Shown: positions 1-46,047 of the stretch, piece by piece
Numbering within the stretch: position 1 is the first letter of the stretch
Layout of the letters: the number at the start of each line of letters is the position of its first letter
NCBI GenBank assembly: GCA_024958715.1
Contig: JANWUS010000086.1
Span: 1-46,047, forward strand
Length of the DNA stretch: 46,047 nt
From: Cyanobium sp. FGCU52
GTDB taxonomy: Bacteria; Cyanobacteriota; Cyanobacteriia; PCC-6307; Cyanobiaceae
Direction of reading: 5' to 3'
Program-made: the position numbers and the translations under genes
Notes under the pieces: generated by a model
What the model saw: the letters and a program-made list of their open reading frames with translations, nothing else
Database searches by the model: none
Told to the model about the DNA's origin: nothing

Positions 1-22
1 GCGAGGCCAGAGCGCCTCCTGA

Positions 23-259
23 GGGACGCGGAGCTTGCTACCTAATCAAGAAGGGCGATGGGCTAACCGGGAGATCGGCTGGGAGGACATCCAATCCATG
101 ACGTCCGGCACGGTCTCGAGAACCATCGTGGATGACACGCTGCCTGGGGGGCCGGTGGAGCGGACGATCATCTACCAGGCGCCGTGGAACCTCTGCAACA
201 GGGTTCACGACTATGGTGTCGTTTGGGAGTTCTTTCAGAAGGAGGGCGAGTCAGGATGA
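23..259 (+). pseudogene. C-terminal remnant (copy 1) of a large restriction/methylase-type protein
   Basis: An open frame without a convincing start, preceded by an in-frame stop at 20-22, encodes the last ~75 residues of a protein. Its end (motifs GWEDIQSM, SRTIVDDTLPG, YQAPW) recurs almost unchanged at the end of the remnant at 951-1439. There the preceding residues (FRFPTWQRDC, TIYRVQFPVM, TWYDMNGRIVFT) resemble the extreme C-terminus of very large Eco57I/PglX-like DNA methylase-restriction proteins. The family name is a recollection-based inference; the duplication is seen directly. The rest of the gene is missing, lost by a stop or frameshift or lying beyond the window. Its stop codon overlaps the start of the next gene (ATGA). 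Confidence 0.5.
77..237 (+). repeat. Direct repeat copy A (3' end of restriction/methylase-like gene)
   Basis: This ~160-base segment matches 1266-1426 in the same orientation at a constant offset of 1189 bases, without an obvious gap and with scattered, mostly synonymous-looking differences. The repeat covers the conserved protein end from GWEDIQSM to the stop region. The pair flanks the MNT-HEPN module. Confidence 0.75.
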
Positions 260-570
260 CCCTTGCAGCTCCGGCCCCACGGACACGCCAACAGCTCATC
301 CTCCTGCTCAGCCAGCATAAGCAGGAGTGGCGTCGGCTCTACGGCATTCAGGACATCGCTCTGTTCGGGTCCCTGGCCCGGGGGGAGGGGGCTTCCGGAA
401 GCGATCTGGATCTCTGCGTCATTCTCGATCCACCCAATCCGTTCGCACTGGTGCACTTTCGCGAAGCCGTTCAGGACCTGGTAGGTCTGCGCGTGGATGT
501 GGTGACCCGCTGGCCTGGGATGAACCAAGCTCTCCAGCGGGAAATCGAGCGTGATGCGATTTCGATCTGA
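256..570 (+). CDS. MNT-type nucleotidyltransferase antitoxin (MntA-like)
   Basis: A 104-residue minimal nucleotidyltransferase. The active-site signature GSLARGEGASGSDLDL (GS-x10-DxD) sits at about residues 37-52, followed by the strand carrying the third acidic residue (LRVDVVT). In HEPN/MNT modules this enzyme adds AMP to the HEPN toxin and neutralises it; that role comes from the family, not from this sequence. I chose the ATG that overlaps the upstream stop as ATGA, because the conserved fold starts soon after it. The next gene overlaps its 3' end, so the pair is very probably co-translated. A longer in-frame extension upstream runs inside the methylase remnant and lacks conserved content. 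Confidence 0.85.
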   Translation: MTLAAPAPRTRQQLILLLSQHKQEWRRLYGIQDIALFGSLARGEGASGSDLDLCVILDPPNPFALVHFREAVQDLVGLRVDVVTRWPGMNQALQREIERDAISI

Positions 571-949
571 TCGGGAGCGGGAACTGGCCGCAGAAGTGAT
601 CAGGCAGATGCTCAGCCTGATGGACTCACTGCGGCAGCGAATGGCCCCGGTTCAAAAAGAAGCCGATCTCCAGGACTCAGATGCAGGACGCCTCCTTCTA
701 GACGCCGTATGCATGCAATACCTTGCCCTTGGTGAAGCCGTCAAGCAGCTGGATAAGCTCACAGGCAACACCCTGCAGGATCAGGTTCCCGAGCAGGACT
801 GGAAGGGCATCATGGGCTTTCGTGATGTTCTGGCCCACCAGTATTTCAATGTTGACCCACGGCAAGTGCTGTGGATCACGCAGGAAGCTTTGCCTTCGCT
901 ACGAGAAACTCTCGTCTCGATGTTGGCCACCATGACCTCAAGCAGCTGA
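551..949 (+). CDS. HEPN-domain toxin (HepT-like ribonuclease)
   Basis: A ~132-residue all-helical protein carrying the HEPN catalytic pattern R-x4-H within FRDVLAHQYF, the usual Arg/His pair of HepT ribonucleases. It overlaps the 3' end of the MNT gene by 20 bases, the classic order of an MNT antitoxin followed by a HEPN toxin. Start codons GTG (551) and ATG (554) are adjacent; the choice changes one residue. Known HepT toxins cleave tRNA or mRNA when unmodified; here that is inference from the family and pairing. The module sits between two copies of a degraded restriction/methylase C-terminus, so it is probably a cargo or guard module of a former defence locus. It appears intact. Confidence 0.85.
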   Translation: MMRFRSDRERELAAEVIRQMLSLMDSLRQRMAPVQKEADLQDSDAGRLLLDAVCMQYLALGEAVKQLDKLTGNTLQDQVPEQDWKGIMGFRDVLAHQYFNVDPRQVLWITQEALPSLRETLVSMLATMTSSS

Positions 950-950
950 G

Positions 951-1439
951 AATCCAAAGCTGCAACCAAGGGACAACAGGATAATCGATTTCCGCTTCCC
1001 CACCTGGCAGCGCGATTGCGCCCTCAGGTCCGACTACGCCCGGCGCCAGGCCCTGGTGGAGATCGATGTGCTGGTGGCCCAGGCCCTGGGGCTCACGCTG
1101 GATGAACTGATCACCATCTACCGCGTGCAGTTCCCGGTGATGCAGCAGTACGAGCGTGACACCTGGTACGACATGAATGGCCGCATCGTCTTCACCAACA
1201 GCAAGGGCCTCAGCGGCGTCGGCTTCCCCCGCAAAGGCAAAGGCCGTGGAGTCAACAGGGAGGACGGCTGGGAGGACATCCAAAGCATGACCACCGGCAC
1301 GGTTTCGCGAACCATCGTGGATGACACGCTGCCTGGGAGGCCTGTGGAGCGGACGATCACTTACCAGGCGCCGTGGGTGCGCTGTGATCGGGTGGAGGAT
1401 TATGTTGTGGCTTGGGATTCTTTTCGAGGATCAAACTAA
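951..1439 (+). pseudogene. C-terminal remnant (copy 2) of a large restriction/methylase-type protein
   Basis: The frame stays open from just after the HEPN stop. Protein-like sequence begins near 978 (IIDFRFPTWQRDC) and runs to the stop, giving about 150 residues with the motifs TIYRVQFPVM, TWYDMNGRIVFT and GWEDIQSM. A full member of such families would exceed 1000 residues, so only the end survives and no native start is visible. The final ~55 residues match copy 1. Eco57I/PglX-like is the best guess from the motifs. The order copy 1, toxin-antitoxin, copy 2 suggests tandem duplication followed by deletion of the second copy's 5' part, or insertion of the module between them. Confidence 0.55.
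1266..1426 (+). repeat. Direct repeat copy B (3' end of restriction/methylase-like gene)
   Basis: This is the partner of the segment at 77-237 (same strand, offset 1189). Both copies encode the same C-terminal peptide with a few substitutions (for example SMTSGT versus SMTTGT). Confidence 0.75.
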
Positions 1440-1471
1440 TCACTTTACAGCACGAACGATCTTATTTTCAA

Positions 1472-1990
1472 TCAGGGGATTCTTGGCGTAACAACTTGAC
1501 CACCGTGTGACCCATAGAATCTTCTGCTGACCATTCCCTGTTTATAGTAATCACCCAAGAGCCTAATGAAGTCCTTGATGTCGCTAGCATCTTCAAGGAC
1601 AATATTTCCAGCATCACTGCGTCTAAGATTCCTCCCTTCAAACTGCTGAAGAACATTGCTCATTCGATCGATTTCTTCTCTGTCGAAATCATTGACCGAG
1701 CCAGATCTTGCAATGTAGGAGATTGACCTTAAAATAGTTCGATTCTCATTTAAGGCTAAACAAAGAACATCTAGGCCATCAACAAGGCCCGTTCGGTTCA
1801 ATGATTCAATTAATTCAGAAGCTGCTTGCTTAAGGAAACTCTGAACAAGGCTGGTTTCACGCTCCAGACCTGGGGCAATCTCATCAATGAGACCACTCCT
1901 CACGATTTGATTGCCTGGCTGCCGCTGTGGGCTTCTTGATGCAGCTTGAATCATCCTCTTCTGTCGAGGCTGTCCGGCTTTTAGGCACAC
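1472..1990 (-). CDS. Hypothetical protein in AT-richer DNA
   Basis: A 172-residue frame with a GTG start placed four bases after AGGAG. I recognise no family. The body is helical and acidic, with patches such as LIDEIAPGLERE and DFDREEIDRMSNVLQQF. The DNA is visibly poorer in G+C than both flanks, which suggests foreign origin. The start lies within about 10 bases of the left edge of the insertion sequence, so any original upstream promoter has probably been separated from it. The first ~35 codons overlap a possible in-frame remnant of the type ISP gene on the other strand, so the N-terminus is uncertain. Confidence 0.4.
   Translation of the reverse strand: MCLKAGQPRQKRMIQAASRSPQRQPGNQIVRSGLIDEIAPGLERETSLVQSFLKQAASELIESLNRTGLVDGLDVLCLALNENRTILRSISYIARSGSVNDFDREEIDRMSNVLQQFEGRNLRRSDAGNIVLEDASDIKDFIRLLGDYYKQGMVSRRFYGSHGGQVVTPRIP
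1891..1983 (+). pseudogene. Possible upstream scrap of the type ISP restriction gene, left of the insertion sequence
   Basis: Read on the plus strand, this stretch is open from just after a TGA at 1888-1890. When the insertion sequence is removed together with one copy of TTA(G), it continues in phase into the type ISP fragment, giving SVEAVRLLADFDANL across the junction. The phase match and the flanking TTAG are seen directly; whether these ~30 residues really belong to the enzyme is inference. Confidence 0.3.
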
Positions 1991-3042
1991 TCATCTCCTG
2001 CAGTCATGCCATTGCTGGCCTTCGCTGCCTGATCTTGTAGAGGTTGGCCAGGGCGAATAGCATCTTGAGCTTGTGATTGTTCTTCTTGATGCCTCGGTAG
2101 CGCGTCTTCTGGAATCCAAACTGACGCTTGATAACCCTAAAAGGATGTTCCACCTTGGCGCGTAGGTGGGCTTTTGCCGTCTCAAGCAAATCCTCAAGCC
2201 ACCCCTCCGGTGTATCGGGCAGCGCGCGGCGCTGGCCTGGCCTCATGGCGATCCGGAACTGGCATGGACTGCCTTCGAACTCTTCGCGCTTCTCAATGCC
2301 GAGATGGCCTGAGTCTCCATAGACCACCTTCTCCTCGCCGTGCAGCCTCTCGGCGGCGGTATTCAGTTCATGCACATTGGCGGCGGTGCTGACGACCGAG
2401 TGGACCAGGCCTGATGCCGCATCTACTCCGATATGGCAGCGCATCCCGAAAAACCACTGGTTTCCCTTGGCCACCGAGTGCATCTCCGGGTCCCGTTCAC
2501 CCTTCTTGTTCTTGGTGGAGCTGGGGGCGTGGATGATCGTGGCATCCAGGATCGTCCCCTCCTGCAGCATGGCCCCTTGCTCCTTGAGCGTCTGCTTGAC
2601 CGCCTCGAAAATCAGGTCACCGATCCCCTGCTCCTCGAGCAGGTGGCGAAAATTCAGAATCGTGGTCTCATCTGGAATCCGATCAGAGACCATGTCGATC
2701 CCCGCAAAGCGCCGGAAACAGGGGGTGTCGATCAGCATCTCCTCCATCAGCGGATCCGACAGCGTGAACCACTGCTGCAGCAAGTGAATCCGCAGCATCA
2801 CCTCCAACGGAAACGGCGGCCGGCCTCCCTTTGCAGATGGCTGGTGATAGACCGGTCGGATCAACGCGTGGAAGTCACCCCAGGGGATGGTGGCGTCCAT
2901 CTCGTCGAGGAAGACCTGCCGCCGCGTCTTCTTCTTGGCGTAGACCTGCTCGTAGTCGCTGAACCCCAGCTGAAGTGATCCGCTCACCGGCCAGTCTCAA
3001 GCTTGGACTTGACGCCAGTTTACTGGGTTTTTCAGAGGTTCC
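1984..3042 (-). mobile_element. IS5-family insertion sequence
   Basis: The element contains one full-length IS5-group transposase. The right end reads inward as GGAACCTCTGAAAAACCC and is followed by TTAG at 3043-3046. The left candidate end reads inward as GGCACACTC and is preceded by TTA (TTAG at 1981-1984), consistent with the YTAR/TNA target duplications of this family. The two ends match only loosely (about 7 of 8 bases with one gap), so the left boundary may be off by a few bases or eroded. Length is about 1.06 kb. It interrupts a type ISP restriction gene. Confidence 0.75.
2004..2987 (-). CDS. IS5-family transposase (IS5 group)
   Basis: A 327-residue DDE transposase, the same length as InsH of IS5 and similar to it throughout. 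The N-terminal domain has MLRIHLLQQWFTLSD and FRHLLEEQ. The catalytic core has GTILDATIIHAPSSTKNK (first Asp), VYGDSGHLG (second Asp) and VEHPFRVIKRQFGF (Glu). The reading frame is intact, so the element may still be active or recently inserted. It is transcribed opposite to the restriction gene it splits. Confidence 0.92.
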   Translation of the reverse strand: MSGSLQLGFSDYEQVYAKKKTRRQVFLDEMDATIPWGDFHALIRPVYHQPSAKGGRPPFPLEVMLRIHLLQQWFTLSDPLMEEMLIDTPCFRRFAGIDMVSDRIPDETTILNFRHLLEEQGIGDLIFEAVKQTLKEQGAMLQEGTILDATIIHAPSSTKNKKGERDPEMHSVAKGNQWFFGMRCHIGVDAASGLVHSVVSTAANVHELNTAAERLHGEEKVVYGDSGHLGIEKREEFEGSPCQFRIAMRPGQRRALPDTPEGWLEDLLETAKAHLRAKVEHPFRVIKRQFGFQKTRYRGIKKNNHKLKMLFALANLYKIRQRRPAMA

Positions 3043-4128
3043 TTAGCTGACTTCGACGCGAATCTCACACCCCTGGCGCGCGAAGACGGACCCTGTAATG
3101 AGCCCGTGATGTATGGATTCCGTTCTTTCAATAGACAATGGATCATTCCAGACGCAAGAGTCATTACACAGCCAAATGCAGCACTCTGGACATCCTGGTC
3201 ACAGAAACAGGTCTACCTGACCGCCCTTTCAAGAACATCGCCATCTTCCGGCCCCGCACTCACTATCACCGGTCTCATACCTGATCTCGACCACTACAAA
3301 GGCTCCTTTGGGGGGCGAGTCTTCCCACTCTGGAACGATGCCAAAGCAACGGTTCCCAACATCAGGCCAGGACTGATCGGCTACGTAGCAGAGGCCCTCG
3401 CCCATCCCATCGCGCCAGAAGATGTGATGGCTTACATCGCCGCGATTGCAGCCCATCCGGGCTTTACAGCACGCTTCCAGGAGGATCTTTCCACACCTGG
3501 CTTGAGGATTCCACTCACGGCGGATCCCGAGCTGTTCGCCGAAGCTGTAGCCCTGGGCCGTCGAGTGATCTGGCTGCACAGCTTTGGAGAGCGGATGGCT
3601 GATCCGAGCCAGGGCCGCCCAGCCCAGCCTCCGCGCCTGGACGATACCAGACGACCCACGATCCCCAAAGAAGGTGCGATTCCCGATGATGCCGAGCACA
3701 TGCCCGATGCCATCCACTACGACAGCGGGAGCCGCCGCCTCCACATCGGAGATGGCTTTGTAGAGAGGGTGGCACCTGCCGTTTGGGACTATAACGTTTC
3801 CGGGAAGCAGGTCATCGTGCACTGGTTCAGCTATCGCAGAAAGAATCGCGAGCGGCCTTTGATCGGGGATCGGCGGCCACCATCGCTACTGGGATTCATT
3901 CAGCCGGATCACTGGCTATCCGAATACACAACGGAGCTCATCAACCTGCTCAACATCCTTCAGCTACTGGTGGATCTTGAGCCTCAGCAAAATGATCTCC
4001 TCACCAATATCCTCAAGGTCAAGCTAATCAGCAGGGCGGATCTGGAGTCAGCCGGTGCGCTTGCGTCTCCACAGCGAGGTGTTGGATCAGCTCCTGATCA
4101 TTCCACTGAACAGGCCTCCCTGTTCTGA
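3043..4128 (+). pseudogene. Type ISP restriction-modification enzyme, C-terminal specificity fragment
   Basis: The frame is open from the edge of the insertion sequence and encodes ~360 residues resembling the C-terminal specificity domain of type ISP (LlaBIII-like) enzymes. Hallmarks are YGFRSFNRQWIIPD near the start, the block ending VWDYNVSGKQVIVHW, and FSYRRKNRERPL. The helicase-nuclease and methylase domains (well over 1000 residues) are absent to the left, so the gene is dead. A start at 3106/3109 is possible, but coding similarity extends upstream to about 3043, which argues for truncation by the insertion sequence and not for a short native protein. The C-terminus runs close to a convergent methylase relic. 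Confidence 0.7.
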
Positions 4129-4394
4129 GGTGCGACGCTTTCTGGCGTGGGCCAAGGCCAGGCTTTCGTCAACGCCTGTCTGGTCACATTTCCGCTCAGC
4201 TCAGGGTCGTCCACCATCTGGCAGAAGATCACCGCCCGCGCTGCCGCCAGCGGCCGCCGCGCCCACCACAGATGCAAGGTGCTCGGGTGGCCGTGGCGGA
4301 TGCATTTCTCTCGCGCTGAGGCCGCATTGATCGCCTCCAGCGGGATGGCGACCTCGATCAGCTTCTTGCGGCGTTGGACGGGGTGGGGGTCATG
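4098..4394 (-). pseudogene. N-terminal relic of a DUF1156 adenine-specific DNA methylase
   Basis: The minus strand, read in the same frame as vapC after its stop, gives [20 protein letters not shown] followed by [20 protein letters not shown]. These are the diagnostic first ~55 residues of DUF1156 proteins, which in phage-defence loci accompany DUF499 and DUF3780 proteins. The only ATG (4391-4393) is in a different phase and runs into a stop after 11 codons, so a frameshift lies within the first codons, near two C-runs. After about 75 residues the similarity ends and the frame drifts into the end of the type ISP fragment. A full protein would have 900 or more residues. The relic lies directly behind vapBC, which shows the original operon order. 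Confidence 0.7.
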
Positions 4395-4397
4395 GGC

Positions 4398-4802
4398 TCA
4401 GACAGGGCGGTTCACACGGTTCAGGCGCAGCGCACTCACCGAGGCGATGGCTTCAAAGTCGGCGTCGAAGGTCACCAGCACGGCGTTGTGGTGCAGGGCT
4501 ACAGCAGCTACCAGCAGATCCAGGCTCAGCACCGTGCGGCCGATCTGACGGCAGGCCTGGCCGAGATCGATGGCCCGTTGCCAGAGGTCCTCTGGAGTGG
4601 CGAGCAGGGGCAAGTTGGCGAACTGGGCCTGCAGCTGGCGAGCCTCCTGCCCCGTCGCGGCGCGGAGCACTTCGAAGCGCACCGGTTCAGCCAGGTGGGC
4701 GGTGGGATCCAGCACATAAGGCGCAATGAATTGCTTCAGGGCCAGCGGGCTGCGGGTCCGGGTGAAGTCAATCCAGAGGCTGGTGTCAACGAGCAGGGTC
4801 AT
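4398..4802 (-). CDS. vapC: PIN-domain ribonuclease toxin (VapC-like)
   Basis: A 134-residue PIN-domain protein. Acidic residues are at the expected places: LLVDTSLWIDF at the N-terminus (Asp6), a conserved Glu in PVRFEVLRAA, Asp in LSLDLLVAA, and TFDADFEAI near the end. VapC enzymes cleave tRNA or rRNA with Mg2+ when free of antitoxin. The start overlaps the stop of the upstream antitoxin gene as ATGA. The stop directly precedes the DUF1156 relic, so the module was once the front of a longer defence operon. Confidence 0.85.
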   Translation of the reverse strand: MTLLVDTSLWIDFTRTRSPLALKQFIAPYVLDPTAHLAEPVRFEVLRAATGQEARQLQAQFANLPLLATPEDLWQRAIDLGQACRQIGRTVLSLDLLVAAVALHHNAVLVTFDADFEAIASVSALRLNRVNRPV

Positions 4803-5029
4803 GAACTGAGCTCCTGAGCGCGGCTTCGTTCGCGCTCTTGGTCGGCCTCATAGGTTTCCAACTCCACCCCCCACTCACCGCTGAGAAACTTCTGGGCGAT
4901 CCGAGCCCTGCGCCGCAGCTGCAGGGCCTCCTCCATCAGACGGCGGATGGCGGGCCCCTTTTTGCGCTCGCCCGTCAGGTCAAGGATTTCGGCCATCTCA
5001 GAGTCCGACAGCTCGACGGTCACTTTCAT
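4799..5029 (-). CDS. vapB: VapB-type antitoxin
   Basis: A 76-residue protein. The N-terminus MKVTVELSDSEMAEIL is a ribbon-helix-helix-like DNA-binding start seen in DUF2191/VapB antitoxins, followed by a charged helical tail (ERERSRAQELSS) that would wrap the toxin. It is translationally coupled to vapC by a 4-base overlap. As in other such modules it is expected to repress its own promoter, which would lie at about 5030-5070. The upstream bases include an A/T-rich patch (ttttgctttctaaaaatca) that stands out from the GC-rich background. Confidence 0.8.
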   Translation of the reverse strand: MKVTVELSDSEMAEILDLTGERKKGPAIRRLMEEALQLRRRARIAQKFLSGEWGVELETYEADQERERSRAQELSS

Positions 5030-5165
5030 GGTTTTGCTTTCTAAAAATCAGACTCCCGGCTCAGCATGGCACCGATCGACCGCCTGAATGCCCTTGCGAT
5101 GCCAGAGGGCCATCGCGCAAGCCGCCTCGCCTTACCAGGTAATACCAGCGCAGGTCGCACCGTGG

Positions 5166-5178
5166 CCCCCCCCCCCCC
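5166..5178. repeat. Homopolymer tract of 13 C
   Basis: Thirteen consecutive C residues lie 12 bases before the ATG of the frameshifted antitoxin. Tracts of this length are prone to slippage in cells and to errors in sequencing and assembly. Confidence 0.9.
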
Positions 5179-5190
5179 AGCACCTGTTCG

Positions 5191-5410
5191 ATGACAAGCA
5201 AGGGGCAGGTCACCATCCCCAAGGCCCTGCGCCCAGCAGCTCGGGCTGGGCCGCGGCAGCCTGGTCAGCTTCCAGCTGGTGGGTGACCACATTGAGGTGC
5301 GGCCCTGCAGGCCCCAGCCGCCGGGGAGCATCAGTGGTTTCGGCCTGCTCAAGAGCCAGCGCCCGCCCGTGCCGGTCGATTTCGACCCTGCCAGCCTGCT
5401 GCGGCCATGA
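5191..5410 (+). pseudogene. AbrB/SpoVT-type antitoxin with a +1 frameshift
   Basis: The frame starts MTSKGQVTIPKALR, the typical swapped-hairpin start of AbrB-type antitoxins. It then leaves phase at about 5231-5234 (gccc), where one extra C occurs. The next frame continues QQLGLGRGSLVSFQLVGDHI and ends DFDPASLLRP with a TGA that overlaps the toxin ATG as ATGA. The repaired protein would have ~72 residues, normal for the family. Either the antitoxin is broken, which is awkward beside an intact toxin, or the extra C is a sequence error. Confidence 0.7.
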
Positions 5411-5823
5411 TCGGGCTGGACACCAACGTGTTGGCTCGCCACTTCGTGGAGGAAGCGAATGCCGATGCCGCGACGCAGCGCCAGCAAGAGGCCGCGCGCG
5501 ACTTGCTTGAATCCGGGCACAACCTGTTTCTGCCCAAGACCGTCGCTCTGGAACTGGAGTGGGTGCTGCGGAGCTACTACGGCTTCCCGGTGGAGCAGGT
5601 GCTGCAGGTGTTTGATCAGTTGCTGAATCACGCCTGTCTGCAACTGGAGGATCGCCCCGCCCTGGAGCAGGCAGTGTCCGGCTTGCGGTCCGGACTTGTC
5701 TTCGCCGACGCCCTGCATCACGCCAGCTGCCGCGACTGCGAGACGATCGCCTCCTTTGACGATCGTGGTTTTGCCCGGCGCATCCGCCAGCTCAACCTGC
5801 CACCGCGTGTGGTGGTGCCGTAG
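5407..5823 (+). CDS. PIN-domain toxin (VapC-like, second module)
   Basis: A 138-residue PIN protein. The first catalytic Asp is in MIGLDTNVLARHF, a conserved Glu lies in KTVALELEWVLRSYYG, and later acidic positions are in GLVFADALHH and TIASFDDRGFA. The frame is intact, with the start coupled (ATGA) to the frameshifted AbrB-type antitoxin. It is distinct from the VapC at 4398-4802 in sequence and in antitoxin class. Unless the antitoxin frameshift is an artefact, the toxin must be silent, inactive or neutralised by another antitoxin. Confidence 0.85.
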   Translation: MIGLDTNVLARHFVEEANADAATQRQQEAARDLLESGHNLFLPKTVALELEWVLRSYYGFPVEQVLQVFDQLLNHACLQLEDRPALEQAVSGLRSGLVFADALHHASCRDCETIASFDDRGFARRIRQLNLPPRVVVP

Positions 5824-5849
5824 CCGGTTGCTCTTTCCACTGCGTCTGC

Positions 5850-6012
5850 TCAATGGGGCGCCCTCCCGGCGGCCAGCAGCTGCTGCAGATTCTTGGTGAT
5901 CTGGGTGTCGCCGAAACCCTGAAGGCCCCAGTCGATGCCGCTCACATACACCGGTGGCGAAGCCCCCCAGCGCCAGACGCTTGAGCCAGGAGCGGACCCA
6001 CCACGTCCTCAC
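5850..6012 (-). pseudogene. Unrecognised short relic downstream of the VWA gene
   Basis: Two overlapping minus-strand frames look protein-like. One begins with GTG and gives a basic-hydrophobic start (SWLKRLALGGFATG). The other, one base out of phase, gives YVSGIDWGLQGFGDTQITKN and ends LLAAGRAPH. Joined by a single-base shift they would make a ~55-residue protein 40 bases downstream of the VWA gene on the same strand. I do not recognise the family. It may be a frameshifted small gene or chance. Confidence 0.25.
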
Positions 6013-6051
6013 CCTGGTGTCGAGAGGGCTGCGATGGGCCGTCGCTCACGT

Positions 6052-7302
6052 CTACTTGTCCTCGTCCTGCTCCCAGACGATCGACTTCGAGCGCAGGGAT
6101 TCGCGGCTGAGGCGCTTGCGGCTGAGGTTGCGGTCCTGGCGGAGCAGGTCCCGCTTTTCCTGCAGCAACCGCAGCTCGCGGGAGGTGAAGGGGGAACTGG
6201 GCATGGCGCTCATCAGGGCGCTGGCCGCCTGGAGGCTGGAGTCGGCCGCCTCGATGTCGCCCCGATCGAGCTGCTCGATGGCGCGGCGGCGTTCGCGATT
6301 GGCCCGCAGCATCGCCAGTTGCTCGTTCACCACCGGGTCGGAGTCGAGCCCCGCCAGGTCGGCGGCGGCCATCACCGGCAGGGTGAGGGTCTGAATCAGC
6401 TTTTGGCGCTCCTCACCGCCGGGAGCGTCCCAGGCGAGGCGAACCGAGAGGATCTCCTGGTTCGGCTTCCAGGCGGGCAGCTGGATCCGCACGCCCACGT
6501 TCAGCTCCTGGCCGGTACGCAGATTGGGCAGGCGGAAGTTCCCGAATTCGGTGGCATCGAGGTCATTGAGCACATCGACCAGCTCAGCGCCCTGTTTGGC
6601 GCGGAGGCCGATGCTCACCCGCTTGCCCGCCGTGCTGGCCAGGCCCTGCAGCTCGGAGGCATAGAGATCCGCCAGCTGGGCGGGGCTCTCAATGAAGGCC
6701 AGGCTGCCGTCACCGGCGGTGGCCATCGCCCCCATCAGATCCTCGTCGAAGCCATTCCCCAGCCCAAAGGCACTGGTGCTGATGCCCCGGGCGGTGAGCC
6801 CGGCGACCGAGGCGGCGATCTCCTGCTGATCGGTGAGGCCCTGGTTGGCCTGACCGTCGGAGAGCAGCAGCACCCTGTTGAGCGCCAAGGGGTCGAGGTG
6901 CTCGGCCACCTGCGTCGCTCCCGCACGCCAGCCATCGAACAGGGCGGTGCTGCCGCCGCTGTGGATCGTGTCGATCGCTGCGAGGAACGGCTGGGGGTCG
7001 CGAACAGGCGTGGAGGGCATCACCAGCGTCACCTCGTCATCGAAGGCGACGATCGCCAGTCGGTCGCGGGCAGTGAGCTCTCCGGCCAGAAAGCGTGCGG
7101 CCTTGCGGGCGTAGCTGAGCTTCCGGCCGCCCATCGAGCCGGAGCGATCGATCACCAGGGCGAGATTCAGCGGCGGGCGGGCCCGGCGAATGGCTTCCTC
7201 CGGCAGGGGAGGCGGGCTGATCGTGATCAGCAGATCAAGGGTGGAGGCAGCATCAGCCGCCACCGCCGGCCGCAGGGGCCGGAAGCGCAGGGTGGGTTGC
7301 AT
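6052..7302 (-). CDS. VWA-domain protein
   Basis: A 416-residue protein with a von Willebrand factor A domain at about residues 45-215. The MIDAS metal site is complete: DRSGSMG (DxSxS), the Thr in GGSTALFDG, and the Asp in LLSDGQANQG. The flanks are a short N-terminal segment with APPL-like prolines and a C-terminal helical region rich in Arg/Glu (RRRAIEQLDRGDIEAA, then LLRQDRNLSRKRLSRESLR). No signal peptide or membrane segment is seen, so it is probably cytosolic. It lies 80 bases downstream of a MerR-like regulator on the same strand, so the two probably share the promoter at 8138-8166. Cytosolic VWA proteins often act as assembly or protein-interaction modules; the partner is unknown. Confidence 0.85.
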   Translation of the reverse strand: MQPTLRFRPLRPAVAADAASTLDLLITISPPPLPEEAIRRARPPLNLALVIDRSGSMGGRKLSYARKAARFLAGELTARDRLAIVAFDDEVTLVMPSTPVRDPQPFLAAIDTIHSGGSTALFDGWRAGATQVAEHLDPLALNRVLLLSDGQANQGLTDQQEIAASVAGLTARGISTSAFGLGNGFDEDLMGAMATAGDGSLAFIESPAQLADLYASELQGLASTAGKRVSIGLRAKQGAELVDVLNDLDATEFGNFRLPNLRTGQELNVGVRIQLPAWKPNQEILSVRLAWDAPGGEERQKLIQTLTLPVMAAADLAGLDSDPVVNEQLAMLRANRERRRAIEQLDRGDIEAADSSLQAASALMSAMPSSPFTSRELRLLQEKRDLLRQDRNLSRKRLSRESLRSKSIVWEQDEDK

Positions 7303-7381
7303 GGGTAGGGATGGCGGGGGGAACGGGAGGAACCGGGCCGGGCAGGTGAGTCCGATCAGGCCGGTGCGAGAAGGCAGAGGG

Positions 7382-8131
7382 TCATTCGGGAACCTCGAGC
7401 TGCTGCTCGAGACGCTCCAGCAGGCGCTGCGCCCAGGCCTGGCGGCGCGGGCCGGCAGGAGGGATCGAGGCTGAGTCGCTCAGATGAAGCTCCACCCCAG
7501 GGGCGAGGGAGAAGCGATGCCAGCGGCTGGCGGCGAGGCGCGTGCCGCCGCTGCGGGCGAGGGAGCGACGCGAGGGGGAATCGGGCGGTTCGTCGGCCGC
7601 CTGGGTGGTGGAAGGAGAAGGAAGTGCGGAGAACGGGGAGCCGAGCAGGGGCAGCAGGGAGCGGGCCGCCTCCAGGCCCGCCTGGGCCAGCCCCCCCGGC
7701 GGGGCAGCGGCGGCGGCGCCGATCACCGCCGAGCGGGCCGTGGCCTTGGCCTTGCTCTTGAGGCCCTGGAGATAATCCAGGGCCTCGTTGCTGCCCTTGC
7801 GGGCGGGATCGTCGCTGTCGCCAGCGAGCTGCCGCTCCAGTTCGTCATCGGGCAGGACGACGAGGGGAGCGATGGCCGAGAGACTGAGACCGCGCCGGGC
7901 CAGGGAGCGGATCAGCAACAGCTGCAGCAGATGGCGGCGGCCGTAGACCGCATGGCGCCCCTCCTTGCCGGGCCGATCGATCAGGCCCTGGGTGGCGTAG
8001 AGGCGCACCGTGCGTGAGGTGATCTCCTCCCCCAGCCACCGACCCGCCGCGGCCAGCAACTCCTCGAGGCCATAGGACTCGGATGAGGCTGGTTCGCCGG
8101 CAGCGGAGGAAGAGGGGTCGGACATCACCAT
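7382..8131 (-). CDS. MerR-like HTH regulator with a long disordered tail
   Basis: A ~249-residue protein. Residues ~20-95 form a winged-helix region of the MerR type: TSRTVRLYATQGLIDRPGK, the wing HAVYGRRHLLQL, then SLARRGLSLSAIAPLV. The remainder is low-complexity (Ala, Ser, Pro, Arg) with a helical end (RLLERLEQQLEVPE), unlike the short coiled coil plus metal loop of classical MerR proteins. Candidate ATGs are at 8131 and 8125. The promoter's -10 ends only about 7 bases upstream of 8131, so the message may be nearly leaderless. The dyad in the spacer suggests autoregulation. The VWA gene follows on the same strand. Confidence 0.75.
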   Translation of the reverse strand: MVMSDPSSSAAGEPASSESYGLEELLAAAGRWLGEEITSRTVRLYATQGLIDRPGKEGRHAVYGRRHLLQLLLIRSLARRGLSLSAIAPLVVLPDDELERQLAGDSDDPARKGSNEALDYLQGLKSKAKATARSAVIGAAAAAPPGGLAQAGLEAARSLLPLLGSPFSALPSPSTTQAADEPPDSPSRRSLARSGGTRLAASRWHRFSLAPGVELHLSDSASIPPAGPRRQAWAQRLLERLEQQLEVPE

Positions 8132-8137
8132 GACATC

Positions 8138-8166
8138 AACCTACACGCTTGCAGTGCAGGTGTCAA
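8138..8166 (-). promoter_or_regulatory. Promoter with MerR-like dyad upstream of the regulator-VWA pair
   Basis: On the minus strand there is a perfect -35 TTGACA (8166-8161), a 17-base spacer and a -10-like TAGGTT (8143-8138). Inside it lies a near-perfect inverted repeat, ACCTGCAC and GTGTAGGT (7 of 8 pair), with arms at 8154-8161 and 8139-8146 and a 7-base centre. The dyad overlaps both core elements, the position where MerR-type proteins bind. The spacer is 17, not the 19-20 of metal-responsive MerR promoters, so repression is more likely than spacer-untwisting activation. Confidence 0.6.
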
Positions 8167-8184
8167 CGAATGATCGGGGTCGGC

Positions 8185-8462
8185 TCAGGCCTCCTCTCGC
8201 CCGCACAGCTCCCGGAACGCGCAGTGACGGCAGATCCCCAGGTGCTCCGTCAGGGGAAACTCCTCCATGGACAGGGGACGGTCATCGGGATGCTGCTGAG
8301 CCTCCTCAGCCGCTGCAGCCGGTCCTGAGGGACGTTCGCCACGAAACGGGCGTAGTACTGAAAGAAGTAGCGCCGCCGGCAGGTGCGGAAGGTTTCCGAG
8401 CGGGTGGTGGACCAGCCCAGCTGGGGCGTGTAGGGATAGTCAGGAAGCTGGATCTCGGGCAT
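8185..8462 (-). pseudogene. PD-(D/E)XK nuclease relic with internal deletion
   Basis: The N-terminal ~55 residues are well preserved: YPYTPQLGWSTTRSETFRTC, then RRRYFFQYYARFV and RLQRLRRLSSIPM, the start of cyanobacterial AddB/Cas4-like Fe-S nucleases. The middle, which should carry the catalytic D...ExK, is missing. Out of phase with the N-terminal part, the minus strand then gives the family's C-terminus: FPLTEHLGICRHCAFRELCG ending REEA and a TGA at 8185-8187. The four cluster-type cysteines (one N-terminal, three C-terminal) are thus still encoded without the nuclease core. A full gene would be ~250-280 codons. It faces away from the M28 peptidase gene 52 bases away. Confidence 0.65.
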
Positions 8463-8514
8463 CGCCCCCGGAGCCGTCGCTGCAGCCCCATCAGTCTGAA
8501 ACCATCTCTCACCG

Positions 8515-9351
8515 ATGTCCCAGCCGGACCTGCAGCAACGCCTGCTCGACCATCTCCAGGAGGTGGCCCGGCCCCGCCATGCCCAGTGGGATCCCCTGGG
8601 GCTGATGGGCGTGCGCAGCTATGTGCGCGAGCAGCTGGAGGCCTTCGGCACCGTGGAGGAGCACGGCTTCCAGGAGGGGAGCGAGGCCGGCACCAACCTG
8701 ATCCTGCGGCTCCCCGGCCGGCACACCGATCTGGCGCCCCTGCTGGTGGGCGCCCACTACGACGGGCCGCTGCACTCGATCGGCGCCGATGACAACGCCA
8801 GCGGCGTGGCCGCCCTGCTGGAACTGGCCGGCCGCTGGAGCCGCCAGCCACCCCGGCGGCCGGTGTGGCTCGTGGCCTTCGATCAGGAGGAGTGGGGGAT
8901 GCTCGGCAGCCGCGCCCTGGCCCGGGAACTGCGCGAGGCCGGCCAGCCCCTGCGTCTGATGGTGAGCCTGGAGATGCTCGCCTACACCAGCAGCGAGCAG
9001 GCCTATCCACTGCCTGGCATGGAGAGGATCTACGGCCACCGGGGCGACTTCATCGCCCTGGTGGGGAATCTCGGGACGGCCGCGCTGCTGCCGCGCCTGG
9101 CAAGGCGGATGGGTCCGCATGTGTCCACCAAGGTGTTGCCCGTGCCGGCAGGCGGCCGCGCCATCCCCGATGTGCGCCTCAGCGACCACAGCCCCTTCTG
9201 GGATCAGGGCTACGACGCCCTGATGGTCACCGACACCTCCTTCATGCGGAACCCGCACTACCACCGGATGAGTGACACGATCGACACCCTGGATCTGCCC
9301 TTCTTCTGCGGGGTTGTGGAGGGACTGGGCGAGGCGCTGGCGGAGGTCTGA
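8515..9351 (+). CDS. M28-family zinc peptidase
   Basis: A 278-residue soluble aminopeptidase-like protein with all the di-zinc ligands: His81 and Asp83 region (GAHYDG), Asp92 in GADDNASG, the catalytic Glu in DQEEWG (about 125-126), Glu153 in VSLEMLAY, and the C-terminal His in RNPHYHRMSDT. No signal peptide is apparent, so it is probably cytoplasmic and may act in peptide turnover. It is followed by a strong hairpin terminator. A shortened, internally deleted copy of this gene lies at 22016-22225, so the family was once duplicated in this genome. Confidence 0.88.
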   Translation: MSQPDLQQRLLDHLQEVARPRHAQWDPLGLMGVRSYVREQLEAFGTVEEHGFQEGSEAGTNLILRLPGRHTDLAPLLVGAHYDGPLHSIGADDNASGVAALLELAGRWSRQPPRRPVWLVAFDQEEWGMLGSRALARELREAGQPLRLMVSLEMLAYTSSEQAYPLPGMERIYGHRGDFIALVGNLGTAALLPRLARRMGPHVSTKVLPVPAGGRAIPDVRLSDHSPFWDQGYDALMVTDTSFMRNPHYHRMSDTIDTLDLPFFCGVVEGLGEALAEV

Positions 9352-9381
9352 GCAGGGCCGCTTGACTCTGACCACAACAAA

Positions 9382-9407
9382 GCCCGGGGCGTGGGCCCCG
9401 GGCGTTT
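9382..9407 (+). terminator. Rho-independent terminator after the M28 peptidase
   Basis: A perfect 9-base stem, GCCCGGGGC and GCCCCGGGC, has a 4-base loop (gtgg) and is followed by a short T-containing run (gttt). It lies 30 bases after the M28 stop. Confidence 0.7.
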
Positions 9408-10312
9408 GCCTGCTCAGCCGTGGTGCCTTCCCAAGGGGGTCGGGCGCAGCTGTGCGGTGGATGGTGCTTTTGGAAAGAACTGATCGTCAGATCAGGGTGT
9501 CTTTGGTTGTGGGGCGGAGCTGCCGGCGCTGGCACCTGGGGCCAGGTGTCTATGGGGACGTTCCGTTGGGTCCGGGGCACCTGGGGCGGTGCAATGGACG
9601 GCACGGCTGTTCTCATGACAGCAGCGACGCGCCAGGAACGCCAGGGATCCGTTGAGAGTGTTGGAGCAGGGGCCGGATCGTCAGTGCACTCCTGATGTGT
9701 GCTCCGGGGGGGTGTCTTCCATTCGTGGAGCCTCCGAAGGTCGATGCAGACACGATGGGCCGGCCCACTGGGGCCCGCAACGGCCGCAGGGGATTCGACA
9801 CTGCTCTTCACCGGGGGCAACGGAGCTTCATGAAGGGGGCTTCACGGTTGTGGGTCTCGGTTCCTCGCTGCTGAAAGGTCCAAGGGGCTTGGCGCAGGGA
9901 GCGGCCGGATCGTCGCTGCTCGGGGAAATCCACTGACTCGCTCAGTGTCCAGCAAGGTTGTTCTCAGTGGTTTGCTTCCAAGAGTCCACCTCCACGCGAT
10001 GCGATGGTTGAACGGGCGGTGATAGCAACAGCGCCGCTTGCGCGGCGCCTGCTTCCCAGAACCGTCCGCCAGGAGCTGCGGGCAGTTCGACAGCATTTTG
10101 ACCCTGTGCATAGAGCAGTTGACACAGGCTTTGGGATCACCACAGCTTCACAGGCTCTGTTTCATGATGTCTCGCCAGGTTGCGAGCCTGTTTCCAGCCT
10201 TTTCAGTCTGTGCGCCTTTGTGCACATCACTTGTCGGCAGGGTGTGGCCGTTCTCAAGATGGAGGCAGGAGAAAGCGAAGGGTTCGTTGCAGCCCTACCG
10301 AGGGAAGAATCT
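9408..10312. other. Gene-free stretch of about 0.9 kb
   Basis: No frame on either strand has protein-like composition, and open frames here are GC artefacts. A continuous plus frame from 10004 runs into the AraC-type gene, but its first ~100 residues look non-coding. The stretch could hold an untranslated leader, a small RNA or further decayed genes. I see no repeats or clear promoter elements. Confidence 0.5.
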
Positions 10313-10762
10313 ATGGAAAGCGATGCTAGGCCGGAACAGGTCATTGAGCTTTGCCCCCTGAGGTGCGGGAACCCACTGCAGCTTGTGAGCGAGGCGCTTC
10401 AGTATTTCAAAGTCCACTACCGCCAACCGATTGAGATTCCAGACTTGGCACGTGGTCTGGGAACAAATGTGCGAGAACTGGATCTCAGCTTTGAGCAGAT
10501 CCGCGGGGTCACCGCACTGCGGGCGCTGCAGGAGCACCGACTGAACAAACTGTTTGCGACGCTTACAGATCAACCTCGCCAGGGTCTGGGCCGGGCGATC
10601 CGTGCCTGCGGACTTGGTCAGACGGAGGGAGTGCTCGCCCTGTTTGAAAGGGAATTCGGGATCGACATGCCCCTGTTTCTGCTCACCTGCCGGCGGGCTG
10701 CTGAAGACCGCCTGTTTCGCCTGCACCACCCGGAGGCGGAAGCGCTGATTCTGCCGATCTGA
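10313..10762 (+). CDS. AraC-type transcriptional regulator (DNA-binding part)
   Basis: About 149 residues, essentially an AraC/XylS two-helix-turn-helix domain: a first HTH around IEIPDLARGLGTNVRELDLS, the linker helix ALRALQEHRLNKLFATL, and a second HTH around GLGRAIRACGLGQTEGVLAL followed by FEREFGIDMP. No sensor domain is present in front, so the protein is short for the family. I chose the ATG at 10313 because a GAGG sits about 8 bases upstream and the conserved region starts soon after. An in-frame ATG at 10259 and longer extensions are possible. It may control the nearby photoprotection cassette, but nothing in the sequence proves it. Confidence 0.65.
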   Translation: MESDARPEQVIELCPLRCGNPLQLVSEALQYFKVHYRQPIEIPDLARGLGTNVRELDLSFEQIRGVTALRALQEHRLNKLFATLTDQPRQGLGRAIRACGLGQTEGVLALFEREFGIDMPLFLLTCRRAAEDRLFRLHHPEAEALILPI

Positions 10763-10860
10763 GCCCGCCAGGGGGGACGAAAGGACCTGAACCGATCGCC
10801 GAGATCAGAGGGGCAGCCGCCCCTACAGGAGTTCCATCACGCCTGCTCCAGCCTGCGGCT

Positions 10861-11076
10861 GGCTTTCCCATCCCCGACACCCTGGCCGCCCACCTCGGCG
10901 TCTCCCTCTCCACCATCTCCAGCTGGAACTCCAGCGACTGCTGCCCGGCATTGGTGAAGCTGGGCAACCTGGTCCGCTGCACCTGCGAGGACGTGGAGCT
11001 GTGGCTGGTGGCCCATGCGGGAAACCGCCATGACCCAGCCGCTTCATGTGGCGTTACAGTTCTCGTAACGAACTGA
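10861..11076 (+). pseudogene. Relic of a small excisionase-like HTH protein
   Basis: In one plus frame the translation runs IPDTLAAHLGVSLSTISSWN, then LVKLGNLVRCTCEDVELWLV and ends at 11074. This resembles small AlpA/excisionase-like HTH proteins (HTH, then a wing with VKLGxxVR...EDVExWL). No ATG, GTG or TTG opens the frame before the HTH, and Cys residues replace the usual Arg/Trp positions of the wing. It is therefore probably decayed. The frame ends 8 bases before the first Hli gene. Confidence 0.4.
11052..11070. promoter_or_regulatory. Inverted repeat upstream of the first hli gene
   Basis: Arms CGTTAC and GTAACG (6 of 6 paired, 7-base centre) lie 14 bases before the Hli start codon. It could be an operator or an mRNA hairpin in the leader. 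No clear -35/-10 pair is associated. Confidence 0.35.
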
Positions 11077-11083
11077 AACACTC

Positions 11084-11227
11084 ATGGCTGATCCCGCTCC
11101 CCGCTTCGGGTTTGTCGAATTCGCCGAGACCTGGAACGGCCGCATGGCCATGCTCGGCTTCGTGATCGGCCTCGCCACCGAGCTGCTCACCGGCCAGCGC
11201 ATCCTCCAGCAGATCGGGCTCGGTTGA
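11084..11227 (+). CDS. hli: High-light-inducible protein (Hli/Scp)
   Basis: A 47-residue single-helix chlorophyll a/b-binding-like protein. The core ETWNGRMAMLGFVIGLATEL contains the E-x-x-N/H-x-R-x-A-M-x-G signature that binds chlorophyll in thylakoid membranes. Hli proteins protect photosystem II assembly intermediates and quench excess energy under stress. It heads a run of four very small plus-strand genes ending at a terminator at 11730-11753. The annotation as Hli is firm; its expression conditions are inference. Confidence 0.9.
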   Translation: MADPAPRFGFVEFAETWNGRMAMLGFVIGLATELLTGQRILQQIGLG

Positions 11228-11232
11228 TCGCC

Positions 11233-11351
11233 ATGAGCACCGACGACTCCGCGCCATCGCTGCCGTCGTCGCCCTGGTGGTGCTGCTCACCGGCATGACC
11301 GCCTTCGTTCTCAGTCGCACCAACGACCTCGCCCCCCTCAACAACCCATGA
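11233..11351 (+). pseudogene. Small single-helix membrane protein gene with an apparent frameshift
   Basis: ATG at 11233 (STDDSAP...) is in one phase and stops after 21 codons. From about 11252 a different phase gives a clear membrane helix, RAIAAVVALVVLLTGMTAFV, followed by LSRTNDLAPLNNP and a TGA at 11349-11351. A one-base shift near 11250 would join them into a ~40-residue protein with a short polar N-terminus, one transmembrane helix and an ATGA overlap with the next microgene. The consistent layout suggests either a sequencing error or a very recent mutation in a real gene. Confidence 0.5.
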
Positions 11352-11431
11352 ATACCGGCACCCTCGCGCTCGCCTTCTTTGCTGCCTGGCTGGCTCTTGC
11401 CCTGCTCCAGCCGAGCCGCGCTGCTGACTGA
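11348..11431 (+). CDS. 27-residue membrane or secreted microprotein
   Basis: A very short gene whose ATG overlaps the preceding TGA as ATGA. The product is a hydrophobic helix, LALAFFAAWLALALLQP, with a short polar end (SRAAD). It could be a single-span thylakoid or plasma-membrane peptide resembling the tiny subunits of photosystem or cytochrome complexes. I recognise no family. Support comes from gene order, start-stop coupling and the coherent hydrophobic profile. Confidence 0.5.
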   Translation: MNTGTLALAFFAAWLALALLQPSRAAD

Positions 11432-11466
11432 CACGGTTTCAACCCTCCATCCCACTGAGGACCCCC

Positions 11467-11703
11467 ATGACCAACACCCCTGCTGACAACCAGTGGCTCC
11501 AGCACCGCGCCGAGGAGCTGATCCACATGGAGCAGCTCAAGCGCGCTGAACTGTTCAACGGCCGCGCCGCCATGCTCGGGATCGTGATCGGCATCGTGGT
11601 GGAAGGGCTCACCGGCTTCGGCATCGCCCACCAGATCGGCCTCGGCGCCCTGGTGGATGGCTATGCCGCCTGCCGCACCCAGTTCCTGCCCTTCTGCTTC
11701 TGA
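11467..11703 (+). CDS. Second Hli-type chlorophyll-binding-like protein
   Basis: A 78-residue protein with the Hli signature in ELFNGRAAMLGIVIGIVVEG, preceded by a polar N-terminal helix (LQHRAEELIHMEQLKRA). After the helix it carries an unusual tail, YAACRTQFLPFCF, with two cysteines and several aromatics. Family members bind chlorophyll and carotenoid in the thylakoid. It lies 35 bases after the microprotein gene and is followed by a strong terminator, so it is probably the last gene of the cassette. Confidence 0.88.
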   Translation: MTNTPADNQWLQHRAEELIHMEQLKRAELFNGRAAMLGIVIGIVVEGLTGFGIAHQIGLGALVDGYAACRTQFLPFCF

Positions 11704-11729
11704 GCCCCTGCGAGGCTCACCCGCCCATC

Positions 11730-11753
11730 CCCCCGGCAACCCCGGGGGTTTTT
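11730..11753 (+). terminator. Rho-independent terminator of the hli cassette
   Basis: A 7-base stem, CCCCCGG and CCGGGGG, with a 5-base loop is followed by five T. Confidence 0.85.
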
Positions 11754-11780
11754 GATGGCCATCGCTGCATCTCCGTTTCC

Positions 11781-12005
11781 ATGACCGGCAACCTCCAGGC
11801 CATCGGCTTCCTGTTCACCTGGGTGCTGGGCTGGGGCATCGGCGGCTCGCTCATCGATGCCGGCCTGATCAACGCCGGCGTGTATTCGCTGGAGGGCGGC
11901 CAACTGGGCACCGCCGCCACGTTCATCCTGTGGAGTCTGCTCTGGGGAGGCGGCGGGGTCTGGCTCTACCGGCGCTGGACGCGGCCCGTCACCCCGGACC
12001 GTTGA
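11781..12005 (+). CDS. Small membrane protein
   Basis: A 74-residue protein with two hydrophobic segments, AIGFLFTWVLGWGIGGSLID and TAATFILWSLLWGGGGVWLY, separated by a polar turn and ending in a basic tail (RRWTRPVTPDR). I do not recognise the family. It lies 27 bases after the cassette terminator on the same strand and may be part of the same photoprotection neighbourhood. Its 3' end overlaps a convergent small gene by 17 bases. Confidence 0.65.
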   Translation: MTGNLQAIGFLFTWVLGWGIGGSLIDAGLINAGVYSLEGGQLGTAATFILWSLLWGGGGVWLYRRWTRPVTPDR

Positions 12006-12225
12006 TTCGCTGCGGCCGCTTGGCCGTATCGATCAGCAGGTTGTGCATCAGCTCATTGCTGCTGACCAGCAGATGGGCCATCCAGCTGCCCGTCACCCTG
12101 GGTTCCGCCACCGCATCACCGTGGCAACGGGCCATCGCCTGCTCGATCTCCATCACCTCGCGGCCGATGTTGCGGATCATCGCCTCGGTACTCTCGCGGG
12201 GCGTAGGCCGGGGCGGTATCTGCAT
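11989..12225 (-). CDS. Small hypothetical protein
   Basis: A 78-residue frame with a coherent helical body: EAMIRNIGREVMEIEQAMAR, then SWMAHLLVSSNELMHNLLID. The residue mix is normal for a soluble protein and not the Arg/Pro/Ala-rich mix of antisense artefacts. Two in-frame ATGs exist, residue 1 and the start of MIRNIG. Family not recognised. It converges with the small membrane protein gene at 11781-12005 and overlaps it slightly. Confidence 0.5.
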   Translation of the reverse strand: MQIPPRPTPRESTEAMIRNIGREVMEIEQAMARCHGDAVAEPRVTGSWMAHLLVSSNELMHNLLIDTAKRPQRINGPG

Positions 12226-12302
12226 CGGCTCACCTCACACCCCCAGGTGGGCCAGATCGTTCCATGCCACGGCGATCTGGACGCAGCTGTCAAGGCCTTG
12301 GC

Positions 12303-12323
12303 AGCTCCGCCAAGGGCGGAGCT
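12303..12323 (+). promoter_or_regulatory. Perfect hairpin overlapping the ribosome-binding site of the PAS-GGDEF gene
   Basis: Arms AGCTCCGCC and GGCGGAGCT (9 of 9 paired, 3-base loop) have no T-run. The GGAG in the right arm (12318-12321) is the only Shine-Dalgarno-like sequence at proper spacing (8 bases) from the ATG at 12330. The hairpin would hide it, suggesting translational control if that start is right. Confidence 0.45.
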
Positions 12324-12329
12324 GAACTG

Positions 12330-14837
12330 ATGGGTGGTGGTTGGGATCGGCGGAGGGGTGAAGCGAAGCGGGTGATCCGGGCAGGATCAGCTGGATCTGC
12401 CCACACTGAACTCACTCTCTGGCTGAGCGTGGGTCAACGCCCTGCACATCCATCCCACGCAGCTGCCGGGAACCGTCGCCAACGGCTGCTCCTGCATCTG
12501 GCGATGGTCGGGCTGTTCCTGCTTGATCTGGCGCTTCCTCGCAACATCTCGCTGCTGCCCTACTACTTCCTGGTGGTGGTGCTCTCGGCGAGCTTCGCCA
12601 CACCACGCCAGATGGTTCCGTTGATCCTGCAGGCCTATGGGCTGGCGATCGTTTCGGGGCTGTACTGGGGCTTCCTCCCATCGATCGACTACGCCACCCG
12701 CCTGCTGGCACTCACCGGCGTGTCCGCTATGGCGGTGTGGCTCTCGAACCAGCGTTGCCGGGAAACGGCCCTGCGGCGCCGCAGCGAGCAGACCCTGAAT
12801 CTCACGCTCGATTACGCCGCTGCAGGAGAGGTTCTTGGGGATGCCAGCGGCCGGCTGATCCGCGTGAATGCTGCCTTCTGCGCCATGCTCGGCCGCGATG
12901 AGGAGACCGTGCTCCAGCTCTACTGGCCTGAGATCACCCATCCCGACGACCTCGCCCAGGAGCAGCCGCTGTTTGAGGAGATGCAGGCGAATCGGCGCGA
13001 CAGCTACCGACTCAGGAAGCGGTATCGGCGCGGCGATGGCAGCACCATCTGGGTCGACCTGAGTGTGTCGTGTGCGCGTGGCCCTGACGGGCGCCCGGAG
13101 TTCTTCATTGGCCAGGCCATCGACATCACCGCCCAGGTGGCGGCTCAGGCAGCCCTGGCGACGTCTGAGGAAACGCTGCGCCGCACCCTGGATCAATGCA
13201 ACACGGGCCTGGCGCTGTGCGCTCCGGGCACGGGGACCATCCTGCAGGCCAACACGCAACTCTGCTCCGAACTCAGCTGGACCCCGGCGGCGCTGTTGGG
13301 CAGGAGCCTGATTGAGGCTGTCGGTGACCTGGAGCAGGTGTCGGCTGAGGATGCAGACGTGCTCACCCCGATGGATCACGCCCCGCTGGAGTCCCTGCTG
13401 CGTGGCGAGATCGATGGTTACGGCGTGCGGGTGAGGCTGCAGCGGGCGGGATGCCCGATCGGCTGGGGTGATCTGCAGCTCAGCAACCTCCGGGATGCCG
13501 GCGGTGCCGTGATCAATGTGCTTCTGGAGCTCAGCGACATCACCGATGTCGTGGCCCAGACGGAGTACCTCCAGACCGCTGCCGCCTCGGGGGTGGTGGG
13601 GATCTGGGACTGGGATCCGGTGAACGACGTGCTGACCTGGGATTCGGTGATGTACCAGCTCTACGGCGTGCAGCCTGAGCAGTTCTCCGGTGCCGTGGAA
13701 GCCTGGGCGCGGACCGTGCATCCCGACGACCGGCCCTTCGCTGAGGGCGAACTGCAGGCGGCCGTGCGCGGTGAGCGGGAGTACGCCATCCGTTTCCGGG
13801 TGCTGTGGCCCGATGGATCCGTGCGTTTCATCCAGGCCGCGTCGCGCCGGTTCTTCGATGCCGAAGGCCGGGTCGTGCGCATCCTCGGGGTGAACTACGA
13901 CGTGACGGAGCTGGTGCAGCCCCAGCAGCGGCTGCAGGCCGAACAGCAGCGGCTGAGCACCACCCTCGACTCCCTGTTGGATCCCCACCTGCTGCTCGGG
14001 CCGGTGCGCGATGAGGCCGGCGCGATCGTGGATCTACGCATTCTGCGGGGCAACCCCGCCGCCGCTGCCTACAACCGCATGTCCATGGAGGACTTCACGG
14101 GAGCCACGATGCGGCAGTTCTGGCCAGGGCACTTCCGCAATGGACTGTTCGATCGGTTTGTGCAGGTGCTGACCAGCGGCGAGCCTCTGATACTCGACGA
14201 CTTCTGCTACGACCAGCATGAGAGATTGCACTGCACGCGATACCTGGATATGCGCGTGGTGAAGGTGGGTGAGGAGCTGAGCGTCACCTGGCGCGATGTG
14301 ACGGAGCGCATCATTCTGGAGCAGGCCCTGCAACAGCGGGCCGCCACCGACAGCCTCACCACCCTGCTGAACCGTGAGGAGATGTTCACGCAGATGGAAC
14401 GGGTCCTGGCCGGTGACCGGCGCCGGGGCGGGGAGCTGGCGGTGCTCTTCTGCGACCTGGATCACTTCAAGGAGGTGAACGACAGCTACGGCCACTAGGC
14501 CGGCGATGCGGTGCTGCAGACCATGGCGACCCGGATCCGCTCCTGCCTGCGCACGTCCGACCTGGCCGCACGCATCGGCGGCGATGAACTGATGGTGGTG
14601 CTGCCTGGGGTGCAGGGCATGGACGATGCCGTCACCATCGCTGAGAAGCTGCGCCGCCTGGCCAGCGAACCGGTGCCGATCCCTGAGGGGCAGGTGCAGA
14701 TCAGCATCAGTGTGGGCGTCGCCCTGGCCTGTACCGGTGAATCGCTGGACGAGCTGATCGCCCGGGCCGACACGGCGATGTACACCGCCAAGCAGCAGGG
14801 CCGCGATCAGGTTGTGGCGATCAGCTCAACGGGCTGA
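12330..14837 (+). pseudogene. Membrane PAS-GGDEF diguanylate cyclase interrupted by an in-frame TAG
   Basis: A ~835-codon gene with a single stop, TAG at 14496-14498, inside the GGDEF domain. Order: about three or four hydrophobic helices (~55-140; for example LAMVGLFLLDLAL and PYYFLVVVLSASFA), then four PAS-type sensor domains (~150-260, ~275-390, ~410-520, ~540-660), then GGDEF from about 665. The break falls right after NDSYGH. The same frame then continues perfectly with AGDAVLQTMATRIRS, the active-site motif RIGGDEL, and SISVGVA to a normal stop. The paralogue at 27429-31091 has an Asp codon at the equivalent place. The truncated product would keep all sensors but lack cyclase activity. 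Start chosen at 12330; 12264 is also open. Confidence 0.85.
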
Positions 14838-14890
14838 TCGAATGGCGGTTTTCTCCGGACGGTTTGCACCAGCCCCCACGCATCCCCTGC

Positions 14891-15541
14891 TCAGCCGGGC
14901 CTGGTGGCGATCACGGCGAAGAACGGATCCCCCTTGGCGCCGATCAGCCCGGGCAGGCCAGGGGCGCGGGTCTGTTCGGCGATGACGGTGGGCGTGGGCC
15001 ATCCCTGGGCCATCAGCACCTCAGCGACGTAGGCAAGATGCTCGCGGTCGCTGCCATCGGCCCAGATCTGAGGCGCCTTGGTGAAGAACATGCGGTTCGA
15101 GAAGGCCACGATCAGCTGTCCTCCCGGGCGCGTGACCCGCAGCAGCTCGGCGGCGACCGCCTCCGGGTACTGCAGGTACTGCCAGCCGGCCACGATCAAG
15201 GTGGCATCCACACTGCTGCTCTCCAAAGGGAGGTGCTGATCAGCGTTGAGGTTCTGCACCCAGCTGCGATCGAGCCGTGGATTCGCGCTCAGCTCCCTGG
15301 CGTTGAGGCCATGGCCGATGACGCTGGCATAGGCGACATCGTCCGGCAGATGCGACACCCAGCTCGACATCAGATCGAGCACCACCGCACCCGTGGGGAT
15401 CCGCTCGCGATAGAGCTGCGTGAGCCGTTGCCGGAAGGCGGCATCGAGATGATGCACGAAGCGCGGTTCGGCGTAGAACATCGCGTCGTCGCTGCTGTCC
15501 CACTTGCGTCGCTGCGATTCCGTCAGCACCTGCACCACCAC
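14891..15541 (-). CDS. Class I SAM-dependent methyltransferase
   Basis: A 216-residue Rossmann-fold methyltransferase. Motif I is VVLDLMSSWVSHLP (glycine-poor but in place), the acidic ribose contact region precedes LNADQHLPLESSSVD, and the post-motif is ELLRVTRPGGQLIVAFSNRM. The C-terminal part includes WADGSDREHLAYVAEVL. Substrate unknown; this type is common as a small-molecule or lipid methyltransferase in cyanobacteria. It is convergent with the PAS-GGDEF gene and tandem with katG, with about 110 bases between. Confidence 0.8.
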   Translation of the reverse strand: MVVQVLTESQRRKWDSSDDAMFYAEPRFVHHLDAAFRQRLTQLYRERIPTGAVVLDLMSSWVSHLPDDVAYASVIGHGLNARELSANPRLDRSWVQNLNADQHLPLESSSVDATLIVAGWQYLQYPEAVAAELLRVTRPGGQLIVAFSNRMFFTKAPQIWADGSDREHLAYVAEVLMAQGWPTPTVIAEQTRAPGLPGLIGAKGDPFFAVIATRPG

Positions 15542-15648
15542 GGGCCCTCTCCTTGGCGGAGCCCAGTCTGGTGGCTGCGGTGATGGTGCCGTGAGGATGC
15601 CGTGAGAGCACCGTCGGATGGGGTGAGCCCGGCAAAGGGTCAGAGACT

Positions 15649-17901
<2,253 letters not shown>

Positions 17902-17973
17902 TCAGCCACGGCCGGGAACATCACAGCGCGTTGCAATGGCATCGGGCGCCTGCGGCAGTGGTGCCATGTCCCC

Positions 17974-18168
17974 TCAGCGCTTCAGCAACCAGCGCAACAG
18001 CGACAGAGTGATGATCAGACCAACCCCCACATTCCACAGCAGCGAAGGTCGCTGAGAGAGGCGCTGCAACCATGACGGCCACCGATCACCCCCATGCTCA
18101 AGAACCAGCACCAGGGTGAGCAGCAGAGACAGCGGGAGACCGATCGCGAGCAGGAGTTCCGTCAGCAT
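17974..18168 (-). CDS. Small two-helix membrane protein
   Basis: A 64-residue protein starting MLTELLLAIGLPLSLLLTLV, then a polar loop (HGGDRWPSWLQRLSQRP), then a second helix, SLLWNVGVGLIITLSLLRWL. It ends LLKR, with basic residues at the membrane edge. Family not recognised. It sits between the VIT transporter and katG on the same strand. Longer in-frame extensions to 18354 are Arg/Pro-rich and not coding-like, hence this start. Confidence 0.6.
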   Translation of the reverse strand: MLTELLLAIGLPLSLLLTLVLVLEHGGDRWPSWLQRLSQRPSLLWNVGVGLIITLSLLRWLLKR

Positions 18169-18232
18169 CCCCGGTTCCGGCGTTGGCAGCAGCCTATGGC
18201 GCGTGGCCGACAGGAATCGAGTCGGTGACCGT

Positions 18233-18934
18233 TCAGCCGCTTCCGTTGAGCCAGACGCCGATCGCGACCCCGGCCAGGGCCGCACAGCCAGCGATCGACA
18301 CCGTGGTGAGCACCGTCGGCAGCACCGAACGCTCCCCGATCCGGGCGCGGCCATAGCCCAGCAGCACCAGAAGCACCAGGGTCATCAGCAGCGACACCGG
18401 GCGGGCCTGCTCGAGTGGCAGCACGGCGAAGGCCAGCACCGGTGTGAGGCCCGCAAACAGATCGGAGACGAACATCCAGAGCGCGTGGGCCACGGGCTGC
18501 TGTCGCTGGGCGGAGGACGTCACCGCTGCGTTGCGCTCCAGTTCCGGCAGCCCGGCCGGTCGCTGGCGCAGATCCGCCTGAATCGCTTCGAGGGTGGCCG
18601 GTTGCAGTCCCGTACGGCTGAGCCGAGTCATCAGGGCAGCGATCTCACCGGCGGGATCGGCCTTCACAGCCGCCAGTTGCTGGCGGGATTCCACCCGCTC
18701 CCGATCCCGTTCCGATTGCAGGTCGAGGAACACCCCCGCCATCATCGACACGGCGGCGGCCACGGCTCCCGCGGCGCCCGCCACCAGCACACTCCTGCCG
18801 GAGCTGGCGGTGAGCGACACCCCGGCCACCAGGCCGAAGATCGACACCGTGCCGTCCTCCATCCCGAAGACGATGTCGCCGATCGAAGCCTTGAAGGAGG
18901 TGCTCAGGGCTGAGCGGAGACTGGGCCTTGGCAT
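18233..18934 (-). CDS. VIT/CCC1-family metal ion transporter
   Basis: A 233-residue membrane protein. The N-terminal signature FGMEDGTVSIFGLVAGV matches the first helix of the VIT1/CCC1 family, which exports Fe2+ or Mn2+ from the cytosol. The second helix follows (LVAGAAGAVAAAVSMMAGVF). Next comes a cytoplasmic helical section (LQSERDRERVESRQQLAAVK and on), equivalent to the metal-binding domain between helices 2 and 3, then three more helices ending near ALAGVAIGVWL. Close to katG, which fits limitation of iron-driven oxidative stress, but this is only context. The Glu/Met pattern of the plant VIT metal domain is partial. Confidence 0.8.
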   Translation of the reverse strand: MPRPSLRSALSTSFKASIGDIVFGMEDGTVSIFGLVAGVSLTASSGRSVLVAGAAGAVAAAVSMMAGVFLDLQSERDRERVESRQQLAAVKADPAGEIAALMTRLSRTGLQPATLEAIQADLRQRPAGLPELERNAAVTSSAQRQQPVAHALWMFVSDLFAGLTPVLAFAVLPLEQARPVSLLMTLVLLVLLGYGRARIGERSVLPTVLTTVSIAGCAALAGVAIGVWLNGSG

Positions 18935-19119
18935 GACGATCGAGAGCCGATGGCTCAGGCATGCCGCATCATGACCTGAGATCGATGCCTCCGCGTTGCA
19001 GGGTCTCTGGCCGTCCGCCCGCAGCCCTGAGAAGCATCAGCCCAGGTCAGCGTGCTCAACCTGTTGATGAAACCCGGGCACATCTCCACCATCTCCCTAC
19101 GGCTGATCCTGCGCAAAAC

Positions 19120-19671
19120 GACCTGCGTCGGCTGCACGTCCGTGCCCATGGTGGGACAGTCGCCACCGGCCTGGGGGTGGGCGGAATGATGGGAGAAGGG
19201 CTCTACACGCTCCTGGGCCTGGCCGCCCGCAGCGCCGGAGTGCTGCTGCCGCTGGCCTTCCTGCTGGCCGGCACCGCCGCGTCCTTCTCGGTTTATTCCT
19301 ATGCCCGGCTGGGCACGGCCTTCCCCAGCCGCGGCGGCGGCGCCGTACTGGGTCGCACCGGCTTTCTGGTGATCGCCGCGGCCGCGATCCTGGCCACCGC
19401 CTCGGCGGTGAACGCCACCCTGTTCGCCTCGGCCAACATCGGCGCCGATCTGGCCGACTCCGGCCAGCTGCCGGCCGCCCTGGCGCGCCCCTGGCTGCGC
19501 AGCACGGATCTGTCGCTGCCCGTGTCGGCCGCGGTGGCGATCAATGCCGCCCTGTTCGTCTCCCAGCTGATCGACACGATCCGCACCGGATCCCCCGCCA
19601 CCTGGATCACCTTCCTGGCGGTGCTGGCCGGCAGCGTCGTGCTCACGGCCTGGCTCCGACGCCGACGCTGA
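19120..19671 (+). pseudogene. APC-type amino acid permease relic with internal deletions
   Basis: One open frame, but only ~180 residues instead of the ~430 of a 12-helix permease. It starts like helix 1-2 of the family (LGVGGMMGEGLYTLLGLAAR, then FSVYSYARLGTAFPSRGGG). It then jumps to the helix 8 region (ASAVNATLFASANIGADLAD, SGQLPAAL) and ends with C-terminal helices (VAINAALFVSQLIDTI, WITFLAVLAGSVVLTAW). The segments are in the right order with the parts between removed in phase. No good start codon lies near the conserved beginning. Transport function is very unlikely. Confidence 0.6.
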
Positions 19672-19747
19672 GGTTCCCCGGGGGGACCATCACTCGCGAG
19701 CGGGATGACCGGTGGACACCGGCGAGGGGTGACGATCAAGGCCGACG

Positions 19748-20140
19748 TCATGGCATCACCAGCAGCAGCAGGCGGTTGCCCTCCGGATCCAGCAGCCAGG
19801 CTTCCGCCCCGAAGGACTCCTGCCGCGGGGGCTGAAGAAGCGAAGCGCCCAGGCCGAGGGCTGCGGAGATCCAGTCCTTCAGCACCACCACCGCTTCGCT
19901 GCCGCCGGCCCGACGTTGCACACACACGGCGAGCCGCCCCTGTTCCCTCGGCTGGGGTCGTTGGCTGGACGGGGCATAGACCTCCAGCCAGCCGCCTGCC
20001 GGCCAGGGCACCCGCCAGTGACTCGTGCTCCATCCCGGCAGCGGCTGCACCTCCAGCAGGACGCCGTAGAACCGGGCCAGACCCGCAGGATCGTCGGCCG
20101 CCAGCACGATCGAAGCGGTGGGAGGGTTGGGTTCCGGCAC
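19748..20140 (-). CDS. VOC-family (glyoxalase/dioxygenase-fold) protein
   Basis: A 130-residue single-domain vicinal-oxygen-chelate protein. It opens with a beta-alpha-beta unit (ASIVLAADDPAGLARFYGVL) and ends with FGAEAWLLDPEGNRLLLLV, the usual D-P-x-G-N closing strand. Such proteins bind a metal or small molecule (glyoxalase, resistance, dioxygenase). The usual His/Glu ligands are not obvious, so the activity is undetermined. It lies 9 bases downstream of the AlkB gene on the same strand and is probably in one operon with it. Confidence 0.8.
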   Translation of the reverse strand: MPEPNPPTASIVLAADDPAGLARFYGVLLEVQPLPGWSTSHWRVPWPAGGWLEVYAPSSQRPQPREQGRLAVCVQRRAGGSEAVVVLKDWISAALGLGASLLQPPRQESFGAEAWLLDPEGNRLLLLVMP

Positions 20141-20149
20141 CCGATGACG

Positions 20150-20839
20150 CTATCGATCCGCCGATCCGTCAGGCCGGATCGCCCCCGGCCGGATCACCCG
20201 GAAGGTGAGGTTGATGCGCTCGTCGTTCAGGCGCAGACGCTGGGGAACCTGATGCAGCCAGTGCTCCTGGGTGGGGGGATCCATCACCAGCAGATCCCCC
20301 ATCCCCAGTTCGAACGCCAACGGCGACCTGCCGCCCTCCGGTGTATGCCGAGGGCGCAGCCGGAAGGAGCGGGCGGATCCCAGGCTGAGCGAGGCGATCG
20401 GGGCCCGCGGATCCAGTTCGGGCTCGTCATCGGCATGCCAGTGGAGCCGATCGCGGCCGTCGCGGTAGCGATTCAGCAGCAGCGAATTGAACGTCACCCC
20501 GAGCTCCGCCTCCACCCGGGCCTTCACCCGCTGCACCGCCGGGGTCCAGGCCTCGATGCGGTTGCGCAGGCCGCTGTAAGTGTAGGTGCAGCCGGGATCG
20601 CCCATCCAGCAGGTGAGCCGCGGCAGCGGGTGGGTGCGACCCCAGAGGGTGATCAGCTCCTGCTTCCAGAGCACCTCCTGGCGCAGCAGGTCGGCCATCG
20701 CTTCAGGCTCCGGCAGCCAGCGGGACCAGAGGCGCAGGCGCAGGCCGGGGCGCTCCACCAGCTCCGGCGGAGCACCAACGGCACCGGCGCCTGGGGAACC
20801 GGGACCACGGTCCTGGAACAGATCGAGCTGGACGCCCAT
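20150..20839 (-). CDS. alkB: AlkB-type Fe(II)/2-oxoglutarate dioxygenase
   Basis: A ~229-residue protein of the AlkB family, which removes alkyl groups from DNA or RNA bases. The core contains PRLTCWMGDPGCTYTYSG, NSLLLNRYRDGRDRLHWHAD with the HxD iron ligands, IASLSLGSARSFRLR, and the distal iron His near EHWLHQVPQRL. The Arg pair that binds 2-oxoglutarate is in NDERINLTFRVIRPG. Start chosen at the ATG giving MGVQLDLFQD, a common N-terminus. In operon with the VOC gene. Confidence 0.92.
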   Translation of the reverse strand: MGVQLDLFQDRGPGSPGAGAVGAPPELVERPGLRLRLWSRWLPEPEAMADLLRQEVLWKQELITLWGRTHPLPRLTCWMGDPGCTYTYSGLRNRIEAWTPAVQRVKARVEAELGVTFNSLLLNRYRDGRDRLHWHADDEPELDPRAPIASLSLGSARSFRLRPRHTPEGGRSPLAFELGMGDLLVMDPPTQEHWLHQVPQRLRLNDERINLTFRVIRPGAIRPDGSADR

Positions 20840-20914
20840 GAGCGATCTCGGGCTCACGACCTGAACGCAATCTCCAGTCTGCTGTGCTGCGCGTGGGCGA
20901 AGTTGCCCGGTCCC

Positions 20915-20941
20915 AGTCCCCCGGTTAGAAGCCGGGGGACT
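20915..20941. repeat. Strong hairpin resembling an IS200/IS605 end
   Basis: Perfect 10-base arms, AGTCCCCCGG and CCGGGGGACT, enclose the loop ttagaag. There is no T-run, so it is not a typical terminator. Hairpins of this look occur at ends of IS200/IS605 (TnpB-type) elements and in REP-like repeats. It ends 17 bases before the start of the next gene. Assignment by resemblance only. Confidence 0.5.
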
Positions 20942-20958
20942 CCCCCGAAGGCTCGAGG

Positions 20959-21675
20959 ATGAACAACCGCCTGATCCTTCATCATCTGCCGAAGTGGCAT
21001 CAGAATGCGGCCTACATCACAGCCCTGGGCATCTCGCCGCTGATCAACCTGTTGATCACTGGCATGATCTGGAAGCGCGCGGGCTCGCCTCATGGAGAGT
21101 GGACCAGATGGTCGTTCAACGGCTACGACCTTGAAGGCCTTTTCGTGTTCCTGTTCAGCTCTGCCCTGGTCCTTCTGTCCATCAACCTGGTACGCACCCT
21201 GCTGTACAAACACCAGCGGATCCGCGGAACCCTGCTGGTGCTCGGCGTATTGGTGACCACGGATCTGATCCTGAATGTCGTGCTGATCGGCTACCGGATC
21301 TGCACGATCCCCACCATCGACGCCACGCTCCTGCTCCAGGTTTCAGCCCTTGCCTATCTGTCGCTCACCCTCACCTTCCTGTTCTGGTACTGGTTCATCG
21401 ACTACCCCACCCAGGTGCGGCATCTCCATCACCAGGACCACCTCTGTGCAATCGTCTTTCCCCGGGAGGCCGTGCTCGCGGATGGCCGCTGGCTTCCGAA
21501 TCTTCTCGATTACCTCTATCTCACGGTGATCACCAGCAACACCCTGGGGCCGCCGGAGAACCACACGCCGGTCAGCCGCTCGATCAAGCTGGTGCAGATC
21601 TTCCACTCCACCACCGTGCTGGTGCTCCTGGTTCTGGTGGTGTCCCGGGCCGTGAACACCCTGCACCAGCAGTGA
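20959..21675 (+). CDS. Integral membrane protein, possibly DUF1345/ion-channel-like
   Basis: A 238-residue protein with about five hydrophobic segments, including YITALGISPLINLLITGMIW, LFVFLFSSALVLLSINLV, TLLVLGVLVTTDLILNVVL and ALAYLSLTLTFLFWYWFIDY. Between the last two helices lies a pore-loop-like stretch, LYLTVITSNTLGPPENHTPV, followed by a final helix (TTVLVLLVLVVSRAVNTL). This layout resembles DUF1345 or two-helix channel ends but lacks a clear TVGYGD filter. Function unknown. The strong hairpin lies in its leader, and GAAGG is placed about 7 bases before the ATG. Confidence 0.65.
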   Translation: MNNRLILHHLPKWHQNAAYITALGISPLINLLITGMIWKRAGSPHGEWTRWSFNGYDLEGLFVFLFSSALVLLSINLVRTLLYKHQRIRGTLLVLGVLVTTDLILNVVLIGYRICTIPTIDATLLLQVSALAYLSLTLTFLFWYWFIDYPTQVRHLHHQDHLCAIVFPREAVLADGRWLPNLLDYLYLTVITSNTLGPPENHTPVSRSIKLVQIFHSTTVLVLLVLVVSRAVNTLHQQ

Positions 21676-21718
21676 GGGGCCGCGTCGGGGAGGCCGAAGC
21701 CTCCCCGACCTCATCAGC

Positions 21719-21862
21719 TCAGCGCTTGCTGCAGCTGCAGCCGCAGCTGCAGGCGCCGCCGGTGGTGCAGGTGCAGTCGGCAGCGCAGCCACAGCCGCAG
21801 GGGCAGGAAGGCGCCGGCGCCTGGACCGGCGTGGCAGGAAGGGATCGACAGGAACAGGTCAT
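21719..21862 (-). CDS. 47-residue cysteine-rich, metallothionein-like peptide
   Basis: The translation has 12 cysteines in 47 residues, arranged as CxC pairs: MTCSC at the start, SCPCGCGC, DCTC and GACSCGCSCSKR at the end. There are no His or aromatic residues. Such spacing is typical of small soft-metal (Zn, Cu, Cd) binding peptides. It is not obviously homologous to cyanobacterial SmtA, which has a different pattern with histidines. The frame converges with the membrane protein gene and ends 43 bases from its stop. No operator was recognised upstream. Confidence 0.65.
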   Translation of the reverse strand: MTCSCRSLPATPVQAPAPSCPCGCGCAADCTCTTGGACSCGCSCSKR

Positions 21863-22015
21863 GGGTTCGTTGTTGCGATGGGATGGAACAGGCAGCACAA
21901 CCCTTAGGGTTGCCCAGCTGCCGTCATGCTGCGCTCTCCCCTTGAAGGGAGAGTCGAGCGTCGCCGGGTTCGGGTTCCCACCCCGTGCCGCCTGGATGAG
22001 CGTCCGGGAATCGCC

Positions 22016-22225
22016 ATGATCGAGCCGGACCTGCCCCAACGCCTGCTCGCTCACCTCCAGCACGGCCCCTTCTGGGATCAGGGCTACAACGCCCTGATGG
22101 TCATCGACACCTCTTTCCTGCGGAACCCCCACGACCACCGGATGAGCGATAGCGTCACCACTCTCAATCTGCCCTTCTTCTGCGGGGTTGTGGAGGGTGT
22201 GGCGAAAGCTCTGAAGACGATCTGA
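22016..22225 (+). pseudogene. Internally deleted copy of the M28 peptidase gene
   Basis: A 69-codon frame. Its first 15 residues (EPDLPQRLLAHLQ) match the N-terminus of the M28 peptidase at 8515-9351, and the rest (GPFWDQGYNALMVIDTSFLR, then MSDSVTTLNLPFFCGVVEG) matches its C-terminus. About 200 codons between them are missing, including four of the five zinc-site motifs. The frame across the junction is intact, so a peptide could be made, but it cannot be a peptidase. It ends 3 bases before the GNAT gene and may be translated with it. Confidence 0.8.
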
Positions 22226-22228
22226 GCG

Positions 22229-22741
22229 ATGACCGCGGTTCAGGTGCGCCCCTACGAGCCCAGCGACTGGCCAGGGGTGTGGGGCGTGCTCGAACCGGTG
22301 TTCCGCCCCGGCGAAACCTTTCCGCACGATCCGGCGATCAGTGAAGCCGAAGCCAGGGTGTCGTGGGTGGAGCAGAGCCAGGCGGTGATGGTGGCGGTGG
22401 AGGAGCAGGAGACCGTGGTGGGCACCTACTACCTCCGGCCCAATTCCCTCAGCCTCGGCGCCCATGTCGCCAATGCCGGCTATGCCGTGGCGGAGCACGC
22501 CAGGCGCCGGGGCATCGGCAGCCAGCTCTGCCGCCACTCCCTGCATACCGCCCGAGCGCTGGGATTTCGCGCCCTGCAGTTCAACCTGGTGGTGAGCAGC
22601 AACACCGCCGGCATCCGCTGCTGGCAGAAGAACGGTTTTGCGCTGATCGGCACCTTGCCCGGTGCCTTTCGTCACAGGCAGCTGGGCGACGTGGATGCCC
22701 ACGTGATGTTCCAGGATCTGATCAAGGAGCCGGGCCCCTGA
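22229..22741 (+). CDS. GNAT-family N-acetyltransferase
   Basis: A 170-residue single-domain acetyltransferase. The acetyl-CoA pyrophosphate-binding loop is in HARRRGIGSQLCRHSL (R/Q-x-x-G-x-G/A). The preceding strand is VANAGYAVAEHA. Motif B is NLVVSSNTAGIRCWQKNGF, with Asn and the C-terminal strand FALIGTLPGAF. Substrate not predictable. The start is chosen at the first ATG, directly after the M28 relic stop. Confidence 0.88.
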   Translation: MTAVQVRPYEPSDWPGVWGVLEPVFRPGETFPHDPAISEAEARVSWVEQSQAVMVAVEEQETVVGTYYLRPNSLSLGAHVANAGYAVAEHARRRGIGSQLCRHSLHTARALGFRALQFNLVVSSNTAGIRCWQKNGFALIGTLPGAFRHRQLGDVDAHVMFQDLIKEPGP

Positions 22742-22901
22742 GGCTGGTGACGTGGCAACGCGCAAGGAACGCGCATGGACGGATCGGCTCCGATCACGGT
22801 GACGAACCCATGCTCTTTCTGCGCTGGGGTTCTGGTTGGGCTGCTGCGCCATTGGCGACTGCCGCCGATTCGCTAGGCTTGTGCAATTGATGGGGTCCAC
22901 C

Positions 22902-23270
22902 ATGCTCACCGGCGCTGATCTGCTTGCCAAGGTCAAGGAACTGGGCGACGTCTCCAAATCCGATCTGGTACGCGGCTGCGGCTACGTCAGCACCAAGAAG
23001 GACGGCACGGAGCGCCTGAACTTCACCGCCTTCTATGAAGCCCTGCTCGAAGCCAAGGGCATGAGCCTGGGTGGCGGCAACGGGCGCAGCGGCAAGCGTC
23101 CCGGCCGTCAGCTTACCTACGCCACCAAGGTGCAGTTCAACGGCAATCTGCTGGTGGGCAAGGCCTACACCGCCCAGCTGGGCCTTCAGCCGGGCGATGA
23201 GTTCGAGATCAAGCTGGGTAAGAAGCAGATCCGCCTCGTCCCCCTCGGCGGCAGCGACGAGGACGAATGA
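22902..23270 (+). CDS. cyAbrB-type transcriptional regulator
   Basis: A ~122-residue cyanobacterial AbrB-like protein. The N-terminal part (LLAKVKELGDVSKSDLVRGC, then GYVSTKKDGTERLNFTAFYE) is unique to cyAbrB. The C-terminal half contains the DNA-binding swapped-hairpin region (LTYATKVQFNGNLLVGKAYT, LGLQPGDEFEIKLGKKQIRL). Members control carbon-nitrogen balance genes, hydrogenase and other targets. Start chosen at 22902, with GGGG about 7 bases upstream; 22890 is possible. A 7-base inverted repeat (23269-23287) follows the stop but has no T-run. Confidence 0.9.
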   Translation: MLTGADLLAKVKELGDVSKSDLVRGCGYVSTKKDGTERLNFTAFYEALLEAKGMSLGGGNGRSGKRPGRQLTYATKVQFNGNLLVGKAYTAQLGLQPGDEFEIKLGKKQIRLVPLGGSDEDE

Positions 23271-23625
23271 GCTGACGCGATCAGCTCCTACTTGATGACC
23301 GCCAGCCTGGCGGACACCTTCCCTTTCATCGCGACGTCATTGCCAGGCACCGACATCACCGGTGCCTCTTTCGAGAAGTCAGGCCTGCTGAAATCCAGCC
23401 GGTCTAGGTGGGCGAATCGGCCAGGGTCGTCCCGACGTTGGGCCAGTTGTCCTTCACTTCGATTCCCACCGCGATGCTGGCGGCACCGCGCGGAACTGAC
23501 ACCGTTCTGATCATGCTGTTTATTCCCCCTCAAGCGCATCGGCGACGGTTCTGGGAGTGGGCAGGGTCTTGAGGAAGCCCCTGGCCGGCACCAACCGGCC
23601 AGCAGGGTCGGTGACACCCGGTAGG
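23271..23625. other. Region without a recognisable gene
   Basis: About 350 bases between cyAbrB and the nicotinamide phosphoribosyltransferase relic. Fragments on the minus strand look weakly protein-like (VSVPRGAASIAVGIEVKDNW; VMSVPGNDVAMKGKVSA) but are broken by stops and phase changes. It may be another decayed gene; I cannot name it. Confidence 0.4.
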
Positions 23626-24053
23626 GACTCGCTGCCCCGCCTGCCCCTGCGCATCCGGGCGGTGCCCGAAGGCAGCCGGGTGAACGGCAGGGCTTATCGC
23701 GTGCTCGATGCCGTGCTGGCGGCGGGCTTCAGCGCCGAGAACCTGACCTACGGCATGGGCGGCGGCCTGCTGCAGCAGCTCGACCGCGACACCCAGAGCT
23801 TCGCCTACAAGGTGTCCTGGGTGGAGCGCAGCGGCCGCACCAGCCGGTGCGCAAGCACCCCGTCACCGACCCGGCCAAGTGCAGCAAGGCCGGCGTGCTC
23901 GATCTGATCCGCACAGGCGGCACGTACCGCACGGTGGTGCGGCCCGATCCAGCCGTGCATCCCGACTCCTGCCTGCAGACCGTGTACGAGAACGGCGAGC
24001 TGCTGAACCGCTGCAGCCTCGATCAGATGCGGGAGCGCGCCGTTCGCGGCTGA
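23626..24053 (+). pseudogene. Nicotinamide phosphoribosyltransferase (NAMPT) relic
   Basis: A short piece from the middle of the enzyme (LPLRIRAVPEGS) is joined directly to a late segment (RVLDAVLAAGFSAENLTYGM, GGGLLQQLDRDTQSFAYKVS). After a one-base deletion near 23830-23850 the next phase gives RKHPVTDPAKCSKAGVLDLI and ends ENGELLNRCSLDQMRERAVR. A functional NAMPT has ~460-490 residues; here the N-terminal third and a central block are gone. The enzyme would salvage nicotinamide to NMN for NAD. The segments kept are in the right order, so this is erosion in place. Confidence 0.75.
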
Positions 24054-24095
24054 CCGCTCCCGCTGCCTACGGTCGATCCTGCGGCGTTCTCCTCC

Positions 24096-24857
24096 ATGGC
24101 CAGTCAGTGGCAGAACTTCCTGCGCAACCTGGGCGAGTGGCGCGGCAGCTTCACCACCATCGACGCCGACGGCTGCCTGCGCGACAGCAGCCCCTCGGTG
24201 CTGACGCTGGCGAGCGAGGACGAGGATCGGCTGGTGCGCTTCGGCCTGAAGCGCTGGCCAGCGGGCACCACCATGGCTGCGGTCGGCGGGCCGGTGGAGG
24301 GGGCAGGTGAGCCCAGCCGTGCCTTCGAGCAGGAGTACCGCACCCTCGGCCGGCAGGTGGTGTTCTTCGCGTCGGGGGCGTTCAACAAGGGATCGCTGCA
24401 GGTGGCGCCGAACACGCCCTTCGGCGGTGAGTTCGGCTTCATCGGCGGCAACCGGCGCCACCGGCTGGTGCAGCTTTACAGCGAGGCCGGCAGCTTCGAT
24501 CAGCTGGTGCTGATCCGTGAGTTCCGCGCCGGCAGCGACGCAACCGAGTGTGCACCCACCAGCGCCGACCAGCTGCTGGGGAGCTGGAGCGGGCAGAGCG
24601 CCACGATCAGCGCCGACTGGCCCGAGCCCACTCTCAGCGACTGCCAACTGCAGATCGGCGCCGCCGACCTCGACGGACTCAGGCTGCTGCCCGATGGCGG
24701 CTTCTGCCGCCTGCCGCAGCGGGTGAGCCACCGCGAGGCCTTCGTGCTGGAGGGCGGCTGGCTGCCGGCACCCGGCCGGGTGGAGCGCCTGATCCGCCGC
24801 TACGACGGCACCGGCGCCTGGCTCTCCGCCAGCCATGAGGTGCTCACCCGCAACTGA
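24096..24857 (+). CDS. DUF3598 family protein
   Basis: A 253-residue protein of the cyanobacterial/plastid DUF3598 family, recognised by its opening QWQNFLRNLGEWRGSFTTID and the mid-protein REFRAGSD. It is made of two lipocalin-like beta-barrel halves, the second starting near DQLLGSWSGQSATIS. Relatives bind or process pigments or lipids (a fold related to CpcS/CpeS bilin lyases), but no function is established for this one. The frame is intact and no signal peptide is seen. It lies 42 bases after the NAMPT relic. Confidence 0.85.
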   Translation: MASQWQNFLRNLGEWRGSFTTIDADGCLRDSSPSVLTLASEDEDRLVRFGLKRWPAGTTMAAVGGPVEGAGEPSRAFEQEYRTLGRQVVFFASGAFNKGSLQVAPNTPFGGEFGFIGGNRRHRLVQLYSEAGSFDQLVLIREFRAGSDATECAPTSADQLLGSWSGQSATISADWPEPTLSDCQLQIGAADLDGLRLLPDGGFCRLPQRVSHREAFVLEGGWLPAPGRVERLIRRYDGTGAWLSASHEVLTRN

Positions 24858-24899
24858 CGGGAGATCAGAGGCGCTGGCCGTGGCGGCGGGCCCAGACCC

Positions 24900-25979
24900 C
24901 TACGAAGGCGCCAGGAACCGGATCGGGGCTGAAGGCCGGAGCTGGCCGGTCACATCCCCCTGCAGCGCATCGTTGCCTTCGATCTTGAGAGCCCGCACGC
25001 CGCTACCGGGCCGGAAGTCGATCTTCGCCAGGTTCACCCACACCATCTGGGGGGAGAGCGCCGAATCGAAGTAGTAGATGCGGTTCTTCTGGTCGATCAG
25101 GGTGCGCCACCAGGTGGGCGCGATGTTGGGGTGCTCGGGATCCGGCGTGCCCCAAGGCACCGAGAGATTGCGCATCACGCTCATCACCCCGGCCAGGGCC
25201 TGGCGGGTGTCGGTGGTGGGCGGCAGCTGCTGCACGTAGTAGGAACCGCGCACGAAGCGGTCGGTCGACTGGATCGAACCCGGCAGCTCATGGCTGCGGT
25301 TGCGGGTGAGCCAGTAGCCGTTGAGCTTGAGCTGCTCGCTGTAGATCGGGCTGTTGGTCATCACCTGGTACTGGCGGCCGTGGTGGATCACCGGCCTGCC
25401 GTTGAGGTATTCGATGATCGCCGAATCGCCGCTGGCATCCGACACGGCCATGTGCACCGTGGCCTTGGCGGCCCCACCCGGCCCGAAGGGCACCGGCACG
25501 ATCTGGATCGTGTCGGCGGCGACGGCCTTCACCACCGCATCGACGCTGTCGTACTGGCTGAGCAGATAGAGGGTCCAGGCGGCGAAGGAGAGGCGGGGCC
25601 GCTGACCCGCCCGGGCCACGCCGAAATCGTTCTCGGCCAGATATAGCAGGTTCGCCGCCAGACCCCGCTCGTTGATGCCATCGAAGCTGCCATCCACGCT
25701 GCCGCCGGGATTCAGGCTGCCGCTCACCACCACTGCACCGTAGCGGCTGGTCCAGCGCAGCGGATTCACCCCGCCGGCCCCATCGAGCCGCTCACCGCGG
25801 GGCACCACATAGAAGTGGGAATTGAAGCCGTAGGGCCAGTCCATCGAACGGCCGGTGATCACCTGATCGGCCGGTCCCAGCCAGGTGACGCGGGAGCAGG
25901 CGAGCGCAGCCGGAGCGAGGCCGCATACGCCCAGGCTCGCCAAAGCTGCCAACACCGCCGATCGGAAACCCAGGACCAT
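24900..25979 (-). CDS. Secreted Ntn-type linear amide C-N hydrolase (choloylglycine hydrolase family)
   Basis: A 359-residue precursor. A signal peptide (LAALASLGVCGLAPAALA) is followed directly by Cys28. Cleavage at ALA-Cys would expose the catalytic N-terminal cysteine that this family needs. Downstream are GRSMDW (conserved Arg/Asp region), FDGINERGLAANLLYL (Asn), and VMTNSPIYSEQL with the conserved Asn; the Arg of the family is expected in FVRGSYY. The family includes bile salt hydrolases, penicillin V acylases and quorum-signal (AHL) acylases. In a cyanobacterium the substrate is more likely an N-acyl amide than a bile salt. Start chosen at 25979 because extensions beyond are not signal-like. 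Confidence 0.88.
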   Translation of the reverse strand: MVLGFRSAVLAALASLGVCGLAPAALACSRVTWLGPADQVITGRSMDWPYGFNSHFYVVPRGERLDGAGGVNPLRWTSRYGAVVVSGSLNPGGSVDGSFDGINERGLAANLLYLAENDFGVARAGQRPRLSFAAWTLYLLSQYDSVDAVVKAVAADTIQIVPVPFGPGGAAKATVHMAVSDASGDSAIIEYLNGRPVIHHGRQYQVMTNSPIYSEQLKLNGYWLTRNRSHELPGSIQSTDRFVRGSYYVQQLPPTTDTRQALAGVMSVMRNLSVPWGTPDPEHPNIAPTWWRTLIDQKNRIYYFDSALSPQMVWVNLAKIDFRPGSGVRALKIEGNDALQGDVTGQLRPSAPIRFLAPS

Positions 25980-26079
25980 CGGGCACAGGCCAACTGACCG
26001 GAGTGTGCAGACGGCGGCCCACGCCGGCAACGATCCCACCGCCGCCCAGGCCCATGGGCACCCCTGAGGGCCAACGGCT

Positions 26080-27222
26080 TCAAGGCTCCAGGCCGGGGGC
26101 GGAGGCCGGAGGTCGAGGACCCTCCAGGCGGCCACCCCCGTTCCGCTTGGCGCCGTAGAGGGCCTGGTCCGCGGCAAGGAGCAGGTCCTCGGGCTGCTGC
26201 ATCCTGTCGGCGGCAGTGGCGATCCCGATGCTCAGGGCCCCATCCCAGCACTCATCGCCGTCCGGGGTGAGGAACGGCCGCTTCATCGCCAGAATCTTGC
26301 GGGCGACTTCCACCGCTCCGGCAGCGGGGCTCTGGGGACTGATCACCAGAAACTCATCGCCTCCGAGCCAGCAGACGATGTCGCTGCGGCGGACGGCATC
26401 GCGCAACCGCTTGGCCAGTTCCCGCAGCAGAGCGTCGCCGGTGGCGTGGCCGTGGCTGTCGTTCACCAGCTTGAAGCGGTCGGCGTCCAGCATCAGCACC
26501 GACAACGGCCTGCCGTAACGCTGGGCTTCGAGCCACAGCTGAGTCAGGCACAGGCTGGCAAAGCGCCGGTTGGGCAGGCCTGTGAGCTCATCCTGGGTGG
26601 CCAGCAGCTGCAACTGCTGGTTGGCCTTCTCCAGCTCCAGGGTGCGCTCCTGCACGCGCTGCTCTAGTTCGTTGTTGAGAACCCGCAGTTCACGATTGCG
26701 CTCGGAGACCACATAAAACAGTCCGCTCATGGCGGACAACAGGGGATCGGTGCTGGAGGACTGCTCCTGCACATCCTTCTCAAAGGCCAACTCGGGCGTA
26801 TCACCGGCGTGGATCCAGCGCATCTGGCGCGCCATGCTCTGATCGGTGCCGAGGATGTGATAGGCCAGCCAGCGAACAAGAAACTCCACCAGCTTCTCGG
26901 CCCGCTCCGGAGCAACAATCTCCCCTGCCTCACCCATGTTCAGGGCTTCCTCGAGGAAGAAGCGATGCTGCTCGAGATGAAGCTCCAGGTGGCGTTCATC
27001 CAACCCGGCCTTCAGCATCAGCCTCTCCTCATCCTGGAAGTGGACACGGGCATAGTCCAGAACCGCTTCCCGCAGTGCCTCATACGTCTGCGGGTTGATG
27101 CCATCGGCCGCAATCACCAGTCCGGCCAGATCATTCACCAGCCCCACCAGGCGTTCATGCTGACCATCAACGGAAGGCAGATGGGTGAGAAATGTGTCGT
27201 TCCAGGTGAACAGAGAGGCCAT
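26080..27222 (-). CDS. Bacteriohemerythrin-GGDEF diguanylate cyclase
   Basis: A 380-residue cytosolic protein. An N-terminal hemerythrin domain (~5-135) carries the di-iron ligands: His22 in DGQHERLV, His and Glu in VHFQDEERLM, His pair in ELHLEQHRFF, and His/Asp in YHILGTDQSM. A coiled-coil linker follows (NELEQRVQERTLELEKANQQ), then a GGDEF domain (~215-370) with DELTGLPNRRF, FKLVNDSHGHATGD, the active site WLGGDEF and SIGIA. Hemerythrin-GGDEF proteins make cyclic-di-GMP in response to O2 or redox state. It is divergent from the Cache-PAS-GGDEF gene across a 206-base shared region, so both may be co-controlled. Confidence 0.93.
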   Translation of the reverse strand: MASLFTWNDTFLTHLPSVDGQHERLVGLVNDLAGLVIAADGINPQTYEALREAVLDYARVHFQDEERLMLKAGLDERHLELHLEQHRFFLEEALNMGEAGEIVAPERAEKLVEFLVRWLAYHILGTDQSMARQMRWIHAGDTPELAFEKDVQEQSSSTDPLLSAMSGLFYVVSERNRELRVLNNELEQRVQERTLELEKANQQLQLLATQDELTGLPNRRFASLCLTQLWLEAQRYGRPLSVLMLDADRFKLVNDSHGHATGDALLRELAKRLRDAVRRSDIVCWLGGDEFLVISPQSPAAGAVEVARKILAMKRPFLTPDGDECWDGALSIGIATAADRMQQPEDLLLAADQALYGAKRNGGGRLEGPRPPASAPGLEP

Positions 27223-27428
27223 GAACTCTGTCAGCGCCAGAAGCGATAAAAGGTAACCGGGAAAACGGACAGGTGGGCGACCCGGCCATCAAGTCAACGC
27301 CTGGTAAAGATGTGGACGCGTGGCTGCGGGGAGGCTGCCGATTGCAACTTTTTAAGGCGCGAGCAAACGCCCTTGGCAGGTCCGTGTGGTCACCGCAGCA
27401 TGAACGCAGGAAGGGCAGGAGCTAGAGC
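27223..27428. promoter_or_regulatory. Shared divergent upstream region of two GGDEF genes
   Basis: 206 bases between oppositely transcribed cyclic-di-GMP genes. The rightward gene has a clear AGGAG seven bases before its ATG. A/T-rich patches (caactttttaagg at about 27344-27356) stand out and may hold a promoter. No definite -35/-10 pair was identified. Confidence 0.4.
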
Positions 27429-30400
27429 ATGGGGGGCACCGATGCTGAGGGCTCCGCGGTGACAGCCCCTTGGTTCTCCCGGCTGGTCCCGCTGGCGGCC
27501 AACGCCTTTGCCCGTGCCCGCGATCGCCTCGGGCCGCGTCGTCTCCATGCCCTGCTGGTGTTCGTGCCCTCGGCCACCCTGGTGCTGTTCGGCGCCTGGA
27601 GCCTGGCCGGCGGCGCCCGCAGCCGGGTGCTCGATCATCTCGCCAGCGAACAGACGCTGGCGGTGCGGCTGGCCCTGCACTCCTTCACCGATCCCCTTGC
27701 TGGGAACCTGCGGGGTCTGGAGGTGCTGGCCAACCAGCCCTCGCTCCAGAACGTCGTCAACGACGACAGCGCGGCCCATCGCCAGGCCCTGGCCCGCGAC
27801 GCCATCGCCCTCGCCGACACCCTCGGCAGCTATGACAAGGTGCGCTGGATCGACCAGGACGGCCGCGAACGGGTGCGGGTCGACTGGCAGGGCAACCGGG
27901 CGGTGGCGGTGCCCGACCATGAACTGCAGAACAAAGGCACGCGCTATTTCGTGCTGGACACCAAGGCGCTGCCCCAGGGCAGCGTGTATGTGTCGCCCCT
28001 GGATCTCAGCGTGGAGCGCGGGCAGGTGGAGGTGCCCTACAAGCCCACCCTCCGATTCGCCCGGGCCCTGGTCGATGAGGCCGGCCGCCGCCGCGGCATC
28101 CTGATCGTGAACGTGCGGGCCCGGGAGATGCTGGAGGGCTTCAGCAGCGTGGCCCGGGAACTCAACGACGACATGATGCTCGTCAATGCCCAGGGGTACG
28201 GGCTCCGGAGCCCGGACGGCAAGGATGAGTGGGCCTTCATGTTCGGTCGCTCCCCCTCGATCGGCCGACAGTTCCCCGACGCCTGGCCCCTGATCAGGAG
28301 CCAGGAGAGCGGCCAGCAACGGCTCGCCAGCGGCCTGTGGACCTGGCGGGCGGCGCGCCCCTTCCCGGTCCAGGCGCTGACCAGCGAGGGCAGCGGATCG
28401 CTCCAGGGCCCCTCCCCGGGCGGCCTGCAGAACGCCAACGAACGCAGCTGGACCGTGGTGAGCCGGGTCGAGCCCCGCCGCCTGGCCGCCCTGGAGCGCC
28501 AGGTGAGCCTGCCCTACGCCGGCACCACAGCGCTGATGCTGGGGGCCCTGGCGGGCATCAGCTCCCTGGTGGGCACCACGCTGGAGCAGCGCCGCCGGGC
28601 GATGGAACGGCTGGAGGTGCTGGCGGAGAACGCCGCCGATGTGGTGTTCCGCTCGTCTCCGGAGGGTGTCCTGGAGTGGATGTCGCCCTCCGTGCAGGAG
28701 GTGCTGGGCTACCCGCCCGAGGCCCTGCTCGGCCGGCGCGGCCCCGACCTGATCGTGGAGGAGGATCTGCCCCGCTTCCAGGCCGCCCATGAGCAGGTGC
28801 TGGCCGGCAGCAAGGCCGAGTTTGAGGCCCGCTTCCGCAGCGTTGATGGGTCGCCGCGCTGGCTGGCTGTCTCGATCCGGCCCCTGCTGGATCGTCGGGG
28901 CGCCCTGATGGGCCGTGCCGGCCACTGGCGCGACATCCAGGAGCAGGTGGAGGCACGGCTGGCGATGGCCGCCTCGGAGCAGCGCTTCGAGCTGGCGATG
29001 GAGAACGCCGCTGTGGGCATGGCCCTGGTGGCTCCCGATGGCACCTTCCTGCGGGTCAACCCCGCCCTGTGCGGCATCTTCGGCCGCGACGTCGACAACC
29101 TGCTCAGCTGCAACTGGCAGACCCTCACCCATCCCGACGACCTGGCGCAGGACCTGGCCCGGATGCGCAGGCTGATGCAGGGATCCATCCCCTCCTACCG
29201 ACTGCGCAAGCGCTTCCTCAAACCCGACGGCAGCATCGTGTGGGGCGATCTGGCGGTGGCCGCCATCCGCGACGGGGACGGCAACGTGACGATGCTGATC
29301 AAGCAGATCCTGGACATCACCGAGACGGTGACGGCCCAGCAGGGCCTGGCCGCTCAGAAGGAGCAGTTCCAGCTGCTGGCCGAGAACGCCTCCGACGTGG
29401 TGCTGCAGACCGATCACCAGCACCGGCTGGTCTGGCTCTCGCCGTCGGCCTGCGACCTTTTCGGAAGTGCCAGCGCCACCGTGCTCGGCACCGATTTCAG
29501 AGACTGGATCCACCCCGACGACCTGCCCCACCTGGAGCTGATGCGTCGGCTGGGGGCCGTGCGGGGCACCAGTCTCAGACCGGACCAGGGTCACATGATG
29601 CGCCTGCTGAATCCGGGGGGCGGCTACAGCTGGAACGCCGTGCGGATGCGGCTGGTGCGGGATCGCGGTGGAGCCATCACCGGCGAGGTGATGGCCCTGC
29701 GCGATGTCGACGACCTGATCGAGGCCCGCAAGAGCCTGGAAAGCGAACGGCAGTTCCTGCGGGCCACCCTCGATTCGCTGCTCGACCCCCACCTGGTCCT
29801 CGAGCCGCTCTACGACGCCGATGGCCGGCCGGTGGATCTGATCTGTGCCGATGTGAACCCCAGCTGCCTGAGCTATCTGGGTCTCGACCGCAGTCGACTG
29901 ATCGGAGCCAGGCTCTCCAGCCTGATGCCCGGCATCGTGGAAACGGGCCTGATGGGCCTGTACATCAATGTGCTGGTGAGCGGGGAACCGCTGGCGCTCG
30001 ACGACTACCTCTATCCCAACCACGAGACCCTCAGCGGCGACCACCGCTACGACATCCGCGCCATGCGCTCCGGTGAGCGGCTCACCATCGCCTGGCGCGA
30101 TGTCACCGAGCGCTACGAGGCCGCCGAGCGGCTGGCCGTTTCCGAACAGCGCTACCGCCTTCTGGCGGAGAACGCCACCGACCTGGTGCTGCGCGTCCGG
30201 GAGGGAAGGGTGCTGTGGATCTCCAGCAATGCGCAGATGATCCTGGGGGCACCGGCCGACCACTGGATCGGTCGATCCGTCCTCGAGATGGTGCCCCCCC
30301 AGGAGCGGCAGCACTACGTCGAAGACCAGGAGGTGATGGCCCAGGGAAGGACCGTGTCGCGGCGGGTGCGGCTGATCACGGCCGACGGCAGCGGCCACTG

Positions 30401-31091
30401 GTTCTCGCTCCACGCCAAGACCTTCAACGACGAGTCCGGCCAGCCCGATGGCATCTCGGCCTCCCTGCGCAACATCGATGCCGAGATGGCGGCGGAGGCC
30501 GAACTCGATTACCGGGCCCGCCACGACCATCTCACCGGCCTGCTCAATCGGCACGAGGCCCTGATCCAGATCGAGGCGATCACCGCCCGCCTGGATCGGC
30601 GACGGGGTCACACGGCGGTGCTGTTCATCGACGTGGACAAGTTCAAGGAGGTCAACGACACCTACGGCCACGACGCCGGCAACGCGGTCCTGCAGGTCCT
30701 GGCCGAGAGGCTGCGGACCACGCTGCGCGATGGCGATCTCACGGCCCGGCTGGGGGGCGATGAACTGTTGGTGGCCCTTCAGGGGATCGTCGACCTGGAC
30801 CAGGCGGTGGCGGTGGCGGAGAAGATCCGGGCGGCCGGCAGCCAGCCGATCCTGCACGAGGGATCGGTGATCGCCTCAAGCCTGAGCATCGGCGTGGCCC
30901 TGGCCCGCAGCGAGGAGTCGATCGATCGCCTGATCGCCCGCGCCGATCAGGCGATGTACCGGGCCAAGCAGGCCGGGCGCAACCAGGTGATCCCGATCGA
31001 GGCGGTCCCCCCCGGCCGAGGCTCCAGGGGTCCTCAGGCTGTCGCGCCGCAACGGTTCGGCGTCGGCAGCGGAAGGCTGATGCTCGGCTGA
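27429..31091 (+). CDS. Membrane Cache-PAS(5)-GGDEF diguanylate cyclase
   Basis: A 1220-residue sensor. Transmembrane helix 1 is at about 40-60 (LLVFVPSATLVLFGAWSLAG), followed by a large extracytoplasmic Cache-like domain (to ~355; for example VRWIDQDGRERVRVDW) and helix 2 (ALMLGALAGISSLVG, ~365-385). Then come five PAS-type domains at roughly 395-505, 519-635, 646-765, 775-895 and 907-1020, and a GGDEF domain at ~1027-1195 with HDHLTGLLNR, KEVNDTYGHDAGN, the active site RLGGDELL and SIGVA. It makes cyclic-di-GMP in response to periplasmic and cytosolic cues. PAS4 (SLLDPHLVLEP) and the GGDEF domain closely match the broken paralogue at 12330-14837. No EAL domain. Confidence 0.93.
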   Translation: MGGTDAEGSAVTAPWFSRLVPLAANAFARARDRLGPRRLHALLVFVPSATLVLFGAWSLAGGARSRVLDHLASEQTLAVRLALHSFTDPLAGNLRGLEVLANQPSLQNVVNDDSAAHRQALARDAIALADTLGSYDKVRWIDQDGRERVRVDWQGNRAVAVPDHELQNKGTRYFVLDTKALPQGSVYVSPLDLSVERGQVEVPYKPTLRFARALVDEAGRRRGILIVNVRAREMLEGFSSVARELNDDMMLVNAQGYGLRSPDGKDEWAFMFGRSPSIGRQFPDAWPLIRSQESGQQRLASGLWTWRAARPFPVQALTSEGSGSLQGPSPGGLQNANERSWTVVSRVEPRRLAALERQVSLPYAGTTALMLGALAGISSLVGTTLEQRRRAMERLEVLAENAADVVFRSSPEGVLEWMSPSVQEVLGYPPEALLGRRGPDLIVEEDLPRFQAAHEQVLAGSKAEFEARFRSVDGSPRWLAVSIRPLLDRRGALMGRAGHWRDIQEQVEARLAMAASEQRFELAMENAAVGMALVAPDGTFLRVNPALCGIFGRDVDNLLSCNWQTLTHPDDLAQDLARMRRLMQGSIPSYRLRKRFLKPDGSIVWGDLAVAAIRDGDGNVTMLIKQILDITETVTAQQGLAAQKEQFQLLAENASDVVLQTDHQHRLVWLSPSACDLFGSASATVLGTDFRDWIHPDDLPHLELMRRLGAVRGTSLRPDQGHMMRLLNPGGGYSWNAVRMRLVRDRGGAITGEVMALRDVDDLIEARKSLESERQFLRATLDSLLDPHLVLEPLYDADGRPVDLICADVNPSCLSYLGLDRSRLIGARLSSLMPGIVETGLMGLYINVLVSGEPLALDDYLYPNHETLSGDHRYDIRAMRSGERLTIAWRDVTERYEAAERLAVSEQRYRLLAENATDLVLRVREGRVLWISSNAQMILGAPADHWIGRSVLEMVPPQERQHYVEDQEVMAQGRTVSRRVRLITADGSGHWFSLHAKTFNDESGQPDGISASLRNIDAEMAAEAELDYRARHDHLTGLLNRHEALIQIEAITARLDRRRGHTAVLFIDVDKFKEVNDTYGHDAGNAVLQVLAERLRTTLRDGDLTARLGGDELLVALQGIVDLDQAVAVAEKIRAAGSQPILHEGSVIASSLSIGVALARSEESIDRLIARADQAMYRAKQAGRNQVIPIEAVPPGRGSRGPQAVAPQRFGVGSGRLMLG

Positions 31092-31106
31092 GACCACCTC
31101 CGCCGT

Positions 31107-31325
31107 TCAGGAGGCCGGCACAGCAACCGGCGGGTGATAGCCCGTGCCCTCGCCGGCCACATGCTCGGTGCTGCCTCCCCAGGCGTTGGTGCGGCTGGTG
31201 TCCCCCCAGCTGTGGCTGGTGCTGCCGCCGAACCGGTTGGCACTCGCCCAGGCGTGCGCCGGCGCGGGACCCAGCAGCGGAGCGGCGGCCACGGAAAGTG
31301 CGACCAGCGCAAAGGAGGGTTTCAT
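31107..31325 (-). CDS. Small secreted Gly/Ser/His-rich protein
   Basis: A 72-residue precursor with a clear signal peptide (FALVALSVAAAPLLGPAPAHA, cleavage after AHA). The mature part of ~48 residues is polar and repetitive: NRFGGSTSHSWGDTSRTNAW, then GGSTEHVAGEGTGYHPP. The unit GGST-x-H occurs twice, and Trp/His recur. Family not recognised. It might bind metal or be a surface peptide. It ends 15 bases from the stop of the large GGDEF gene (convergent). Confidence 0.65.
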   Translation of the reverse strand: MKPSFALVALSVAAAPLLGPAPAHAWASANRFGGSTSHSWGDTSRTNAWGGSTEHVAGEGTGYHPPVAVPAS

Positions 31326-31412
31326 CGGCTGCCGGTGAGGGAGGGAACGGGACGGGCACCCGCGGGCGCGGGCGCCCCGGGGTTCTGGAACGGCATCCGC
31401 CAGGATCGGCCG

Positions 31413-32081
31413 ATGCATCCTGCCGAATCTGCCGAAACCCCGCGGTTGTTCGATGGTCCCGACAACGCGCCGGCCACCGTGCTGCTGGCGCACGGGGCCG
31501 GCGCGCCGATGGACAGCCCGTTCATGGCCGCCATCGCCGCCGGCCTGGCGGAGCGGGGCTGGCGCGTGCTGCGTTTCGAGTTCCCCTCCATGGCCCGGCA
31601 GCGCAGCAGCGGCCGCCGCCACGGGCCGGATCGGCTCCCGGTGCTGGAGAACACCTTCCGCCGGCTGGTGCGGCAGGAGGCGGAAGCCTGGCCCGCACGG
31701 CCCCTGATCCTGGCGGGCAAATCGATGGGGGGCCGGGTGGCCAGCCTGCTGGTGGATGAACTCGCGGCGGCGGCTGGGGTGCGCGGATGTCTCTGCCTGG
31801 GCTATCCCTTCCATCCCCCCGGCCGGCCGCTGCAGCTGCGAACCGAACACCTGGCAAGCCTGCGCACCCCCACCCTGATCCTGCAGGGCGAGCGCGACAG
31901 CTTCGGCCGCCGCGAGGAGGTGGACGGCTACACCCTCTCTCCAAATGTGCAGGTGCAGTGGATCCCCGCCGGCGACCACAGCTTCAAGCCCACCCGCGGC
32001 TCCGGCCTCAGCGAGGAGCAGAACTGGGCCACGGCGGTGGCCTTCAGCGACGCATTCATGCGGCCGTTGTTGCAGCCGTGA
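31413..32081 (+). CDS. Alpha/beta hydrolase (KANL3/Tex30-like)
   Basis: A ~222-residue alpha/beta hydrolase. The oxyanion strand is VLLAHGAGAPMDSPFM, the nucleophile elbow ILAGKSMGGRVAS (Ser), the acid near LILQGERDSFGRREE (Asp), and the His in WIPAGDHSFKPTRGS. This matches the dienelactone-hydrolase-like KANL3/Tex30 type. Substrate unknown; cytosolic. I chose the ATG at 31413 because upstream in-frame sequence overlaps the convergent gene and is not conserved. Confidence 0.85.
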   Translation: MHPAESAETPRLFDGPDNAPATVLLAHGAGAPMDSPFMAAIAAGLAERGWRVLRFEFPSMARQRSSGRRHGPDRLPVLENTFRRLVRQEAEAWPARPLILAGKSMGGRVASLLVDELAAAAGVRGCLCLGYPFHPPGRPLQLRTEHLASLRTPTLILQGERDSFGRREEVDGYTLSPNVQVQWIPAGDHSFKPTRGSGLSEEQNWATAVAFSDAFMRPLLQP

Positions 32082-32175
32082 AGCGGGCCCTATGCCAGGC
32101 ATCAGCAGAACCGATCAGATACCCATCCATTCATAAGTTCTCGGCGGATAGGGTGGCGGCCCGCGCGTGACCGTC

Positions 32176-32721
32176 ATGACCACCGCCGTCCCCTACGTTC
32201 CCGCGCCCCCAGCTCCCTCAGCGGCGCCGGAGCCCGCCGTGCCCTGGCATCAGCAGTTCCGGCGCATCCAGATCGTGCAGTCGCTCGAGGCGGTGCAGGA
32301 CCTGATCGCGGTGTCGCTCTGCCTCGGACTCTTCTGCGTGATGGTGCTTCAGCTGCGGGCGATCTTCACGTCGTTGCTGGCCACACCGCAGTTCCATGCG
32401 ATCACCGCCGACATCCTGTTCATCCTCATCCTGGTGGAACTGTTCCGCCTGCTGATCATTTACCTGCAGGAGCAGCGGGTGTCGATCGGCGTGTCGGTGG
32501 AGATCGCGATCGTGTCCGTGCTGCGCGAGGTGATCGTGCGCGGTGTGCTGGAAACCGACTGGCACCAGATCCTGGCCGTCTGCCTGTTCCTGGCCACCGC
32601 CGCCCTGCTGATGGTGGTACGCGTCTGGCTGCCCCCCACCTTTGCCGGCATCGACCCCGAGGCCCGGGTGTCGGCCCGCATGCGCCCGCACACCGAGGCG
32701 GAGGGAACGCCGCAGATCTGA
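32176..32721 (+). CDS. PsiE-family membrane protein
   Basis: A ~181-residue protein with a proline-rich N-terminus and four hydrophobic segments: LIAVSLCLGLFCVMVLQL, ITADILFILILVELFRLLII, VEIAIVSVLREVIV and ILAVCLFLATAALLMVV. The central stretch LVELFRLLIIYLQEQRVSIG is the PsiE (phosphate-starvation-inducible E) family hallmark. The role of PsiE is not established; a link with phosphate starvation is known only from E. coli. GTG at 32167 is an alternative start. No Pho box was identified by eye upstream. Confidence 0.8.
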   Translation: MTTAVPYVPAPPAPSAAPEPAVPWHQQFRRIQIVQSLEAVQDLIAVSLCLGLFCVMVLQLRAIFTSLLATPQFHAITADILFILILVELFRLLIIYLQEQRVSIGVSVEIAIVSVLREVIVRGVLETDWHQILAVCLFLATAALLMVVRVWLPPTFAGIDPEARVSARMRPHTEAEGTPQI

Positions 32722-33154
32722 TGGCGTACGGGAAGAGGAACCGCCCGGAACCCCTGATCGCCCGTGGGCGCCCTACGTTGAAGTTGAGGAGAGAGGCCCT
32801 CAGGGGTTCTCCCCTCACCACTCCATCCGGTGCATCACCGGGCAGATGAAGAGGAGGTGATGGGATTGGAAGCAGGCCCAACGTGGCACCACCCGGTTGC
32901 CACCCCCGATCGAAGGATGAGCCATACGCTGATTCTGTTTCTGTGATGTGCGAGTCCTGGGCGGTTGTCCCCAGGCGGGACTTGTCGGCTGTGGAGGTCA
33001 AGCCCGGAGCATCTCTACCTCAGCAGCGGTGTCCCTCGGAATCCCGGTCGTCGCAGCGGCCGGGATTTCCCTATGCGAGCCCTCCATCACGGCAAGGCTT
33101 GTGCGGCCACCGGGGGCTCCTAGCCTGCAGGCCGGCAGCTGCCGGTCCGGCGCC
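32722..33154. other. Intergenic stretch of about 0.43 kb
   Basis: No convincing gene. A 42-codon frame begins at an ATG overlapping the PsiE-like stop (TGATG at 32719-32723), but its product is Arg/Pro-rich and probably chance. The rest may contain the pdxH promoter and leader. Confidence 0.45.
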
Positions 33155-33811
33155 ATGGATCGCACCACTCCTGCGGATGTCGCCAAGTTGCGCAGGGAAT
33201 ACCGGCAGGCAGGGCTGAGTCGCGAGGATCTCGATCCCGACCCCATCGCCCAGTTCCGCCGATGGCTCACGGAGGCCATGGACGCAGACCTGCCGGAGCC
33301 CAACGCGATGGTGCTCGCCACCAGCGACGGCAGCCGCTGCAGTTCGCGCACCGTGCTGCTGAAGGCCTTCGATCAGCGGGGCTTCGTGTTCTTCACCAAC
33401 TACGGCAGCCGCAAGGCCAGCGACATCGCCGCCCAGGACCAGGTGAGCCTGCTGTTTCCCTGGTACGCCATCGAGCGGCAGGTGGGGATCCTGGGCCGGG
33501 CGGAGCGCATCAGCGCCGCCGAATCCCTGGCCTATTTCGCGTCCCGTCCCCGCGGCAGCCGCCTTGGTGCCTGGGTGTCCGCCCAGAGTTCGGTGATCGA
33601 TTCGCGCCGCATGCTCGAGATGCAATGGCAGGCGATGCAGCGGCGGTTCGCCAGCGGCGAGATCCCCCTGCCCTCCTTCTGGGGTGGCTACCGGGTGCAG
33701 CCGCTCGAAATCGAATTCTGGCAGGGACGGGAGAACCGTCTGCACGATCGCTTCCGCTACCTGCGCGGCGACGCGCAGGCGGAATGGCGGATCGAGCGGC
33801 TGGCCCCCTGA
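33155..33811 (+). CDS. pdxH: Pyridoxamine 5'-phosphate oxidase
   Basis: A 218-residue FMN enzyme that oxidises pyridoxamine or pyridoxine 5'-phosphate to pyridoxal 5'-phosphate. Conserved blocks are all present and in order: the N-terminal [86 protein letters not shown]; and the C-terminal [20 protein letters not shown] with NRLHDRFRY. Length is normal. Start chosen at 33155 because family members begin within a few residues of the REYRQAGL block. Confidence 0.96.
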
Positions 33812-33864
33812 GCCGGCGCCCTGGGCCGCTGCTGCTAGGACGAGATCATCTCCGCGTCCAGGCC

Positions 33865-34182
33865 ATGACCAGACTCCATGGCACCGCATCGCTCCTGGCC
33901 TGGGGAGCGGCCCTAGTCCTGGCCGGCGCCGGCGTGGCTGTGGCGCGGCCGAATCCCGGCGGCCTTGGGGGGCCGGCCTCGGGCGCCGGCGTGCTTCCTG
34001 GTGCCGGCTTCGGAGCCGCCGGGGCCGGCCTGGATCGCGAACCCGGCGTGGGCGAGCCCGGCGTCGGCGTGGAAGCTCGCCCCCTCGACAATCCCGGCGG
34101 CCTCGGGGGGCCGGCCTCCGGCGCGGGGGTTCGCCCCGGAGCCGGGTTCGGTGCCCCGGGCCCGGGTCTGGTCCGGCCCTGA
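33865..34182 (+). CDS. Small secreted Gly/Pro-rich repeat protein
   Basis: A 105-residue precursor. The signal peptide is SLLAWGAALVLAGAGVAVA; the mature chain is almost only Gly, Ala, Pro and Val. A unit of ~26 residues beginning NPGGLGGPASGAGV and continuing PGAGFGA occurs twice, separated by an acidic linker (DREPGVGEPGVGVEARPLD). Probably unstructured and extracytoplasmic. Family not recognised. The stop is 3 bases from the start of the HD hydrolase gene, suggesting an operon. Confidence 0.6.
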   Translation: MTRLHGTASLLAWGAALVLAGAGVAVARPNPGGLGGPASGAGVLPGAGFGAAGAGLDREPGVGEPGVGVEARPLDNPGGLGGPASGAGVRPGAGFGAPGPGLVRP

Positions 34183-34185
34183 GCC

Positions 34186-34863
34186 ATGGGTAACGCCTGC
34201 CCCCCGGCCCACAGCCTCCGGTACACCGATGCCCTCCACTGGGCCGCCGAGCTGCACCGCCATCAGTGGCGCAAGGGCAAGCCCGTGCCCTACATCGCCC
34301 ATCTGATCGCCGTCAGCGCCCTGGTGTGGGAGGACGACGGCACGGAGAACCAGGCGATCGCCGGCCTGCTGCACGATGCGATCGAGGACGCCGGCCAGAG
34401 CCATGGCTCGATCGCCGAGCGCTACGGCAGCGAGGTGGCCGACATCGTGCAGGCCTGCACCGACACCAAAGGCCCCGTGCCCCCCGGCGGCAAGAAGGAA
34501 CCCTGGATCGTCCGCAAGACCAGCTATCTGCAGGAGTTGGCCGACAAACCAGCGGCGGCCTTTCGGGTCACGGCGGCCGACAAGGCCCACAACGCCCGCG
34601 ACATGGTGGCCGACAGCCGCGTCGATCCCAACGTGTGGGCGAAGTTCCGGGCCGGCCTCGACGGCAGCGCCTGGTATCTCTGGAGCCTGCACCGTCAGCT
34701 CGCCGAGCTGCAGCCCGCCAGCCGCTCGGTGGCCCTGCTGGGTGAATCGGTGGCTGAGATTCTCAGCAGTTCGGCGCTGCTGGCCCGGGTGCCCGCGGGG
34801 CAGAGCCCGGAGGAATGGGTGGCGGGCTACCTGGAGCGCACGGACACCCATCCGCGGGGCTGA
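34186..34863 (+). CDS. Stand-alone HD-domain hydrolase (RelA/SpoT hydrolase-like)
   Basis: A 225-residue HD phosphohydrolase. Metal-site motifs match the (p)ppGpp hydrolase domain: HQWRKGKPVPYIAHLIAV (first His), GLLHDAIEDAG (HD plus ED), and AADKAHNARDM (Asp). There is no synthetase, TGS or ACT domain. The N-terminal half is in the order of small alarmone hydrolases (SAH/MESH1-like), with a longer C-terminus (LWSLHRQLAELQP). Hydrolysis of ppGpp or another nucleotide is inference. Confidence 0.85.
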   Translation: MGNACPPAHSLRYTDALHWAAELHRHQWRKGKPVPYIAHLIAVSALVWEDDGTENQAIAGLLHDAIEDAGQSHGSIAERYGSEVADIVQACTDTKGPVPPGGKKEPWIVRKTSYLQELADKPAAAFRVTAADKAHNARDMVADSRVDPNVWAKFRAGLDGSAWYLWSLHRQLAELQPASRSVALLGESVAEILSSSALLARVPAGQSPEEWVAGYLERTDTHPRG

Positions 34864-34868
34864 ACAAG

Positions 34869-35047
34869 GCATAACCGCTGATCGCCGTCTCCGGGAACAC
34901 GGCGAACTGCACACCCTGGGCGGCCACCTTCACCGGTCGGCTCCCCTCCTTGGGCCTCGCGGCTGCAGGGCCCACCGGATGCCCGGCGATGCCACCGGCG
35001 GTGCTGCCGATCAGGAGGGCCAGGGCACCGGCAGCCCGACGAGGCAT
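34869..35047 (-). pseudogene. Possible relic of a secreted nitrilase-family enzyme
   Basis: The minus strand shows a signal-like start (AAGALALLIGSTAGGIAG), then KVAAQ fused directly to GVQFAVFPETAISGYALFSP. The latter is the nitrilase motif around the catalytic Glu (xxFPExxxxGY). In nitrilases these two elements are separated by ~35 residues, so a segment is missing. After ~60 residues the similarity stops and the frame runs into the convergent HD gene. Enzyme activity is impossible without the Lys and Cys. Assignment is tentative because the piece is short. Confidence 0.4.
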
Positions 35048-35055
35048 CGAGCCGC

Positions 35056-35367
35056 TCAGGGTGCGTTGGCGCGCATCGTCTCGAGTGCCGCTTCGCATTG
35101 CGCTCGGGTTTCATACACGAGGGTCTCACTGCGACCGGGCGCCTTGCAGCTGTGGTGCGAGGAGGGGAGGCCGAAGGCGTTGCCCGAGGGCTCGAACCGG
35201 CAGGCCTGGAAGCGCTCGGCTTCCCTCCGGCTGATGGGCCGGCAGCTTGCGGTGTCCGGCTTCAGCCAGTCGAACCCGTAGCCGCCCAGCACGGGGAACG
35301 GCTGGGCCCGGGACGGGGCGGCACCGAGCAGAAGGAGCGCCGCCAGAACGGGGATCCGGATGGTCAT
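35056..35367 (-). CDS. Small secreted protein with cysteines
   Basis: A 103-residue precursor. The signal peptide is MTIRIPVLAALLLLGAAPSRA. The mature ~82 residues contain four Cys (SCRP, QACRFEP, HSCKAP, AQCEAA), suitable for two disulfides. The end of the protein (VYETRAQCEAALETM) resembles the tail of short periplasmic proteins common in picocyanobacteria. Family not recognised. It lies 8 bases upstream of the nitrilase relic on the same strand. Confidence 0.65.
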   Translation of the reverse strand: MTIRIPVLAALLLLGAAPSRAQPFPVLGGYGFDWLKPDTASCRPISRREAERFQACRFEPSGNAFGLPSSHHSCKAPGRSETLVYETRAQCEAALETMRANAP

Positions 35368-35506
35368 GGCGTGAGGCGAAGCCCCAGAGGAACGATCGCA
35401 TGGCCTGGCGTGGTGCGCCTCCTCTGACACGACCATCCGGCACCGGTGGTGGTGGGTGGGAAAGCCTCACAATCGACTGGAACGATCAAGAGGATGGGCT
35501 GGATTC

Positions 35507-36355
35507 ATGGAGCTGCGGATCGGATGCACCCTGCAGCTCCGCTGTGAGCAGGAGACGCCGATCCTGGCGCTGGTTCATCCCCACGTCAGCCGTCGCCATG
35601 ACCTGGTCGGTGCCGAGATGCTGGCGTTGAACCCCGATCGTGCCGTCGAGGTTCTGATGGACCAGGCCGGCAACCGCTGGTGTCGTTTCCTGGCCTCCCC
35701 CGGCACCACCACCATGCACTACGGCGCCACGATCCATGACGATGGCCTGACGGATCCCGTGGTTCCGCACGCGGTGGAATGCCCGCTCACGGCCCTGCCG
35801 ATCGACGCGTACCGCTACCTCAATCCCAGCCGCTACTGCGACACCGACCGATTGGCGGAACTGGCCTGGCGTGAGTTCGCCGCGGTGCCGGCGGGCTGGG
35901 CAAGGGTGCAGGCGGTGTGCGACTGGGTGCACCAACGCCTGCGTTTCGACTACGGCGCTGCCCGCTCCGACAAGACCGCCCATGAAGCGATGGAGGAGCA
36001 GGCCGGCGTCTGCCGGGACTTTGCCCATCTGGCGATCAGCCTCTGCCGCTGCCTCAACATTCCTGCCCGCTACTGCACCGGCTATCTCGGCTACACCGGC
36101 ATCCCCCAGGGAGAAGCCCCGGTGGATTTCTCCGCCTGGTTCGAAGCGTTTCTCGGTGATCGCTGGTACGTGTTCGATGCGCGCCACAACATTCCCCGCA
36201 GCGGTCGGGTGCTGATCGCCCGGGGCCGTGATGCTGCCGACGTTCCCTTCCTGCGCTCCTTCGGTCCCCACGAACTCCTGGGCTTCGAGGTGGTGACCGA
36301 GGCCCGGAAGGATCCATCGGAGCCCCAGAAGTCACCGGAGCCTTCCACGCCCTGA
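35507..36355 (+). CDS. Transglutaminase-like cysteine peptidase family protein
   Basis: A ~282-residue protein. The N-terminal beta region (LRIGCTLQLRCEQETPILAL) matches the N-domain of bacterial transglutaminase-like proteins. The catalytic Cys is in EEQAGVCRDFAHLAISLCR. The second motif reads PVDFSAWFEAFLGDRWYVFD and the third DARHNIPRSGRVLIARGRDA. In most transglutaminase folds His precedes Ala-Trp in the second motif; here Ser stands at that place, although I am not certain this is unusual for the subfamily. Substrate unknown. It ends 25 bases before potA on the same strand. Confidence 0.82.
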   Translation: MELRIGCTLQLRCEQETPILALVHPHVSRRHDLVGAEMLALNPDRAVEVLMDQAGNRWCRFLASPGTTTMHYGATIHDDGLTDPVVPHAVECPLTALPIDAYRYLNPSRYCDTDRLAELAWREFAAVPAGWARVQAVCDWVHQRLRFDYGAARSDKTAHEAMEEQAGVCRDFAHLAISLCRCLNIPARYCTGYLGYTGIPQGEAPVDFSAWFEAFLGDRWYVFDARHNIPRSGRVLIARGRDAADVPFLRSFGPHELLGFEVVTEARKDPSEPQKSPEPSTP

Positions 36356-36380
36356 CGGACACAGAGAGCAGTCAGCTTTC

Positions 36381-37493
36381 GTGAACGGCACCCTCCCGGC
36401 CGCGCGTCCGTGGGGCAACCTGCTGCGCAGACCTTCCAGACCTTCCCTGGCCGCCGTTCCTCCCGCATCCTCCGCGCCGTCATCGCCGGTGATCCCTGCG
36501 GACTTCGGGGTGATCGAACTGGAAGGTGTCCAGCGCCGCTTCGCCGGCACAGCGGCGGTGGATGGGATCGATCTGGCGATGGCGCCGGGGGAGTTCTTCT
36601 CCCTGCTGGGACCATCGGGATGCGGCAAAACCACCACCCTGCGGCTGATCGCTGGGTTCGACAGACCCGATGCCGGTGCGATCCGGCTTCTGGGGCAGGA
36701 CGTGACCGACGTGCCGCCCCATCGGCGCAGGGTGAACACGGTGTTCCAGCACTACGCCCTGTTCCCTCACCTGAGTGTCTGGGACAACGTGGCCTTCGGC
36801 CCGCGCAACCGTCGCCTGCCGGAGCCTGAGGTGAGGCGGCGGGTGGGCGAGGCGCTGGAGCGGGTGCGGCTGGGGGAGCTGGCCCGGCGGCGACCGTCCC
36901 AGCTCTCGGGAGGCCAGCAGCAACGGGTGGCGCTGGCGCGGGCCCTGGTGAACGAACCCGCGGCCCTGCTTCTCGACGAGCCCCTGGCGGCCCTTGACGC
37001 CGGTCTTCGCCGCACGATGCAACAGGAACTGAAGCGGATCCAGCGGGAGGCAGGGATCGCCTTCCTGCTGGTGACCCACGATCAGGACGAGGCCCTGGCC
37101 CTCAGCGACCGGCTGGCCGTGATGCAGTCCGGGCGCATCGCCCAGTACGGCAGCCCGCGGGAGGTCTACGACCGACCGGTGAACGAGTGGGTGGCCGGCT
37201 TCCTCGGCCGCGCCAATCTGCTCGCGGATCCGTTGGGAGGGGGGCGGACGATGCTGCGACCGGAACAGCTGACCCTGCGGGGCGAGGCCCCGCACGCGGA
37301 GCAGGCGGGGCGGCGGGCCCGGGTGGTAGCGGTCACCTTCCAGGGCGCCACACTGCAGGTGGTGCTGCGCGACGGGGACGGCCAGGAGCTGGTGGCCAGG
37401 ATCGGGCGCCAGGATCCTGCGGCCGGGGTGCGGATCGGCGAGGTGCTCTGGGTGGTGTGGCCGGTCCAGGCCGGCCATCACTGGTCCTCCTGA
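36381..37493 (+). CDS. potA: Polyamine-type ABC transporter ATP-binding protein
   Basis: A 370-residue ATPase. Walker A is LLGPSGCGKTTTLR, the Q-loop NTVFQHYALFPHL, the signature LSGGQQQRVALARAL, Walker B ALLLDEPLAALD, and the switch His in LLVTHDQDEAL. The C-terminal regulatory TOBE-like part begins near MLRPEQLTLRG. The start is GTG; the first ~40 residues are not conserved, so the true start may be further in. It energises uptake through PotB/PotC (inner membrane) of a polyamine such as spermidine or putrescine; substrate assigned by family. Confidence 0.92.
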   Translation: MNGTLPAARPWGNLLRRPSRPSLAAVPPASSAPSSPVIPADFGVIELEGVQRRFAGTAAVDGIDLAMAPGEFFSLLGPSGCGKTTTLRLIAGFDRPDAGAIRLLGQDVTDVPPHRRRVNTVFQHYALFPHLSVWDNVAFGPRNRRLPEPEVRRRVGEALERVRLGELARRRPSQLSGGQQQRVALARALVNEPAALLLDEPLAALDAGLRRTMQQELKRIQREAGIAFLLVTHDQDEALALSDRLAVMQSGRIAQYGSPREVYDRPVNEWVAGFLGRANLLADPLGGGRTMLRPEQLTLRGEAPHAEQAGRRARVVAVTFQGATLQVVLRDGDGQELVARIGRQDPAAGVRIGEVLWVVWPVQAGHHWSS

Positions 37494-37538
37494 TCGCCCG
37501 GTTCCTCCCACGCCTCACCCCATCACCTCCCGCCGCCG

Positions 37539-38723
37539 ATGCCCCGTCAAGCCCAGCCCGTTCCAGCTCCCCTGTCCAGGGAAGAGCCACTCCCGTCGCT
37601 GGGGCGCCGGCGCTTCCTGCGGCAGGCCGTGCTGGCCGGCGGTGCGGCGGCCCTTGGTCCCGCCTTGCTGGCTGCGTGCCGATCGGGCGGAGGGGACCGG
37701 AAGCGGCGACTGGTGATCTCCAACTGGCCGCTCTACATCGATCCCACCAAAGACGGGGTTCCCGGCACGGTGGATCGCTTTCGGAAGCAGACCGGCATCG
37801 AGGTGAGCTACAGCGAGGACCAGAACGATTCGGTGGCATTCTTCGCCAAGATCCAGCCCGTTCTGGCCGCCGGCCGGCCCATCGTCCAGGACCTGTTCGT
37901 CACGCCGTACTGGCTCGCCGAGCGACTGATCCGCCTCGGCTGGGCCGATCCGCTGCCTCTGGATGGGGTGGCCAACGCCTCGCGCCTGATTCCCTCCCTG
38001 CGCAAGCCCTCCTGGGATCCCAGCGGACGCTTCACCCTTCCCTGGCAATCGGGGATCACCGGCATCGCCTACAACATCGAAGCCACCGGCCGCCCCCTCA
38101 CCTCCGTCGATGACCTGTTCGATCCCCGGCTCAAGGGGAAGGTGGGATTCCTCACGGAGATGCGGGACACCATGGGGATGCTGATGCTCGCCGACGGCAA
38201 GGACATCACACGCCCCAGCTATGCGGCGGCCGAGCCCAGCTTCGCGCGGCTGGAGCAGGCGAAGAAGGACGGGCAGATCCGGGCCTTCACCGGCAACGAC
38301 TATCAGGACGATCTGCTGGCGGGCAACTTCGCCGCCTGCGTGGCCTGGTCGGGCGATGTGGCCCAGTTGGCGCTGGAGCAGCCGAAGCTGCGGTTCCTGG
38401 TGCCGCCCACCGGCACCACCCTCTGGGCCGACGTGATGGTCATGCCGAAGGGCGCACCGCACCGGCAGGAGGCCGCCGAGTGGCTGAAATTCGTCTACGA
38501 CCCCGCCACTGCCGCGCGGATCGCCGCGGCGGTGAAGTACATCAGCCCGGTAGCGGGTGTGCAGGAGGTGCTCGCCCGCACACCCGCCACCGCTGCGCTG
38601 GCGCGCAACCCGCTGATGTTCCCGGATCGGGAGATGGAAGCGCGCCTGAGGGTGTTCGGTCCGCTCGCATCGGGGGAGGAGGCCCGTTTCGATGAACGTT
38701 TCGCGTCGATCACCGAGGGCTGA
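37539..38723 (+). CDS. potD: Polyamine-type ABC transporter substrate-binding lipoprotein
   Basis: A 394-residue protein. The N-terminus has a twin-arginine-like motif (LGRRRFLRQAVLAGG) and a lipobox (LLAAC), so it is exported, probably folded, and lipid-anchored. The mature part is of the PotD type: NWPLYIDPTKDGVPGTVDRF, VSYSEDQNDSVAFFAKIQP, WQSGITGIAYNI, FDPRLKGKVGFLTEM and AVKYISPVAGVQEVL. It binds the ligand in the periplasm and delivers it to PotB/PotC. Its last 32 bases overlap potB. Substrate not certain. Confidence 0.92.
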   Translation: MPRQAQPVPAPLSREEPLPSLGRRRFLRQAVLAGGAAALGPALLAACRSGGGDRKRRLVISNWPLYIDPTKDGVPGTVDRFRKQTGIEVSYSEDQNDSVAFFAKIQPVLAAGRPIVQDLFVTPYWLAERLIRLGWADPLPLDGVANASRLIPSLRKPSWDPSGRFTLPWQSGITGIAYNIEATGRPLTSVDDLFDPRLKGKVGFLTEMRDTMGMLMLADGKDITRPSYAAAEPSFARLEQAKKDGQIRAFTGNDYQDDLLAGNFAACVAWSGDVAQLALEQPKLRFLVPPTGTTLWADVMVMPKGAPHRQEAAEWLKFVYDPATAARIAAAVKYISPVAGVQEVLARTPATAALARNPLMFPDREMEARLRVFGPLASGEEARFDERFASITEG

Positions 38724-39588
38724 AGCCCGGCCCCCCCTTCACCGGCAGGCCTGGCTCCCCTGGCTTCTGCTGACGCCGGGGCTGATCTGGCTGCTGCTGT
38801 GGTTCGTGCTGCCGTTGGCCCAGCTGCTGCCGGTCTCCCTCTCCGAGAACGCGGATCGCTTCCGCATGACCCTGGTGTTCCGGGGCCGCATCGCCAACTA
38901 CGCGGAGGTGATGACCCAGTACGCCCCGGTGCTGGCACGGTCACTCGCGTACGCCGCTGCCTCCACAGCCCTGGCGGCGCTGATCGCCTATCCCCTGGCC
39001 TGGGTGATCCGCTTCCGCGGGGGCCGTTGGAAAGGCCTGCTGCTCGCCCTGGTGGTGCTGCCGTTCTTCACCTCTTCCATGGTGCGGGCAATCGCCTGGA
39101 CCACCCTGCTCGGGGACGACGGACCGCTGCTGAGCACCCTGCGGGCCCTGGGACTGCCGCCGGGAACCAGGCTGCTGAACACGGCCGTCGCTGTGGTGGG
39201 CGGCCTCACCTACAACGCCCTGCCGTTCATGGTGCTGCCGATCACCCTCAGCCTGGAGCGCATCCCCACCGAACTCCTGGATGCGGCGCGGGATCTGCAG
39301 GCCGGCCCCTGGATCGTGTTCCGCAGGGTGGTGCTGCCGCTCAGCGCTCCAGGTCTTGCCGCCGGGATCGTGCTCAGCCTGATCCCGGCCGCCGGCGATG
39401 TGGTGAACGCCCAGTTCCTGGGGGGCCCGAACAACCGGATGATCGGCAACGTGGTCCAGAGCCTGATCCTGGTGCAGCGCCAGCTGCCCCGGGGAGCCGC
39501 CCTCGCCCTGGTGCTGATGGCGCTGATGACGGCCACCGTGTTGGTCCATGTGCGCCGCCATGGCAGCAGCGATCTGACCCTTTCATGA
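38692..39588 (+). CDS. potB: Polyamine-type ABC transporter permease PotB
   Basis: A 298-residue inner-membrane permease with about six helices (PWLLLTPGLIWLLLWFVLPL, LAYAAASTALAALIAYPLAW, GLLLALVVLPFFTSSMVRAI and others). The ATPase-coupling EAA loop is ELLDAARDLQAGPWIVFRRV. SENADRFRMTLVFR lies in the first periplasmic region. It overlaps potD at its start and potC at its end (ATGA), so the three are tightly coupled. Confidence 0.93.
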   Translation: MNVSRRSPRAEARPPLHRQAWLPWLLLTPGLIWLLLWFVLPLAQLLPVSLSENADRFRMTLVFRGRIANYAEVMTQYAPVLARSLAYAAASTALAALIAYPLAWVIRFRGGRWKGLLLALVVLPFFTSSMVRAIAWTTLLGDDGPLLSTLRALGLPPGTRLLNTAVAVVGGLTYNALPFMVLPITLSLERIPTELLDAARDLQAGPWIVFRRVVLPLSAPGLAAGIVLSLIPAAGDVVNAQFLGGPNNRMIGNVVQSLILVQRQLPRGAALALVLMALMTATVLVHVRRHGSSDLTLS

Positions 39589-40358
39589 GGATGGGAAACG
39601 CACTGCTGATGGGAGTGGCGGCCCTGGCGTATGGGGTGCTGTTCGCACCGATCGTCGTGATCGTGGTCTTCGGGTTCAATGCACCCCTTGGGCGCTTCAA
39701 CCTGATCTGGCAGGGCTTCACCCTGGAGAACTGGCTGCATCCGCTGCGGGATGCGGCCCTGAGCCAGGCCTTCGCCACCAGCCTGGGACTGGCACTGTCG
39801 GCCAGCGCCATCGCCACGGTGCTGGGCGGCCTGATGGCTCTGGCCCTCACCCGCCACCGGCTGCGCGCACGCAGCTGGATCGAGATGCTGCTCGTGCTGC
39901 CCCTCACCAGCCCGGAGGTGGTGCTGGCCACCTCCCTGCTGAACCTGTTCGTGCAGACGAATCTGCCGCGGGGATTCGGCACCCTGCTCATCGCCCACAG
40001 CCTGTTCTGCCTGAGTTATGCGGCCCTCACGCTCAAGGCGCGACTGGTGGAGATGGACGGGAGCCTGGAGGAGGCGGCGATGGACCTGGGGGCCAGGCCC
40101 CTGCAGGCCTTTCGGCTGGTCACCCTGCCGCTGATCGCGCCGGGCCTGCTGGCGGCCTTCCTGCTGTCCTTCTCGCTTTCCCTCGACGACTACATCATCT
40201 CCCTGTTCACCGCCGGCGAAACGGTGACGCTGCCGCTCTACATCGCCGGAGCGTTCCAACGGGAGATAAGCCCCCAGATCCACGTGCTGGCCACGATGGT
40301 GCTGATGGCAAGTGTGGCCCTGCTGGGCCTCAGCGTGCGCAGCGGCCGTTCCGCTTGA
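39585..40358 (+). CDS. potC: Polyamine-type ABC transporter permease PotC
   Basis: A 257-residue permease. Conserved parts: the first helix LFAPIVVIVVFGFN, VLPLTSPEVVLATSLLNLF, the EAA loop SLEEAAMDLGARPLQAFRLV, and SFSLSLDDYIISLF near the end, a typical PotC stretch. Its stop codon overlaps the -35 box of the MerR-type promoter of the following gene, so that gene is controlled on its own. No hairpin terminator separates them. Confidence 0.93.
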   Translation: MRMGNALLMGVAALAYGVLFAPIVVIVVFGFNAPLGRFNLIWQGFTLENWLHPLRDAALSQAFATSLGLALSASAIATVLGGLMALALTRHRLRARSWIEMLLVLPLTSPEVVLATSLLNLFVQTNLPRGFGTLLIAHSLFCLSYAALTLKARLVEMDGSLEEAAMDLGARPLQAFRLVTLPLIAPGLLAAFLLSFSLSLDDYIISLFTAGETVTLPLYIAGAFQREISPQIHVLATMVLMASVALLGLSVRSGRSA

Positions 40359-40386
40359 CTCTCCCCCCAAGGGGAGCCCCTACCTT
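40355..40386 (+). promoter_or_regulatory. MerR-type promoter of the DUF305 gene
   Basis: The -35 TTGACT (40355-40360) and -10 TACCTT (40381-40386) are separated by 20 bases. That over-long spacer is the hallmark of metal-responsive MerR promoters. Inside lies the dyad CTCCCC-ccaa-GGGGAG (arms 40361-40366 and 40371-40376). A merR-family gene lies just beyond the target gene. Confidence 0.75.
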
Positions 40387-40408
40387 GAACCCGCTCCTCA
40401 CCAGCCCC

Positions 40409-41134
40409 ATGCGCAAGGCCCCCGTCCTCCTGGCCGCTGCCGGCCTGGGCGCACTCCTGCTGCTGCCAGCCGCCCGGGCCCAGACGGATCACGACCACCA
40501 TCACCACCACGGCGCTCCCGCCCCCTCGTCAGCACCGGAAGGTGCGGCGCCCGCAGCTCCGCAGGACCATGCCCACGGCGCCCATGACGTAGGCCCGGCC
40601 GGCGCCACCTACGACCTGCGCTTCATCGACGCGATGGTGCAGCACCACACCGGGGCCCTGCGGATGAGCGAATTCGTCTTCGGCATCGGCGAACCCGGGC
40701 TCGGGGCCCTGGCCCGCACCATCTGGCGCGATCAGGCCCAGGAGATCCGGGCCATGGGGCTGTGGCGCAAGGCCTGGTACCCCCAGGCTCCCGTGTATCC
40801 GGTGGCATTGGGCCCGGGCGGGAACCCGGACCGCCTCGCCGGTCTCACCCGCATGAGCCAGGAGCAGATCGAGGCGATGCGCATGATGGGCAGCCCGCCG
40901 ACCCGGGAGAACCGGGTCACCTGGTTTCTGGAGGGCATGCTCGAGCATCACGGCGGCGCCCTGCTGATGGCGCATGACGCCCTGGCCAAGAGCAGCAATC
41001 CCACAATCCGCCGCTTCGCCCGTGAGGTGATCCGCGCCCAGCGCGCCGAGATCATCGAACTGCGACGCATGCTGGCCAGGGAAGGACTGCGCAAGCCGGC
41101 CTACTTCCGCTTCGACCCCCTGTTCGCCCTCTGA
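40409..41134 (+). CDS. Secreted DUF305 protein with a His-rich segment
   Basis: A ~241-residue exported protein. The signal peptide is LLAAAGLGALLLLPAARA. A metal-binding-looking tract (DHDHHHHHG) follows, then a Pro/Ala linker. Two DUF305 ferritin-like halves come next: FIDAMVQHHTGALRMSEFVF and GMLEHHGGALLMAHDALAKS with IRRFAREVIRAQRAEIIEL. DUF305 proteins often accompany copper or other metal resistance genes. The MerR-type promoter and the adjacent MerR gene support metal-induced expression. Start chosen at 40409, about 20 bases after the -10. Confidence 0.88.
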   Translation: MRKAPVLLAAAGLGALLLLPAARAQTDHDHHHHHGAPAPSSAPEGAAPAAPQDHAHGAHDVGPAGATYDLRFIDAMVQHHTGALRMSEFVFGIGEPGLGALARTIWRDQAQEIRAMGLWRKAWYPQAPVYPVALGPGGNPDRLAGLTRMSQEQIEAMRMMGSPPTRENRVTWFLEGMLEHHGGALLMAHDALAKSSNPTIRRFAREVIRAQRAEIIELRRMLAREGLRKPAYFRFDPLFAL

Positions 41135-41149
41135 AGCCGCCGCAGGCGG

Positions 41150-41539
41150 TCAGATCCTGAGATTCGGGCAGATCTCCTCCCCCTGCCGCATCGGTTCGCT
41201 CTGCCAGTCCCGCAGGGTGGCCTGAAGCTCATCCCGCAGGGCCTGCAACTCCCGCAGGCGGGTATCGATACGGCTGATCTGATCGAGCAGCTGGCGCTGG
41301 ATGTCGGCACAGGGCAGCCGGCCGCGGTCATGCACCGCGAGGCACTCGCGGATCTCCTCGAGGCTCAGTCCCAGGGTCTTGAGACGGACGATGAACTCCA
41401 GTCGCCGCATGCTCTCCTCGGCGAACAGGCGGTAGCCACCAGGGCTGCGGGCCACGGCGGGCAGCAGCCCCTGGTCCTCATAGAAGCGCAGCGTCTTGAC
41501 CGTGAGCCCACTGCGGGCGGCGAGCTCGCCGATCTTCAT
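41150..41539 (-). CDS. MerR-family metal-responsive regulator
   Basis: A ~129-residue regulator. The HTH and wing (MKIGELAARSGLTVKTLRFY, then RSPGGYRLFAEESMRRLEFI) are classical MerR, followed by LKTLGLSLEEIRECLAVHD, a dimerisation helix (LDQISRIDTRLRELQALRDE) and a short C-terminus. Cysteines at 66, 77 (RLPCADI) and 124 (EEICPNL) match positions used by ZntR/CadR/PbrR-type sensors for soft metals; the exact metal is unknown. Start chosen at the family-typical MKIGEL; an ATG 12 codons upstream is possible. It is convergent with the DUF305 gene, whose promoter is its likely target. Confidence 0.88.
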   Translation of the reverse strand: MKIGELAARSGLTVKTLRFYEDQGLLPAVARSPGGYRLFAEESMRRLEFIVRLKTLGLSLEEIRECLAVHDRGRLPCADIQRQLLDQISRIDTRLRELQALRDELQATLRDWQSEPMRQGEEICPNLRI

Positions 41540-41577
41540 GGCCGAAGCCACCGGTGCCGGGCCCAACGGAGCCATCC

Positions 41578-41593
41578 CTCCAGTTTTATGGAG
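41578..41593 (-). promoter_or_regulatory. Probable operator upstream of the merR gene
   Basis: A dyad CTCCA-gtttta-TGGAG lies ~40 bases before the regulator's start, in the only A/T-rich patch of the region. It has the look of a MerR site, and its arms start like those of the DUF305 promoter (CTCC). It overlaps the stop codon of the upstream hydrolase gene. Core promoter boxes are not clear. Confidence 0.45.
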
Positions 41594-42788
41594 ACTTTAG
41601 CCCTGCCTCCGGCTGCCGGAGCCTGGTCCGTGGGGCCGGTGTGGGGAACAGCCGCCGCAGGGCCGCCGCCCGGCTCTCTCCCATGTCCGTGCCCGGGATC
41701 CAGAGACTCTCGAGGTAGAAGAACGCCACCCCCAGCTGACGATCCCGGGCCGCCTCGGCCTGCGCCTCCATCAGCTCCGTGGCCACGGGCCTGTTGCGCT
41801 GACCGGCCATGATGCCGATCGCCACGGGGATCTTGCGCTGGCTCTCCAGCACTTCCGCCCGCTCCAGGTGCGGCAGGAAGCTCTCCACATCGGGCCGGTA
41901 GAGCTGGATCAGCAGCTCGTCGGCGACCCCGCGCCGCACCCAGGCCCGCCAGTCCTGCAGCTGCAGCTTGTAGGCGTGGTCGTAGTAGTTGGGCGAGACC
42001 GAAACGATCGCCCCGGGCCGCCGACTCCGCACCGCTCGCGACAGCCGGTCCATGAAGGCGGTCAGCTTGTCGGCACGCCATTTCACCCAGGCCGGATCGG
42101 CCGGATCCGCGGGCACCGGCCGGCCGGTCTCGCGGCGATAGGCAGCGATGGTGAAGGGGTCGTAGCCGAACTCCCGCGGCAGGCTCATGTGGTCGTCGAA
42201 CTGGATGCCGTCGACGTCGTAGGCCCCCATCACCTCAAGCACCAGATCGCTGATCAGCTGCTGCACCTCCGGGCGGAACGGATTCAGCCAGGCCACCTCC
42301 CCGGCGGCGCTGAAGGAGGTGCGGCCCCCGTCCTGCCGCACGGTCAGCCACTCGGGATGGCGGCGTGCCAGCTCCCCACCGGGCGGAGTCATCAGGCCGA
42401 ACTCGAACCAGGGAACGACCAGCAGACCGCGCCCATGGGCCTGCTCCAGCAGCTCCGCCAGGATGTCCTGCCCCTGCAGGCCGCGGTAGGTGAACGACTG
42501 GAGCCCGCGGCCTTCGCTCACGGCACTGGGGTAGTAGGCGATGCCGTCGTTCCACACCACCGGATAGAGGGTGTTGAGCTGGAGCTCGGCCAGGGCGTCC
42601 ACCGCCTGCCGCATCCGCTCGCGGTCACGAAGGAAGGGCATGTCGTTGGCCGTCAGCCACACCCCCCGGATTTCGGGGAGAACGGCCTCGGGCGGTCCTG
42701 CCTGGGAGAGGGCCGGCGGCAACGCCTGGAGCACCAGCAGGCAGCAGACCCCAAAGGCCAGCAACAGCAGGCGTCTCAGGCGGGCCAA
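41586..42788 (-). CDS. GH10-like (DUF187/YngK-type) secreted glycoside hydrolase
   Basis: A 400-residue protein with a signal peptide (LLLLAFGVCCLLVLQALPPALSQA). The catalytic domain begins EIRGVWLTANDMPFL and follows the GHL10 pattern: LNTLYPVVWNDG, LVVPWFEFGLM, VAWLNPFRPEVQQLI, DGIQFDDHMSLPREFGYD, IVSVSPNYYDHAYKL. Relatives cleave sugar-peptide or denuded peptidoglycan-type polymers, but activity is established for few. Probably periplasmic or secreted. The gene overlaps the 3' end of the cbpM-like gene by 13 bases, forming an operon with the co-chaperone pair. Confidence 0.88.
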   Translation of the reverse strand: MARLRRLLLLAFGVCCLLVLQALPPALSQAGPPEAVLPEIRGVWLTANDMPFLRDRERMRQAVDALAELQLNTLYPVVWNDGIAYYPSAVSEGRGLQSFTYRGLQGQDILAELLEQAHGRGLLVVPWFEFGLMTPPGGELARRHPEWLTVRQDGGRTSFSAAGEVAWLNPFRPEVQQLISDLVLEVMGAYDVDGIQFDDHMSLPREFGYDPFTIAAYRRETGRPVPADPADPAWVKWRADKLTAFMDRLSRAVRSRRPGAIVSVSPNYYDHAYKLQLQDWRAWVRRGVADELLIQLYRPDVESFLPHLERAEVLESQRKIPVAIGIMAGQRNRPVATELMEAQAEAARDRQLGVAFFYLESLWIPGTDMGESRAAALRRLFPTPAPRTRLRQPEAGLKSP

Positions 42789-43123
42789 GGTTCCTGTCCC
42801 GCATCGGTTGAATCGTTCGTCGGCAGGCAGGCCTCCAGCTCCCGCAGACGTCGCTCCAGGCGTTCGATCCGCTCCAGGTAGGCCAGGGCCACGGCCATGC
42901 CGGGGGTGTTGAGGCCGAAGTCGTCGCGCAGCCGCGCCGCCCGGCGCGCCAGCACGAGGGTGCGCGAGTGGAACAGCCAGCTCGTTCCCCGCTGCTCGAA
43001 GGCGAGGGCACCGAACTCCACCAGTTCCACCACTTCCTCGTGGGCCAACCCCGAGGCGGCCATCAGCTCCTCGAGCACAATCGGATCCTCCCGGTCCGGG
43101 AGCAGGGGCAGGTCATCAGGCAT
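42776..43123 (-). CDS. cbpM: CbpM-like chaperone modulator
   Basis: A 115-residue protein with a MerR-like HTH fold at the N-terminus ([20 protein letters not shown] and [17 protein letters not shown]) and a C-terminal helix ([20 protein letters not shown]). This is the build of CbpM, which binds and regulates the J-protein CbpA. The gene overlaps the 3' end of the cbpA-like gene by 8 bases, the usual order. Assignment rests on this pairing plus domain layout. Confidence 0.78.
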
Positions 43124-44105
43124 GGGTCTGGACCGGAGTGAAGGGGGCGCGGGGATCGAAGCTGGAGGCGGCGGCGAGTTCGCGGTAGAGCTCCCGTTCC
43201 TTCTCGCTGATCACCGTGGGGGTGACCAGCTGCAGAACGCCGTAGAGATCACCGGCTCCCTCCCCGCGGCGGGGGAGGCCCTTGCCGGCGAGGCGCAGTT
43301 TCTGACCGGCTTTCGCCCCCGGCTTCACAGCCACCTTGACCCGACCGTCGAGCGTGGGCAGCTCGATCTCGGCCCCCAGCACCGCCTCCCAGGGGGTGAT
43401 CGGCACCTCCAGATAGAGATCGTGGCTCACCGCACGGAAGAGGGGATGGGCCTGGAGGTGGATGTCGAGGTAGAGATCGCCGGGCGGCCCGTCGCCGTAG
43501 CCCGGCCCGCCCCGACCCGCCACCCTCAGGCGCTCGCCATCCACCACCCCTCGGGGCACCCGAACCCTGGTGGTGCGGGACACCCTTCTCACGGCACCGT
43601 CGGCGGTCGGCTCCGGCACCGAGAGATCGAGGCTGACCTCGACGCCACGGGCTGCGTCCTCCAGGCTGATCGTGGCGCTGGCTTCATAGTCCTGCCCCCG
43701 CATGGAGAAAGGAGCACCGGCGCGGCGCCGGCCACCAGCCTCACGCCCACCGGCCTGGCGGCCAGCAGCCTGGCTGGCAGCACGCTGACCCAGACGCTCC
43801 AGCAGCTCGGCCAGATCGAAGTCCTCGAGGCCACCCTCCTGCCAGACCTGGCCACCCCAGTCCCCGGAGGGGCGAAACTCCTCGCCGCTCCGGTGACGGC
43901 CGAGCTGGTCGTAGGCCTCCTTCTGCTCCGGATCCGAGAGCACCTGATAGGCCTCGTTCACCTCCTTGAACTTCGCCTCGGCGTCGTCCTCGCTGGAGAT
44001 GTCGGGGTGGTAGCGACGGGCGAGGCGCCGGTAGGCCTTGCGGATGTCCTCCGCCGAGGCGTCCCTCTCCACACCGAGGGTCGCGTAGTAGTCCGTGTAC
44101 TTCAC
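43116..44105 (-). CDS. cbpA: CbpA/DnaJ-type co-chaperone
   Basis: A 329-residue class B J-protein. The J-domain is at residues ~5-70, with [20 protein letters not shown], the HPD motif in RRYHPDIS and [23 protein letters not shown]-poor linker ([18 protein letters not shown]) follows. The two C-terminal substrate-binding barrels begin near [18 protein letters not shown] and [20 protein letters not shown]. There is no Cys-rich zinc domain, which separates it from DnaJ proper. It stimulates DnaK and helps under stress. It is the first gene of a three-gene operon and is divergent from ppk2. Confidence 0.92.
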
Positions 44106-44254
44106 GGCGACACGGTCATCGACCTAGCTGGGGAAACCACCCGTAGTCCTAGCCGTACTGAGGGGGAATGGCACGCTGCACCCCTCTCGCCCCTGTTGAC
44201 GGGGTCAAGGGTCCCCTCCAGCCTGCAGGGGGCGATGCGTCGAGCTCCCGTCCC

Positions 44255-45166
44255 ATGGCACCTAGCGAACGTGACGAGATCCTTCAGCGGGCCCGGGGCT
44301 TCTGCGCACCGTTCCGTATCGCCGACGGCGACGGCTTCCGCCTCTCCTCCATCAATCCGGGGGACACCCTCAGCCTCGATGCCGGCGACAAGCCGGAGTC
44401 GAAGCGTGTGCTGGCAGAGGGCGTGGAGATCCTGGCCGAGCTGCAGGACCGGCTCTATGCGCAGGACCGCTGGGCCGTGCTGCTGATCTTCCAGGCGATG
44501 GACGCCGCCGGCAAGGACGGCACGATCAAGCACGTGATGAGCGGCGTGAACCCCCAGGGCTGCCAGGTCACCTCCTTCAAGGCCCCCTCCGCACTCGACC
44601 TCGACCACGACTTCCTCTGGCGCTGCAACCGCTGCCTGCCGGAGCGGGGCAGGATCGGCATCTTCAACCGCAGCTACTACGAAGAAACCCTCGTGGTGCG
44701 CGTGCATCCCGAGATGCTGGCCAGACAATCGATCCCCCCTGAACTGGTTGGGAAGGACATCTGGCAGCAGCGCTACCGCGACATTCGCCAGTACGAGGAG
44801 TACCTCACCAACAACGGCGTGGTGATCCGCAAATTCTTCCTGCACGTCTCGCGCAGGGAACAGAAGAAGCGCTTCCTCGAACGTCTCGATCAGCCCGAGA
44901 AGAACTGGAAGTTCTCCCTCAACGACATCAAGGAGCGGGCCTACTGGGAGGACTACATGCAGGCCTACGAAGCCATGGTCCGCCACACAGCCAGCAAACG
45001 GGCCCCCTGGTATGTGGTGCCGGCTGACAACAAGTGGTTCACCCGGCTGGTGGTGGCGGCAGCTGTGATCGACACCCTGGCGTCACTCGAGCTCAACTAT
45101 CCCACGGTGAGCGAGGCGATGCGCGCGGAATTGCAGATCGCGCGCGAGCAGCTGATGGCCGAATAG
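44255..45166 (+). CDS. ppk2: Polyphosphate kinase 2 family protein
   Basis: A 303-residue PPK2. The Walker A-like loop is FQAMDAAGKDGTIKHVM (~80-95), followed by GVNPQGCQVTSFKAPS, the lid and Walker B region RGRIGIFNRSYYEETLVVRV, then WQQRYRDIRQYEEYLTNNGV, RRFLERLDQPEKNWKFS-like helices and WYVVPADNKWFTRLVV. The enzyme transfers phosphate between polyphosphate and nucleotides (AMP, ADP or GDP to higher phosphates). One-domain PPK2s of this type include class III enzymes, but the class cannot be fixed by eye. Start chosen at 44255; in-frame upstream residues are unconserved. Confidence 0.92.
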   Translation: MAPSERDEILQRARGFCAPFRIADGDGFRLSSINPGDTLSLDAGDKPESKRVLAEGVEILAELQDRLYAQDRWAVLLIFQAMDAAGKDGTIKHVMSGVNPQGCQVTSFKAPSALDLDHDFLWRCNRCLPERGRIGIFNRSYYEETLVVRVHPEMLARQSIPPELVGKDIWQQRYRDIRQYEEYLTNNGVVIRKFFLHVSRREQKKRFLERLDQPEKNWKFSLNDIKERAYWEDYMQAYEAMVRHTASKRAPWYVVPADNKWFTRLVVAAAVIDTLASLELNYPTVSEAMRAELQIAREQLMAE

Positions 45167-45225
45167 CGTCCAGACGTCATAGCGTTCATGCGTACTGAAG
45201 ATATACGCCTTGATCATGTCGGGGC

Positions 45226-45927
45226 TTAAGCCTCCTCCGCCGGGCGGCTGACGAGAAGACCATAGGGGGCACGATCGGCAGGGTTGGTCACACCCAGGCG
45301 GTCACGCCAAGCCTGCAGCGGCAGATCCCAACCTTCCTCCCAGCGGGCCGTGCAGAACGGGGCAGCACTCCAGCCCATCGCCACGCCATGGCTGATGGAA
45401 GCAGAGAGAGCGGTGAAGCGGCTCACGTCCAGGCGGAAGCTGCTGATCTGGGCCGCGTGATTGAGGCTCACGTAGGCCGGAAAACCAATCTGTGTGCTCG
45501 TAATCGCCAGCACGCCCGACTCACCCACTGGGGAGGTGCCGAACCCACTCACCACGTGATGGAGGTCATGGGTGGTGGCGATTCGCTGGGTGAGCCACTG
45601 CCCGTCGGAGTCGATCGGTCGGGGGCGGAAGAACTCTGGGTCGTAGCGCAGGCGAAGGATCAGGCTGGCGTAGCTATGACCCAGGGTGCCGGGGGGCAAC
45701 TGGGCCAGCGTGTCAATGTCCGGCTGGAGAGGCGGATAACGCTCTTCCAACATCGCGGCGCCGCCCGGCAATGCTCGGAAGCGGGCAATGCAGGCCTCCA
45801 TCTGGGGAGTATCGAGAAAGCTGTCGACCAGATCAGCGACCTGCTCGAGATCACCACCGCTGCGGCCCACGTTGATGACATGGCGCAGCTGGCGCAAGGC
45901 CTGCAGCGATTCCTGGAAGCGGCGCAT
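45226..45927 (-). CDS. Coq4-family protein
   Basis: A ~233-residue protein of the Coq4 type. It contains the zinc-binding signature HDLHHVVSGFGTSPVGE (HD-x2-H-x11-E). Upstream are LPPGTLGHSYASLILRL and YDPEFFRP, typical for the family. Coq4 supports ubiquinone synthesis in mitochondria by oxidative decarboxylation of the ring. Cyanobacteria make plastoquinone, so a related role in quinone or other lipid metabolism is only a guess. Start chosen at 45927 (MRRFQESLQALRQL). Confidence 0.85.
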   Translation of the reverse strand: MRRFQESLQALRQLRHVINVGRSGGDLEQVADLVDSFLDTPQMEACIARFRALPGGAAMLEERYPPLQPDIDTLAQLPPGTLGHSYASLILRLRYDPEFFRPRPIDSDGQWLTQRIATTHDLHHVVSGFGTSPVGESGVLAITSTQIGFPAYVSLNHAAQISSFRLDVSRFTALSASISHGVAMGWSAAPFCTARWEEGWDLPLQAWRDRLGVTNPADRAPYGLLVSRPAEEA

Positions 45928-45994
45928 GGCAGCCGAGCGATGGACACAGCACGCCCACCATGACCAAAAAGCCGCCAGAAACAAGGCCCCAAAA

Positions 45995-46019
45995 CAAAAA
46001 AGCCACCCCAGCGGGTGGC
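45995..46019 (-). terminator. Rho-independent terminator of a gene entering from the right
   Basis: A 7-base stem, GCCACCC and GGGTGGC, with a 4-base loop. On the minus strand it is followed by six T (the A-run at 45996-46001), so it ends a transcript coming from beyond the right edge, upstream of the Coq4-like gene. Confidence 0.75.
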
Positions 46020-46047
46020 TTCCTCGTCCTCTGCCCTGCTCACCGTC

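Follow-up and report, generated by a model that had tools for sequence, protein, structure and literature searches.

These results altogether indicated that the window, that is, the whole stretch of 46,047 nucleotides from Cyanobium sp. FGCU52 that was analysed, carries a real and conserved cassette of four genes, in which two hli genes flank two genes for microproteins designated p40 and p27, and which ends at a terminator-like hairpin. The gene order, its conservation, the coding constraint, the conserved overlap between the p40 and p27 genes, the promoter element and the hairpin were all observed here. By analogy with Psb35 and Psb34, we propose that the cassette is a high-light operon producing two Hli together with p40 and p27 as non-pigment single-helix partners, a reading to which a probability of about 0.5 may be given. 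Whereas the regulation and the gene order are well supported, the function, a role in photosystem assembly or pigment handling, is what we infer from the company that these genes keep and from their regulation. The features of the locus are the following:

11043 to 11060, plus strand: HLR1-like box (putative RpaB site), a degraded copy reading TTCATGTG-GC-GTTACAGT, with 3 of 12 core positions mismatched
11084 to 11227, plus strand: hli of the short type, 47 aa (PF00504, E 1.2e-4, 23.1 bits, cut-off 22.3)
11233 to 11351, plus strand: degenerate p40 of a single-helix microprotein family (36-42 aa in the alignment), with a frameshift near 11251/11252
11348 to 11431, plus strand: p27, single-helix microprotein of 27 aa, whose start overlaps the p40 stop as ATGA (11348-11351)
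11467 to 11703, plus strand: hli of the longer type, 78 aa, kept in relatives (PF00504, E 3.3e-5, 24.9 bits, cut-off 22.3)
11730 to 11753, plus strand: intrinsic-terminator-like hairpin (11730-11748, 7 G-C pairs) followed by a T run; 1 found against 0.5 expected from shuffles
11781 to 12005, plus strand: p74, two-helix small membrane protein of 74 aa from a broad family, beyond the hairpin and loosely linked

Both outer genes encode Hli/Scp (one-helix Cab) proteins, since their scores against PF00504 (Chloroa_b-bind) exceeded the curated cut-off, which agrees with the two Hli genes recognised in the earlier note. We take the 47-aa protein to be HliC-like and the 78-aa protein to be HliA/B-like. 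The 27- and 74-residue frames proposed in the same note were likewise recovered as open frames at 11348-11431 and 11781-12005. A scan of positions 10000-13000 against Rfam gave no match up to E 1.

The earlier note had described five genes spaced like an operon, a description that holds for the first four; the 74-residue gene sits beyond the terminator-like hairpin, beginning 77 nt behind the second hli. A similar hairpin was seen by eye in all nine stretches compared between the second hli and p74, which comprised the window and eight relatives (L209 gave no stretch, and the p74 of L009 was 5′-truncated). Relatives of p74 were found in 175 of 300 genomes of the family and in 41 of 59 genera, with distant members in small genomes, and 16 of 28 hand-chosen p74 loci had no hli match within the available stretch. 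The protein was modelled by AlphaFold2 with helices at residues 2-31 and 41-67 (mean pLDDT 86.8); it matched nothing in Pfam, NCBIfam or PDB, and neither did further relatives searched against Pfam. The full order hli-p40-p27-hli-p74 was observed in several genera, including in Synechococcus sp. WH 5701, where p27 ends early (L210, the same locus as L278); a further cassette of this strain (L250) is intact. Moreover, p74 directly followed p40, with no hli between them, in three loci (L207, L208, L213), so that some link exists. Even so, p74 is better regarded as a gene next to the cassette than as part of the four-gene unit.

Other genes surround the cassette in the window. Upstream, the frame at 10004-10762 (plus strand) gave an AraC-like HTH_18 match below the cut-off (24.0 of 33.6 bits), and a small helix-turn-helix frame at 10831-11076 (plus strand; PF07022, 22.2 bits, cut-off 22) shares sequence with the hli promoter box and stops shortly before the first hli. 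The PAS-GGDEF gene directly downstream (12264-14837, plus strand) is split inside the GGDEF domain by an in-frame TAG at 14496-14498 (...SYGH*AGDAVLQ...).

The p40 family is recognised by the pattern MxTDYxxAI...LTxMVxxVLSRPSDL, with one strongly hydrophobic stretch. Its profile matched 170 of 400 Cyanobiaceae genomes, distributed over 19 of 59 genera. Among named sequences, p40 loci were seen in Cyanobium, Synechococcus sp. WH 5701, Vulcanococcus limneticus and comparable strains. When the whole class was sampled, all 17 matching genomes, out of 291, belonged to this same family; p40 therefore looks family-restricted at this sensitivity. Some genomes presented up to five matches, divergent members counted, and from their appearance these multi-copy genomes are presumably marine Synechococcus. 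A divergent p40-like subfamily, GDYTxAIxxTIGL...VVWQFLQPNDDDFGD, was noticed in five loci (L328, L333, L337, L340, L343), and the three of its sequences that were scanned gave no family match above cut-off.

The family is constrained at the protein level. Six columns, the start methionine among them, were invariant across 19 diverse p40 sequences. The median pairwise pN/pS of p40 was 0.415 in its own frame versus 1.27 and 1.49 in the shifted frames, a clear contrast; for comparison, the median was 0.23 for p74, and the two types of hli had 0.12 and 0.23. These values are lowered by saturation and come from pairs that are not independent; they cover p40 genes starting with ATG (hence not that of the window), p27 matches below E 1e-3 and pairs of 60-97% identity. 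The small frames that the earlier note had put forward as real products thus have relatives in many genomes, tied to hli and under constraint in their own frame, and their conservation extends well beyond this strain.

The neighbourhood of p40 was analysed in 99 distinct loci, namely the p40 matches among L068-L097, L147-L186 and L247-L317, with identical stretches counted once; loci fetched through hli (L001-L037) and context loci (L207-L239) stand outside this count, and 40 loci were chosen by hand across genera, not at random, from the p40 matches listed. An hli match lay less than 60 nt upstream of p40 in 78 of the 99 loci, and in 62 of these 78 the gap between the hli stop and the p40 ATG, measured from where the hli profile match ends, was exactly 5 nt. 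Downstream of p40, p27 was found in 41 loci, hli in 75 and p74 in 14; hli occurred on at least one side in 87, and 12 loci had no hli match within the available stretch. The loci lacking p27 behind p40 (p27 in 41/99) or any hli match (12/99) count against the proposed operon reading. Nor is the tie obligate: Hli does not need p40, as 12 of 42 members of the own genus had no p40 match and two hli genes stood without p40 between them in six loci (L023, L025-L028, L036). In two genomes (L228, L229), a stand-alone p40 close to psbA was preceded, at about 30 nt, by an atypical SDR gene; in L228 these neighbours matched PF13460 and PF00124, respectively. Ycf39 was considered for this SDR, which matched PF13460 and, weakly, other epimerase models, and no claim is made.

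The second microprotein, p27, follows the pattern M(T/I)ATLxxxLFGAWLxGALLQPxxAD. Its profile matched 51 of 201 genomes at the loose threshold of E<=0.05, many of the weak matches being doubtful, and gave 25 matches in the 201 genomes at E<=1e-5. Of the latter, 22 adjoined a p40 match among the matches listed, and the remaining three, not beside a listed p40, were those of G161 and G192 and one of the two in G247. Of the 42 genomes of the own genus, 10 had a p27 match at E<=0.01, of which one was weak. Its median pN/pS was 0.53 in its own frame versus 0.76 and 2.0 in the shifted frames, so that the own frame stands out clearly from one shifted frame and modestly from the other. Searches of p27 against Pfam, NCBIfam and PDB returned no family, and there was no PF00504 match.

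The ATGA junction noted earlier is present in the window at 11348-11351, and 35 of 39 p40-p27 pairs, that of the window among them, have the same overlap of p40 stop and p27 start. Frames so short, coupled to each other and enclosed by two hli genes, could be taken to act mainly as spacers in translation, or as leader-like frames, adjusting the proportion of the two Hli, with peptides that matter little, and the kept overlap, the tolerated frameshift in the window copy and the existence of cassettes without p40 would suit this explanation. However, specific residues are kept (the six invariant columns), and p40 also stands alone, half of the time with its own promoter box, which is beyond what a spacer would need. 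We consider a mainly spacer-like role very unlikely.

With its degenerate p40, the window represents the cassette poorly. The earlier note had counted an intact gene of about 40 residues here, a claim that the frames do not bear out: the frame opened by the ATG at 11233 reaches a stop at 11296-11298, and the conserved p40 helix lies in a different frame (...AIAAVVALVVLLTGMTAFVLSRTNDLAPLNNP, stop at 11349-11351), in which the first ATG, GTG or TTG is an internal GTG at 11277. Alignment with four relatives and with a paralogue from the same genome placed one missing base near 11251/11252. Moreover, the tail motif [RQ]P[ST]DL was found in 97 of 98 distinct p40 sequences (those gathered at that stage, one further set of loci being left out), as RPSDL in 85, RPTDL in 8, QPSDL in 3 and QPTDL in 1; the window alone has RTNDL, in which the conserved proline is lost. 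The HLR1 box upstream matches at 9 of 12 positions, much of one half-site having been lost, whereas the relative L009 has a single mismatch. The single-base gap, in a draft genome of 87 contigs (3.48 Mb), might suggest that the gene is intact and that the frameshift is an assembly error. This is improbable, since separate substitutions alter the conserved motif (RTNDL, 1/98) and the HLR1 half-site is likewise degraded; frameshift, tail and promoter half-site, taken together, speak for decay of this copy and against a sequencing slip. Since p27 begins within the stop codon of p40, its output here is probably reduced by the frameshift as well. An intact p40 paralogue is encoded in the same genome on contig 38 (G000:C38:30367-30477), in an hli-p40-hli cassette without p27, and with no working p40 in the window, p40 function, if kept, would come from that copy.

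No known family accounted for p40. Searches against Pfam, NCBIfam, PHROGs and PDB found nothing above chance, PF00504 (Cab) was absent among the families listed for 14 p40 members, and the p40 and p27 profiles retrieved no photosystem chain from PDB up to E 10, their matches there being chance-level, unrelated chains (E 0.25 to 4.1). In IMG/VR, 15 pattern matches were obtained, none of them confirmed, and one p40 used as a query against phage records found none. In the open PMC literature, as covered by titles and the openings of abstracts, no publication naming the p40 or p27 family was found.

PsbN appeared among the Pfam names for 2 of the 14 p40 sequences (best E 0.022). PsbN resembles p40 in its size class, its single helix and, loosely, its N-terminus and PS-x-L tail, a similarity that is not significant. 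In a profile comparison with hhalign, the score was 21.0, which none of 200 block-shuffled controls attained, against 3 of 300 helix/tail-shuffled ones. It could thus be imagined that hli operons captured a PsbN paralogue that diverged into p40, with a role in reaction-centre assembly. However, the similarity stayed below every cut-off (25 bits for PF02468), the alignment covered the N-terminus and helix only (columns 1-26) with the PS-x-L tails out of register, and a true psbN lies elsewhere in this genome. The p40-PsbN relationship is therefore weak, and we regard such an origin as highly improbable. Second PsbN-like genes (L187-L195) were also considered as bridges between p40 and PsbN and set aside, those that were read being a different family, with many ending in ...DEHARMHELGIAH. 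The genomes with such extra PsbN-like genes would be small, Prochlorococcus-sized ones, and one of these loci (L189) also has two weak hli matches.

As for the regulation, we take the HLR1 consensus to be two (G/T)TTACA half-sites ten bases apart. It was scored in 83 regions, which are all the distinct upstream regions of short-type hli genes collected, a few of them without p40 behind. The numbers of regions whose best match had 0, 1, 2 and 3 mismatches among the 12 positions were 21, 39, 14 and 9, respectively, so that 60 of 83 had 0-1, and in 59 of the 74 regions with 0-2 mismatches the box started at -41 from the ATG. Letter shuffles never gave 0-1 mismatch and gave 2 in 0.3% of cases. In PMC6331805, which gives examples of HLR1 and RpaB and their positions in promoters, HLR1 in the core promoter of hli/scp genes is described as repressing until high light, and one scp gene has it at -42.

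HLR1 boxes also precede p40 genes that have no hli upstream. For this comparison, 41 loci were entered and 37 gave a start (L328, L333, L336 and L342 did not); after removal of 9 p40-first operons, 3 hli-p40 loci (L327, L330, L339) and 3 divergent members (L337, L340, L343), 22 stand-alone genes remained. Among these, L325 and L326, from a single genome, are near-duplicates of each other, and the stretch of L292 covers about 340 nt downstream of p40, with an hli further on being possible. Within 120 nt of the start, 11 of these 22 had a box of their own with 0-1 mismatch, the other 11 having 2 to 6 mismatches. The box was present with 0-1 mismatch in 8 of the 9 p40-first operons, and the three p40 genes behind hli and the three divergent members (ending QPNDDDFGD) had 4 or 5 mismatches. 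Four cassettes (L029, L032, L033, L034) begin with p40 behind an HLR1 of the hli type (1, 2, 1 and 1 mismatches), as if the first hli had been lost. Since p40 genes without an upstream hli carry boxes of their own, it seems that in many genomes, though not universally, p40 is a member of the light-stress regulon independently of hli, and the presence of HLR1 before most of the related operons and half of the stand-alone p40 genes fits a light-stress role.

The same evidence bears on the main rival explanation, in which p40 would act like SliP4/HliR1 of Synechocystis, bridging NDH-1 and the photosystems for cyclic electron flow, and would share with Hli its regulation only. SliP4 is described in PMC5126843 and PMC12850537 as a predicted transmembrane protein of 37 aa, induced by high light, RpaB-controlled and, in the latter, NDH1-linked; p40 has the same size class, one helix and an HLR1 box, and both its stand-alone genes with an HLR1 of their own and the hli pairs without p40 would be expected of such a protein. 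On the other hand, the SliP4/HliR1 gene lies upstream of sodB, outside an hli operon, and the HliR1 termini, MSNLIAVAF... and ...KTSLNLPE, translated from the primers published in PMC5126843, lack the p40 signature, with neither the DY at the start nor the RPSDL at the end, in a comparison by eye of the termini only. In addition, PMC5126843 reports no HliR1/SliP4 homologues outside Synechocystis, and the tight 5-nt spacing of hli and p40 argues for a closer link of p40 to Hli. A SliP4-like bridging role is thus rather unlikely, and with it as the main rival, the odds for a Hli-partner role of p40 and p27 are about even.

By company and regulation, the nearest working models for p40 and p27 would be Psb35, Psb34 and SliP4. 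Psb35 (Ssl2148 of Synechocystis 6803) is, according to PMC9145668, a small membrane protein associated with HliA/B that has a stabilising effect on the CP47 module; however, it is described there as a one-helix/HLIP homologue, whereas p40 and p27 have no Cab match, a comparison made by description. Psb34 (Ssl1498/Tsl0063), as presented in PMC9458560, is small, lacks a Cab domain and governs Hli binding to CP47 complexes; unlike p40, which starts with MxTDYxxAI, its N-terminus is HliA/B-like. Members of the Hli/Scp family itself are the two outer genes of the cassette, whereas p40 and p27 are not.

In the scheme proposed here, control by RpaB, translation, location in the membrane and all functional steps are presumed. 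Under low light, RpaB would sit on the HLR1 box over the core promoter. Under high light, RpaB would leave, and one short mRNA would yield the short Hli, p40, p27 and the longer Hli, with p27 translated by stop-start coupling at the ATGA and the transcript ending at the terminator-like hairpin behind the longer hli. Lacking the Cab chlorophyll motif, p40 and p27 are most likely non-pigment helices, and they would most likely pair with or stabilise Hli on photosystem II assembly modules. Conserved gene order alone is no proof of a joint complex.

A more specific version of this proposal would regard p40 as a Cyanobiaceae-specific, RpaB-controlled family, with several copies in marine-Synechococcus-like genomes, that serves as the non-pigment partner of Hli and forms, together with p27, a Hli complex of four helices on intermediates of photosystem II assembly; this is tentative and on the unlikely side. 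If true, p40 and p27 would be the alpha-cyanobacterial answer to Psb35/SliP4. PMC5126843 reports Norf1 as missing from marine picocyanobacteria and Norf4 as missing from alpha-cyanobacteria. Two conserved microprotein families linked to both hli and HLR1 are candidates for Hli management in abundant picocyanobacteria.
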